36,122 nucleotides of DNA, taken from positions 1 through 36,122 of the forward strand of contig JAEUSW010000323.1 of the NCBI GenBank assembly GCA_016788285.1, given 5' to 3'. How positions within the stretch are numbered: the stretch's first letter is position 1; every line of letters starts with the position of its first letter. Shown in pieces: positions 1 to 36,122 of the stretch. The notes under the pieces are model-generated. The model saw only the letters and a program-made list of their open reading frames with translations, was not told the DNA's origin and did not search any database. The translations under genes and the position numbers were made by a program. This DNA is from Flavobacteriales bacterium (GTDB taxonomy: Bacteria > Bacteroidota > Bacteroidia > Flavobacteriales_F > PHOS-HE28).

Positions 1-93
1 GGCAAGATCTGGATACTTGCCTACGAGGTGATCACTGAAGGGAACCGAGGGAAGTGGCAGGTGAACCGTCCGCAGGAGAGGCTGAAGACCTAT

Positions 94-234
94 TCCCCTA
101 TTGGGACCTGCTGCTTCCTAGGTGTTCTGGGCTCAAATAGAAAACGAGGCTGCGGGCCTGTTAAAGTTCTGAAGCGTCGAACACCTGTTCTCGGCCCCTC
201 CAGGATCAATGGTCCAACCACAAAGAAAACGAAC
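94..234 (+). ncRNA. possible bridge (seek) RNA region of the IS110 element
   Basis: This is the non-coding stretch between the candidate left end and the transposase start. In IS110 elements the non-coding end encodes a bridge RNA that pairs with both target and donor DNA to guide recombination. In this element only about ten bases follow the transposase stop before the inverted repeat, so the upstream side is the only place large enough for such an RNA. One segment (94-102) is complementary to the right end at 1238-1246. Another (203-209) is complementary to 1248-1254, but a 7-base match is near chance level. No fold has been computed, so the exact RNA boundaries are unknown. Confidence 0.3.
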
Positions 235-1236
235 ATGAGGACTATCGGTATCGATGTAAGCAAGGCACACCTGGATGTGGCATTGCTTGACCAGCAAGAG
301 GGCTTCTTGGATGAAGTGAGCATCACCAACGAGCCGGCCGCACTGATCAAGTTGATACGTCGGTGGCTCAAGAATGAACGATGTCGACCTGACACTATCG
401 TGTGTATAGAACCTACCGGCCACTACAGCTTCTCGGCGATCAAGGCCTTACTGGAGGAAGGTGTACCAGTATGGTTGGCCCATCCGGCCGATATCCAAAG
501 CAGCATTGGCTTGCAACGGGGAAAGAGCGACCAAGTGGACGCACGTCGCATAGCACAATACGCCTTGCGGTTCCGCGACAAGGCCCAGTTGCTCGATGAT
601 CACTTCCTGCGGTTGCAGGAATTGAAAGACCTGCTCTCCCTACGCGAACAGTACGTGCGACAACGGGCTGCCATAAGGGTTCAGCAAGGCGACTATCTCA
701 ACGCCATACAGGGTCGGGCCAAGACCTGCTTCAAACGCGCTGCCCGTGAACTTACCGCTTCGTTGGAGCGCGCCATCCAAAGCGTCGAGAAGAGCATTGA
801 GGAGTTCATGGCAAGCGTGCCGGAGCTCAATGCGAAACGTGAGCTAGCGATGACCGTCACGGGCGTAGGCCCGGTACTGGCCAGTGAACTACTGGCCATC
901 ACCCGTGGCTTCACCCGGTTCGATGACCACAGGCAGCTGGTCTGCTATGCAGGACTGGCCCCTTATCCATATCGCTCCGGCACGAGCGTGCATGGCCCAA
1001 CAGCCGTGTCACATAAAGCCAATAAGCGCATCAAGACACTTGTCCACATGGCTGCTCTCAACGCCATCCGCTTGCCAGGCGACCTCCAGAGCTACTATCG
1101 GCGAAAGCGCGAACAAGGGAAACCGGCCATGAGCGCACTGAATGCCGTCCGCGCAAAGATCATCCGACACCTGTGGGCCGTCATGACATCCGGTCAACCC
1201 TACACACCCTTTAAAGCCGACTTGCAAATGCCATAG
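235..1236 (+). CDS. IS110-family transposase (DEDD recombinase)
   Basis: The 333-residue protein has the two IS110 domains. The N-terminal RuvC-like DEDD domain opens with GIDVSK and carries D7, E59 (IEPTG), D99 and D102 (KSDQVDARR). The C-terminal transposase_20 domain carries VTGVGP at about 208-213 and the serine motif SGTSV at 248-252, expected to supply the nucleophile used together with the DEDD site. A helical, coiled-coil-like linker lies between them (about 120-200). The frame stays open upstream to position 28, but ATG 235 is chosen because family members begin directly at the MxxIGIDVSK strand and the upstream stretch has no protein-like character. All catalytic residues and the full length are present, so the gene looks intact and possibly active. 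It runs away from the window start and converges on the S74 surface-protein gene. Confidence 0.93.
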   Translation: MRTIGIDVSKAHLDVALLDQQEGFLDEVSITNEPAALIKLIRRWLKNERCRPDTIVCIEPTGHYSFSAIKALLEEGVPVWLAHPADIQSSIGLQRGKSDQVDARRIAQYALRFRDKAQLLDDHFLRLQELKDLLSLREQYVRQRAAIRVQQGDYLNAIQGRAKTCFKRAARELTASLERAIQSVEKSIEEFMASVPELNAKRELAMTVTGVGPVLASELLAITRGFTRFDDHRQLVCYAGLAPYPYRSGTSVHGPTAVSHKANKRIKTLVHMAALNAIRLPGDLQSYYRRKREQGKPAMSALNAVRAKIIRHLWAVMTSGQPYTPFKADLQMP

Positions 1237-1270
1237 AAATAGGGGACTTGATCCATGTGCACATGCATCA

Positions 1271-1300
1271 AGGGCCGCTCCGCGAACGTGAAGCGGCCCT
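1271..1300 (-). terminator. hairpin downstream of the S74 protein gene
   Basis: A 9-bp perfect stem (1271-1279 with 1292-1300) encloses a 12-base loop about 20 bases past the stop codon of the minus-strand gene at 1322. No clear T-run follows on the minus strand, so it may be a weak or factor-assisted terminator. It touches the imperfect palindrome at 1247-1272. Confidence 0.55.
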
Positions 1301-1321
1301 CGACCATTGCTGTGCGCGCGC

Positions 1322-3475
1322 CTACCGCGCCACCTTCACGGCCTTCTTCACCACGAAGCTGTCGTTGAGGAACAGCGTGCAGTGGTAAGTGCCCGGCGCA
1401 AGATCGGTGGTGGTCCAGTCGTGGGTGTACGTGCCCACCTCGCGCACGGCCTCCTCGAGCACCTCCAGACGCTTGCCGCTGGCATCGCTGACCTCCAGGC
1501 GTGTGCGGCCCGGTGCGGCCACCGTGTAGCGCAGCTGCGTGAGGTCCGCCACCGGGTTGGGCAGGATGAACAGGTCGGTGCGCAGCGCTTCGCTTGCCCC
1601 TGCCCCTGCCCCAGCTCCTGAACCCATGGTGCGCTGGTCAGTTCTTTCGTTGGCCGTGCAGCAGTTCGCGAGGTCCTGCTGCATCGCGGCGAGTTGTTGT
1701 TGGAGCTGTGCGACCTGGTCTTGCAGAGCGGCCATCTGTGCGCCTTGTTCGTTGCTGGCCCCGACCAGCACCGGGATCAGCCCGCCGTAGTTCACGGCCT
1801 TGAAGGTCACCGCCGGTTGAAGGACGTTCCCCAACGAGTCGACCTCCGCGGGCTGGGTCACCGTTCGGACCAGACCGGGCAGTACGGCCTGAAGATCGCC
1901 GGCCATGATGCCATTGTGGGTGCCTTCCGGAAGACCCAGTTGGGGATAGTCCGCCGTCCTGAACTGGTAGCGCTTCGGTTGCAACTGGGCAAGAATGTCC
2001 GAAGCGTCGGTCAGATCCGTGACATTTTGCTTCAGCATCGCATCCGAGCTCTGCCACACACCGGCCGAATGAAAACCCGCGCCGACGAAATAGGCCGCCC
2101 AGCGATTGGGATAGTTCGTGTGCTGCGTGCTGCCATATACGCCGGCCAATAGGACTGCGCTGCTCGAGTCGCTCGGGGTGGTGTACACATAACCATGCAC
2201 GCCGAAACCCTTGGTGGTGGGCAGCCCGCTGCTGTTGCCTTTTACACCATACGCATTGGTGGCCTGCCCGGATCCGTTCTCCGTGTCCCCGTAGACACCC
2301 ATGTTGTCCGTGGTGGACTTGCCGGTGTTGAGCCAGCCGCGACCGTACACACCGTAGTTCTTCACGGCCCCGTCGTAGGCCCGCGTATGTATGCCGTAGT
2401 GCTCGTTGCCCGAGCTCTGGCCACTGGCGGTCTGCACCACGCACTTCAGCCCGATGTTCTCGGTGCCGTTGTTATCACCTTTCGTGTACACCTGGATCCC
2501 CAGGTCGTTGGACGAGGTATGGTTGCGCAGCACATCGAGCTTGGCCTCGGGCGAGCTGTCACCGATCCCTACGTTCTCGGCATCGTCGGGGCATGCACCG
2601 TTGGCCGCACCCACGGCTGTGTAGACGTGGTTCGGTGATGAGCCGTTCATCTGCCATTCGCAGTTGTCAGCAGCCACTGGTAGTGAACTCACTGCACGCC
2701 AATGCAAGCGCCCATCCGCATCCGTCACCACCAGGCGGTCCAACTGGCCATCCTCATAGTCCGGCACCAGCCTGCGGATCATGATCGTGCGGTCCAGCAC
2801 GTCCAGCCGCTCATCGGGCGTGGCGCTCTGGCCGAACCAATCGCCGATGCCCACGAACACCTCCGAACCGCTGTCGTGCGGGTAGAGCTGCATGGCCTCC
2901 AAGCCCTCCATGGAGTTGCTTCCCGTGGGGCTGGAACTGCTGTACTCCGAGGTGAAGATGAAGCGCATGCGATCGCTGAGCCAGGTGCCCGGGTTATCGC
3001 TCCACTGCACAATGGCATCGGTGTAGTCGTTCAGCTCACCGGATTCAGGCTCCTCGGGGTTGTCGTAGGTGTACTTCTGCCCGATGTACATCTGGTCGCT
3101 GTTGCCCGTGAAGGTGACGCCGTTGCGCATCCACGGCCGGTAGCCGATGCCCTGGAACCCGTTGGCACCGGGTTCTGCCAGATGCAGCCGACTGAAGGGG
3201 CCCGGCCCATTGTCCCAGAAATAGCTGCTGGGGCTGATACCCACGAAGCCCGATGTGGGGAGCAGACTGAAGCTGCCGATGTCGTAGTTGTCTTCCTGGT
3301 TCACCACCAACCGGACCTTGTCGTAGGTCCGAAGAGCAAGCCGCTCGGCATCGGTGGTCCCCAGGAAGTCAAGCGTGTAGTCGGTTGTTCCATTCCCCGA
3401 AAGGAGCCAAGGAGTCTGGGCCTCGGCGGCAATGGAACCAAGTATCAACGTTCCTGCGAAAACTGTCGTTCTCAT
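1322..3475 (-). CDS. T9SS-sorted surface protein with peptidase S74 chaperone domain
   Basis: A 717-residue secreted protein. A signal peptide (MRTTVFAG to AEAQ) is predicted to cleave before Gln20. The N-terminal half resembles tail-fibre-type beta proteins and includes repeated GVYG/GVHG segments around residues 380-460. A peptidase S74 intramolecular chaperone domain starts at about 476: S477, D478 and K482 reproduce the SDxxxK spacing of the self-cleaving endosialidase/tail-spike family. It is followed by a Gln-rich coiled coil (about 578-604), a Gly-Ala low-complexity linker and a type A T9SS sorting domain beginning at LPNPVADL near 638. The start at 3475 gives a standard signal peptide; an ATG at 3508 overlaps the upstream stop by four bases and would add eleven basic residues, so it cannot be excluded. 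It probably forms an operon with the gene at 3505-4464. In the family, S74 domains trimerise, help fold beta-helical fibres and then cut themselves off. Confidence 0.85.
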   Translation of the reverse strand: MRTTVFAGTLILGSIAAEAQTPWLLSGNGTTDYTLDFLGTTDAERLALRTYDKVRLVVNQEDNYDIGSFSLLPTSGFVGISPSSYFWDNGPGPFSRLHLAEPGANGFQGIGYRPWMRNGVTFTGNSDQMYIGQKYTYDNPEEPESGELNDYTDAIVQWSDNPGTWLSDRMRFIFTSEYSSSSPTGSNSMEGLEAMQLYPHDSGSEVFVGIGDWFGQSATPDERLDVLDRTIMIRRLVPDYEDGQLDRLVVTDADGRLHWRAVSSLPVAADNCEWQMNGSSPNHVYTAVGAANGACPDDAENVGIGDSSPEAKLDVLRNHTSSNDLGIQVYTKGDNNGTENIGLKCVVQTASGQSSGNEHYGIHTRAYDGAVKNYGVYGRGWLNTGKSTTDNMGVYGDTENGSGQATNAYGVKGNSSGLPTTKGFGVHGYVYTTPSDSSSAVLLAGVYGSTQHTNYPNRWAAYFVGAGFHSAGVWQSSDAMLKQNVTDLTDASDILAQLQPKRYQFRTADYPQLGLPEGTHNGIMAGDLQAVLPGLVRTVTQPAEVDSLGNVLQPAVTFKAVNYGGLIPVLVGASNEQGAQMAALQDQVAQLQQQLAAMQQDLANCCTANERTDQRTMGSGAGAGAGASEALRTDLFILPNPVADLTQLRYTVAAPGRTRLEVSDASGKRLEVLEEAVREVGTYTHDWTTTDLAPGTYHCTLFLNDSFVVKKAVKVAR

Positions 3476-3504
3476 GGTCTTGGGTTTGCGCCCAAGGCCC
3501 CTTC

Positions 3505-4464
3505 TCACTTGATGAACCTGACGACCCTTCGCTGCCCACCCATGTACGCGATGACCGTGTACAGGCCTTGCGCCAAGCTGCTTGGAACCAGTACGCCACC
3601 CTCTCGGCTCTCGGATACGCGGGGCTGCCAGACCAACCGGCCGGCCGAATCAATGACCAACACGGAGCGCAAGGGTTCGCTGCTGATCCATCGGATCATC
3701 TCGGACGTCGCAGATAGCTCTGCATACCCTGCCAGCTGCTCCTCAACCGCCTCAGCATACAGCGGTACCACGGCCACCGCATCAATGTAGTAGTAGGCCT
3801 TGGGCTGTGGGAACAGGGGGGGCAGGTCGATGCCGTTCACTTGTGGGTCGTCCTGGAAGGTGCCGATCACCAGCCAGCGCTCGTTGCCTTGCGCCACTAG
3901 GGTGTCCGCCAGTTCGACCCAGTTCGTATCCAGCAGATAGGCGTTGTTCGGATCACGGAGCTGTATCTGCGGGCTGAACGGTAGCACCGTGGTGTGCGGT
4001 TCGTGAATACTATCCGGGCCGAAGTAGACACCGATGTGATCGATCGCGCGTCGGTGCCCTTTTGGTCGTGCACAATACAGGCTCACCCGGTAGCTTCTTC
4101 CGGCCTCGAGCCCGGCGATCAGCTTGGTGCTCAGGTAATCACGCGAGCTGCCAGTGCTGTCTGTCCCATACCAATGAAATCCGCCGGCCAATCGGCTCCC
4201 GTCGTATGCGGTCCTGTACCCCTTTGCCTGTATTCCAGTGTCCGTAGAGTCCATGAAGGTGCCACAAGGATCCACAGTATCGCAGTCGAAGATGTCCGGT
4301 GTGGCCAGGTTGGCGCTATACCAGCCGACCGCCTCCTCGTAAGGCGGTTGATACAGGGAGCAATGGGTGGTGTCCTCGAAGCTCGGGTTGGGCACGAGGT
4401 TCTGGGCCGTCGCCATCGCGGCGAGGGCCAGGTTCATCAAGTGAAGAAGGAATGCTCTGGGCAT
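3505..4464 (-). CDS. T9SS-sorted secreted protein, LVPNPSFE-type
   Basis: A 319-residue protein of unknown specific function. The signal peptide (MPRAFLLHL to ATAQ) is predicted to cleave before Gln21 and is followed at once by NLVPNPSFE. That opening is common in Bacteroidota secreted proteins with a galactose-binding-like (jelly-roll) domain. The middle region (about 90-225) has the strand pattern of such a domain, with lines such as YRVSLYCARP and WLVIGTF. The last ~75 residues form a T9SS sorting domain ending in VVRFIK, although the canonical PNP box is not evident. The start is supported by a rare Shine-Dalgarno match 7 bases upstream. The gene sits directly upstream of the S74 protein and is probably co-transcribed with it, so the two may act on the same surface structure; that is inference from position. 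Confidence 0.75.
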   Translation of the reverse strand: MPRAFLLHLMNLALAAMATAQNLVPNPSFEDTTHCSLYQPPYEEAVGWYSANLATPDIFDCDTVDPCGTFMDSTDTGIQAKGYRTAYDGSRLAGGFHWYGTDSTGSSRDYLSTKLIAGLEAGRSYRVSLYCARPKGHRRAIDHIGVYFGPDSIHEPHTTVLPFSPQIQLRDPNNAYLLDTNWVELADTLVAQGNERWLVIGTFQDDPQVNGIDLPPLFPQPKAYYYIDAVAVVPLYAEAVEEQLAGYAELSATSEMIRWISSEPLRSVLVIDSAGRLVWQPRVSESREGGVLVPSSLAQGLYTVIAYMGGQRRVVRFIK

Positions 4465-4471
4465 AGACGTT

Positions 4472-4477
4472 CTCCTT
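4472..4477 (-). promoter_or_regulatory. Shine-Dalgarno site for the gene at 3505-4464
   Basis: AAGGAG on the minus strand, 7 bases from ATG 4464. Such sites are rare in this window, whose other start codons mostly lack purine-rich leaders, so this start may be translated in a different way from its neighbours. Confidence 0.6.
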
Positions 4478-4587
4478 ACTTGTTGCGGCGCTCTTGGTCG
4501 CCGGGTAGCCCGCGCACCGCGTGGATGCGCTGCCTTCCCGTACGGATCGGCCTTGGGCCCTCCGTTGTGACCGGCACCCCAGGGGCC

Positions 4588-4619
4588 TTGCGCCTGCTCC
4601 CCAAGGGTCTGTACCTTTG
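4588..4619 (+). promoter_or_regulatory. promoter-like site inside the intergenic region
   Basis: TTG at 4588-4590 and TACCTTTG at 4612-4619 match the Bacteroidota -33 and -7 elements (TTTG and TAnnTTTG). The spacing is 21 bases rather than the usual 19. No plus-strand gene lies downstream, so any transcript would be a small RNA or encode only a very short peptide. Confidence 0.4.
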
Positions 4620-4625
4620 CGCTAG

Positions 4626-4760
4626 CTCGTGTTCATGTTCCTATGCCTTAGGGGGTGCATGTTGAGCGACCAAAGCCCTCGGTGTTCATAGCGCCGGGGG
4701 CTTCTTCATTCGGGCCATGCCTTCGCCAAAGGCTTTGGCTGGCGATGTAGGGGCATGGCC
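4626..4760 (+). ncRNA. candidate structured small RNA
   Basis: Two consecutive hairpins follow the promoter-like site. The first pairs 4673-4684 with 4692-4703 (12 bp including two G-U pairs, 7-base loop) and is followed by a short T-rich stretch, so it could be a terminator. The second is nested: 4714-4721 pairs with 4752-4759 and 4723-4728 pairs with 4740-4745. An 18-codon frame starts at the ATG near 4634 but has no supporting feature. Expression and boundaries are inferred from structure alone. Confidence 0.3.
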
Positions 4761-4783
4761 ACCTACCTTGGTTGATCGAGGTA

Positions 4784-4818
4784 TTGTCGGCTTGTCGGCT
4801 TGTCGGCTTGTCGGCTTG
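4784..4818. repeat. 8-bp tandem repeat, about 4.4 copies
   Basis: The unit ttgtcggc occurs four times perfectly and is followed by a partial unit. It runs into irregular copies of gcttccagcc at 4821, 4842 and 4863. There are no spacers, so it is not a CRISPR array. Copy number may vary between strains by slippage. Confidence 0.85.
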
Positions 4819-5146
4819 CAGCTTCCAGCCACCGGCCACCCACTTCCAGCCTCCTGCTTCCGGTTTCCAGCCCTCCGCCGCCAGCAAACACCTCCGGCGT
4901 GAGCCGGGCATGCGATGTATGATGAACCGGGAAGGAGGCACGGGACGCATGGGGCATCCAATGTAGTGCACGAACGACACACTGGTTCCAGCTGTTGAAA
5001 AGTCGCGGATTTCAAGCAGAAACGGTTAAGTGTCGGAATCTTAATCTCAGCAAAGACTTCTGGTCACCTTTCCCTTCCAATCACCGCGTTCTGGGCTCGC
5101 TGAACTTCGGGATGCAGGGCGGGAAAGACCCCGCCCATTCAAGGGA

Positions 5147-5407
5147 GACTGCCACGGCGCACAGCGCACAACCCACTACACGGGCGCCTCGCAGGGACGG
5201 TGCGGAGGTGATCGCTACCTGTACCGGTCATGTTCAACCCGTCATCACGATGCTCCCGAAGAGGTGGAAGCGATCTCCCATCATTGGAACAGACCCCGTC
5301 CACCACGTGAAGACCGCCGCGGCGCCCGGCGCACCACCCACCACACAGGTGCCTCACAGAGTCGGGTCGGAGGTGATCGGGACCGATCATTCTCAACACG
5401 TCATCGA
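5147..5407. repeat. diverged ~95-bp direct repeat, two copies
   Basis: Copy A (5147 to about 5247) and copy B (5312 to about 5407) align along their length with scattered substitutions and small indels. The best-kept cores are the segments around 5201-5214/5366-5379 and around 5168-5183/5333-5348. The copies are 165 bases apart. Both strands translate into matching repeats, which fits duplication of non-coding DNA as well as a decayed repetitive gene. Confidence 0.65.
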
Positions 5408-5463
5408 CAACGAACTTGCTCTGCGCCCACTGCGCCTCTGCGCGAGGCACGCTTAATCCCCGC

Positions 5464-5913
5464 TCACAACGCCCGCTTCTTCCTGAAGAACGCCTTCATC
5501 AGGTCGGCGCACTCGGGTTCCAGCACACCGCCGGTCACCTGGGTCTTGGGATGCAACAGGCCACCGCTGATCCGCCGGTAGCCGGCCTTCTCGTCGAACG
5601 CACCGAAGACCAGCCGCCCCAGCTGCGACCAGCGCAGGGCCCCGGCGCACATCACGCAGGGCTCCAGGGTGACGTACAGCGTGCAATCGGCGAGGTACTT
5701 GCCGCCCAGGTGCGTGGCCGCGGCGGTGATGCATTGCATTTCGGCGTGGGCCGTCACGTCGTTGAGCCGCTCGGTGAGGTTGTGGGCCTTGGCGATGATG
5801 CGGTCCTGACACACCACCACTGCGCCCACGGGCACCTCGTCCAGGCTGAACGCCCGCTCGGCCTCGCGCAGGGCCTGCCGCATCCAGTGCTCATCGCCGC
5901 CCACCTGGATCAT
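5464..5913 (-). CDS. tadA: tRNA-specific adenosine deaminase TadA
   Basis: A 149-residue cytidine-deaminase-fold enzyme that converts wobble adenosine 34 to inosine in tRNA-Arg(ACG). The zinc site is complete: H56 with the proton-shuttling E58 in TAHAEMQ, and C86/C89 in EPCVMCAGA. VPVGAVVV (about 27-34) and the C-terminal MKAFFRKKR are also typical. Length is normal for the family. The ATG at 5913 overlaps the stop of the upstream copper-monooxygenase-like gene by four bases (ATGA), indicating translational coupling. A second ATG ten codons in (HWMRQALREAE) could also serve. It is the last gene of the recJ unit, and its downstream side is the long repeat-containing intergenic region. Confidence 0.93.
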   Translation of the reverse strand: MIQVGGDEHWMRQALREAERAFSLDEVPVGAVVVCQDRIIAKAHNLTERLNDVTAHAEMQCITAAATHLGGKYLADCTLYVTLEPCVMCAGALRWSQLGRLVFGAFDEKAGYRRISGGLLHPKTQVTGGVLEPECADLMKAFFRKKRAL

Positions 5914-7481
5914 CGCTTCAGCACGCGGGCCCGTTGCACCGGTGAACCTTGGCGGTCGCGCAGGATCGCGGTATAGACCCCGGCGGGCAGGTGGTCCGCT
6001 TCCAGGGTGAGGGACGCGCCGGCCACCGTCCAGCGCCCGTGCATCCGGCCCGCGGCGTCCAGCAGCTCCAGCGCACCCGGTGCGGCCAGCCCGGTGAGGT
6101 GCACCACGTCCTCGGCGGGGACCGGGTAGGCGGTGAGCGCCGGCATGCCTGCCGCTTCCTCGAGGCCCAGGACCGTGCTCGGTGTGCAATCCAGGTGATG
6201 CGCGGCGTGGGCGGCGGTGTCCACCACGATCAGGGTGTCGGCCGGGAACCCGTAGGTCCAGCCGAAGTAGAACAACATCATCTCGTCCGTGGTGGCCTCG
6301 CCGAGCGTCACCCACTGCGGCGGGTCGTTCGGATTGTCGGGGTTGTTCGTGGTGTTGTCGTAAGTGGCCTCGCCATGCAGCACCGTGCCCACGGGCAGAT
6401 GGATGGGCCGGCGGAAGGCGTAGAGCCCCTGCCAGCGGAAATCCCACTCCGGGATGTCGATCAGCGGCACGGTGTCGTTGCCGGGCAGCACCGCAAAGGC
6501 CTTCATGCGCGTACAGAGCAGATGGGCGTGCGGGCCGATGGCCGTGATGGTGGCCGGCAGCGGAACGGTGTACTGGTTGTGGAAGGTCTTCACCACACCC
6601 GGCGGGATCACCAGCGGGCCGTCGATGAGGGTCGGACCATGGTCCAGCACGGGGTCCAAGGCCATCTCGCGCACGAAGCCGCCGGGCGACAGCTGCAGGT
6701 TCACGCGGGTGCTGTCCAGCGCGAAGGTGCTTCCGGCCGGGTAGTGCACCTGGATCACCAGGTCGGCGTTCGCGGGCAGCGGCAGTCCCATGCCCGGCGG
6801 CGTGAAGTACGGCTCGGCCCCGGGCACCCACTCGCCCACCAGCTTGGCGCCGGAGACCCCGATGCCGCCGAAGCTCGCGTAGCCCGGCTCGGGATCGCCG
6901 GCATCGAGCTGCGCGGCCTGGCCGGTCTCGTCGGTGAAGACGAGCACATGGTGCACCACCGCCGTGTTGCCCGGCACCACCTCGAAGCCCGTGATGTAGC
7001 GGTCGACGGGGTTGTTGATGGGCAGCACGAAGCACCGGTAATTGTCATTGCTGGACGGCGGCACCACATATTCCTCCATGCGCGCGGTGATGTCCGGCTG
7101 GGCGATCACCCAGTCGCTCTCGAACGCGGGCGGTGGCGGCGCCAGGTTGGGATCGCCCTCCGGAGCGCCCCCGTTCACCCAGGCCGCGATCAGGTCCACC
7201 TCCTCGGTGGTGAGCAGCCGCTCGTGCGCCAGGCTCCGGTAGTCCTCGTCCGGCGGCCACGGCGGCATCAGGCGCAGCTGCGTCGCATCGCGGATGTCAT
7301 TGCGGTAGGGGAAGGCCTCCGTGAAGCTCGTGAGCGGAAAATGGCCCGCACCGCCCTCGCGGTGGCAGGAGGCGCAGTGGGTGTACACGATGCAGGCGAT
7401 GTCCGCGCTCCAGGTGGGCGTGGGGGACTGGGCGGCCGCAGCGAACGGGCCCAGCAGGACGGCGGAGAACAGGGTGCGCAT
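5910..7481 (-). CDS. secreted haem c/copper monooxygenase-like protein with T9SS domain
   Basis: A 523-residue protein. The signal peptide (MRTLFSAVLLG to AAAAQ) is predicted to leave Gln18 at the N terminus. A single c-type haem site, C36-A-S-C39-H40, lies in a short cytochrome-like domain (about 25-105) that includes RLMPPWPPD. Residues ~140-410 resemble the copper type II ascorbate-dependent monooxygenase (PHM/DBH-like) double jelly roll: VVHHVLVF supplies a His-His pair and GPHAHLLC a His-x-His, both typical copper ligands. A T9SS sorting domain follows (PVPAEDVV to RARVLKR). The substrate is unknown. The protein sits between recJ and tadA, which looks like opportunistic operon sharing rather than a common pathway. 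The architecture is found in environmental Bacteroidota; activity here is inferred from fold and ligands only. Confidence 0.8.
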   Translation of the reverse strand: MRTLFSAVLLGPFAAAAQSPTPTWSADIACIVYTHCASCHREGGAGHFPLTSFTEAFPYRNDIRDATQLRLMPPWPPDEDYRSLAHERLLTTEEVDLIAAWVNGGAPEGDPNLAPPPPAFESDWVIAQPDITARMEEYVVPPSSNDNYRCFVLPINNPVDRYITGFEVVPGNTAVVHHVLVFTDETGQAAQLDAGDPEPGYASFGGIGVSGAKLVGEWVPGAEPYFTPPGMGLPLPANADLVIQVHYPAGSTFALDSTRVNLQLSPGGFVREMALDPVLDHGPTLIDGPLVIPPGVVKTFHNQYTVPLPATITAIGPHAHLLCTRMKAFAVLPGNDTVPLIDIPEWDFRWQGLYAFRRPIHLPVGTVLHGEATYDNTTNNPDNPNDPPQWVTLGEATTDEMMLFYFGWTYGFPADTLIVVDTAAHAAHHLDCTPSTVLGLEEAAGMPALTAYPVPAEDVVHLTGLAAPGALELLDAAGRMHGRWTVAGASLTLEADHLPAGVYTAILRDRQGSPVQRARVLKR

Positions 7482-7516
7482 GGCGGGTTGGACGATCGGC
7501 AGGGACAGGGGTTCGA

Positions 7517-9286
7517 TCAGGCCGGTTCCCCGACCGCGTCGGCCAGGGGCTCGTTCACCAGCAGATCGGCGGTGCCGGGCTTGATGTCCTTGATGTTGAG
7601 CTGCACCGTGGTGCGACCGTTCCAGGTGTTCTCCTCCAGGGTGTAGATGATGCTGAAGGGCGCGCCCGACCGCACCAGGTCCAGGTGGTGGGCCTGACGG
7701 AAAGCGATGGCATCGAGCTCCCGGCGCGGGTCGCGCGGATCGGCCAGGTTCATCTTGAGGTGGTTCTCGCCCACGATCCGCGCCCGCCCCTTGTCCACCA
7801 CCCCGCGGGTGAGGAAGACCGGGCGCATGTTGCCCGGACCGTAGGGCGCCATGTGGTGGAGCACCCGCACGAAGCGATCGTTGATGGCCTGCAGGGGGAT
7901 CTCGGCATCGACCTCCTCTTCGGGCGTGCGCTGCTCCTCGCGCAGGGTGGCGCGCACCACCTCCTCGAACCGCATCCTGAAGGACACCAGGTTCTTCGGA
8001 TCGAGCGTCAGCCCCGCCGCGTACGTGTGGCCGCCGAACTGCTCCAGCAGGTCGCTGCAGGCGCTGATGGCCTCGTACACATCGAATCCCTTCACGCTGC
8101 GCGCGGAGCCGGCCACCTTGCCGTTGCTCTCGGTGAGGACGATGGTGGGCCGGTAATGCACCTCGATGAGGCGCGAGGCCACGATGCCGATGACGCCCTT
8201 GTGCCATCCGGGGTCGAACACCACCGTGCTCCACGAGGCTTGCAGGAACTCATCGGTGGCGATGCGCTCCAGGGCCTGGCGGGTGGTCTCCTTGTCGAGG
8301 CCCTGGCGTTCCACGTTGTTGCGGTCGATGCGGGCGCTCATCTGCTCGGCCTGCGCGGCATCGTGGGCCAGCAGCAGCTCCACGGCCTGCCGCCCGTGCT
8401 CGATGCGGCCCGCTGCGTTGATGCGCGGACCAAGCACGAACACGAGGTCGGTGACGGTGAGGGTCCGCTTCACGTTGGCCATCTCCAACATGGCCCTGAT
8501 GCCCGGCCGGGGATCCTTGTTCAACCGGTCCAGCCCCGCGGCGCACAGCACCCGGTTCTCGCCCGTCACCGGCACGATGTCGCACGCCGTGCTCACGGCC
8601 ACCAGGTCGAGCAGGGCCTCCAGTTCGCTGAACGGGATGCCATTGCGGGAGGCCAATCCCTGCATGAGCTTGAAGCCGATGCCACAGCCGCTGAGCTCCT
8701 TGTAGGGGTACGGACAGTCGTCCCGCTTGGGGTCCAGCACCGCCACCGCCGCGGGCAGCACTTCGCCCGGCCGGTGGTGGTCGCAGATGATCATGTCGAT
8801 GCCTTTCTCCGCGGCGTAGGCCACCTTGTCCACCGCCTTGATGCCGCAGTCCAGGGCGATGATCAGTCCCACCCCTTCGCGCGCGGCGTGATCGATGCCC
8901 TGGGTGGAGATGCCATACCCTTCGGCGTAGCGGTCCGGGATGTAGAAGGACAGGTGGCCCGTGAAGCGATGGAGGAAACTGACCACCAGGGCCACGGCCG
9001 TGGTGCCGTCCACGTCGTAGTCGCCATAGACCATGATCCGCTCCCCATCGCCCAAGGCCTGCTCGATGCGTTCCACGGCCCGCTGCATGTCGGCCATCAG
9101 GAAGGGGTCGTGCAGCCCGCGCCGATCGGGACGGAAGAACGCAGCGGCCTCGTCAGGGCGGGTGATGCCGCGCTGGGCGAGCACCCGGGCGAGGGGCGCG
9201 GGGCAGCGGTCGTTGGTCAAGGCGGCCACGGCCGCCGGGTCCGGGTCGGGCTTCAAGCGCCAACGGATGTTCGCGGGTCGGCTCAT
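7517..9286 (-). CDS. recJ: single-stranded-DNA-specific exonuclease RecJ
   Basis: A 589-residue 5'-3' single-strand DNA exonuclease used in recombination and mismatch or base-excision repair. Hallmarks of the DHH phosphoesterase family are DYDVDG at 89-94 and DHH at 169-171 (IICDHHRPG). The DHHA1 motif GGHTYAAGL and the oligonucleotide-binding C-terminal part (LKMNLADP, then QLNIKDIKP) are also present. Length and order match complete RecJ. A -7-like TAGCTTTA lies 4 bases upstream of ATG 9286, so the message would be leaderless or nearly so. It is the first gene of a unit with the haem/copper protein 35 bases downstream, and then tadA. Confidence 0.95.
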   Translation of the reverse strand: MSRPANIRWRLKPDPDPAAVAALTNDRCPAPLARVLAQRGITRPDEAAAFFRPDRRGLHDPFLMADMQRAVERIEQALGDGERIMVYGDYDVDGTTAVALVVSFLHRFTGHLSFYIPDRYAEGYGISTQGIDHAAREGVGLIIALDCGIKAVDKVAYAAEKGIDMIICDHHRPGEVLPAAVAVLDPKRDDCPYPYKELSGCGIGFKLMQGLASRNGIPFSELEALLDLVAVSTACDIVPVTGENRVLCAAGLDRLNKDPRPGIRAMLEMANVKRTLTVTDLVFVLGPRINAAGRIEHGRQAVELLLAHDAAQAEQMSARIDRNNVERQGLDKETTRQALERIATDEFLQASWSTVVFDPGWHKGVIGIVASRLIEVHYRPTIVLTESNGKVAGSARSVKGFDVYEAISACSDLLEQFGGHTYAAGLTLDPKNLVSFRMRFEEVVRATLREEQRTPEEEVDAEIPLQAINDRFVRVLHHMAPYGPGNMRPVFLTRGVVDKGRARIVGENHLKMNLADPRDPRRELDAIAFRQAHHLDLVRSGAPFSIIYTLEENTWNGRTTVQLNIKDIKPGTADLLVNEPLADAVGEPA

Positions 9287-9290
9287 GGCC

Positions 9291-9298
9291 TAAAGCTA
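9291..9298 (-). promoter_or_regulatory. -7-like promoter element of recJ
   Basis: TAGCTTTA on the minus strand, four bases from the recJ start codon. It fits the TAnnTTTG-like -7 box of Bacteroidota apart from its last base. No -33 TTG was found at the usual spacing. Confidence 0.4.
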
Positions 9299-9324
9299 AT
9301 GATCCGCGTTCAGGATGGGCCTGG

Positions 9325-9366
9325 AACGGACAGGGCCGGTGACGTTCGCCACCGGCCCTGTCCGTT
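9325..9366 (-). terminator. terminator after the Omp28-like gene
   Basis: A 17-bp perfect stem (9325-9341 with 9350-9366) with an 8-base loop, starting 14 bases past the stop codon at 9381. It also lies just upstream of the recJ start region, so it separates the two transcription units. Confidence 0.8.
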
Positions 9367-9380
9367 TGCGGGCGACCGCG

Positions 9381-11432
9381 TCAGTGCGCCACGGAGAAGC
9401 TGCGCGCCGCGCGCCGGCCATCGGCCGCGGTCACGACCAGGGTGTAGGTGCCGTTGGCCAGACCGGCCACGCTCACCACAAGGCGGTCGGTGGCCGTCAC
9501 GGCGCGTGGCCGCAGCACGGAGCGACCGGCTGCATCGACCACCTGCCAGGCGCTGATGGGCTGTTCCAGCGACACGTTCAGCTCACCGTCCGCCGGCACG
9601 GGCCAGAGCGATCCGCCGAACGCGGCATCCAGTTCGTCCACGCTCACCAGGCCATAGAACCAATCGTGGCTCAGCTTCACCATCTGCTCGCCCACGCTCG
9701 CGGTGGTCATCTGCTCGGGTCCCACGCCGAAATAGACCAGCTTGTAGGTGCCCGTCTGCACGCGCAGGCCACCGATCTTGCTCGGGTTGTTGTAGCGCAG
9801 GATGGGCACGGCCGGGGCGATCGGAGTGATCTCCTCCGGATAGCTGTTCCCCTGGAACACGTTGTTGATGTTCGAGTTGGGCACGCCGCCGAACACCGCG
9901 TCGGCATCCTCGAAGTTCACCGAGCTGTTGGCCGTGCTGCCATCCGCCACGTAGTCGGCGTACATGTACGTGGTGTAGAAGGCCTGGGTCTGCGCGGTGC
10001 CGTACGCATTGGGGTCCCCGCTCTGGTCCCAGCCGATGTCCTGTCCGGCGATCATCAGGTTGCCGCCCGCGTCCAGGAAGGCCTCCAACTGGGCCACCAC
10101 CTCGTCCGTCAGGCTCGGGAAGGTCCAGCTGACGTTGTAGTAGATGTTGTTCACCCCGGTGAGCGCGGCGGCATCCGCGAAACCACCGAACAGGGCGCGG
10201 CTGGTCCTGGCCCTTCCGGCCTGATTGGCCGCGGCCAGTCCGGCCATGTACAACGGGTCGTGCGCTTCGGCCTGCGGATTGGTGATCACCAGGTCGCTCA
10301 CCCCGCTGATGACGTGCACCAGTTCGGTGAGCACCGGCGCGTTCGGTTCATCCACCGAGGCCACGGTGAGGGTGTAGGTGGCCACCCCGGCGCTCGCTCC
10401 AGGCTGCACACTGATGTCGATGGGCGCCGGGCTTCCATTGGTGAAGGTCACCGTGGCCGTGCCGATGTAGCTGTTGCCCAGGACGGTGAAACCGGAGGTC
10501 CAGTCGGCCGGCGCATCGGCGCTGGCCAGGGTGACCGTGAACGGGCCGTCGACGCCCAGGGCATTGGTGAACGTGGTCCCGAAGGTGATGGACGAACCGC
10601 TGGCCCCTGCGGCATAGGGTGTGGCCGGGCCGTCGAGGCCGCCGATCAGCAGGGTGGTGCCGCCATCGGCCATCACCTCGCGCGCCTGATACACCTCGCT
10701 GTGGTCCTCGCTGATGAAGGCCACCACCTCACAATGTGCGATGTCGAAGTCCACCGGGACGTTGTAGGTGTAGGTGCGCGTGACCGTGGTGCCGGCCGTG
10801 GTGGTGGTCACCTCATCACCCCAGGTGGGCGTGATGTAGGCCCGCAGCACGTGCTCGTGGTTGTAATTGGGGATGTTGCCGCCCGTGCTGGTCTGGGGTC
10901 CCACGATGTCGCTCTCCTTCAGCAGCACGCTGATGAAGTCGTTGCCGGACGGGCTGTTGTCGGTGTAGTAGGCCACCACGTTCACCGTAAGGTCCCGGGT
11001 GCCGGCATCGAAGCTGCTTTCCACACCGAGGTTCACCGGCGAGCTCAGGCCCAGGATCTCGTTCACGGCGCCCTCCCACAGGCCACGGCCCAGGTCGTCG
11101 GCGCCATTGAACAGATGGCGGTTGATCACCCCCGCCGGATAGCCGGCGATGGTGAAATGCGCATCGATGTCGGTGCCCGCCTGCGTGCGGAAATCCGGCT
11201 CGCCGGTACCGGGGGTGGCGTACGGGCCGGCATGTACGCCCACGATCACCACGCGGTCCGGAGCGGAAGCCTCGATGGCCGCCGCCACGGTATGGCCCTC
11301 AGGGCAGTACTGGCAGTGGATGCCGGTGAAGTCCTCCAGAAGCGCTGTGCGCTGCTCCGGCAGGGTGGAGACCAGGGATTGGCCGAGGGCCGACAAGGGG
11401 GCGACCGCCAGCAAGGTGTACAGTGTTCTCAT
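9381..11432 (-). CDS. Omp28-like T9SS-sorted secreted protein
   Basis: A 683-residue secreted protein. The signal peptide (MRTLYTLLAV to SALG) is predicted to leave Gln18. Residues ~25-250 resemble the Omp28/thioredoxin-like family of Bacteroidota outer-surface proteins: LLEDFTGIHC-QYC-PEGH carries a CxxC pair (C40, C43), followed by VVIVGVHAG and YPAGVINR. The middle section (about 280-400) is immunoglobulin-like and Ser/Thr-rich, and is followed by a region with LEAFLDAGGNLMIAGQDIGW. The C-terminal ~80 residues (LWPVPADGELNV onward) are a T9SS sorting domain. ATG 11432 is chosen because it gives a standard signal peptide; the frame is open further upstream. A TACTTTC element at 11460-11454 could be its -7 box. 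Omp28 relatives bind host or cell-surface ligands, but no function can be assigned here. Confidence 0.8.
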   Translation of the reverse strand: MRTLYTLLAVAPLSALGQSLVSTLPEQRTALLEDFTGIHCQYCPEGHTVAAAIEASAPDRVVIVGVHAGPYATPGTGEPDFRTQAGTDIDAHFTIAGYPAGVINRHLFNGADDLGRGLWEGAVNEILGLSSPVNLGVESSFDAGTRDLTVNVVAYYTDNSPSGNDFISVLLKESDIVGPQTSTGGNIPNYNHEHVLRAYITPTWGDEVTTTTAGTTVTRTYTYNVPVDFDIAHCEVVAFISEDHSEVYQAREVMADGGTTLLIGGLDGPATPYAAGASGSSITFGTTFTNALGVDGPFTVTLASADAPADWTSGFTVLGNSYIGTATVTFTNGSPAPIDISVQPGASAGVATYTLTVASVDEPNAPVLTELVHVISGVSDLVITNPQAEAHDPLYMAGLAAANQAGRARTSRALFGGFADAAALTGVNNIYYNVSWTFPSLTDEVVAQLEAFLDAGGNLMIAGQDIGWDQSGDPNAYGTAQTQAFYTTYMYADYVADGSTANSSVNFEDADAVFGGVPNSNINNVFQGNSYPEEITPIAPAVPILRYNNPSKIGGLRVQTGTYKLVYFGVGPEQMTTASVGEQMVKLSHDWFYGLVSVDELDAAFGGSLWPVPADGELNVSLEQPISAWQVVDAAGRSVLRPRAVTATDRLVVSVAGLANGTYTLVVTAADGRRAARSFSVAH

Positions 11433-11521
11433 GTCCGGGGTTTTGGTCCCGGTGAAAGTACCGGTCCGCCCCGTTCGTCCCAGCACCGATGGCCCGGATG
11501 CTGGGAAGGCTGAGGCCGGAC

Positions 11522-11557
11522 GTAACAAGGCCCGGACGTTCGTCCGGGCCCGGTTAC
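11522..11557 (-). terminator. hairpin downstream of the 58-residue gene
   Basis: A 9-bp stem (11529-11537 with 11542-11550) and 4-base loop sit inside a second 5-bp pairing (11522-11526 with 11553-11557). It is about 50 bases past the stop at 11607. The T-run after it on the minus strand is poor, so termination is only probable. Confidence 0.5.
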
Positions 11558-11606
11558 CTGTCGCTCCCAGCCTTCGCTCAAGCCGGCACGCGCTCCTCGC
11601 TCGTGT

Positions 11607-11783
11607 TCACCGATAGCCGTTGATGTAGGCGTTGGCGATGATCTCGCTTTCCCGGACCAGGCCCTGCACGATCTCACGGATGAGGTCGTTGAGCTGTTGG
11701 TCCGAGTAGCGCTGCAGATCGTTGTACACGTGCGATTTGCGCTTGCTGCTCTTGATGAAGGCTATCTTGTCCTTCTTCGTCAT
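11607..11783 (-). CDS. small conserved-looking protein, 58 residues
   Basis: A highly charged, predominantly helical protein without signal peptide or membrane segment. Its N terminus is very basic (MTKKDKIAFIKSSKRKS), and the remainder (NDLQRYSDQQLNDLIREIV) looks like an amphipathic helix pair. The ATG at 11783 is the only start that leaves the coherent helical part. I do not recognise a named family. It lies downstream of the 47-residue gene but beyond a strong terminator, so it probably has its own promoter. The basic tail suggests nucleic-acid contact, which is only a guess. Confidence 0.55.
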   Translation of the reverse strand: MTKKDKIAFIKSSKRKSHVYNDLQRYSDQQLNDLIREIVQGLVRESEIIANAYINGYR

Positions 11784-11860
11784 GGGCACCTTGTACGGGG
11801 GTGCGGGAAAAAGGATCCACGCCATCCGTCGGATCGCGCCGCGTCCCTTGCAGGGCGTGG

Positions 11861-11896
11861 AAAAAAGGAACGGGGCCCACCACAGGCCCCGTCCTT
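11861..11896 (-). terminator. intrinsic terminator of the 47-residue gene
   Basis: A G+C-rich 8-bp stem (11870-11877 with 11885-11892) is extended by four more pairs past one bulge. On the minus strand it runs into six consecutive T (11866-11861). It starts 46 bases past the stop at 11942. Confidence 0.85.
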
Positions 11897-11941
11897 CTTT
11901 CACCAAAACCAGGTCCCCGGTCCGGTCCCCCGGACCAAGCC

Positions 11942-12085
11942 CTATCCGATCGCGAGCCCGCCCGATGCGGAACGGGTCTCGTACAATTCCCTCAGCTTGC
12001 TCATGTAGCGTGTCACATCCCCGGCCAACATCAGGCGCCGGGCCTGCTTCTTCAAGCGCTCCACGCGGTTCGTGCGGGTCTTCAT
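11942..12085 (-). CDS. small basic protein, 47 residues
   Basis: A short gene that is easily missed. It starts at ATG 12085 with MKTRTNRVERLKKQARRL, continues MLAGDVTRYMSKLRELYETR and ends SGGLAIG. It is strongly basic at the N terminus and helical throughout, with no signal peptide. Tiny proteins of this pattern (basic start, then MLAGDVxRYMxxLR) are, from memory, recurrent in Bacteroidota genomes without a known function. A good intrinsic terminator immediately downstream supports a real, independently ended transcript. It is divergent from udk, with 135 bases between start codons. Confidence 0.65.
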   Translation of the reverse strand: MKTRTNRVERLKKQARRLMLAGDVTRYMSKLRELYETRSASGGLAIG

Positions 12086-12207
12086 CGTCGTTGGGGTTGT
12101 TGCTCGCGCAGCTCAAATCCAAGCTTCGTGCCAAACCAGGGAACACCCTGAACCATGCGACCCAATGCCCTGATATTGAACATCTTTCCTTCCACCGTGG
12201 CTTCTGC

Positions 12208-12215
12208 TACCTTTG
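12208..12215 (+). promoter_or_regulatory. -7 promoter element of udk
   Basis: TACCTTTG matches the Bacteroidota -7 consensus TAnnTTTG exactly. It ends 5 bases before ATG 12221, so transcription would begin at or next to the start codon. No TTG lies at the standard -33 spacing. Confidence 0.5.
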
Positions 12216-12220
12216 GGGCC

Positions 12221-12871
12221 ATGCACAAAGGCGCCTATCTGGTGGGGATCGCCGGCGGCAGCGGATCGGGCAAGACCAGCCTGGTGCGCGCCCTGCGTGA
12301 ACGCCTCCCCGCCGGCAGTCTCTGCCTGGTATCCCAGGACGATTACTACCGCCCGAAGCACGAACAAGTGCCCGACACGAACGGGGTCCTGAACTTCGAT
12401 CTGCCCGGCGCAGTGGACCTGGACGCCTTGGTGCGCGACGTTCAACTGCTGGTCGCCGGGGACACCCTGGTGCGGACCGAGTACACCTTCAACCAGGAGG
12501 GCCGCGAACCCCGCCGCATCGAGATCGCGCCCGCACCGGTGATCGTCGTGGAGGGCCTGTTCGTGCTGCACCATGAACCGCTTCGCGAGCTCTTGGACCT
12601 GCGCGTGTTCGTGGAGGCCCGGCTGGATACCCAGCTCCGGCGCCGGTTGGAGCGGGACCGTGTGGAACGGGGCTACGGTGCCGAGGAGGTGCTCTACCAA
12701 TGGGAGCACCATGTGCTGCCCGCCTACCGCAACTACCTGGAGCCCTACCGGCACCACTGCGACCTGCACGTGGTGAACGAGCAGGCGCTGACCCGGGCGC
12801 TCGAGGTGCTGGGCGACCACCTGCACCGCGCCGCCGAGCGCGTGGCCCCGCTCACGCTTCAGTCCCTGTAG
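12221..12871 (+). CDS. udk: uridine kinase
   Basis: A 216-residue pyrimidine-salvage kinase that phosphorylates uridine and cytidine to UMP and CMP. The P-loop GGSGSGKTS occupies 12-20. SQDDYYRP (about 43-50) and NFDLPGAVD (about 64-72) are the uridine-binding motifs, and RRRLERDRVERG is the typical lid. ATG 12221 is preferred over the in-frame ATG at 12155 because the P-loop would otherwise lie too far in and because the -7 element overlaps the extended reading. The 3' end overlaps nadD tail-to-tail by 13 bases, so the two coding sequences share their final codons on opposite strands. Confidence 0.93.
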   Translation: MHKGAYLVGIAGGSGSGKTSLVRALRERLPAGSLCLVSQDDYYRPKHEQVPDTNGVLNFDLPGAVDLDALVRDVQLLVAGDTLVRTEYTFNQEGREPRRIEIAPAPVIVVEGLFVLHHEPLRELLDLRVFVEARLDTQLRRRLERDRVERGYGAEEVLYQWEHHVLPAYRNYLEPYRHHCDLHVVNEQALTRALEVLGDHLHRAAERVAPLTLQSL

Positions 12872-13437
12872 AGGCCGTGCCGGCCGATGTGGTCGGCCAC
12901 CGAGGGGTCCAGCTCCGGCCCGGGATCCCGGCCTTCGCGGATCGCCGCCCGGATGCCCGTGCTGCTCACGTCCATCACCGGCCCCGCGAGCAGGGTGATG
13001 CCGGGATGCCGGGAAAGGCCTTCGTGTCCTTCGACCCCCGGCCGTGGGAACACCAGCACGCGATGGTGGGCAAGGATGTCCTCCGGGTCCTTCCACCGGT
13101 GCAGCTGCGCGAGGTTGTCGCTGCCGATCACCAGGACGAACTGATGCTCCGGCCAGCGGGTGCGGAACTCCCGCAGGGTATCGACGGTGTAGTTGGGGGG
13201 CGGCAGGCCCAGCTCGGCATCGCTGGCCTCCACACCGGGCACCCCCTGCACGGCGATGCGTACCATGGCCATCCGGTGCGCATCCGGGCTCACCGGACGG
13301 TCCACCTTGAACGGATTGCGCGGGGTCACCACCAGCCATACCCGATCGACACCCGGGACCTCCAGCACGCGCCGGGCGATGTGCACATGGCCGCGGTGCG
13401 GCGGGTCGAAGGTGCCGAAGAGGCAGGCGATGGTCAT
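12859..13437 (-). CDS. nadD: nicotinate-nucleotide adenylyltransferase
   Basis: A 192-residue NAD-biosynthesis enzyme that adenylates nicotinate mononucleotide. The nucleotidyltransferase signature GTFDPPHRGH is at 8-17, with both histidines of the HxGH motif. NPFK (about 46-49), IGSDNLAQLHRW (about 110-121) and the C-terminal SSTGIR motif are all present. Its ATG overlaps the gmk stop by four bases (ATGA). It is the last gene of yicC-gmk-nadD, an arrangement in which all three genes overlap. The terminal 13 bases are shared with udk on the other strand and no separate terminator was found between them. Confidence 0.95.
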   Translation of the reverse strand: MTIACLFGTFDPPHRGHVHIARRVLEVPGVDRVWLVVTPRNPFKVDRPVSPDAHRMAMVRIAVQGVPGVEASDAELGLPPPNYTVDTLREFRTRWPEHQFVLVIGSDNLAQLHRWKDPEDILAHHRVLVFPRPGVEGHEGLSRHPGITLLAGPVMDVSSTGIRAAIREGRDPGPELDPSVADHIGRHGLYRD

Positions 13438-14006
13438 CCCTCCAGGAAGCTGCGGACCCGTTCCACCGCTTCGCGGCACGCGCGGTCCAGGTCGTCGTTC
13501 ACCACCACCGCATCGAAGTGCGGCGCGGCGCGCAGCTCTTCCGCCGCCTTGTCCACGCGTACCTTCAAGGTCTCGGCGGTCTCGGTGCCCCGCCGCGCGA
13601 GGCGCTCGGCCAGCACCTCCAACGAAGGCGGCTGGATGAACAGGGCGAGCGCCTGGTGCCCGAACCGGCGCTTGAGGTTGAGGCCGCCCACCACGTCCAC
13701 GTCGAAGGCGATGTGCCGGCCTTCCCGCCAGAGGCGCTCCACCTCGCTGCGCAGGGTGCCGTAGTACCGGCCCGGGTACACCTCCTCCCATTCCACAAAG
13801 GCGTCCTGCGCGATGCGCTCCCGGAAGGCCTCGGGGCTCAGGAAGTGATAGTCCACCCCGTCCACCTCGTTGGCGCGCCGCGGCCGGCTGGTGGCGGACA
13901 CCGAGAAGGCGAGCTGCGGCACCATGGCCAGCAGGTGACGCACCAGCGTGGTCTTGCCCGCACCCGACGGGGCCGAGCAGATGACGCATTTGCCCTCGCC
14001 CTTCAC
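13434..14006 (-). CDS. gmk: guanylate kinase
   Basis: A 190-residue enzyme that phosphorylates GMP to GDP. The P-loop APSGAGKT spans 12-19, and SATSRPRRANEVDGVDYHFL provides the GMP-binding segment. FDVDVVGGLNLK and the C-terminal VVNDDLDRA complete the usual set. The start is a GTG at 14006 that overlaps the yicC stop (GTGA); it gives the normal N terminus directly ahead of the CVICSAPSGAGK strand, while the first ATG would delete the P-loop. Co-translation with yicC and nadD is likely. Confidence 0.93.
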   Translation of the reverse strand: MKGEGKCVICSAPSGAGKTTLVRHLLAMVPQLAFSVSATSRPRRANEVDGVDYHFLSPEAFRERIAQDAFVEWEEVYPGRYYGTLRSEVERLWREGRHIAFDVDVVGGLNLKRRFGHQALALFIQPPSLEVLAERLARRGTETAETLKVRVDKAAEELRAAPHFDAVVVNDDLDRACREAVERVRSFLEG

Positions 14007-14872
14007 AGCACGTTCAGCAATTGTTCCTTGATCTTCTCCAGGTCGTCCTTCATGCGCACCACCAGCTTCTGCAGGGCGGCGTCGTTGGCCTTGGAACCGA
14101 TGGTGTTCATCTCGCGCCCCATCTCCTGGGCGATGAAGCCCAGCTTGCGGCCCTGCTGGTCGGGGGCCGCCAGGGTCTCCAGGAAGTAGGCGCAATGGGC
14201 CTTCAGGCGCACCTTCTCCTCGTTGATGTCGAACTTCTCCAGGTAGTAGACGAGCTCCTGCTCGAAGCGGTTCCTGTCCACGGTGGCACCCAGCTCCTCC
14301 ACCTTGCTCCGCAGCCGGTCGCGCACGCGGTCGGTCCGCCCGGCGTCCAGCCGTTCCACCTCGGCCAGGAGGGCCTCCACCCGGCCCACGGTGGAGCGCA
14401 GGTCCTCCATCAGCCGCGCACCTTCCTCGGCGCGGAAGACGGTGAACGCCGCAGCGGCCTGGCGGACCAGGGCGAGCAAGGCCTCCCATTCGGCGGGGTC
14501 CGTGGGCTCGTCCATGGGCCTCGACTGCTCGGCCTGTCGGAGCACGATGCCCAGCAGGTCGGTGCTGTGCCCCGGGGCCACCGCGTCGGCCAGGGCCTTC
14601 AGTTGCTCGTACTGCGCCTTCACCACGGCGGCGTCCACGCCGGTCCGGTCCGCCGAACGCACGGGATCGATGTTCACGAAGAGCTCCACCTTGCCGCGCA
14701 CCACGCGTTCGGCGAGCCAGGCGCGCAGTTCGGCCTCGCGCTCGCGGTGCGCCGCCGGCAGCTTCACCAGCAGGTCCAGCTGCTTGCTGTTGAGCGAACG
14801 CAGCTCCACGCTCGCCTTGCGCTCGCCCACCGTGCCTTCCGCCCGGCCGAAACCGGTCATCGATCGCAGCAT
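14003..14872 (-). CDS. yicC: YicC/YloC-family endoribonuclease
   Basis: A 289-residue protein of the YicC family, whose E. coli member is a stress-linked endoribonuclease acting on small RNAs. Typical features are the start SMTGFGRAEG, the segment VELRSLNSKQLDL (about 22-34), and the C-terminal DUF1732 signature KFDINEEKVRLKAHCAYF followed by GRKLGFIAQEMGREMNTIGSKAND. The central part is helical and charged, as in the hexameric family. ATG 14872 is chosen; a second ATG four codons in is also possible. A TACCTTTG element lies 14 bases upstream. It heads the overlapping yicC-gmk-nadD unit, a gene order frequent in bacteria for yicC-gmk. Confidence 0.93.
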   Translation of the reverse strand: MLRSMTGFGRAEGTVGERKASVELRSLNSKQLDLLVKLPAAHREREAELRAWLAERVVRGKVELFVNIDPVRSADRTGVDAAVVKAQYEQLKALADAVAPGHSTDLLGIVLRQAEQSRPMDEPTDPAEWEALLALVRQAAAAFTVFRAEEGARLMEDLRSTVGRVEALLAEVERLDAGRTDRVRDRLRSKVEELGATVDRNRFEQELVYYLEKFDINEEKVRLKAHCAYFLETLAAPDQQGRKLGFIAQEMGREMNTIGSKANDAALQKLVVRMKDDLEKIKEQLLNVL

Positions 14873-14886
14873 CCCCTGGTTTTCGC

Positions 14887-14894
14887 CAAAGGTA
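14887..14894 (-). promoter_or_regulatory. -7 promoter element of yicC-gmk-nadD
   Basis: TACCTTTG on the minus strand matches the -7 consensus exactly and lies 14 bases upstream of the yicC start, inside the 32-base gap to the EamA gene. Confidence 0.5.
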
Positions 14895-14904
14895 TCGGCC
14901 GCCC

Positions 14905-15825
14905 TCACGTGCGACGGTCCGCGCGATTCACCAGGTGCACCCCCAGGAAGATGAGCGCCGCGCACAGCCCATGGACCGGGCGGATCGCCGGCGGGGCCGC
15001 GGTGATCGCCGAAGGAGCGATGCCCCCCAGCGCATACAGCCAGGCGAAGGCCACGGCCATCAGCGGCTGCAGGTAGATGTAGGTGCCCACCACCCCGGGG
15101 TCCACCACGCGCAGGGCCCAGGTGTTCAGGAGGTAGGCCACGAAGGTGACACCCACCACCACGAAGGCGATGGCCCCCCAGGTGCCGCCGTCCAGCGCCG
15201 CCCAGCGCACCCCCGCCATCTCGTGCCATCCGAACGGCAGCACCATCACCATGCCCACCGCGAAGCTCCAGGCCATCACGGTGACGGCGGTGTAGGTGCG
15301 CATCAGGGGCTTCACCAGCACCAGGTACAGCGCGAAGGAGGCGGCGTTCACCAGGATGAAGAGGTCGCCGGTGAGGGTGGCGCCCACATCGCCGCCCTCC
15401 GCGCCGCGCACCAGCAGCACCGTGGCCCCGGTGGCACCCAGGGCGATGCCCACGGCCTTGCCCCAGGTGACCCGCTCGCCGATGAGCACCGCCGCGAAGA
15501 CCAGCACCAGGATGGGCGCGGCCACCATGATGAGGCTGGCGTGCAGCGGACTGGTGCGCATCAGCCCGTGGAAGAAGCAGAGCTGATTGAGCGCCACGCC
15601 GAAGACCGCGCAGAGCAACAGGCGGGGCGCATCGCTCCAGGCCACGCGTTCGGGCCGCAGCAGGCGCAGCAGCCAGAAGAGGCCCACCGCCCCCAGCACC
15701 CGCACCAGGATGAAGCCGGACGGACCGATGACCCCGGGCATCAACCCCTTGGCCACAGCGTAGTTGGCCCCATAGATGAGGTTCACCACGAAGAGGGCCA
15801 GGTGGGCACCGGTGCGGGGGGACAT
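14905..15825 (-). CDS. EamA-family (DMT) membrane transporter
   Basis: A 306-residue protein with about ten hydrophobic helices in two homologous halves, as in drug/metabolite transporters. The first half begins at LALFVVNLIYGANYAVAKGL and includes GERVTWGKAVGIALGATGA, a classic EamA end-of-repeat segment. The second half includes SFALYLVLVKPLM and ends with HLVNRADRRT. The substrate cannot be deduced; EamA proteins export amino acids, nucleosides or other small metabolites. ATG 15825 (MSPRTGAHLAL) fits the start of the first helix better than the upstream in-frame ATGs. The gene diverges from the cystathionine enzyme with 140 bases between starts. Its stop lies just before the yicC promoter. 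Confidence 0.88.
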   Translation of the reverse strand: MSPRTGAHLALFVVNLIYGANYAVAKGLMPGVIGPSGFILVRVLGAVGLFWLLRLLRPERVAWSDAPRLLLCAVFGVALNQLCFFHGLMRTSPLHASLIMVAAPILVLVFAAVLIGERVTWGKAVGIALGATGATVLLVRGAEGGDVGATLTGDLFILVNAASFALYLVLVKPLMRTYTAVTVMAWSFAVGMVMVLPFGWHEMAGVRWAALDGGTWGAIAFVVVGVTFVAYLLNTWALRVVDPGVVGTYIYLQPLMAVAFAWLYALGGIAPSAITAAPPAIRPVHGLCAALIFLGVHLVNRADRRT

Positions 15826-15929
15826 GCGGAGGACCGGGCGGCGGCAAGGGGCCGCGGCCGTGGAGGGATGGGCAAATAGACGAAGGGAAGGCGATCGGGA
15901 GGAGTTCCGCCCGCTGCAACCCATCCCTC

Positions 15930-15937
15930 TACCTTCG
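15930..15937 (+). promoter_or_regulatory. -7-like promoter element of the cystathionine enzyme gene
   Basis: TACCTTCG, one base from TAnnTTTG, 28 bases upstream of ATG 15966 in the divergent 140-base gap. Confidence 0.4.
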
Positions 15938-15965
15938 CGGCGCAGCAACCAAGCCTCCCGACCCC

Positions 15966-17111
15966 ATGAGCCATCGCTTCGGCACCAAGGCCGTGCACGC
16001 CGGCGTGGAACCCGACCCCGCCACGGGCGCCATCATGACGCCGATCTACCAGACCAGCACCTATGTGCAGGCCGCGCCCGGCGACCACAAGGGCTATGAG
16101 TACAGCCGTACCCACAACCCCACGCGCACCGCGCTGCAGCGGGCCCTGGCCGAACTGGAGAACGGGCGCCATGGCCTGTGCTTCGCCACCGGCATGGCCA
16201 GCATCGATGCGCTGATCAAGCTGCTGAAGCCGGGCGACCACGTGGTGAGCACCAACGACCTCTACGGCGGCACCTACCGCCTGTTCACCAAGATCTTCGA
16301 GGGCTTCGGCATCCGCTTCAGCTTCGTGGACATGGCCGATCCGGCCAACGTAAAGCACGCCCTGACGCCCACCACCCGCCTGATCTGGGTGGAGACCCCC
16401 ACCAACCCGCTGCTGAAGGTGATCGACATCGCAGCCATGGCCGCGCTGGCCAAAGCGAAGGGCTGCTGGCTGGCCGTGGACAACACCTTCGCCAGCCCGG
16501 CGCTGCAGAATCCGCTCGATCGGGGCGCCGACATCGTGATGCACTCGGCCACCAAGTACCTGGGCGGCCACAGCGATGTGGTGATGGGCGCGCTGGTGGT
16601 GAACGACGATGCCCTGGCCGAGCGCCTGGCCTTCGTGCAGAACAGCAGCGGCGCCACCCCTGGCCCCATGGACTGCTTCCTGGTGCTGCGCGGCCTGAAG
16701 ACCCTGCACCTGCGCATGGAGCGGCACTGCGCCAACGGCGAGGCGGTGGCCCACTTCCTGAAGGCCCACCCCAAGGTGGAGCGCGTCTACTGGCCGGGCC
16801 TTCCGGAGCACACCGGCCACGCGGCGGCGCGCGCCCAGATGAGCGGCTTCGGTGGCATGGTGAGCTTCACCCTGAAGGGCGACTGCATGGAGGACGCCAC
16901 GCGGGTGCTGTCCCGCACCTCCCTCTTCGCCCTGGCCGAATCCCTGGGCGGCGTGGAGAGCCTCATCGGGCACCCGGCCAGCATGACGCACGCCAGCATC
17001 CCCCGCGAGGAGCGCCTCCGCAATGGCCTGGCCGACACCCTGATCCGGCTCAGCGTGGGCACCGAGGATGCCGCCGACCTGATCGACGACCTGAAGGCCG
17101 CGATCGGTTGA
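15966..17111 (+). CDS. cystathionine gamma-synthase/gamma-lyase family enzyme
   Basis: A 381-residue PLP-dependent trans-sulfuration enzyme. The N terminus FGTKAVHAGVEPDPATGA is typical, and the tetramer segment YEYSRTHNPTR contributes to the phosphate site. The cofactor is held by D172 in VDNTFASP and the Schiff-base lysine K197 in SATKYLGGHSD; Y100 in DLYGGTYRLF stacks on the ring. SLGGVESLIGHPASMTHAS near the C terminus binds the substrate carboxylate. The family includes cystathionine gamma-synthase (metB), gamma-lyase and homocysteine-forming enzymes, which sequence reading alone does not separate; in this phylum the gene is usually named gamma-synthase. It stands alone on the plus strand and 170 bases separate it from the metalloprotease. 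Confidence 0.9.
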   Translation: MSHRFGTKAVHAGVEPDPATGAIMTPIYQTSTYVQAAPGDHKGYEYSRTHNPTRTALQRALAELENGRHGLCFATGMASIDALIKLLKPGDHVVSTNDLYGGTYRLFTKIFEGFGIRFSFVDMADPANVKHALTPTTRLIWVETPTNPLLKVIDIAAMAALAKAKGCWLAVDNTFASPALQNPLDRGADIVMHSATKYLGGHSDVVMGALVVNDDALAERLAFVQNSSGATPGPMDCFLVLRGLKTLHLRMERHCANGEAVAHFLKAHPKVERVYWPGLPEHTGHAAARAQMSGFGGMVSFTLKGDCMEDATRVLSRTSLFALAESLGGVESLIGHPASMTHASIPREERLRNGLADTLIRLSVGTEDAADLIDDLKAAIG

Positions 17112-17226
17112 CGGGGTCGAACGGACGACGGATCGGTCCGGGGGCACACCACTGATCGTCAGGCGCTTGTAAGCTTCCTCTCGGATCCCAAGGATCGGGG
17201 CGAAATGCAGGCTTGCTGACCAACCG

Positions 17227-17253
17227 TTGGCAGGGGGTGGGCGTTTATCTTGC
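17227..17253 (+). promoter_or_regulatory. candidate promoter of the M43 protease gene
   Basis: TTG at 17227-17229 and TATCTTGC at 17246-17253, with 16 bases between them. Both boxes are recognisable but spacing and last bases deviate from the phylum consensus. The start codon is 30 bases further on. Confidence 0.35.
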
Positions 17254-17282
17254 GCTCCGCTTCTTCCGAGCGCCCCCTTGCG

Positions 17283-19382
17283 ATGACCCACACGAACCCG
17301 TTCGGGCCCCTGCTTCTGGCGGCCCTGATCCCCTTCGGCCCTGTGCAGGCCCAACAGGACGCCCCCTTCCATTGCAGCACACACGGCCTGGAGCACCTGG
17401 CCCCGCTGCACCAGAACGACCCGCAACGGTTGCAGCGCATCGCTGATGATGAGGCCGCCCTGGAGGCCTACACCCAGCAGTATGCCCAGTTGAGCGAAGC
17501 TGAGCGCGGCGGAAACACCTACGTGCTGCCTGTCGTGTTCCACATCATCCACAACAACGGGCCGGAGAACATCAGCGACGCCCAGGTGCATGACGCCATC
17601 CGCGTGCTGAACGACGACTTCAACAAACTGAACGCCGACTGGGACAACGTGCGCCCGGAGTTCCTGGGCATCGTGGCCGATGTGGGCATCACCTTCCGGC
17701 TGGCCCAGCTCGACCCCGACGGCAACTGCACCAGCGGCATCAACCGGATCCAGAGCATCCTGACCAACGACGGCACGCAGGACATGAAGGACCTGATCCA
17801 GTGGCCGCGGGACATGTACCTCAACGTATGGGTCTGCGCCTATGCGGACGGAGCGGCCGGGTACACGCTGACACCGGGCTCGGTGAACAGCTCCTGGGCC
17901 GCGGCGGCCGATGGCATCGTGCTCCTGCACAACTACACGGGAAGCATCGGCACCAGCAGCGTGGGCCGCTCCCGCACCCTCACGCACGAGGTGGGCCACT
18001 GGATCAACCTGCGCCACACCTGGGGCCCCACCAACGAACCGGGCCTCGCCAGCAACTGCAACGAGGACGACAACGTGAGCGACACGCCGAACACGGAGGG
18101 CTGGACCAGCTGCACCCTGTCCGGGGCCACCTGCAACAGCCCGTTGGACAACGTGGAGAACTACATGGAGTACTCGTACTGCTCGAAGATGTTCACCGAA
18201 GGCCAGAAGACCCGGATGCTGGCCGCCCTGAACTCGGGCACCGCCCAGCGCAACCAGCTCTGGCAGCCGTCCAACCTGGCGGCCACCGGCACCACGGGCA
18301 CCGATGTCCTGTGCGCCGCGGCCTTCACCAGCGATCTTCGGGAGGTCTGCTCCGGTGGCGCGGTGCAGTTCACCGATGTGAGCTACCATGGCGCCACCAC
18401 CTGGGAATGGACGTTCCCCGGCGGCACTCCGTCCACGAGCACCGACCAGAACCCCGTGGTGACCTACGGCAGCCCCGGCCTCTACCCCGTGACCCTGGTG
18501 GTCGGCAATGGCAACACCCAGGTGAGCACCCAGGTGAACAACTACGTGATGGTGATGCCGGCCGCCGGTCTGGCGGTGCCCTACAGCGAAGGCTTCGAGG
18601 CGACCACCACCCTGCCCAACACCGACTGGGCCGTGAACGACGTGGGCGGGAACGGCGCCTTCCAGCTCGTGGGCACCACCGGCTACCAGAGCGCCAAGTG
18701 CGTGCGCCTCAACAACTACGTGAGCAGCGAGGGCGAGATCGACGAGCTGGTGAGCAACACGCTGGACATGAGCAACGCGAGCGACATCGTGATCAGCTAC
18801 CGCTATGCCTACGCGCAACGGAACACGCAGAACAACGATGTGCTGAAGCTGTATGTCAGCAAGGACTGCGGCGAGAGCTGGAGCCTGCGTGACATCCTCT
18901 ACGGCACGGGGGCGCTCAACACGGCCTCCCTGCAGACCAGCCCCTTCACGCCCACCAGCGAGGCGCAATGGGACGAGTCCGTGGTGGACAACATCAGCAC
19001 CACCTACCACGTGAGCGAGTTCCGCTTCAAGTTCGAGTTCGAGAGCGATGGCGGGAACAACCTGTTCATCGACAACATCAACGTGAACGGTGCACCGGTG
19101 GGCATGGCCGAGCTGGTGACCGAGGGCTCGGAGGGCCTGAGCGTGGTGCCCAACCCCGCGGGTGCCAACGCCGACCTGGTGATGGACCTGCGCGAGGGTG
19201 GTGCCCTGCAGGTGCAGGTCCTCGACCCGGTGGGCCGCCTGGTGGCCCAACTGCCGCAGCGCACGCTGCCGGCCGGCCTCAACCGACTGGCCCTGCCGGT
19301 GGATGCCCTGGCCAAGGGGGTCTATCTGGCGGTCATCCGGCAGAACGGGCGCACGCAGCTCACCCGCTTCACCAAGGAGTGA
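17283..19382 (+). CDS. M43-family (cytophagalysin-like) secreted metalloprotease with PKD and T9SS domains
   Basis: A 699-residue zinc protease. The signal peptide (to VQAQ) is predicted to leave an N-terminal Gln. After a short propeptide, the catalytic domain (about 80-335) contains the extended zinc motif HEVGH at 235-239 with H245 (HEVGHWINLRH), and a Met-turn region VENYMEYSYCSKMF, as in pappalysin/M43B enzymes. A PKD domain follows (WEWTFPGGTPST, about 365-430), then a jelly-roll-like region (about 435-610), and a T9SS sorting domain from VVPNPAGANADL to TRFTKE. ATG 17283 is chosen; a TTG start at 17250 would place eleven residues ahead of the signal peptide. The protein is likely exported to the cell surface or medium to digest proteins. 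Confidence 0.9.
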   Translation: MTHTNPFGPLLLAALIPFGPVQAQQDAPFHCSTHGLEHLAPLHQNDPQRLQRIADDEAALEAYTQQYAQLSEAERGGNTYVLPVVFHIIHNNGPENISDAQVHDAIRVLNDDFNKLNADWDNVRPEFLGIVADVGITFRLAQLDPDGNCTSGINRIQSILTNDGTQDMKDLIQWPRDMYLNVWVCAYADGAAGYTLTPGSVNSSWAAAADGIVLLHNYTGSIGTSSVGRSRTLTHEVGHWINLRHTWGPTNEPGLASNCNEDDNVSDTPNTEGWTSCTLSGATCNSPLDNVENYMEYSYCSKMFTEGQKTRMLAALNSGTAQRNQLWQPSNLAATGTTGTDVLCAAAFTSDLREVCSGGAVQFTDVSYHGATTWEWTFPGGTPSTSTDQNPVVTYGSPGLYPVTLVVGNGNTQVSTQVNNYVMVMPAAGLAVPYSEGFEATTTLPNTDWAVNDVGGNGAFQLVGTTGYQSAKCVRLNNYVSSEGEIDELVSNTLDMSNASDIVISYRYAYAQRNTQNNDVLKLYVSKDCGESWSLRDILYGTGALNTASLQTSPFTPTSEAQWDESVVDNISTTYHVSEFRFKFEFESDGGNNLFIDNINVNGAPVGMAELVTEGSEGLSVVPNPAGANADLVMDLREGGALQVQVLDPVGRLVAQLPQRTLPAGLNRLALPVDALAKGVYLAVIRQNGRTQLTRFTKE

Positions 19383-19399
19383 GCATCTTCCTCGCGAGA

Positions 19400-19435
19400 A
19401 CACGAAGGCCCGGTCGAACGACCGGGCCTTCGTGT
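19400..19435. terminator. bidirectional terminator
   Basis: A 16-bp stem (19400-19415 with 19420-19435) and 4-base loop sit between convergent genes ending at 19382 (+) and 19455 (-). The stem is perfect; both sides lack a long T-run. Confidence 0.85.
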
Positions 19436-19454
19436 GAAAGGACCGTGGGCCGGG

Positions 19455-19898
19455 TCACTCCTTGAAGCCCACGAGAATGGCCACACAGCCGACGTGCACC
19501 ATGTCGGTGCGCGCCTTGCCCGGCACCCACACCACCACCTTCATCTGCTGCGTGGAGGCCATGCGCAGGTCGAAGTGATGCTTGGGCTCATCGGCCAGGC
19601 TCTCGAACACGATCTTGTTGGAGGCGTCCATCAGCTTCCAGTTCACCTCGCCCAGGATGGGGTGGGTGCACACCATCACGCGGTATTCCTGCCCGCTGAA
19701 GAAGGTGAGGTTCACTTCGGCCTCCTCGCCGGGGGCGAGCTGGGCCGCGTTGAAGGACTCGTTGAACTTGTACGGTGCCAGCTCCGGCACGCACTTGTTC
19801 TTGGCGAAGCTGCGGCACTGGGCCTGCGCGGCGGTGGCGGCCATCAGCAGGGCACCGGCCAGGGCTGCGTGGGCGAGGGTCGTTCGCAAGGCGGTCAT
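19455..19898 (-). CDS. small secreted protein of unknown function, 147 residues
   Basis: The signal peptide (MTALRTTLAH to AQAQ) is predicted to leave Gln29 next to a cysteine (QCRSF). The mature part has four cysteines and the beta-rich pattern EVNLTFFSGQEYRVMV, LGEVNWKLMD and MKVVVWVPG. It reads like a small immunoglobulin-like or C2-like sandwich, with no catalytic motif. I recognise no named family. It begins 8 bases after the stop of the lipoprotein gene and is almost certainly co-transcribed with it, and both would act outside the inner membrane. The shared hairpin at 19400-19435 ends the unit. Confidence 0.7.
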   Translation of the reverse strand: MTALRTTLAHAALAGALLMAATAAQAQCRSFAKNKCVPELAPYKFNESFNAAQLAPGEEAEVNLTFFSGQEYRVMVCTHPILGEVNWKLMDASNKIVFESLADEPKHHFDLRMASTQQMKVVVWVPGKARTDMVHVGCVAILVGFKE

Positions 19899-19906
19899 GG
19901 CGGTGC

Positions 19907-20806
19907 TCAGTTGATGTAGGCGTTGCGGATGGTGGCGGTCCGTTCGGTGATCGCCTTCAGCTGATCGTCCGTGAGGGCCGCAGCGGGCTCTCCTCCACCG
20001 ATCACGGCCACACCGTTCTCCTGGGTCACTTGTGCGGGTGTTCCGGCCGCGGGCGCCGGACCGAAGAGGTCGGAAAGGGCCTTCAGGTCGGCCTTCGCCC
20101 CGTTGAGGGCCTCGTCGGTCCCCGTGTACGTGTTCATCAGCCCCAGCAGGTCGTTGAGGCTCAGGCGCTGCTCGGCGATGCGCGACCGGAGCTCCGGCGT
20201 GTCCTTGGTCCTGGCCACCTGCGTGGCGATGTACAGGCCTTCCACCCACCCCCCGGCGATCATCAGCGCGCTGATGTTGTCGCGCTCGTTCTCCTTCAGG
20301 TAGGCGTCCACGTTCCAGTAGGTCTCGCTGATGATGCTGAGGAGCGAATCGCGGTCGTTCATGTTCGCCTCCATGCGCTCCAACGTGGTGTCGTTGAAGG
20401 CGTTGCTCACCCCCAGGCGGTCGGCCAGCTTCTTGGCGCAGCTGGTGTAGAACATGCTCTCCTGCGTCTGGTTGTTCACGCTGGCGTAGCTGAGGTCGGC
20501 GCCGTAGATGCCCAGGTTCAGCGCCTGCTTGCTCGCGGCCGTGTACCGGTCCACGTTCTTCACGTCGTTCAGGATGTCCTTGTCGTACTCCGCGCCGGCC
20601 TTCCGGAGCAACGCCGCCGTCTCCATGGGGGACGGGATGTTGTAGAAGATGTTGCGGGTCTTCCGCATCCGCTCGGCCTGCGCCGCGGAATCCGCGCTGT
20701 CGGGCACGTTCAAGGTGTCCTGTTGGCCGCTTTCGCCGCCGCCACAGGCGACCAGCACGACCAGGGCGGCCGCCAGCGGCCACATGGTCCGGGAGGGGTG
20801 CATCAT
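19907..20806 (-). CDS. conserved Bacteroidota lipoprotein, 299 residues
   Basis: A lipoprotein with lipobox LVVLVAC (acylated Cys at about 21) followed by a Gly/Ser/Gln-rich linker. The mature domain is mostly helical. The segment IPSPMETAALLRKAGAEYD and then LNLGIYGADLSYASVNNQTQ is, from memory, conserved in Bacteroidota proteins of unknown function. The C terminus ends in IRNAYIN. ATG 20806 or the adjacent ATG 20803 gives a proper lipoprotein signal; the frame opens at 20905, inside polA. The gene follows polA by about 43 bases and precedes the small secreted protein by 8, so the three probably form one unit. Function cannot be assigned. Confidence 0.75.
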   Translation of the reverse strand: MMHPSRTMWPLAAALVVLVACGGGESGQQDTLNVPDSADSAAQAERMRKTRNIFYNIPSPMETAALLRKAGAEYDKDILNDVKNVDRYTAASKQALNLGIYGADLSYASVNNQTQESMFYTSCAKKLADRLGVSNAFNDTTLERMEANMNDRDSLLSIISETYWNVDAYLKENERDNISALMIAGGWVEGLYIATQVARTKDTPELRSRIAEQRLSLNDLLGLMNTYTGTDEALNGAKADLKALSDLFGPAPAAGTPAQVTQENGVAVIGGGEPAAALTDDQLKAITERTATIRNAYIN

Positions 20807-20849
20807 GGGATCCAGTCTGCGGTAAAGGTCCATCCGGACCGGCCGCGGG

Positions 20850-23714
20850 TCAGTGCGCCTCCAACCAGTTTTTCCCCACGCCCATGTCAACAACCAGCGG
20901 CACATCCAGGGCCATCGCGCCTTCCATCCGCGTCCGCACCACGGTCTTCAGTCCATCCAGCTCGTCCCCGTGCGCGTCGAACACCAGTTCATCGTGCACC
21001 TGCAACAACAGCCTGCTCTTCAGCCCCTGCTCGCGGATGTCGCGGTGGATGTTCACCATCGCCACCTTGATGATGTCGGCCGCCGAACCCTGCATGGGCG
21101 CATTGATCGCGATGCGCTCGGCCTGGGCCCGCACCGTGTTGTTGGCGCTGGTGATGTCCGGCAGGTAGCGACGCCGGCCCATCAGCGTCCTGATGTAGCC
21201 GTGGGTGCGGCAGAAGCCGATCATCTCGTCCATGTAGTTGCGCACGCCAGGGAACTGGGCGAAGTAATCGTCGATGATCTGCTTGGCCTCGCCGCGCGGG
21301 ATACCCAGGTTCTGGGCCAGGCCGAAGGCGCCCTGACCGTAGGCGATCCCGAAGTTCACGGCCTTCGCGCGGCTCCGCTGCTCGCGCGTCACTTCCGCGA
21401 TGTCCACGTTGAACACCTTGGCCGCCGTGGCCGCGTGGATGTCGAGCCCCTTGCGGAAGGCCTCCTGCATGTTGGCATCGCCGCTCATGTGGGCGATGAT
21501 CCGCAGCTCGATCTGGCTGTAGTCGGCGCTGAGCAGCAGATAGTCCTCGCTGCGCGGCACGAAAGCCTTTCGGATCTCGCGCCCCTTCTCGGTGCGGATG
21601 GGGATGTTCTGCAGGTTGGGGTCGTTGCTGGCCAGGCGACCGGTGGCGGCCACCGTCTGCAGGTAGCTCGTGTGCACGCGGTGGGTCTCGGGATCCGCCG
21701 CCTCGGGCAGGGTGTCCACGTAGGTGCCCTTCAGCTTGCGCAGGCTGCGGTAGTCCAGGATCAGCGGGATCGCGGGGTGCGCGTTGCTCAGCTCCTGCAG
21801 GATGTCCTCACTGGTCTGGTACTGCCCGGTCTTGGCGGTCTTCTTCACCTTGTCGCCTCCGAGCTTCAGGGTCTCGAAGAGCACATCGCCGAGCTGCTTC
21901 GGACTGTCGATGTTGAAGGGCGCTCCGCAGGCCTGGTGGATGGCGTCCTGCAGGCGGATCAGCTCCGTGCCCAGCTCCTCGCTGAACTGCTTGAGCGCCG
22001 GGATGTCGATGCGGATGCCCTCCGTCTCCATGTCGGCGAGAACGTGCACCAGGGGCATCTCCACCTCGTTGAAGAGGCCGGTCACCTCGTCCTCGGCCAG
22101 CAGGGGCTCCAGCTTGCCGGCCAGCTGCCAGGTCACGTCCGCGTCCTCGGCGGCATAGTCCTTCACCAGCTCCACCTCCACGTCGCGCATGCTCTTCTGC
22201 ACCTTGCCGCGGCCCTTCTCGCCGATGAGGGTGGTGATGCTCACCGGCCTGTAGCCGAGGTAGGTCTCGCTGAGGAAGTCCATGCCGTGCTTCTGCAGGT
22301 CGGGCTTCAGCAGGAAGTGCGCCACCATGGTGTCGAAGAGCGGCCCCTTCACCTCCACGCCGTAGCGGGCCAGCACGCGGATGTCGTACTTGGCGTTCTG
22401 GGCCACCTTGCCGATGGCCTCGTTCTCGAGCACGGGCTTGAAGATGTCCACGATGCGCTGGGCCTCGGCGCGGTCCTCCGGCACGGGCACATAGTGGCCC
22501 TCATGTTCCTTCCAGCTGAAGGAGAGGCCCACCAGCTCGGCCGTGCGCTCATCGGTACCGGTGGTCTCCGTGTCGAAGCAGAAGCGCGGCTGCTTCTTCA
22601 GCTGCGCCGCCAGCATGTACAGGTCCTCGTGGGTGCGGGCCAGGAAGTAGCGGTGCGGCACGGTGTCGATGGTGGCCAGCTCGGTGAGGGCCACGTGGCC
22701 TTCCTCGTCCACGCTGCTGCCGAAGAGGTCGACCTGGCCGGTGTTGGCCGCCGCCTTGGCGCGCTTGCCGGCCTTGGGCTCCTCGGCGGTCCCGTTCGCG
22801 TCGCCGCCCAGCACCCGGTTCACCAGGGTCTTGAACTCGAGCTCGCTGAACACCTCCAGCACCTTGTCCTTGTCCGGCGGATCCAGGTGAAGGGCGTCGT
22901 GGTCCAGCTCCACCGGCGCATCGATGATGATGGTGGCGAGCCGCTTGCTCAAGCGGCCCTGTTCGGCGAACTGGATCACGTTCTCCTGCTGCTTGCCCTT
23001 CAGCTTGTCGGCGTTCTCGAGCACTCCTTCGAGGCTGCCGAACTGCTGGATGAGCTTCATGGCGGTCTTCTCGCCGATGCCGGGGATGCCGGGGATGTTG
23101 TCCACCGCATCGCCCATGAGGCCGAGGATGTCCTTGACCTGGTCCGGGCTGCTGAGGCCGCCCCAGCGCTCGCAGATCTCCTTGGGGCCCAGCTTCTCGG
23201 GCGGTTCGCCGCCGCGGCCCGGCTTGTACATGATGATGCGGTCGCTCACCAGCTGCCCGAAGTCCTTGTCCGGCGTCACCATGTACGTGGTGTAGCCCTC
23301 GGCCTCGGCCTTCTTGGCCAGGGTGCCGATCACATCGTCGGCCTCGTAGCCATCGCTCTCCAGCACCGGGATGCGAAGGGCCTCCACGATCCGCCGGATG
23401 TAGGGCACGTTGCTGCGGATCTCCTCGGGGGTCTCCTCGCGGTTGGCCTTGTAGTCCAGCAGGGTCTCGTGGCGCTCGGTGGGCGCGGCCGTGTCGAACA
23501 CCACGGCGATGTGGGTGGGCTGCTCGCGCTTGATGAGGTCGAGCAGCGTGGTGGTGAAGCCGAAGGCCGCACTGGTGTTGAAGCCCTTGCTGTTGATGCG
23601 GGGCGCGCGGATGAAGCTGAAGTAAGCCCGGTAGATGAGGGCGTAGGCATCGAGCAGGAAGAGGCGCTTGTCCGCATCGGCGGTCGCAGCTCCGGACAGG
23701 GTCGGATCGGACAT
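20850..23714 (-). CDS. polA: DNA polymerase I
   Basis: A 954-residue three-domain repair and Okazaki-fragment polymerase. The 5' nuclease domain (about 10-320) opens with LFLLDAYALIYRAYF and contains GYEADDVIGTLA and the helix-hairpin-helix IPGIPGIGEKTA. The 3'-5' proofreading domain has intact DxE residues D381 and E383 (CFDTETTG), which many PolA proteins have lost. The polymerase domain shows motif A with D731 (SADYSQIELR), motif B (RSRAKAVNFGIAYGQGAFGL) and motif C with D908 (QVHDELVF). Length is normal. A TAACTTGC element sits four bases upstream of ATG 23714. The gene leads a unit with the lipoprotein and the small secreted protein. Confidence 0.97.
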   Translation of the reverse strand: MSDPTLSGAATADADKRLFLLDAYALIYRAYFSFIRAPRINSKGFNTSAAFGFTTTLLDLIKREQPTHIAVVFDTAAPTERHETLLDYKANREETPEEIRSNVPYIRRIVEALRIPVLESDGYEADDVIGTLAKKAEAEGYTTYMVTPDKDFGQLVSDRIIMYKPGRGGEPPEKLGPKEICERWGGLSSPDQVKDILGLMGDAVDNIPGIPGIGEKTAMKLIQQFGSLEGVLENADKLKGKQQENVIQFAEQGRLSKRLATIIIDAPVELDHDALHLDPPDKDKVLEVFSELEFKTLVNRVLGGDANGTAEEPKAGKRAKAAANTGQVDLFGSSVDEEGHVALTELATIDTVPHRYFLARTHEDLYMLAAQLKKQPRFCFDTETTGTDERTAELVGLSFSWKEHEGHYVPVPEDRAEAQRIVDIFKPVLENEAIGKVAQNAKYDIRVLARYGVEVKGPLFDTMVAHFLLKPDLQKHGMDFLSETYLGYRPVSITTLIGEKGRGKVQKSMRDVEVELVKDYAAEDADVTWQLAGKLEPLLAEDEVTGLFNEVEMPLVHVLADMETEGIRIDIPALKQFSEELGTELIRLQDAIHQACGAPFNIDSPKQLGDVLFETLKLGGDKVKKTAKTGQYQTSEDILQELSNAHPAIPLILDYRSLRKLKGTYVDTLPEAADPETHRVHTSYLQTVAATGRLASNDPNLQNIPIRTEKGREIRKAFVPRSEDYLLLSADYSQIELRIIAHMSGDANMQEAFRKGLDIHAATAAKVFNVDIAEVTREQRSRAKAVNFGIAYGQGAFGLAQNLGIPRGEAKQIIDDYFAQFPGVRNYMDEMIGFCRTHGYIRTLMGRRRYLPDITSANNTVRAQAERIAINAPMQGSAADIIKVAMVNIHRDIREQGLKSRLLLQVHDELVFDAHGDELDGLKTVVRTRMEGAMALDVPLVVDMGVGKNWLEAH

Positions 23715-23718
23715 GCGG

Positions 23719-23726
23719 GCAAGTTA
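23719..23726 (-). promoter_or_regulatory. -7-like promoter element of polA
   Basis: TAACTTGC on the minus strand, four bases from the polA start codon; a loose match to TAnnTTTG. The nearest TTG is 23 bases upstream, longer than usual. Confidence 0.35.
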
Positions 23727-23795
23727 GCCCGGCCTCCGGCTCAGGATCGCAAGACCAAGCACCACCCAGGCACCGGGTGGTCCGCAAAAGCCGTC

Positions 23796-23803
23796 TACAT
23801 TCG
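23796..23803 (+). promoter_or_regulatory. -7-like promoter element of the dihaem cytochrome gene
   Basis: TACATTCG ends only three bases before ATG 23807. If used, the transcript would start at or inside the start codon. Confidence 0.4.
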
Positions 23804-23806
23804 GTC

Positions 23807-24922
23807 ATGCGGTCCGTCCTGCGTTCCCGCGCACCCAAGAGCCTCGCCCTGGCCTCGTTGTGCGCCGTCGCCTTCGCCGCATGCACGCACGAACTGGTGG
23901 GGCCGGACCCCGCCCCGGATGATGCGCCGGCCGATCCCGTGCTCGTCGACCTTCCTTCCCTGCCCTACCCCGTCCTGAGCACCTACCGCTTCTTCGTTGG
24001 TGAGCTTGACCAGCTGGAGCCGAACGCCGGGGTGCTCCCGTTCGCGCCCATCAATGCGCTGTTCACGGACTACGCCCACAAGAACCGGTTCGTGTGGATG
24101 CCCGCCGGAGCGCAGGCCTCCTACGTGAGCGACCACGAGCCGCTGGAGTTCGAGGAGGGCACGGTGCTGATCAAGAACTTCTGGTACGACAACACGGCCC
24201 CCGACGGGGAGCGGAGGATCATCGAAACGCGATTGATGTTCCGTCGGAACGGCGCCTGGGAGTTCGCCAACTACATCTGGAACCCGGAGCAGACCGAGGC
24301 CTATCTGGACATGGGCGGCGGGTACCTGCCCATCGCGTGGACGGACAGTGAACACGGGGCGATGAGCACGACCTACCGCATCCCTTCGGCCTCCGAGTGC
24401 TTCACCTGCCACAAGGTGAACACCGACCCGCTGCCGATCGGCCCCAAGCCGCGCAACCTGAACGTGGACATGGCCTACCCGGACGGCACCATGAACCAGC
24501 TGGACCGCTGGGTACAGGAAGGCTACCTGGCCCCGGGCTTCCCGTCGGGCATCCAAGCAACGCCGGATTGGACGGAAGCGTCATTGCCGGTGGTGGACCG
24601 CGTTCGCGGCTACCTGGACATGCAATGCGCCCACTGCCATTCGGACGAGCGCCATTGCGACTACCGGCCCCTGCGCCTGGCCTTGCCGGATACGCAGGAC
24701 CCGGTCAACCTCGGGGTCTGCGTGCTGCCGGACGACCCCATCGATGCATCCGTGACCCACATCGTGGCCGCCGGCGACACCACGCGGTCCATGATGCACC
24801 TGCGCCTGAGCTCCACCGATGGGTCGGTGCGCATGCCCCTGCTCGGCCGCACCCTGGTGCACCGCGAGGGGCTGGCCCTGATCAATGAATGGATCTCCTC
24901 GCTCGGCCCGCCCTGTCCATGA
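23807..24922 (+). CDS. SO2930-family dihaem c-type cytochrome lipoprotein
   Basis: A 371-residue lipoprotein (lipobox ending at C26) with two CxxCH haem sites, C198-F-T-C201-H202 and C274-A-H-C277-H278. The N-terminal half carries the family pattern INALFTDYAHKNRFVWMP, EFEEGTVLIKNFWY, ETRLMFRRNGAWEF and YIWNPEQTEA, which I associate with the SO2930/HNE_0200 dihaem cytochromes. The C-terminal half is a cytochrome-like domain ending in LINEWISSL. ATG 23807 fits the lipoprotein signal; ATG 23777 would overlap the -7 element. It precedes the FG-GAP/ASPIC T9SS protein by 19 bases, forming a likely operon of two exported proteins. Its electron-transfer partner is not evident. Confidence 0.85.
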   Translation: MRSVLRSRAPKSLALASLCAVAFAACTHELVGPDPAPDDAPADPVLVDLPSLPYPVLSTYRFFVGELDQLEPNAGVLPFAPINALFTDYAHKNRFVWMPAGAQASYVSDHEPLEFEEGTVLIKNFWYDNTAPDGERRIIETRLMFRRNGAWEFANYIWNPEQTEAYLDMGGGYLPIAWTDSEHGAMSTTYRIPSASECFTCHKVNTDPLPIGPKPRNLNVDMAYPDGTMNQLDRWVQEGYLAPGFPSGIQATPDWTEASLPVVDRVRGYLDMQCAHCHSDERHCDYRPLRLALPDTQDPVNLGVCVLPDDPIDASVTHIVAAGDTTRSMMHLRLSSTDGSVRMPLLGRTLVHREGLALINEWISSLGPPCP

Positions 24923-24941
24923 CCTGCAAACCCACCCACCC

Positions 24942-26927
24942 ATGAAGCCTCTCTTCCCCCTCACGCTCGCCCTTCTCGGCACGCTGCCGACCCTGGCGCA
25001 GGACAACTGCGCTTCGGCCGTTCCCATCACAGCAGGCACCTATGTGGTGTCCACCGTCAACGGCAACCAGGTGCCTTCGCCGATCTGCGCGCCGAACGGG
25101 GCCGGGGCCTCGGCCGGTGAGTGGTACAGCTACACGCCCACGTCCAACTACACGGTGACCATCAACACGGCCATCGGTGCGCTGACCGACAGCCGCGTGC
25201 ACGTGTACCTGGGCGGCTGCGGCGCCCTGGCCTGCGTGGCCGGTGATGATGATTCGGGCGTGAACAACACCGCGCTGCTCACCTTCAACGTGGCCGCCGG
25301 CTTCACCTACATCATCGCCTTCGACAACCGCTGGAGCTCGAGCGGCTTCACCTTCCAGCTGGTCGAATCGCCCATCGTGATCCCGGTGTTCAGCTTCTCG
25401 CCGCTGACCCTGCCGGCCGGCATCGGAAGCACCGTGGCCGCCGTGGACATGAACGGCGACCACCTGGACGATGTGGTGCGGGTCACCGAGCTGCAGATCA
25501 CGATCAACCACCAGCAGACCGGCGGGGGGCTGGTGCAGACGGTGTTCCCCACCGATACGGCCGACACCACGCCGTACTGGAGCCTGGCGGCCGGCGACCT
25601 GGACGGCAACGGATACAATGACCTCCTGTATGCCGGCGGTTCGGCCACCTTCATGCTCGCGAACGCCGACGCCACGGCCTACATCGAGAACTCCCAGACC
25701 GAGTGGATCTTCTGCCAGCGGTCCAACTTCGTGGACATCAACAATGACGGGCACCTGGACGCCTTCGTCTGCCACGACGTGGAGCCCAATGTGTACTACC
25801 TGAACGATGGCCAGGGCAACCTCACCTACTACCAGGGCGGCCTGGGCGACACCCCGGACGGAGGCAACTACGGCAGCATCTGGGTCGACTATGACAACGA
25901 CCACGACGTGGACCTCTTCATCGCGAAGTGCCGCGGCGGTGTGGGCCCGGCCAACATCGACCAGCTGCACCGCAACAACGGCGACGGCACCTGGACCGAG
26001 GTGGCCGCCCTGATGAACCTGGCCGACAACCAGCAGAGCTGGAGCTCGGCCTGGGGCGACTACGACAACGACGGCGACATGGACGTGCTGCAGGGCGCCA
26101 GCTCCTTCACCAACGGAGGCCACAAGCTGATGCGGAATGACGGCAGCACCTTCACCAACGTGACCGTCGGGTCGGGTTTCGATGTCCACAGCGGCCAGAG
26201 CATCGAGTGGATCACGCACGACTTCGACAACGACGGCTGGCTGGATGTGCTGGGCGGGGGAAAGCTCCTGCGCAACAACGGGGACATGACCTTCAGCCTG
26301 CACACGGTGACCCCGACCAACGGACCGGTGGGCGACCTGGACAACGATGGCTACCTGGACATCGTGAACGGCGGCACCGTGCACATGAACGCGCTCACGG
26401 GCAACAACTGGCTGAAGGTGACGCTTGAAGGCACGGTGAGCAACACCAGCGGGATCGGAGCGCGTGTGGAGATCCAGACCCCGGCAGGCACCCAGATCCG
26501 TGACATCCGCAGCGGCGACGGTTTCCGGTACATGAGCACCCTGAACGCGCACTTCGGCCTGGGCCAGGAGAGCCAGGTGGACCAGATCACGGTGTATTGG
26601 ACCAGCGGCATCGTGGACGTGATCAGCGCACCGGCCATCAACGGCACCGTTCACGTGATCGAGGGCCTCTCCACCGGCGTGGCCACCGTGACCCCGGAGG
26701 CCACGTTGAGCACCTTCCCCAATCCGGTCGATAACGTGCTTTACCTGAGCTCCTCCCTGCCGCTGCGCAACGCGAACGCCACCGTGCTGAACACCGCGGG
26801 TCAGCCCGTGCTGCGCTCCGTCCTGCGCGAGGCCACCCTGGACATCGCGGGTCTCGCCCCCGGCGTGTACGTGCTGCAGGTGGAGCAGGAAGGCACCTTG
26901 CTGCAGGAGCGCTTCGTGAAGCGCTGA
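24942..26927 (+). CDS. FG-GAP/VCBS repeat protein with ASPIC/UnbV and T9SS domains
   Basis: A 661-residue secreted protein. The signal peptide (MKPLFPLTLA to TLAQ) leaves an N-terminal Gln. A pre-peptidase-like beta domain (about 20-150) is followed by a beta-propeller built from repeated Ca-binding-like lines: VDMNGDHLDDVV, GDLDGNGYNDLL, VDINNDGHLDAF, VDYDNDHDVDLF, GDYDNDGDMDVL, HDFDNDGWLDVL and GDLDNDGYLDIV. Residues ~500-570 are an ASPIC/UnbV domain (GIGARVEIQTPAGTQ, then HFGLGQ and ITVYWTSG). A T9SS sorting domain (FPNPVDNVLYL to RFVKR) ends the protein. Such CRTAC-like propellers are surface or adhesive proteins in Bacteroidota; no catalytic residues are seen. ATG 24942 is chosen for the signal peptide. 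Confidence 0.9.
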   Translation: MKPLFPLTLALLGTLPTLAQDNCASAVPITAGTYVVSTVNGNQVPSPICAPNGAGASAGEWYSYTPTSNYTVTINTAIGALTDSRVHVYLGGCGALACVAGDDDSGVNNTALLTFNVAAGFTYIIAFDNRWSSSGFTFQLVESPIVIPVFSFSPLTLPAGIGSTVAAVDMNGDHLDDVVRVTELQITINHQQTGGGLVQTVFPTDTADTTPYWSLAAGDLDGNGYNDLLYAGGSATFMLANADATAYIENSQTEWIFCQRSNFVDINNDGHLDAFVCHDVEPNVYYLNDGQGNLTYYQGGLGDTPDGGNYGSIWVDYDNDHDVDLFIAKCRGGVGPANIDQLHRNNGDGTWTEVAALMNLADNQQSWSSAWGDYDNDGDMDVLQGASSFTNGGHKLMRNDGSTFTNVTVGSGFDVHSGQSIEWITHDFDNDGWLDVLGGGKLLRNNGDMTFSLHTVTPTNGPVGDLDNDGYLDIVNGGTVHMNALTGNNWLKVTLEGTVSNTSGIGARVEIQTPAGTQIRDIRSGDGFRYMSTLNAHFGLGQESQVDQITVYWTSGIVDVISAPAINGTVHVIEGLSTGVATVTPEATLSTFPNPVDNVLYLSSSLPLRNANATVLNTAGQPVLRSVLREATLDIAGLAPGVYVLQVEQEGTLLQERFVKR

Positions 26928-26949
26928 GGAGGACGTACGATCGGGACCG

Positions 26950-26981
26950 GAAGGCGGGCCGCGCTCACGCGGCCCGCCTTC
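26950..26981 (+). terminator. terminator of the cytochrome/FG-GAP operon
   Basis: A 14-bp perfect stem (26950-26963 with 26968-26981) with a 4-base loop, 23 bases past the stop at 26927. Confidence 0.85.
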
Positions 26982-27002
26982 TCGCGTTCAAGAAGATACC
27001 AA

Positions 27003-27033
27003 TTTGTGTTCCACCCTGTTGCGGCTATATTTC
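27003..27033 (+). promoter_or_regulatory. promoter of the Wzz-like gene
   Basis: TTTG at 27003-27006, 19 bases, then TATATTTC at 27026-27033. This is the best -33/-7 pair on the plus strand, with exact standard spacing for Bacteroidota. ATG 27041 follows after 7 bases, so the mRNA should start at or next to the start codon. Confidence 0.65.
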
Positions 27034-27040
27034 GGCAACG

Positions 27041-28048
27041 ATGCAGCCGGGGCCCGAGGTCAACGAAGTGGATGCGCCGTCCTTAATGCCATCCCCGCCC
27101 GCCTCCCCCCGGCCGGGAGCGCTCCCACGCAAGCATGCATCAGTGACGGTCATGCTACAGGCGCGGCGCTGGGTCCTCCTCAGTGTCGCCGTGCTGAGCG
27201 GGCTGCTGACCGGCATCTACCTGCTCATCTTCCCGATCCCCTATCGGTCGCATGTCGTGATCTGGGCAGGACCCGAGCATGGTGATCAGACCCGTGGGCC
27301 CGAACGGACCTTCGCACCGAACCTGGTGGTCACCCGGCTGCAGCACCTTGCGACAGGCTCCGCCATCCTGGATCATCTGGTGGACACCTTCGACCTCGGC
27401 ACCCACTATGGGATAGCCCCCGACCAACGATTCGCCGCCGAGCGGATCAGGTTGACCCTCGAGCGGAGCATCCGTGCCGACATCATCGACCCGAACACCC
27501 TCCGCATCACCGTTTCGGACAGGGACCGCGAAAAGGCGGTGGAGATGGCCATGGCCATCCATGCCGAACTGCTCCGCACCGCCGATCGGGAGGTGCGCGA
27601 CCGGATCGAGCAGCAGGTGGCCGTTCACGAGGACCTGGTAAAGCGGGCCGAACGGCGCGGTCAGGAGCAGGCCGATCAGCTGATCGGCCTCATCGACCGG
27701 ACCCGCACCTGGGCCAGCGGACCGCCCGTGAACGACACCCTGCGAAAGCACCTGGACCTGCAGCTCACCGCCATGGTCGCTACGTTGGCCCACACGAACG
27801 AGGACCTGTACGGCAGCCTCATGGTGGCCGAGGCCGCCCGGGCCGGACTGGCACGCGATGCCCTGCCCCGGCTCACCCTGGTCCGGCGGGCCGAGCTCGA
27901 TCTGGTCAGCTCCCCGCGGTTGAGCGCCGCGATCACGGTCCTCACCACCTCGGTCCTGGTCACCCTGCTCGTCCTTGTGCTGATGGTGCTCTGGCACAAA
28001 CAGGGCCCCGCCTGGATTCAGGACTGGCGCGCGTTCGACCGGGACTGA
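27041..28048 (+). CDS. Wzz-like polysaccharide chain-length/co-polymerase protein
   Basis: A 335-residue membrane protein with the two-helix layout of Wzz-type polysaccharide co-polymerases. After a Pro-rich cytoplasmic N terminus, the first membrane helix is at about 44-65. It is followed by a large periplasmic charged helical region that includes LRITVSDRDREKAVEMAM, a Wzz-typical segment, and a Gln/Glu/Arg-rich coiled coil (about 185-225). The second helix is at about 295-317 and a short basic tail follows. There is no tyrosine-kinase domain. It would set the length of a surface polysaccharide. The last 31 bases overlap the end of an O-antigen-ligase-like gene on the other strand, which supports a polysaccharide role for the pair, although no glycosyltransferases are nearby. 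No sequence identity could be checked. Confidence 0.65.
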   Translation: MQPGPEVNEVDAPSLMPSPPASPRPGALPRKHASVTVMLQARRWVLLSVAVLSGLLTGIYLLIFPIPYRSHVVIWAGPEHGDQTRGPERTFAPNLVVTRLQHLATGSAILDHLVDTFDLGTHYGIAPDQRFAAERIRLTLERSIRADIIDPNTLRITVSDRDREKAVEMAMAIHAELLRTADREVRDRIEQQVAVHEDLVKRAERRGQEQADQLIGLIDRTRTWASGPPVNDTLRKHLDLQLTAMVATLAHTNEDLYGSLMVAEAARAGLARDALPRLTLVRRAELDLVSSPRLSAAITVLTTSVLVTLLVLVLMVLWHKQGPAWIQDWRAFDRD

Positions 28049-29463
28049 TCGGCCCGCGCGAGCGGCCCCCCCATGTGGAGCGCGGCGATCATCATCCAGA
28101 ACGGAAAGGCCACCTTGGCATCGTCCAGGTAATTGTTGAACATCGCATGGACCGCATAGGCGGCGATCGCCACACCAACCGTCAGATCGATGATGCGGGC
28201 CTGGAAGGGCATCGGACCCCACCAAGTCCGCAACGCACGCCAGAGCACGCACCCCAGGAGCGCACACCACGCCCCGAAGCCCATGAGGCCTGATTCAGCC
28301 AGCGCGAGGAAGTACTCCGAATGGGCGGTGCCCCCACTGTCGTAGAGGGTCTGGGGATTGCTGCGGATGAAGGTGTCCGGGGTCAAGCTCCAGCTGCGCT
28401 TGATCCGTGAAGGGGCACCCGGCTCACGGACGCTGAGATAGGTCATCTCCTCGGGCCGTTGATGGGCCACGTACAGGAACTGGAAGGTCCCTGGGCCGGT
28501 CCCCAGCCATGGATCGGCCTTGAACATCCGCAGGGCGCAGCGCCACCGGTTCAGGCGTTCGCGGTTGCTGGCATCCGTGGTGGTGTTGGTGATGGAGAGA
28601 AGGCTCTCCCGCACCCCCGCATCATCGGAGTTGCCGTGGACCGTTCGCCCGGCCGCTGAACGCCAGAGCAGAAGGAGCACGGCCGCCATGGTGAGCCCGG
28701 TACCCATGCCGACGACCAAGCGCCAACGCGCCGGGAGCAGAACGGCCGGAAGCAGCACCAGAACGACCGCGGCACTGAGCCATGCCGCCCGGCAGAATGA
28801 GGCCCAGAGGCCGAACAGCAGGACCGCGCTCCACAGCACCCACAGCGCACGCGCCCAGGCCCGGGTGGACCGCCAGATCATGGCCGCCCGGCCGATCACC
28901 CAGGCGAGCACGAAGACAAGGGCCGCCGAATGCACGGTGTGGTCCGTATAGAACGGGAACGCGGTGTAGCCTGCGCCGGCCCGGTCGAAACCGGTCCCCG
29001 TCTGCACCCACAAGGCCCACATCAGCACCAACGTGAAGCTGGCGGCATGGACATCCAGGGCGCGGCGCACCCAGTGCGTGTCCTGTTGAAGCACCAGCAG
29101 GGGAAGCCCGAAAAAGACGACCGCATACGCCGCCCGCACCGTGAAGGCCTTCCAGGCCACCACCGGCATACCGCTCACCGATGCGGAAAGGGCGGCGAAC
29201 ACGATGAGCAGCGTGGCACTGGTCGCGATCGGTCCCGGAACACGGCGGAAGGCTCGCCAGAGTTCCTGCCCATGGCGGGCCAGAAGGAGGAGGAGTCCCA
29301 GACCACAGCAGGCCACGAGCGGCTCCACGGGAGCGATGACCTCGAGGTCCGGGCCAGGGGTGTAGAGCTTGACCGAGAACGGGGTCAGGGCCGCGAGGGC
29401 GACAAGTGCGCGACCGGCCCAGCGCCCCACTCCGATCGGCAGGCCTGATGATCCAGGCATCAT
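28018..29463 (-). CDS. O-antigen ligase/polymerase-like membrane protein
   Basis: A 481-residue polytopic protein with about ten to twelve hydrophobic helices. The long external loop has the Wzy_C/WaaL pattern NRERLNRWRCALRMFKADP, WLGTGPGTFQF and then HSEYFLALAESGLMG, which are the signature segments of the O-antigen ligase family. It would polymerise or attach undecaprenyl-linked polysaccharide at the periplasmic face. The start is one of two adjacent ATGs at 29463/29460, with a TAATTTCC -7-like element at 29476-29469. It follows the glutaminyl-cyclase-type gene by 20 bases and overlaps the Wzz-like gene tail-to-tail by 31 bases. Confidence 0.82.
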   Translation of the reverse strand: MMPGSSGLPIGVGRWAGRALVALAALTPFSVKLYTPGPDLEVIAPVEPLVACCGLGLLLLLARHGQELWRAFRRVPGPIATSATLLIVFAALSASVSGMPVVAWKAFTVRAAYAVVFFGLPLLVLQQDTHWVRRALDVHAASFTLVLMWALWVQTGTGFDRAGAGYTAFPFYTDHTVHSAALVFVLAWVIGRAAMIWRSTRAWARALWVLWSAVLLFGLWASFCRAAWLSAAVVLVLLPAVLLPARWRLVVGMGTGLTMAAVLLLLWRSAAGRTVHGNSDDAGVRESLLSITNTTTDASNRERLNRWRCALRMFKADPWLGTGPGTFQFLYVAHQRPEEMTYLSVREPGAPSRIKRSWSLTPDTFIRSNPQTLYDSGGTAHSEYFLALAESGLMGFGAWCALLGCVLWRALRTWWGPMPFQARIIDLTVGVAIAAYAVHAMFNNYLDDAKVAFPFWMMIAALHMGGPLARADQSRSNARQS

Positions 29464-29483
29464 GTCGGGGAAATTACACCCCG

Positions 29484-30491
29484 TCAGCGCTCCTTCCACA
29501 GCACCTCCATCACCGTGGTGCCCACGGCCTGCAGCGTGGCCCGATCGATCACGTCCATGTCGTCGTCGTGGGTGTGCCAGCTGGGGTGGAAGGCGCGTGT
29601 GCCCTCATGGTACTCGATGATGTCCGCCGTCGGGATCCGCAGCAGCTCATTGATCGGCAGGTGGTCGTCCGTGCCCACGAAATGGCGCGTCTCCGCCACG
29701 AAGCGGTCGCCATGGCCCAGGGCGGCGGCGGTGCGCCACAGCTTGCGCACCACCTGCGGCGCGTACTGCATGCTGATGGACTCCTGGTAGAAGCGCGCGT
29801 CCTTCGCGCCGCACATGTCCAGCAGCACGCCGAACCGCGCGGTGTAGCCGGGCACGTGCGGGTTCTTCGCCCAGTACTGGCTGCCGAGCGCCCAGGTGGC
29901 GATGCTGTTGCCGTCCATGGTCATGGCCCCGGTGGGCTCACCATAGTCCTCCACGTCGGTGAAGAGCAGGTCGACCCCCAGCAGGGCCGTGTCCGTCGCC
30001 GCACCGAGGTGCCGGGCGATCTCCAGCAGGATGCCCACCCCACTGCCCCCGTCGTTGGCCCCCAGGATGGGCTCGTTGCGGCGTTCCTCGTCCTTGTCGG
30101 CGAACGGCCGTGTGTCGTAGTGCGCGAGCAGCAGGATGCGGTCGCGCGCCTCGGGGCGCCAGCTGCCGATGATGTTGCGCAGGGGCAGCGGGTTGCCGTT
30201 GAACGCCGTCACCGTGCCCCGCTGCTCCGTCACGGTCGCGCCGGAGGCCTTGAGCCGGGCCACGATCCAGTCCGCGCAGGCGGCGTGCGATGGGGTGCCG
30301 GGCACGCGCGGACCGAAGGCCACCTGCTTCGCCACGAACGCGTAGGCGCTGTCCGCATCGAACGGTGGTGCCGGCGGCATCTGCACCGGTGCGGGCTTCG
30401 GCACCTCCTGCTTCGGTGCGGCCTCGGGCGCGCAGCCTGAGAGGAGCAGCAGCAGGCAGGAGGCGGGAGTCCATACGCACCCCTTCGCCAC
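29484..30491 (-). CDS. glutaminyl-peptide cyclotransferase-type M28 lipoprotein
   Basis: A 335-residue lipoprotein (from the GTG start) with lipobox LLLSGC and a Pro-rich linker. The M28 zinc-hydrolase fold contains the zinc ligand region AHYDTRP (H124, D126), GANDGGSGVG, the acidic TDVEDYG, GTDDHLP and the final HTHDDDMD. From memory the line VAKQVAFGPRVPGTPSH and the ordering of these motifs closely match the Porphyromonas-type glutaminyl cyclase rather than ordinary aminopeptidases. That enzyme closes N-terminal Gln to pyroglutamate on exported proteins. GTG 30491 is chosen because it starts a compact lipoprotein signal and avoids overlap with cysS; the ATG at 30551 would add 20 residues encoded by repeat-like sequence. 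An ordinary M28 peptidase remains possible. Confidence 0.8.
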   Translation of the reverse strand: MAKGCVWTPASCLLLLLSGCAPEAAPKQEVPKPAPVQMPPAPPFDADSAYAFVAKQVAFGPRVPGTPSHAACADWIVARLKASGATVTEQRGTVTAFNGNPLPLRNIIGSWRPEARDRILLLAHYDTRPFADKDEERRNEPILGANDGGSGVGILLEIARHLGAATDTALLGVDLLFTDVEDYGEPTGAMTMDGNSIATWALGSQYWAKNPHVPGYTARFGVLLDMCGAKDARFYQESISMQYAPQVVRKLWRTAAALGHGDRFVAETRHFVGTDDHLPINELLRIPTADIIEYHEGTRAFHPSWHTHDDDMDVIDRATLQAVGTTVMEVLWKER

Positions 30492-30500
30492 AGCGCGCCA

Positions 30501-30530
30501 ACTGCGTACTGCCGGCTGCCTGCTGCCGAT
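30501..30530. repeat. irregular ctgcc-type short repeat between cysS and the cyclase gene
   Basis: Four near-repeats of a 7-8 base unit resembling actgccg. It lies in the gap between the cysS stop (30536) and the GTG start of the cyclase (30491). The array resembles in style the 8-bp repeat at 4784-4818 (gccgacaa on the other strand). Confidence 0.45.
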
Positions 30531-30535
30531 GGCGT

Positions 30536-32020
30536 TCACGCGCGCTCCCATGTGGTGCCCTCCTTGGTGTCCTTCAATACGATGCCGATGGCCGCCAGCC
30601 GGTCCCGGATGGCATCGCCCGTCGCGAAGTCCTTCCGGGCCTTGGCCTCCGCCCGAAGGCGGATGAACTCCTGCACCAGGGCATCGAGGGCGTGATCGTC
30701 CCCCTTCGCGTCCGCCACCTCCTCCCGGATGCCGAGCACATCGCGCACCAGCACCCGCATCATGGTCCGCAGCTTCCCGATCGACGCCTCGGTGAGCTTC
30801 AGCTTGCCATCATGCACCGAGTTGATGATGCGCACGGCCTCGAACAGTTCGGCGATCATCACCGGCGTGTTGAGGTCGTCGTTCATGGCCGCGTGGCAGC
30901 GCCGTTCCAGGGCGTCGATGTCGGCCTCATCCGCCTCGGCGGCCTTCAGCTTCGGCAGCAGCGCCATGGCCTTCACCAGCCGATCCAGACCCTTCTCCGA
31001 GGCCTGCATGGCGGCGTTGCTGAAGTCGAGCGTGCTGGCGTAGTGGCACTGCAGCATGAAGAAGCGCACCGTCATGGCGCTGTAGCCCTTCTCCAGCAGC
31101 TTGTGGTTCCCGGTGAGCAGCTCCTCGGGTGTGAAGCCGTTGCCCTCGCTCTTGGCCATCTTCCGGCCGTTCACGGTGAGCATGTTGCCGTGCATCCAGT
31201 AGCGCACGGGCGCCTCACCATCGGCCGCCACGCTCTGCGCGATCTCGCATTCATGGTGCGGGAACTTCAGGTCCATGCCGCCGCCGTGGATGTCGAAGGT
31301 CCGGCCCAGGTACTTGGTGCTCATGGCACTGCACTCCAGGTGCCAGCCGGGGAAGCCCTCGCCCCAGGGGCTGGGCCATTTCATCAGGTGCGAAGGCTCG
31401 GCCTTCTTCCAGATCGCGAAGTCCAGCGGGCTCCGCTTCTCCTCCATGCCCTCGGTGTCGCGCGTATTGGCCAGCAGCTCATCGATCCGGCGCCCGCTGA
31501 GCTCCCCGTACGCATGCTTCTCCGCGAAGCGCGGCACATCGAAGTACACGCTGCCGTTGGCCTCGTAGCCGTAGCCGCTGCCGATGATGCGCTTCACCAT
31601 CTCGATCTGCTCGATCAAGTGCCCGGTGGCGGTGGGCTCGATGCTCGGCGGCAGGATGTTGAAGAGCCGCATGACATCGTGGAAGCCGTTGGTGTACTTC
31701 TGCACGATCTCCATGGGCTCCAGCTGCTCCAGCCGCGCGCGCTTGGCGATCTTGTCCTCGCCCTCGTCCACATCGCCCACCAGGTGGCCCACATCGGTGA
31801 TGTTGCGCACATAGCGCACCGTGTAGCCGATGAAGGTGAGCCAGCGGTACAGCACGTCGAAGGTGAGGAAGCTGCGTACGTTGCCCAGGTGCACATCGCT
31901 GTACACGGTGGGACCGCACACGTAGAGGCCCACATGCGGCGGGCGCAGGGGCACGAACTCCTCCTTGCGGCGGCTGAGCGTGTTGGTGAGGAAGAACGGA
32001 CCCTTCTTGGCGTCGGACAT
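30536..32020 (-). CDS. cysS: cysteinyl-tRNA synthetase
   Basis: A 494-residue class I synthetase that charges tRNA-Cys. C35 ([19 protein letters not shown]) begins the zinc-bound active site and HLGN at 44-47 is the HIGH motif. [19 protein letters not shown] is the family signature. KMAKS at 287-291 is the KMSKS loop. The C-terminal helical anticodon-binding domain and a [21 protein letters not shown] segment complete it. Length is normal. A TACCTTCG element lies 18 bases upstream of ATG 32020. It is the first gene of a probable unit with the cyclase-type enzyme downstream. Confidence 0.96.
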
Positions 32021-32038
32021 GGTCGGCGGAGCGGGCCA

Positions 32039-32046
32039 CGAAGGTA
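32039..32046 (-). promoter_or_regulatory. -7-like promoter element of cysS
   Basis: TACCTTCG on the minus strand, 18 bases upstream of the cysS start codon, in the 44-base gap between cysS and the MORN-repeat gene. Confidence 0.4.
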
Positions 32047-32064
32047 GCCAGCCCCGTGCGGCCG

Positions 32065-32958
32065 CTACTGCAGGTCCTCGTCGGTGATCACACCATCGCC
32101 GGCGTAGCGGCCGTCCTGGTACACTTCGATGCGGACCAGCTTTCCGCTCGCATCGTAGCGATAGCGCTTGCCATCGTAGAGCCGTCCGCTCTTGAACATG
32201 CCCACCTGCGAGAGGCGCAACTGCTTGTCATACAAGGTATTGTACCCGTTCTCGCGGAAGGTGACGGCATTGGGTCGCTCCTCGGCGGCCACGGCCGGCG
32301 CCGCCTTGCCGACGGGCTCCGGCGCCACGGCCGTCTCCCGGTGCACCGGCTTGATGTACTTGCTGTTGGCGGCATTGATGACGCCCCCGTCGAACTCGGC
32401 CACCTGCTGCAGATCGCCGTTGGCGTAGTACCGCTTCAGCGTACCGTCCTCCTTGCCCTGCTCGATGTTCACCGACACCGCCAGCTGCCCGTTCTCGTGA
32501 TAGTAGAGCTGCTGGCCGTCGCGCGTGCCGTACTGATCGAACACGAACTCCTGCGCCAGTTCGCCGTTGGGGTGCCAGCGCTTGAAGGCCCCGGTGTTGC
32601 GGTCCAGGTCCCAGTTGCCCTGCTCCTCGGCCTTGCCGCTGGGGAAATAGGTCTTGTACGGCCCTTTGGGACGGCCCATGTGATAAGTGATCTCGCTCAT
32701 CACCTTGCCGTTGGGCCAGTAGCGCTTCCACAGCCCGGAGCGTTTACCGTTCAGGTAGCTGCCCTCCTCGATCAGCTGTCCGTCCGTATAGCCCGAGCGC
32801 CCCTCCTGCGGAGCGGTCAACCGCCAGGGACCCGTGCGGCGCCCCTGCGCGTCCACCTGGTTGATGGCGGCCGCGGTCGGCCCTGTGGCCTGCGCACGAC
32901 CCTCCACGGCGGGCACCAAGCTGAGGACGACGAGAACGAGGATGAGGGCGCGCGACAT
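32065..32958 (-). CDS. MORN-2 repeat (YwqK-like) secreted protein
   Basis: A 297-residue protein with a signal peptide (MSRALILVLVV to GRAQ) predicted to leave an N-terminal Gln. The mature part contains consecutive MORN-2/YwqK repeats of the type G-x-W-K-R-Y-x-x-N-G-K: KRSGLWKRYWPNGKVM, RPKGPYKTYFPSGKAE, NTGAFKRWHPNGELA, TRDGQQLYYHENGQLA and KEDGTLKRYYANGDLQ. Two weaker copies follow after an Ala/Pro/Glu-rich linker. Members are often labelled antitoxins of a YwqK system, but the secreted Bacteroidota forms are structural repeat proteins without a partner toxin here. It follows L-threonine dehydrogenase by 63 bases on the same strand. Confidence 0.85.
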   Translation of the reverse strand: MSRALILVLVVLSLVPAVEGRAQATGPTAAAINQVDAQGRRTGPWRLTAPQEGRSGYTDGQLIEEGSYLNGKRSGLWKRYWPNGKVMSEITYHMGRPKGPYKTYFPSGKAEEQGNWDLDRNTGAFKRWHPNGELAQEFVFDQYGTRDGQQLYYHENGQLAVSVNIEQGKEDGTLKRYYANGDLQQVAEFDGGVINAANSKYIKPVHRETAVAPEPVGKAAPAVAAEERPNAVTFRENGYNTLYDKQLRLSQVGMFKSGRLYDGKRYRYDASGKLVRIEVYQDGRYAGDGVITDEDLQ

Positions 32959-33021
32959 GGACGGGTCCGGTCGGGACGCCCGCTATACGCCTTCCCCGGC
33001 CCCGGGGTTTCGATCACCGCA

Positions 33022-33969
33022 TCAGCCCAGCCGCCCCTTGAGGTGGACCATCATGTCGTCCACCATGGCACGCAGGTCGTACTGCGGTTCCCAGCCCCAA
33101 TCGGCGCGGGCGGCGCTGTCGTCGATGCTGCGCGGCCAGCTGTCGGCGATGGCCTGCCGGTGGTCCGGTGCGTAGCCGATGGTGAAGCCGGGGATGTGGC
33201 GGCGCACCTCGGCGGCGATCTGCTCGGGATCGAAGCTGAAGCCCGCCAGGTTGTAGCTGGTGCGCACCTTCACCCGGTCCGCCGGTGCCTCCATCAGCTC
33301 GATGGTGGCGCGGATGGCGTCGGGCATGTACATCATCGGCAGGGTGCTCTTCGGCCCCAGGAAGCTCGTGTAGGTGCCGTGCTTGATGGCCTCGTGGAAG
33401 ATGTGCACCGCGTAATCCGTGGTGCCCCCGCCGGGCGCGCTCTTCCAACCGATGAGGCCGGGGTACCGGATGCTGCGTACGTCCACGCCGTACCGGTGGT
33501 GGTAGTACTGGCACCAGCCTTCACCCGCCAGCTTGCTGATGCCGTACACCGTGGTGGGCTCGGCCACGGTCCGCTGCGGCGTGCCGTCCTTCGGGGTGGT
33601 GGGCCCGAACACGGCGATGCTGCTGGGCCAGTAGACCTTCTTCAGCCTGCCCTCCCGCGCCAGCTCCAGCACGATCAGCAGGCTCTCCATGTTCAGCTTC
33701 CACGCGAAGGCCGGGTCCTTCTCGGCCGTGGCGCTCAGCAACGCGGCCAGCAGGTACACCTCGGTGATGCCATGCTTGTCGATGAGGCGTTCGATGCCGC
33801 GGCGGTCCATGGCGTCCACCAGGGCGAACGGTCCGTCCTGGGCCGCTTGAGGCTCCTTGATGTCGGAGGCCACCACGTTCTCATGGCCGAACCGGGCACG
33901 CAGCCCTTCCACGAGCTCGGTGCCGATCTGGCCCGAGCTGCCGATCACCAGGATCCTCTGCTCACCCAT
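33022..33969 (-). CDS. L-threonine 3-dehydrogenase, short-chain/epimerase type
   Basis: A 315-residue extended short-chain dehydrogenase. The Rossmann motif is G10-SSG-QIG16 (LVIGSSGQIGTEL), and the catalytic tyrosine and lysine are Y142 and K146 (TVYGISKLAGE). VFGPTTPKDGTPQ and SIRYPGLIGWKSAPGGGTTDYAV are, from memory, characteristic of the NAD-dependent epimerase-like L-threonine dehydrogenases of Flavobacteria and Cupriavidus, which oxidise threonine to 2-amino-3-ketobutyrate. Length fits that group. The partner ligase gene (kbl) is not in the window. ATG 33969 is chosen for its position at the first strand; a TAGTTTCG element lies 6 bases upstream. Confidence 0.88.
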   Translation of the reverse strand: MGEQRILVIGSSGQIGTELVEGLRARFGHENVVASDIKEPQAAQDGPFALVDAMDRRGIERLIDKHGITEVYLLAALLSATAEKDPAFAWKLNMESLLIVLELAREGRLKKVYWPSSIAVFGPTTPKDGTPQRTVAEPTTVYGISKLAGEGWCQYYHHRYGVDVRSIRYPGLIGWKSAPGGGTTDYAVHIFHEAIKHGTYTSFLGPKSTLPMMYMPDAIRATIELMEAPADRVKVRTSYNLAGFSFDPEQIAAEVRRHIPGFTIGYAPDHRQAIADSWPRSIDDSAARADWGWEPQYDLRAMVDDMMVHLKGRLG

Positions 33970-33975
33970 CGGGCG

Positions 33976-33983
33976 CGAAACTA
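33976..33983 (-). promoter_or_regulatory. -7-like promoter element of threonine dehydrogenase
   Basis: TAGTTTCG on the minus strand, six bases upstream of ATG 33969. Confidence 0.4.
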
Positions 33984-34040
33984 TGGCGGTTCGTCCTTGG
34001 CCGCCCACGTCCGGTGGCCGAACGCGGGAACGCCCGGCGG

Positions 34041-34592
34041 TCAACCCCGCGGCTGAAAGGACCGGAGGAACTCCACCATCCTTCTCCGCTGTGCGGGCTG
34101 CATCAGGCGATCGGGCATCGCGGCGTTCATCAGCACCATGCGGTCGCCCGAACGCCGCAGCACCAGCCCGATGCGCGAACCGCCCGGGCTCATCAACCAG
34201 GCCTCCCGGATGCCCGCACCACCGCCGCCGCCCAGCGGTCCCTCCTCCTGCAGTTCGGTCCCGTTGAACCGGGCCACGACCTGCGGCCAGATGTGAGCGA
34301 CCGTCTCCTCCGCCGGGCGAGCGCGCAGGCTGTCCGGCAGTTCGAACCACGCCGCCACATACACCACCCCGCTGTCGGCCAGGATATCGATGTGGGTGTC
34401 GACGGTGTCCCGGTCGATGACCATCGTTCCATGTTGCGCGTCCGGTCTCTGCGGCATGGCCACGGAGAACCCGCCGGCGTCCAGGCCGTCCACCCGGACC
34501 CAGGCCTTGTCATGCTGCTCCGCGCAGGAGGTCATCAGGACCACCAGCACCACAGGGAGGGGCTTACGCCAGCTGAAGGACGAAGAACACAT
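34041..34592 (-). CDS. lipoprotein of unknown function, 183 residues
   Basis: A lipoprotein with a basic-hydrophobic signal ending in the lipobox LMTSC. The mature domain is a mixed alpha/beta unit with VDTHIDILADSGVVYVAAWF, a Glu/Gly-rich loop and the end RRRMVEFLRSFQPRG. It resembles small secreted Bacteroidota domains of the kind used for lipid or ligand carriage, but I recognise no family. ATG 34592 starts within the last 29 bases of the upstream membrane-protein gene, so the two are probably translated together. It ends 72 bases before the threonine dehydrogenase start region. Confidence 0.65.
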   Translation of the reverse strand: MCSSSFSWRKPLPVVLVVLMTSCAEQHDKAWVRVDGLDAGGFSVAMPQRPDAQHGTMVIDRDTVDTHIDILADSGVVYVAAWFELPDSLRARPAEETVAHIWPQVVARFNGTELQEEGPLGGGGGAGIREAWLMSPGGSRIGLVLRRSGDRMVLMNAAMPDRLMQPAQRRRMVEFLRSFQPRG

Positions 34593-34854
34593 GTTGCACA
34601 AGGAAAAAAACGCCGACCAGCAAGGCCATGCCCTGCAGTCGTGCGGTCCATAACGATCCGCGTTCATCAGAGATCCAGGTGGCCCGGAGCACACCGGCCA
34701 AGAGGCTCACGCCCAACGCCGCGGCCGCACGAGCCGCGGAATTGATGACGCACACGCACGCGGCCACATACGCGCTATGCGCCACGGCCGCGGATAACAC
34801 CACCGTGGCGAGCAACAGCGCGGCCGAGCTGAACAACGGATCGTTCTTGGACAT
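34564..34854 (-). CDS. small membrane protein, 96 residues
   Basis: Three hydrophobic helices: LFSSAALLLATVVLSAAVAH (about 7-26), a second one through the AARAAAALGVSLLAGVL stretch, and LQGMALLVGVFFLVQHVFFV at the C terminus. Charges are few. Function and family are not recognisable. It starts seven bases past the terminator T-run of the Cys-rich mini-lipoprotein gene and overlaps the start of the downstream lipoprotein gene by 29 bases, which points to an operon of two envelope proteins. Confidence 0.6.
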   Translation of the reverse strand: MSKNDPLFSSAALLLATVVLSAAVAHSAYVAACVCVINSAARAAAALGVSLLAGVLRATWISDERGSLWTARLQGMALLVGVFFLVQHVFFVLQLA

Positions 34855-34861
34855 GGTCCCG

Positions 34862-34903
34862 AAAAAAAGGAATGGGAACCCTCCGGGGGGAGGGCTCCCA
34901 TTC
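34862..34903 (-). terminator. intrinsic terminator of the Cys-rich mini-lipoprotein gene
   Basis: A 15-bp stem with one mismatch (34870-34884 with 34889-34903) and a 4-base loop. On the minus strand two C follow and then seven T (34868-34862). This is the most canonical intrinsic terminator in the window. Confidence 0.93.
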
Positions 34904-34919
34904 GGAATGGTCCGTATGA

Positions 34920-35144
34920 CTACGACTTGTCGCAGGTGCAGGAACCGCCCACAGCGGAAGCGGCCGTGGCGCAGGCATCCTCGTAGGCATCGATGTCCTT
35001 CTTGTTGCCGCACTGCTCAGGGTAGGTGTAGGTGGAGCTCGTCCCTCCGGAGCTGTACGTGTACTTGCAGGTGCTGCACTTCTTGCAGGACGGCATGGAC
35101 ACCAGGAACGCCGCAGCGCCCAGAACGATCAGGAACTTCTTCAT
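34920..35144 (-). CDS. cysteine-rich mini-lipoprotein, 74 residues
   Basis: The signal [20 protein letters not shown] has a lipobox ending at C20. The mature peptide of about 55 residues has further cysteines in [24 protein letters not shown] and GSCTCDKS, so it is probably disulphide-stabilised. From memory, Bacteroidota have similar short lipoproteins with a CxxC pair directly after the acylated Cys and unknown function. The gene has a complete promoter of its own (35174-35203) and a strong terminator (34862-34903), so it is a stand-alone transcript. The chosen ATG 35144 avoids an unsupported 11-residue extension. Confidence 0.72.
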
Positions 35145-35173
35145 TGCTTGGGTCTGGTTATGGTTGAGGTGGT

Positions 35174-35203
35174 GCAAGGTAATTGTTCTGGGAATTCACG
35201 CAA
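35174..35203 (-). promoter_or_regulatory. promoter of the Cys-rich mini-lipoprotein gene
   Basis: On the minus strand TTG (35203-35201), 19 bases, then TACCTTGC (35181-35174). Spacing is the standard one of Bacteroidota promoters. The start codon is 29 bases downstream, so this mRNA has an ordinary short leader. Confidence 0.6.
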
Positions 35204-35326
35204 GTCCCCGGGGGGCGACCCGTACATTATCCTGTATATCAAATGGTTATGCCCGGAATCGAGGACATCCTTACGCTTGGCCCGTCCGCGCCCTGCGCCC
35301 CGCTCATGGGCACCTGGGCCTGGCCC

Positions 35327-35334
35327 TACCTTCG
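35327..35334 (+). promoter_or_regulatory. -7-like promoter element of trhO
   Basis: TACCTTCG, six bases before ATG 35341. No TTG at the usual -33 position was found. Confidence 0.4.
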
Positions 35335-35340
35335 CGAACG

Positions 35341-36122
35341 ATGCAGCACCACCTCCGCAACCTCCATGGCCCCGAGGCGCTCCGCGCCCGTCTGGAGGGT
35401 GAAGGTGTGCCCCGCACCACCCTCTCCTTCTACCGCTACGTGCGCTTGAGCGAGGTGGACCGGCTTCGGGACGCGCTCTATGCGGAATGGGAGGCCTTGG
35501 GCGTGCTCGGCCGGGTGTACATCGCCCCGGAAGGCATCAACGCCCAGGTGAGCGTGCCCACGGCCGAACTGGAAGTGTTCCGCGCTGCGCTCGATGCGCG
35601 CGGGTCCTTTGCCCACATCCCCTGGAAGATCGCCGTGGAGGATGATGGCCGGAGCTTCCTGAAGCTGATCGTGCGCGTGAAGAAGAAGATCGTGGCCGAC
35701 GGGCTCGCGGATGATGCCTTCGATGTCACGAACGTAGGCGCGCACCTCGACGCGAAGACCTTCAACCGGAAAATGGAGGAAGGCGCCCTGGTGGTGGACA
35801 TGCGCAACAACTACGAGTGCCTCATCGGGCATTTCGAAGGCGCCTACCTGCCCAAGGCCGACACCTTCCGCGGGGCCATCGAAGAGGTGGTGGACATGCT
35901 GCGGCAGCACGATCCGCCGGCGCCGATCGATGGCACGCGTACCGTCGACCCCCTGGGTCGACCCACCGAACAACCCGAGATCCTGCTGTACTGCACCGGC
36001 GGCATCCGCTGTGAAAAGGCCAGCGCCTACCTGAAGCACCAAGGCTTCACCAAGGTGGCCCAGCTGCACGGCGGCATCATCGACTACGCGCGGCAGCTGA
36101 AGGCCGAAGGGCTGAAGAGCAA
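35341..36122 (+). CDS. trhO: tRNA uridine(34) hydroxylase TrhO (rhodanese-like), 3' end cut by the window
   Basis: At least 260 codons are present and the reading frame is still open at the last base of the window. TrhO (YceA) uses prephenate-independent oxygen chemistry to make 5-hydroxyuridine at tRNA position 34. The N-terminal acylphosphatase-like domain ([12 protein letters not shown], then [13 protein letters not shown]) is followed by KKKIVADGL and the rhodanese domain [18 protein letters not shown]. The catalytic cysteine is in [14 protein letters not shown] and is intact. ATG 35341 matches the usual start, with a -7-like box six bases upstream. It is divergent from the Cys-rich mini-lipoprotein, with 196 bases between starts. 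Confidence 0.93.

What the first reader, a model, noticed from the sequence alone, without database searches (positions are those of the whole stretch)
94..1254. IS110 element with an unusual 9-bp inverted repeat and possible guide-RNA matches to its own right end
The non-coding left part contains 94-102, complementary to 1238-1246, and 203-209, complementary to 1248-1254. These two right-end segments are adjacent, separated by position 1247, and a CT dinucleotide (1247-1248), the kind of core used by IS110 recombinases, lies at their border. A 9-base match is unlikely by chance in this space, whereas the 7-base match is near chance. Inverted repeats are an IS1111 trait, but the guide-RNA space here is upstream of the transposase as in IS110 proper, so the element mixes features of both subgroups.
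Basis: partly seen in the sequence, partly recalled or inferred. Interest (0 to 1): 0.55.

Follow-up and report, generated by a model that had tools for sequence, protein, structure and literature searches.

The report
IS110 jumping gene with guide RNA
This is a bacterial jumping gene (IS110 type) that carries a guide RNA telling it where to insert; the odd "inverted repeat" is really that RNA pairing with the junction between the element and the neighbouring DNA, and its relatives suggest a slightly different joining rule from the best-studied example.

Summary
The 9-base match is real but is not an inverted repeat. Window 94-102 lies in the target-binding loop of a bridge RNA (covariance-model hit 36-205, E 4e-30, from a model built on relatives only) and pairs with 1238-1246, which straddles the element's right edge: four element bases (AATA, 1238-1241) plus five flank bases (GGGGA, 1242-1246). 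This is the 2+2+5 pattern reported for IS621 after strand exchange (handshake, core, right target). Across 26 related Bacteroidota elements, the junction 9-mer matches the element's own RNA at 8.1/9 against 6.4 when permuted (0 of 20,000); the left 9-mer gives 7.7 against 6.0 (0 of 20,000).

The element is about 1,256 bp; the contig start removes its first 15 bp. It sits at CAGGA^GGGG in a dispersed double-hairpin repeat. The second (7-base) match lies in flank and looks like chance. CT at 1247-1248 is outside the element and is not the core.

It is IS110 proper, not an IS1111 mixture. Unlike IS621's two-base CT core, only one core base is shared between the junctions in this clade (A here); position 8 matches no better than chance, and the RNA there pairs with donor rather than target.

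The parts
1..1241 (+). IS110-type element (left 15 bp, CTTTAGGATCGCAG[C/T], lie outside the window in contigs C159/C153); full length about 1256 bp
   Evidence: left junctions in L003/L004/L002, right junction by comparison with empty-site-like repeats
36..205 (+). bridge RNA (two-loop structured ncRNA)
   Evidence: covariance model R1 built from 8 relatives without this sequence: 113.8 bits, E 4.1e-30
69..77 (+). left target guide (LTG) TCCGCAGGA; 7 of 9 to the left flank CGCGCAGGA (C153) and 7 of 9 to TGCTCAGGA (C159)
94..98 (+). right target guide (RTG) TCCCC, pairs with flank 1242-1246 GGGGA
99..102 (+). core-binding and handshake nucleotides TATT, pair with element end 1238-1241 AATA
   Evidence: scheme from PMC11208158
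137..143 (+). left donor guide (LDG) ATAGAAA, same as element right end 1233-1239
   Evidence: 25 of 26 elements have an exact 7-base copy of their own right end in the RNA
162..166 (+). right donor guide (RDG) TAAAG, reverse complement of element left end CTTTA; 167-170 TTCT face target AGGA (one G-U)
   Evidence: sequence; positions
235..1236 (+). IS110 recombinase, 333 aa; PF01548 + PF02371; aligned nearly full length to IS621 and ISCro4 structures
1233..1241 (+). right end / left donor ATAGAAATA; A1241 is the shared core base, inferred cut between 1241 and 1242
1242..1246 (+). right target half-site GGGGA in flanking repeat DNA (not element)
   Evidence: C58 repeat CAGGAGGGGGCTTGATCCATGTGC

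Best explanation
A complete (contig-truncated) IS110-type insertion sequence of a Bacteroidota draft genome; its closest named relatives are in Flavobacteriales MAGs. Its upstream RNA is a bridge RNA with a target loop (LTG 69-77, RTG 94-98) and a donor loop (LDG 137-143, RDG 162-166). The recombinase, loaded with this RNA, recognises CGCAGGA^GGGG in a dispersed double-hairpin repeat and the abutted ends of the circular element (ATAGAAATA^CTTTA), cuts both after the A, and exchanges strands. Shown here: anatomy, fold, guide-flank match, ends, repeat target. Inferred from IS621/ISEc21: circle, cleavage, strand exchange. In this clade only the base next to the cut is common to donor and target (A here); position 8 behaves as part of the handshake.
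For: Recombinase domains and alignment to IS621 and ISCro4. Bridge RNA found by a model that never saw it; 17 of 40 pairs have compensatory changes, 0 of 500 shuffles as high. In 26 elements: junction 9-mer 8.12/9 vs 6.36 permuted, 13 of 26 perfect; LT9 7.73 vs 6.03, 8 of 26 perfect; each 0 of 20,000 permutations. At fixed guide positions: RT10-14 4.15/5 vs 1.78, LT9 7.65 vs 2.97. Donor guide LD1-7 exact in 25 of 26. Core position 9 same at both junctions in 24 of 26 (permuted mean 12.4, 0 of 20,000); position 8 in 5 of 26 (permuted 4.7). RTG placed without the donor bases: position 8 pairs with donor in 15 of 16 and with target in 2 of 16 (10 of 26 set aside). Same left end at repeat sites in C153, C159 and the 72%-identical C274.
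Against: No expression, circle or transposition data. The window's own left junction is not in one contig with it; its left flank is C159 or C153. C274's LTG fits its own left flank poorly (5 of 9). Two of 26 elements (L071, L074) have G left and A right at position 9. The element set is one clade of Bacteroidota relatives, so the 26 are not independent: core A, C and G need only two changes on the tree.
Confidence: 0.93

Rival explanations
1. The 94-102/1238-1246 match is a terminal or subterminal inverted repeat, making the element an IS110/IS1111 intermediate.
For: It is an exact 9-base reverse complement between the left non-coding part and the right end.
Against: Only four bases are inside the element; the flank half changes with the flank in other elements and the RNA changes with it. 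No inverted repeat of the ends themselves beyond chance. The non-coding region and RNA are upstream as in IS110 proper.
Confidence: 0.03
2. The match is a chance or compositional coincidence.
For: Any 9-mer match to 30 bases round the right end arises in 1.1% of shuffles; L091's RNA also holds TCCCCTATT, where it is no guide to its own junction.
Against: 13 of 26 elements have the same perfect 9-mer relation at the same place in the RNA, mostly with different letters; 0 of 20,000 permutations.
Confidence: 0.01
3. The core is the usual two-base core and the right boundary is misplaced by one or more bases, so that the single-base core is an artefact of where I cut.
For: Boundaries of the relatives were set by motif; A-rich ends (ATAA) leave the register open in the AATAAG group; IS621 has a CT core.
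Against: The element's own boundary rests on repeat copies (CAGGAGGGG) where only A can be shared; the same register gives 24 of 26 identity at position 9 and chance at position 8.
Confidence: 0.15

Closest known systems
IS621 (IS110 group; PDB 8WT6-8WT9)
   Same: RuvC-like DEDD plus PF02371 recombinase aligned over residues 3-324; upstream bridge RNA with target loop then donor loop; LTG/RTG/LDG/RDG; handshake pairing; palindromic repeat target
   Different: A rather than T next to the cut, and no shared base at position 8; RDG contiguous here instead of interrupted; Bacteroidota-type promoter halves at the ends
ISCro4 (PDB 9T56)
   Same: closest solved recombinase by sequence (E 1.7e-23)
   Different: only the chain sequence was compared; its RNA and core were not examined
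ISEc21 (IS110 family, seekRNA paper PMC11187229)
   Same: upstream RNA, bottom-strand match 5' of top-strand match, no target duplication (passages read)
   Different: linear target inside IS3-family genes rather than an intergenic hairpin repeat
IS1111 group
   Same: same recombinase superfamily and RNA guidance
   Different: RNA downstream of the gene and long subterminal inverted repeats; neither is seen here

Membership tests
IS110 family | DEDD RuvC-like domain (PF01548) and PF02371 with conserved Ser | tested here: met
   PF01548 5.9e-22, PF02371 3.4e-20; residues aligned to the IS621 catalytic D, E, D, D are invariant in A1, as are Ser 248, 251 and 259
IS110 group (not IS1111) | long non-coding region and RNA upstream of the gene, short right end | tested here: met
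   249 nt before the ATG, 5 nt from the stop codon to the cut
IS110 group bridge RNA | two internal loops carrying target and donor guides | tested here: met
IS110 group | specific target, no long target duplication | tested here: met
   CAGGA^GGGG in a double-hairpin repeat; at most one shared base
IS621-like orthologues | CT core dinucleotide at both ends | tested here: not met
   left GA, right TA in this element; only A shared
IS110 family | circular intermediate with abutted ends | not testable with these tools
   no reads of the circle; the ends carry promoter halves
IS1111 group | subterminal inverted repeats of 7-17 bp | tested here: not met
   longest exact inverted match of the 40-nt ends is 5 nt, 647 of 1000 shuffles as long
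IS1111 group | RNA in the right end, downstream of the gene | tested here: not met
   only 5 nt between stop and cut; RNA at 36-205

The most novel reading that the evidence does not exclude
Bacteroidota IS110 elements form a class of bridge recombinases with a one-base core and a three-base handshake: donor and target need only share the base next to the cut, position 8 pairs only after strand exchange, and the base used (A, G or C here, T in IS621) goes with the residue after the catalytic Glu (EPTG, EATG, E[HNQD]TG). That would make strand exchange more one-way than in IS621 and give a protein handle on core choice.
Probability: 0.4. Interest if true: 0.7.

Novelty: new variant of a known kind. 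Interest (0 to 1): 0.42.

Why it matters
Bridge recombinases are being developed for programmable DNA insertion, inversion and excision, and a shared two-base core limits which sites can be joined. A natural clade in which only one base is shared, and in which that base differs between subclades, would widen the choice of sites and point to testable residues. The case also shows that guides can be read from a single inserted copy: the apparent inverted repeat is the guide paired with its product junction.

Tried and rejected
Inverted-repeat reading: rejected. CT 1247-1248 as core: rejected, it is in flank. Second 7-mer as a guide: the analogous flank positions 16-22 gave 5.42/7 against 5.16 permuted (218 of 20,000), a weak excess that I cannot explain and that may be composition; the sequence GGATCAA is unique to this RNA among the 26. 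Rfam: no match above gathering score in window 1-1700. The single-protein scan of genome contigs found nothing; the alignment scan worked. An early idea that donor and target cores simply differ was replaced by the one-base core once the register was set from C- and G-core relatives.

Rows dropped. Of the 80 loci I read 33; 23 of these are in the 26-row set, with C188, C274 and C21 as the other three. L092 was dropped before counting (same RNA as L091), as was C188_C159left (same element as C188 with the other left flank). L070, L077, L078, L081, L088, L093, L095 and L103 had no clear pair of ends by my patterns, and L094 was skipped by a script limit. L097, L071, L072 and L074 are the same elements as L013, L012, L021 and L027. 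The other 47 loci were not examined.

Literature. I saw passages only of PMC11208160 and PMC11208158, PMC11187229 and PMC7366714. I did not see the figures, so published cores of other IS110 elements may include one like this. Searches listed no paper on Bacteroidota IS110 bridge RNAs; no bioRxiv preprints are held and most subscription papers are missing.

Full report
What is there. The window is contig C188 (36,122 bases, whole) of a 360-contig draft genome. An open frame 235-1236 encodes a 333-aa recombinase with the IS110 domains PF01548 and PF02371, aligned nearly full length to the solved IS621 and ISCro4 recombinases. The contig begins inside the element. The same first 141 bases end contig C159 and begin contig C153 (reverse), and a 72%-identical complete relative lies in C274. 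In all three the element starts after ...CAGGA with CTTTAGGATCG, so 15 bp are missing from the window and the element measures 1,256 bp.

Ends and target. The flanks are a dispersed double-hairpin repeat. Uninterrupted copies read CAGGAGGGG; C58 has CTGCTCAGGAGGGGGCTTGATCCATGTGC where the window has ...AATA|GGGGACTTGATCCATGTGC. The right edge is therefore after A1241. The right flank fits the second hairpin's outer side, as does C159's left flank, so C159 is the more likely left neighbour of the window copy and C153 a further insertion whose right end is not assembled (exact right ends were found only in C188 and C274). This assignment is an inference.

The RNA. Ten upstream regions fold into one structure: an outer stem, a target-loop stem and a donor-loop stem; 96.7% of cells paired, 17 of 40 pairs with compensatory change, 0 of 500 shuffles reaching the covariation score. 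A covariance model built from eight relatives, without C188 and C274, hits window 36-205 at E 4.1e-30; the only other window match up to E 1 is at chance level (E 1 at 17187).

The guides. For 26 elements I set the two edges by end motifs and compared flanks with each element's own RNA. The right-junction 9-mer (positions 6-14) had a mean best match of 8.12 of 9, against 6.36 when flanks were permuted among elements; the left 9-mer 7.73 against 6.03; both 0 of 20,000. With guides at their fixed places the contrast is larger: LT9 7.65 against 2.97, RT10-14 4.15 of 5 against 1.78. The right end's seven bases LD1-7 occur exactly in 25 of 26 RNAs. For the window element the junction match is perfect: 94-98 with flank 1246-1242, 99-100 with 1241-1240, 101-102 with 1239-1238. 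That is the pattern described for IS621 after strand exchange: right target, incoming donor core, handshake positions (PMC11208158, passages).

The core. In IS621 the CT core is the same in donor and target. Here, comparing the last two bases before the cut at left and right junctions, position 9 agrees in 24 of 26 elements (permuted mean 12.4; 0 of 20,000) and position 8 in 5 of 26 (permuted mean 4.7). The target loop's base facing position 8 pairs with the donor in 26 of 26 and with the target in 5 of 26 (12 with wobble). Because that placement used donor bases, I repeated it with flank bases alone: of 16 unambiguous cases 15 pair with donor and 2 with target at position 8; 10 of 26 were set aside. 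The right-end base at position 9 is A in nine elements including this one, G in one, C in sixteen. On a tree of the recombinases this needs two changes only, so the correlation with the residue after the catalytic Glu (P with A, A with G, H/N/Q/D with C) rests on two events and is a hypothesis.

Promoter at the circle. The abutted ends carry halves of the promoter described for Bacteroides (TTTG near -33 and TAnnTTTG near -7; PMC7366714, passage; the same passage says that the -33 motif was not identified in Flavobacterium johnsoniae): TTTG or CTTG in the right end of most, 20 bases, then TAnnTTTG-like in the left end. In 23 of 26 elements the best site falls in the same register; mean 8.65 of 10 against 6.44 for shuffles (highest mean of 500 shuffles 7.04); with the real left flank in place of the right end the fixed-register mean falls from 8.42 to 5.88. 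This element's own score is 7. A promoter rebuilt across the circle junction is known for the family (PMC11208160, passage); the Bacteroidota form of the motif is my observation, untested.

Against this reading. Nothing here is experimental. C274's left guide fits its own flank at 5 of 9 and fits the other arm of the hairpin better by eye, so guides drift or insertions tolerate mismatch. Two elements break the position-9 rule by a purine transition. The relatives form one clade.

Noticed in passing
G000:C15:20907-21083 (-), L156: Bridge RNA and left end without a transposase, apparently joined to an inverted right end: a decayed element at a different target.
   Followed up: partly
L172, L173, L174, L175, L180 (genomes G026, G008, G013, G024): Bridge-RNA remnants in genomes with no recombinase match at E 0.001; L180 sits among several copies of another dispersed repeat (CCCTAAATCGCGCAAGTCTTCGGC) that its guides seem to fit.
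   Followed up: partly
element ends, 26 elements: Right and left ends together form a Bacteroidota-type promoter in the same register in 23 of 26.
   Followed up: yes
recombinase residues 59-64 (window 409-426): Residue after the catalytic Glu goes with the core base: P with A, A with G, H/N/Q/D with C; only two events on the tree.
   Followed up: partly
L083, right junction: The right end is followed directly by CTTTAG, like a left end: a possible tandem or relic circle junction.
   Followed up: no
C58, C153, C159, C274, C301: A double-hairpin repeat of about 150 bp with AGGA^GGGG at the hairpin edges; both the C188 and the C274 elements sit in it.
   Followed up: partly
1254-1300 and C58, C263, C235, C115: The region after the element shares a short hairpin-like stretch and downstream sequence with other loci, beside the end of a gene (1322-3508, minus strand).
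   Followed up: no

Follow-up and report, generated by a model that had tools for sequence, protein, structure and literature searches.

A Flavobacteriales fibre protein family with a putative self-cleaving S74 domain upstream of a T9SS sorting domain

The window, a stretch of 36,122 nucleotides from a Flavobacteriales bacterium, was found to carry on its minus strand a gene (1322-3475) that by translation encodes a protein of 717 amino acids, with the domain order signal peptide, beta-rich fibre, Peptidase_S74, coiled coil, Gly/Ala linker, and T9SS sorting domain (Table 1). Translation also confirmed the coordinates and residue numbers given for this protein in a first-pass annotation, and the series it had claimed (S477-D-x-x-x-K482, then a coiled coil, then a T9SS domain) was borne out by profile matches, heptad lengths, and sister copies. 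The invariant Cys605-Cys606 pair, the sister copies, and the partner gene were absent from that annotation. The partner, named here for its 'PNPSFED' family, has no Pfam domain of its own and has 11 matches in the genome, several of them away from detected S74 genes; a 'PNPSFED' gene lies directly upstream at 44 of the 61 loci having a readable upstream ORF, and several of these relatives have their own recognisable T9SS tail. At the other end of the fibre gene, an IS110-type transposase-like ORF (1-1236, plus strand; assigned by inspection) touches the contig start and is convergent with the fibre gene 3′ end.

Table 1. Features of the fibre gene and its partner in the window
Feature	Position	Strand	Basis or remark
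Signal peptide, residues 1-20 (MRTTVFAGTLILGSIAAEAQ)	3416..3475	(-)	Read by eye from the translation
Beta-rich fibre/head, residues 21-444	2144..3415	(-)	Short strands; low-confidence model
VGIG....P..KL motif, residues 302-313	2537..2572	(-)	Resembles the MAT-fibre/MyRF capping-loop consensus (PMC10769870), by eye
S477-D-A-M-L-K482 dyad, predicted cut immediately N-terminal of S477	2030..2047	(-)	Alignment of 83
Peptidase_S74/ICA domain, residues 477-575	1751..2047	(-)	PF13884 and PDB profile matches
Helix/coiled coil, residues 563-604	1664..1789	(-)	P568-C605 spacing; helix 563-608 in the model
Cys605-Cys606 at the coiled-coil end, predicted interchain disulfides	1658..1663	(-)	82/82; fixed heptad register
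Flexible linker, residues 607-637, with GAGAGAGA	1565..1657	(-)	Aperiodic length, 17-43
T9SS type A sorting domain, residues 638-717	1325..1564	(-)	TIGR04183; sister copies; model
Partner gene, 319 aa, 'PNPSFED' family, weak T9SS tail	3505..4464	(-)	Upstream, first of the gene pair

The fibre/head region diverges among copies, and full-length structure prediction yielded a pLDDT of 38 and a fibre model that was unusable. Two sequence features of this region were shared with other proteins: (i) the opening, W.L.GN..FLGTTD, has a similar counterpart in S74 proteins of the same genome that are without a T9SS domain; and (ii) 43 of the 66 long ORFs of the family, the window copy among them, contain the VGIG....P..KL motif, which was detected in none of the shuffled sequences. 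The S74 domain was identified by a PF13884 (Peptidase_S74) match that spans residues 477-536 and starts exactly at S477-D-A-M-L-K482, with a score of 40.9 bits (cut-off 22) and an E-value of 2.5e-10. When the PDB was searched with the single window protein by phmmer no match was returned, and a family profile was required; this profile, built from 51 relatives, matched a long tail fibre (6f45, 4.5e-11), the MyRF ICA domain (7dc3, 1.5e-10), 8jov, and 3gud. We attributed to chance the additional PDB matches, which were to inositol kinase, parathion hydrolase, and PPR proteins. A monomer model of residues 432-717, with pLDDT values of about 50-65 in the S74 part and about 85 in the sorting domain, was related by Foldseek to 7dc3 (3.8e-4) and the endosialidase chaperone 3gw6 (3.3e-3), the S74 part being of moderate confidence. 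The Pfam search of the window protein found no Ndt80-like domain, the DNA-binding domain of MYRF, and the resemblance to MYRF is at most one in mode of working.

The sorting domain of the window copy scored just under the curated cut-offs (TIGR04183, 20.0 versus 23 bits; PF18962, 14.7 versus 27), while five sister copies of the same genome exceed the TIGR04183 cut-off. The PNP motif of this domain is invariant (81/81), the model is an Ig-like beta-sandwich, and the genome encodes about 143 T9SS sorting domains together with the PorU sortase (1197 bits). Judged by these profile matches and sister copies, the domain is most probably a genuine T9SS sorting domain. The dyad lies upstream of it, and therefore a cut before S477 would separate the fibre from its sorting signal, as the first-pass annotation had pointed out. 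Three loci (L085, L087, and L093) have deletions or truncations within the T9SS tail, which may represent decay or assembly error.

Between the S74 and sorting domains, the spacing from P568, where the helix begins, to C605 was found to be 23, 30, 37, or 44 residues in 32, 37, 9, and 4 proteins, respectively (37 in the window copy), such that all 82 spacings equal 2 modulo 7. The linker that follows the Cys pair displays no heptad periodicity in its 17 to 43 residues. On a quick tree the coil switches length class at least 25 times, a figure that exchange between copies may inflate. Hydrophobic residues are enriched at two of the heptad positions (85% and 62% LIVM), and Cys605 occupies one of them. 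As read from these changes in length by whole heptads, the coiled coil is genuine. The Cys605-Cys606 pair is present in 82 of 82 family proteins but was detected in only 2 of the 120 S74 proteins of a phylum survey, both with a T9SS tail. The simplest reading of this arrangement is a trimeric coiled coil with a putative interchain disulfide lock, positioned C-terminal to the predicted cut.

The window genome encodes ten S74 domains. Six of its loci share the same C-terminal part, of which four include the S74 domain (with the open frame shortened in one of these, at C235) and two are broken by contig ends. Across the family, identity within genomes versus between genomes is 85% versus 53% for the sorting domains and 48% versus 42% for the S74 domains; copies of the window genome share 93% identity in the sorting domain and 44% in the S74 domain. 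At the DNA level, tails within one genome are about 88-96% identical. This homogenisation of the sorting domain looks like concerted evolution via gene conversion or 3′-end exchange. Near-identical tails joined to diverged S74 domains within a genome were observed at L011, L013, L014, L018, L019, and in the window at 1325-1564, and contigs often break in this repeat. A different arrangement was noted at L015 (G000:C45), where four tandem S74 fibre genes have the S74 domain at the extreme C terminus without a T9SS tail; in the one that was fully read, a signal peptide is visible.

With the C-terminal part of four copies as query, we searched 45 genomes of the family and aligned 83 S74 regions; the phylum was surveyed through a sample of 296 Bacteroidota genomes. 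The C-terminal profile was matched in 44 of the 45 group genomes (in some by the sorting domain alone), and in the Bacteroidota sample an S74 domain followed by a T9SS-type tail occurs in no fewer than six further families; the tails of L264, L209, and L182 are above the curated cut-off and the others below. Thus, S74-T9SS is a recurrent architecture rather than a peculiarity of a single gene, and we rejected the idea that it is a one-off or a relic of a phage.

The aligned S74 regions revealed strong conservation of the dyad and of two further residues: Ser477 is kept in 82 of 83 and Asp478, Lys482, and Gly522 in all 83, while the residue preceding Ser477 varies freely and neighbouring columns are variable. 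Loss of S477 or K482 in homologues with a T9SS domain had been named by the first-pass annotation as evidence that would count against cleavage; with Ser and Lys kept to this extent, there is no decay of the dyad where a T9SS domain follows. The single replacement of the catalytic Ser is by Cys, at L153 (PCDESLK). In MYRF, the residues S578, D579, K583, and G626 are reported as strictly conserved (PMC3742443), and the conserved Ser, Asp, Lys, and Gly522 of the fibre family form the same pattern. One residue counted against the predicted cutting in the window copy is Gly526, as most relatives have Gln there; alanine at the apparently equivalent Q639 of MyRF impaired, and did not abolish, cleavage (PMC8326128).

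Proteins in which S74 has nothing to cut provided a natural control. S74 proteins read from the phylum survey were sorted into three groups, and the Ser and Lys pair was found in: (i) 14 of 14 with a T9SS tail; (ii) 100 of 100 that have an upstream region and no T9SS tail; and (iii) only 3 of 7 where the S74 domain directly follows the signal peptide, with the search profiles beginning at the Ser and thus biased toward copies that keep it. The difference between the cargo-free group and the two cargo-bearing groups had a Fisher p of about 2e-6 with relatedness ignored. Among all 197 cargo-bearing S74 proteins, one lacked the Ser and none lacked the Lys. The seven cargo-free proteins (L201, L203, L204, L205, L208, L210, and L213) are small and secreted, with nothing besides an S74-like domain behind the signal peptide; the dyad is gone in four of them while the fold positions (Gly, Pro, and coiled coil) persist. 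This comparison suggests that the dyad is maintained for cutting rather than for the fold. The first-pass annotation had also raised the option of a dyad that is retained solely to assemble the trimer; cargo-free S74 proteins speak against it, since they retain the fold residues yet often lose the dyad.

Taken together, the domain order, the invariant dyad, its loss in proteins without cargo, and a coil quantised in heptads that ends in a Cys pair were observed by computation, and from these we infer the activity of the dyad, its exact site, the timing of the cut, the disulfide, and the fate of both fragments. The reading that we consider modestly probable is a trimeric fibre that is exported by the T9SS first and then cut by S74 at the dyad on the cell surface. 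The gene would be the second of a repeated two-gene module and would encode a trimeric Flavobacteriales fibre, whose trimerisation may be driven jointly by its heptad coiled coil and its S74/ICA domain; the Ser477-Lys482 dyad would then cleave the chain immediately N-terminal of Ser477. Transport through the outer membrane would depend on the far C-terminal T9SS domain, and the predicted order of events is (i) Sec export; (ii) T9SS export of the uncut chain, probably prior to trimerisation; (iii) trimerisation at the surface; and (iv) the cut. By this cut the fibre would be released from a C-terminal stub that comprises S74, coiled coil, Cys-Cys, linker, and perhaps the sorting domain; the stub itself would be a disulfide-locked trimer. 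This scheme would follow the logic of MYRF with the T9SS signal substituting for the membrane anchor. The export-first order is likeliest because the signal must remain attached to its cargo until export ends; a fibre cut any earlier would be left behind, as its sorting signal lies beyond the cut. The cut may in addition uncover the fibre tip, as the processed fibre of phage T5 alone competes for the receptor (PMC4690869) and exposure of a cleft via the cut has been proposed for Bd3182 (PMC10769870). More tentatively, S74 self-cleavage could serve as a sortase-independent release, with chaperone and export signal forming a disposable, disulfide-locked cassette that folds, exports, and frees the fibre at the surface with its tip exposed.

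The timing of the cut relative to export is where the main rival departs from the export-first order. In the current view of the T9SS, cargo folds while still in the periplasm and is exported folded, with recognition of the C-terminal domain followed by PorU processing and anchoring or release (PMC10202324, PMC9251779). S74 cleavage requires a folded trimer (PMC8326128, PMC4690869). Since this cleavage is autonomous upon trimer folding and such cargo is believed to fold in the periplasm, a cut before export is possible. The requirements of export and cleavage could be reconciled if trimerisation, and with it the cut, waits until the chains have passed through the outer membrane. In the rival scheme, which we regard as rather unlikely, the trimer would instead form and be nicked in the periplasm, the fibre would stay noncovalently on the disulfide-locked S74 stub, and the three sorting domains would export the nicked complex. 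Such a route is consistent with the handling of folded proteins by the T9SS, with the phage S74 hairpins that embrace the fibre (PMC4690869), and with the invariant Cys-Cys, which would hold the stub together in transit; however, the T5 chaperone must leave after the cut and interacts weakly (PMC4690869), the MyRF ICA domain barely contacts its stalk (PMC8326128), and the three sorting domains of a trimer would probably be at odds with a translocon/PorV shuttle thought to take one cargo at a time.

A dyad that does not cut is a further alternative and appears quite improbable. Here, S74 and the coil would only trimerise the protein, and once PorU had trimmed the sorting domain, the entire fibre, S74 included, would be anchored C-terminally. 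The covalently locked coiled coil does resemble a lasting stalk, PorU is at hand in the genome, and Asp and Gly are conserved to the same extent as the dyad, so that conservation may be partly structural. Yet the near-complete retention of Ser and Lys with cargo versus their frequent loss without it, in proteins that have the fold residues in either case, argues against this alternative, as do the substitutions S782A and S587A, which abolish cleavage in the relatives assayed (PMC10769870, PMC8326128). Finally, docking of the Cys pair to another envelope protein via disulfide exchange, in place of a trimer lock, is very improbable: twin-cysteine disulfides do link T9SS/gliding proteins (SprF/PorG) to GldK in Flavobacterium (PMC12635249), but in 82 of 82 proteins the fibre pair keeps to one heptad register and falls in the core of the coil, which fits an interchain trimer bond, and SprF and PorG partner on the periplasmic side whereas the fibre protein is a predicted T9SS cargo.

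The first-pass annotation had proposed a distinct route for building a surface fibre, and this claim was found to hold in part. An internal S74 domain has a precedent in MYRF, where it lies between cargo and membrane anchor (PMC3742443), and cellular S74 fibres are known from Bdellovibrio (PMC10769870). Each of the parts has a precedent in phage fibres, Bdellovibrio, or MYRF, whereas in the open-access papers searched we found no description of an S74/T9SS fusion, nor of one with a cysteine lock.

Compared with phage S74/ICA fibres (endosialidase NF/K1F, T5 pb1, and GA-1 gp12), the protein shares the Ser-(Asp)-x-x-x-Lys motif and the conserved Gly and, as predicted here, the fold, a C-terminal triple coiled coil, and a beta fibre upstream; however, the phage S74 domain is the end of the protein and is discarded, whereas that of the fibre family is followed by the invariant Cys pair, the linker, and the export signal. 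MYRF/MrfA likewise has S74 in an internal position, preceded by a trimeric cargo and followed by a part that anchors the protein, with a cut that frees the cargo (here predicted), but its anchor is that of an intracellular eukaryotic membrane rather than a T9SS signal, and no cysteine lock is described in the MYRF text available, in contrast to the predicted lock at Cys605-Cys606. The Bdellovibrio MAT S74 subgroup has in common a cellular fibre, signal peptide, VGIG-like capping loops (by eye), SDxxxK, multiple copies, and a beta-helix (here predicted). Its member Bd3182 is cut at Ser782 of SDxxxK and displayed on the surface (PMC10769870), such that cleavage is demonstrated for Bd3182 and predicted here; the S74 domain of Bd3182 is terminal with no T9SS signal described, whereas here a T9SS domain follows. 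With T9SS type A cargo the protein shares the Sec signal, the C-terminal Ig-like sorting domain, and PorU in the genome, and differs in having a putative protease of its own between cargo and sorting signal. An autoprotease at this position would be self-defeating unless cut and export are ordered, and therefore these fibre proteins may serve as a timing marker for the T9SS: which fragment appears where would tell whether cargo trimerises before or after crossing the outer membrane. Widespread and multicopy, the fibre family joins phage-type fibre assembly and MYRF-type release, both as predicted here, to Bacteroidota secretion.
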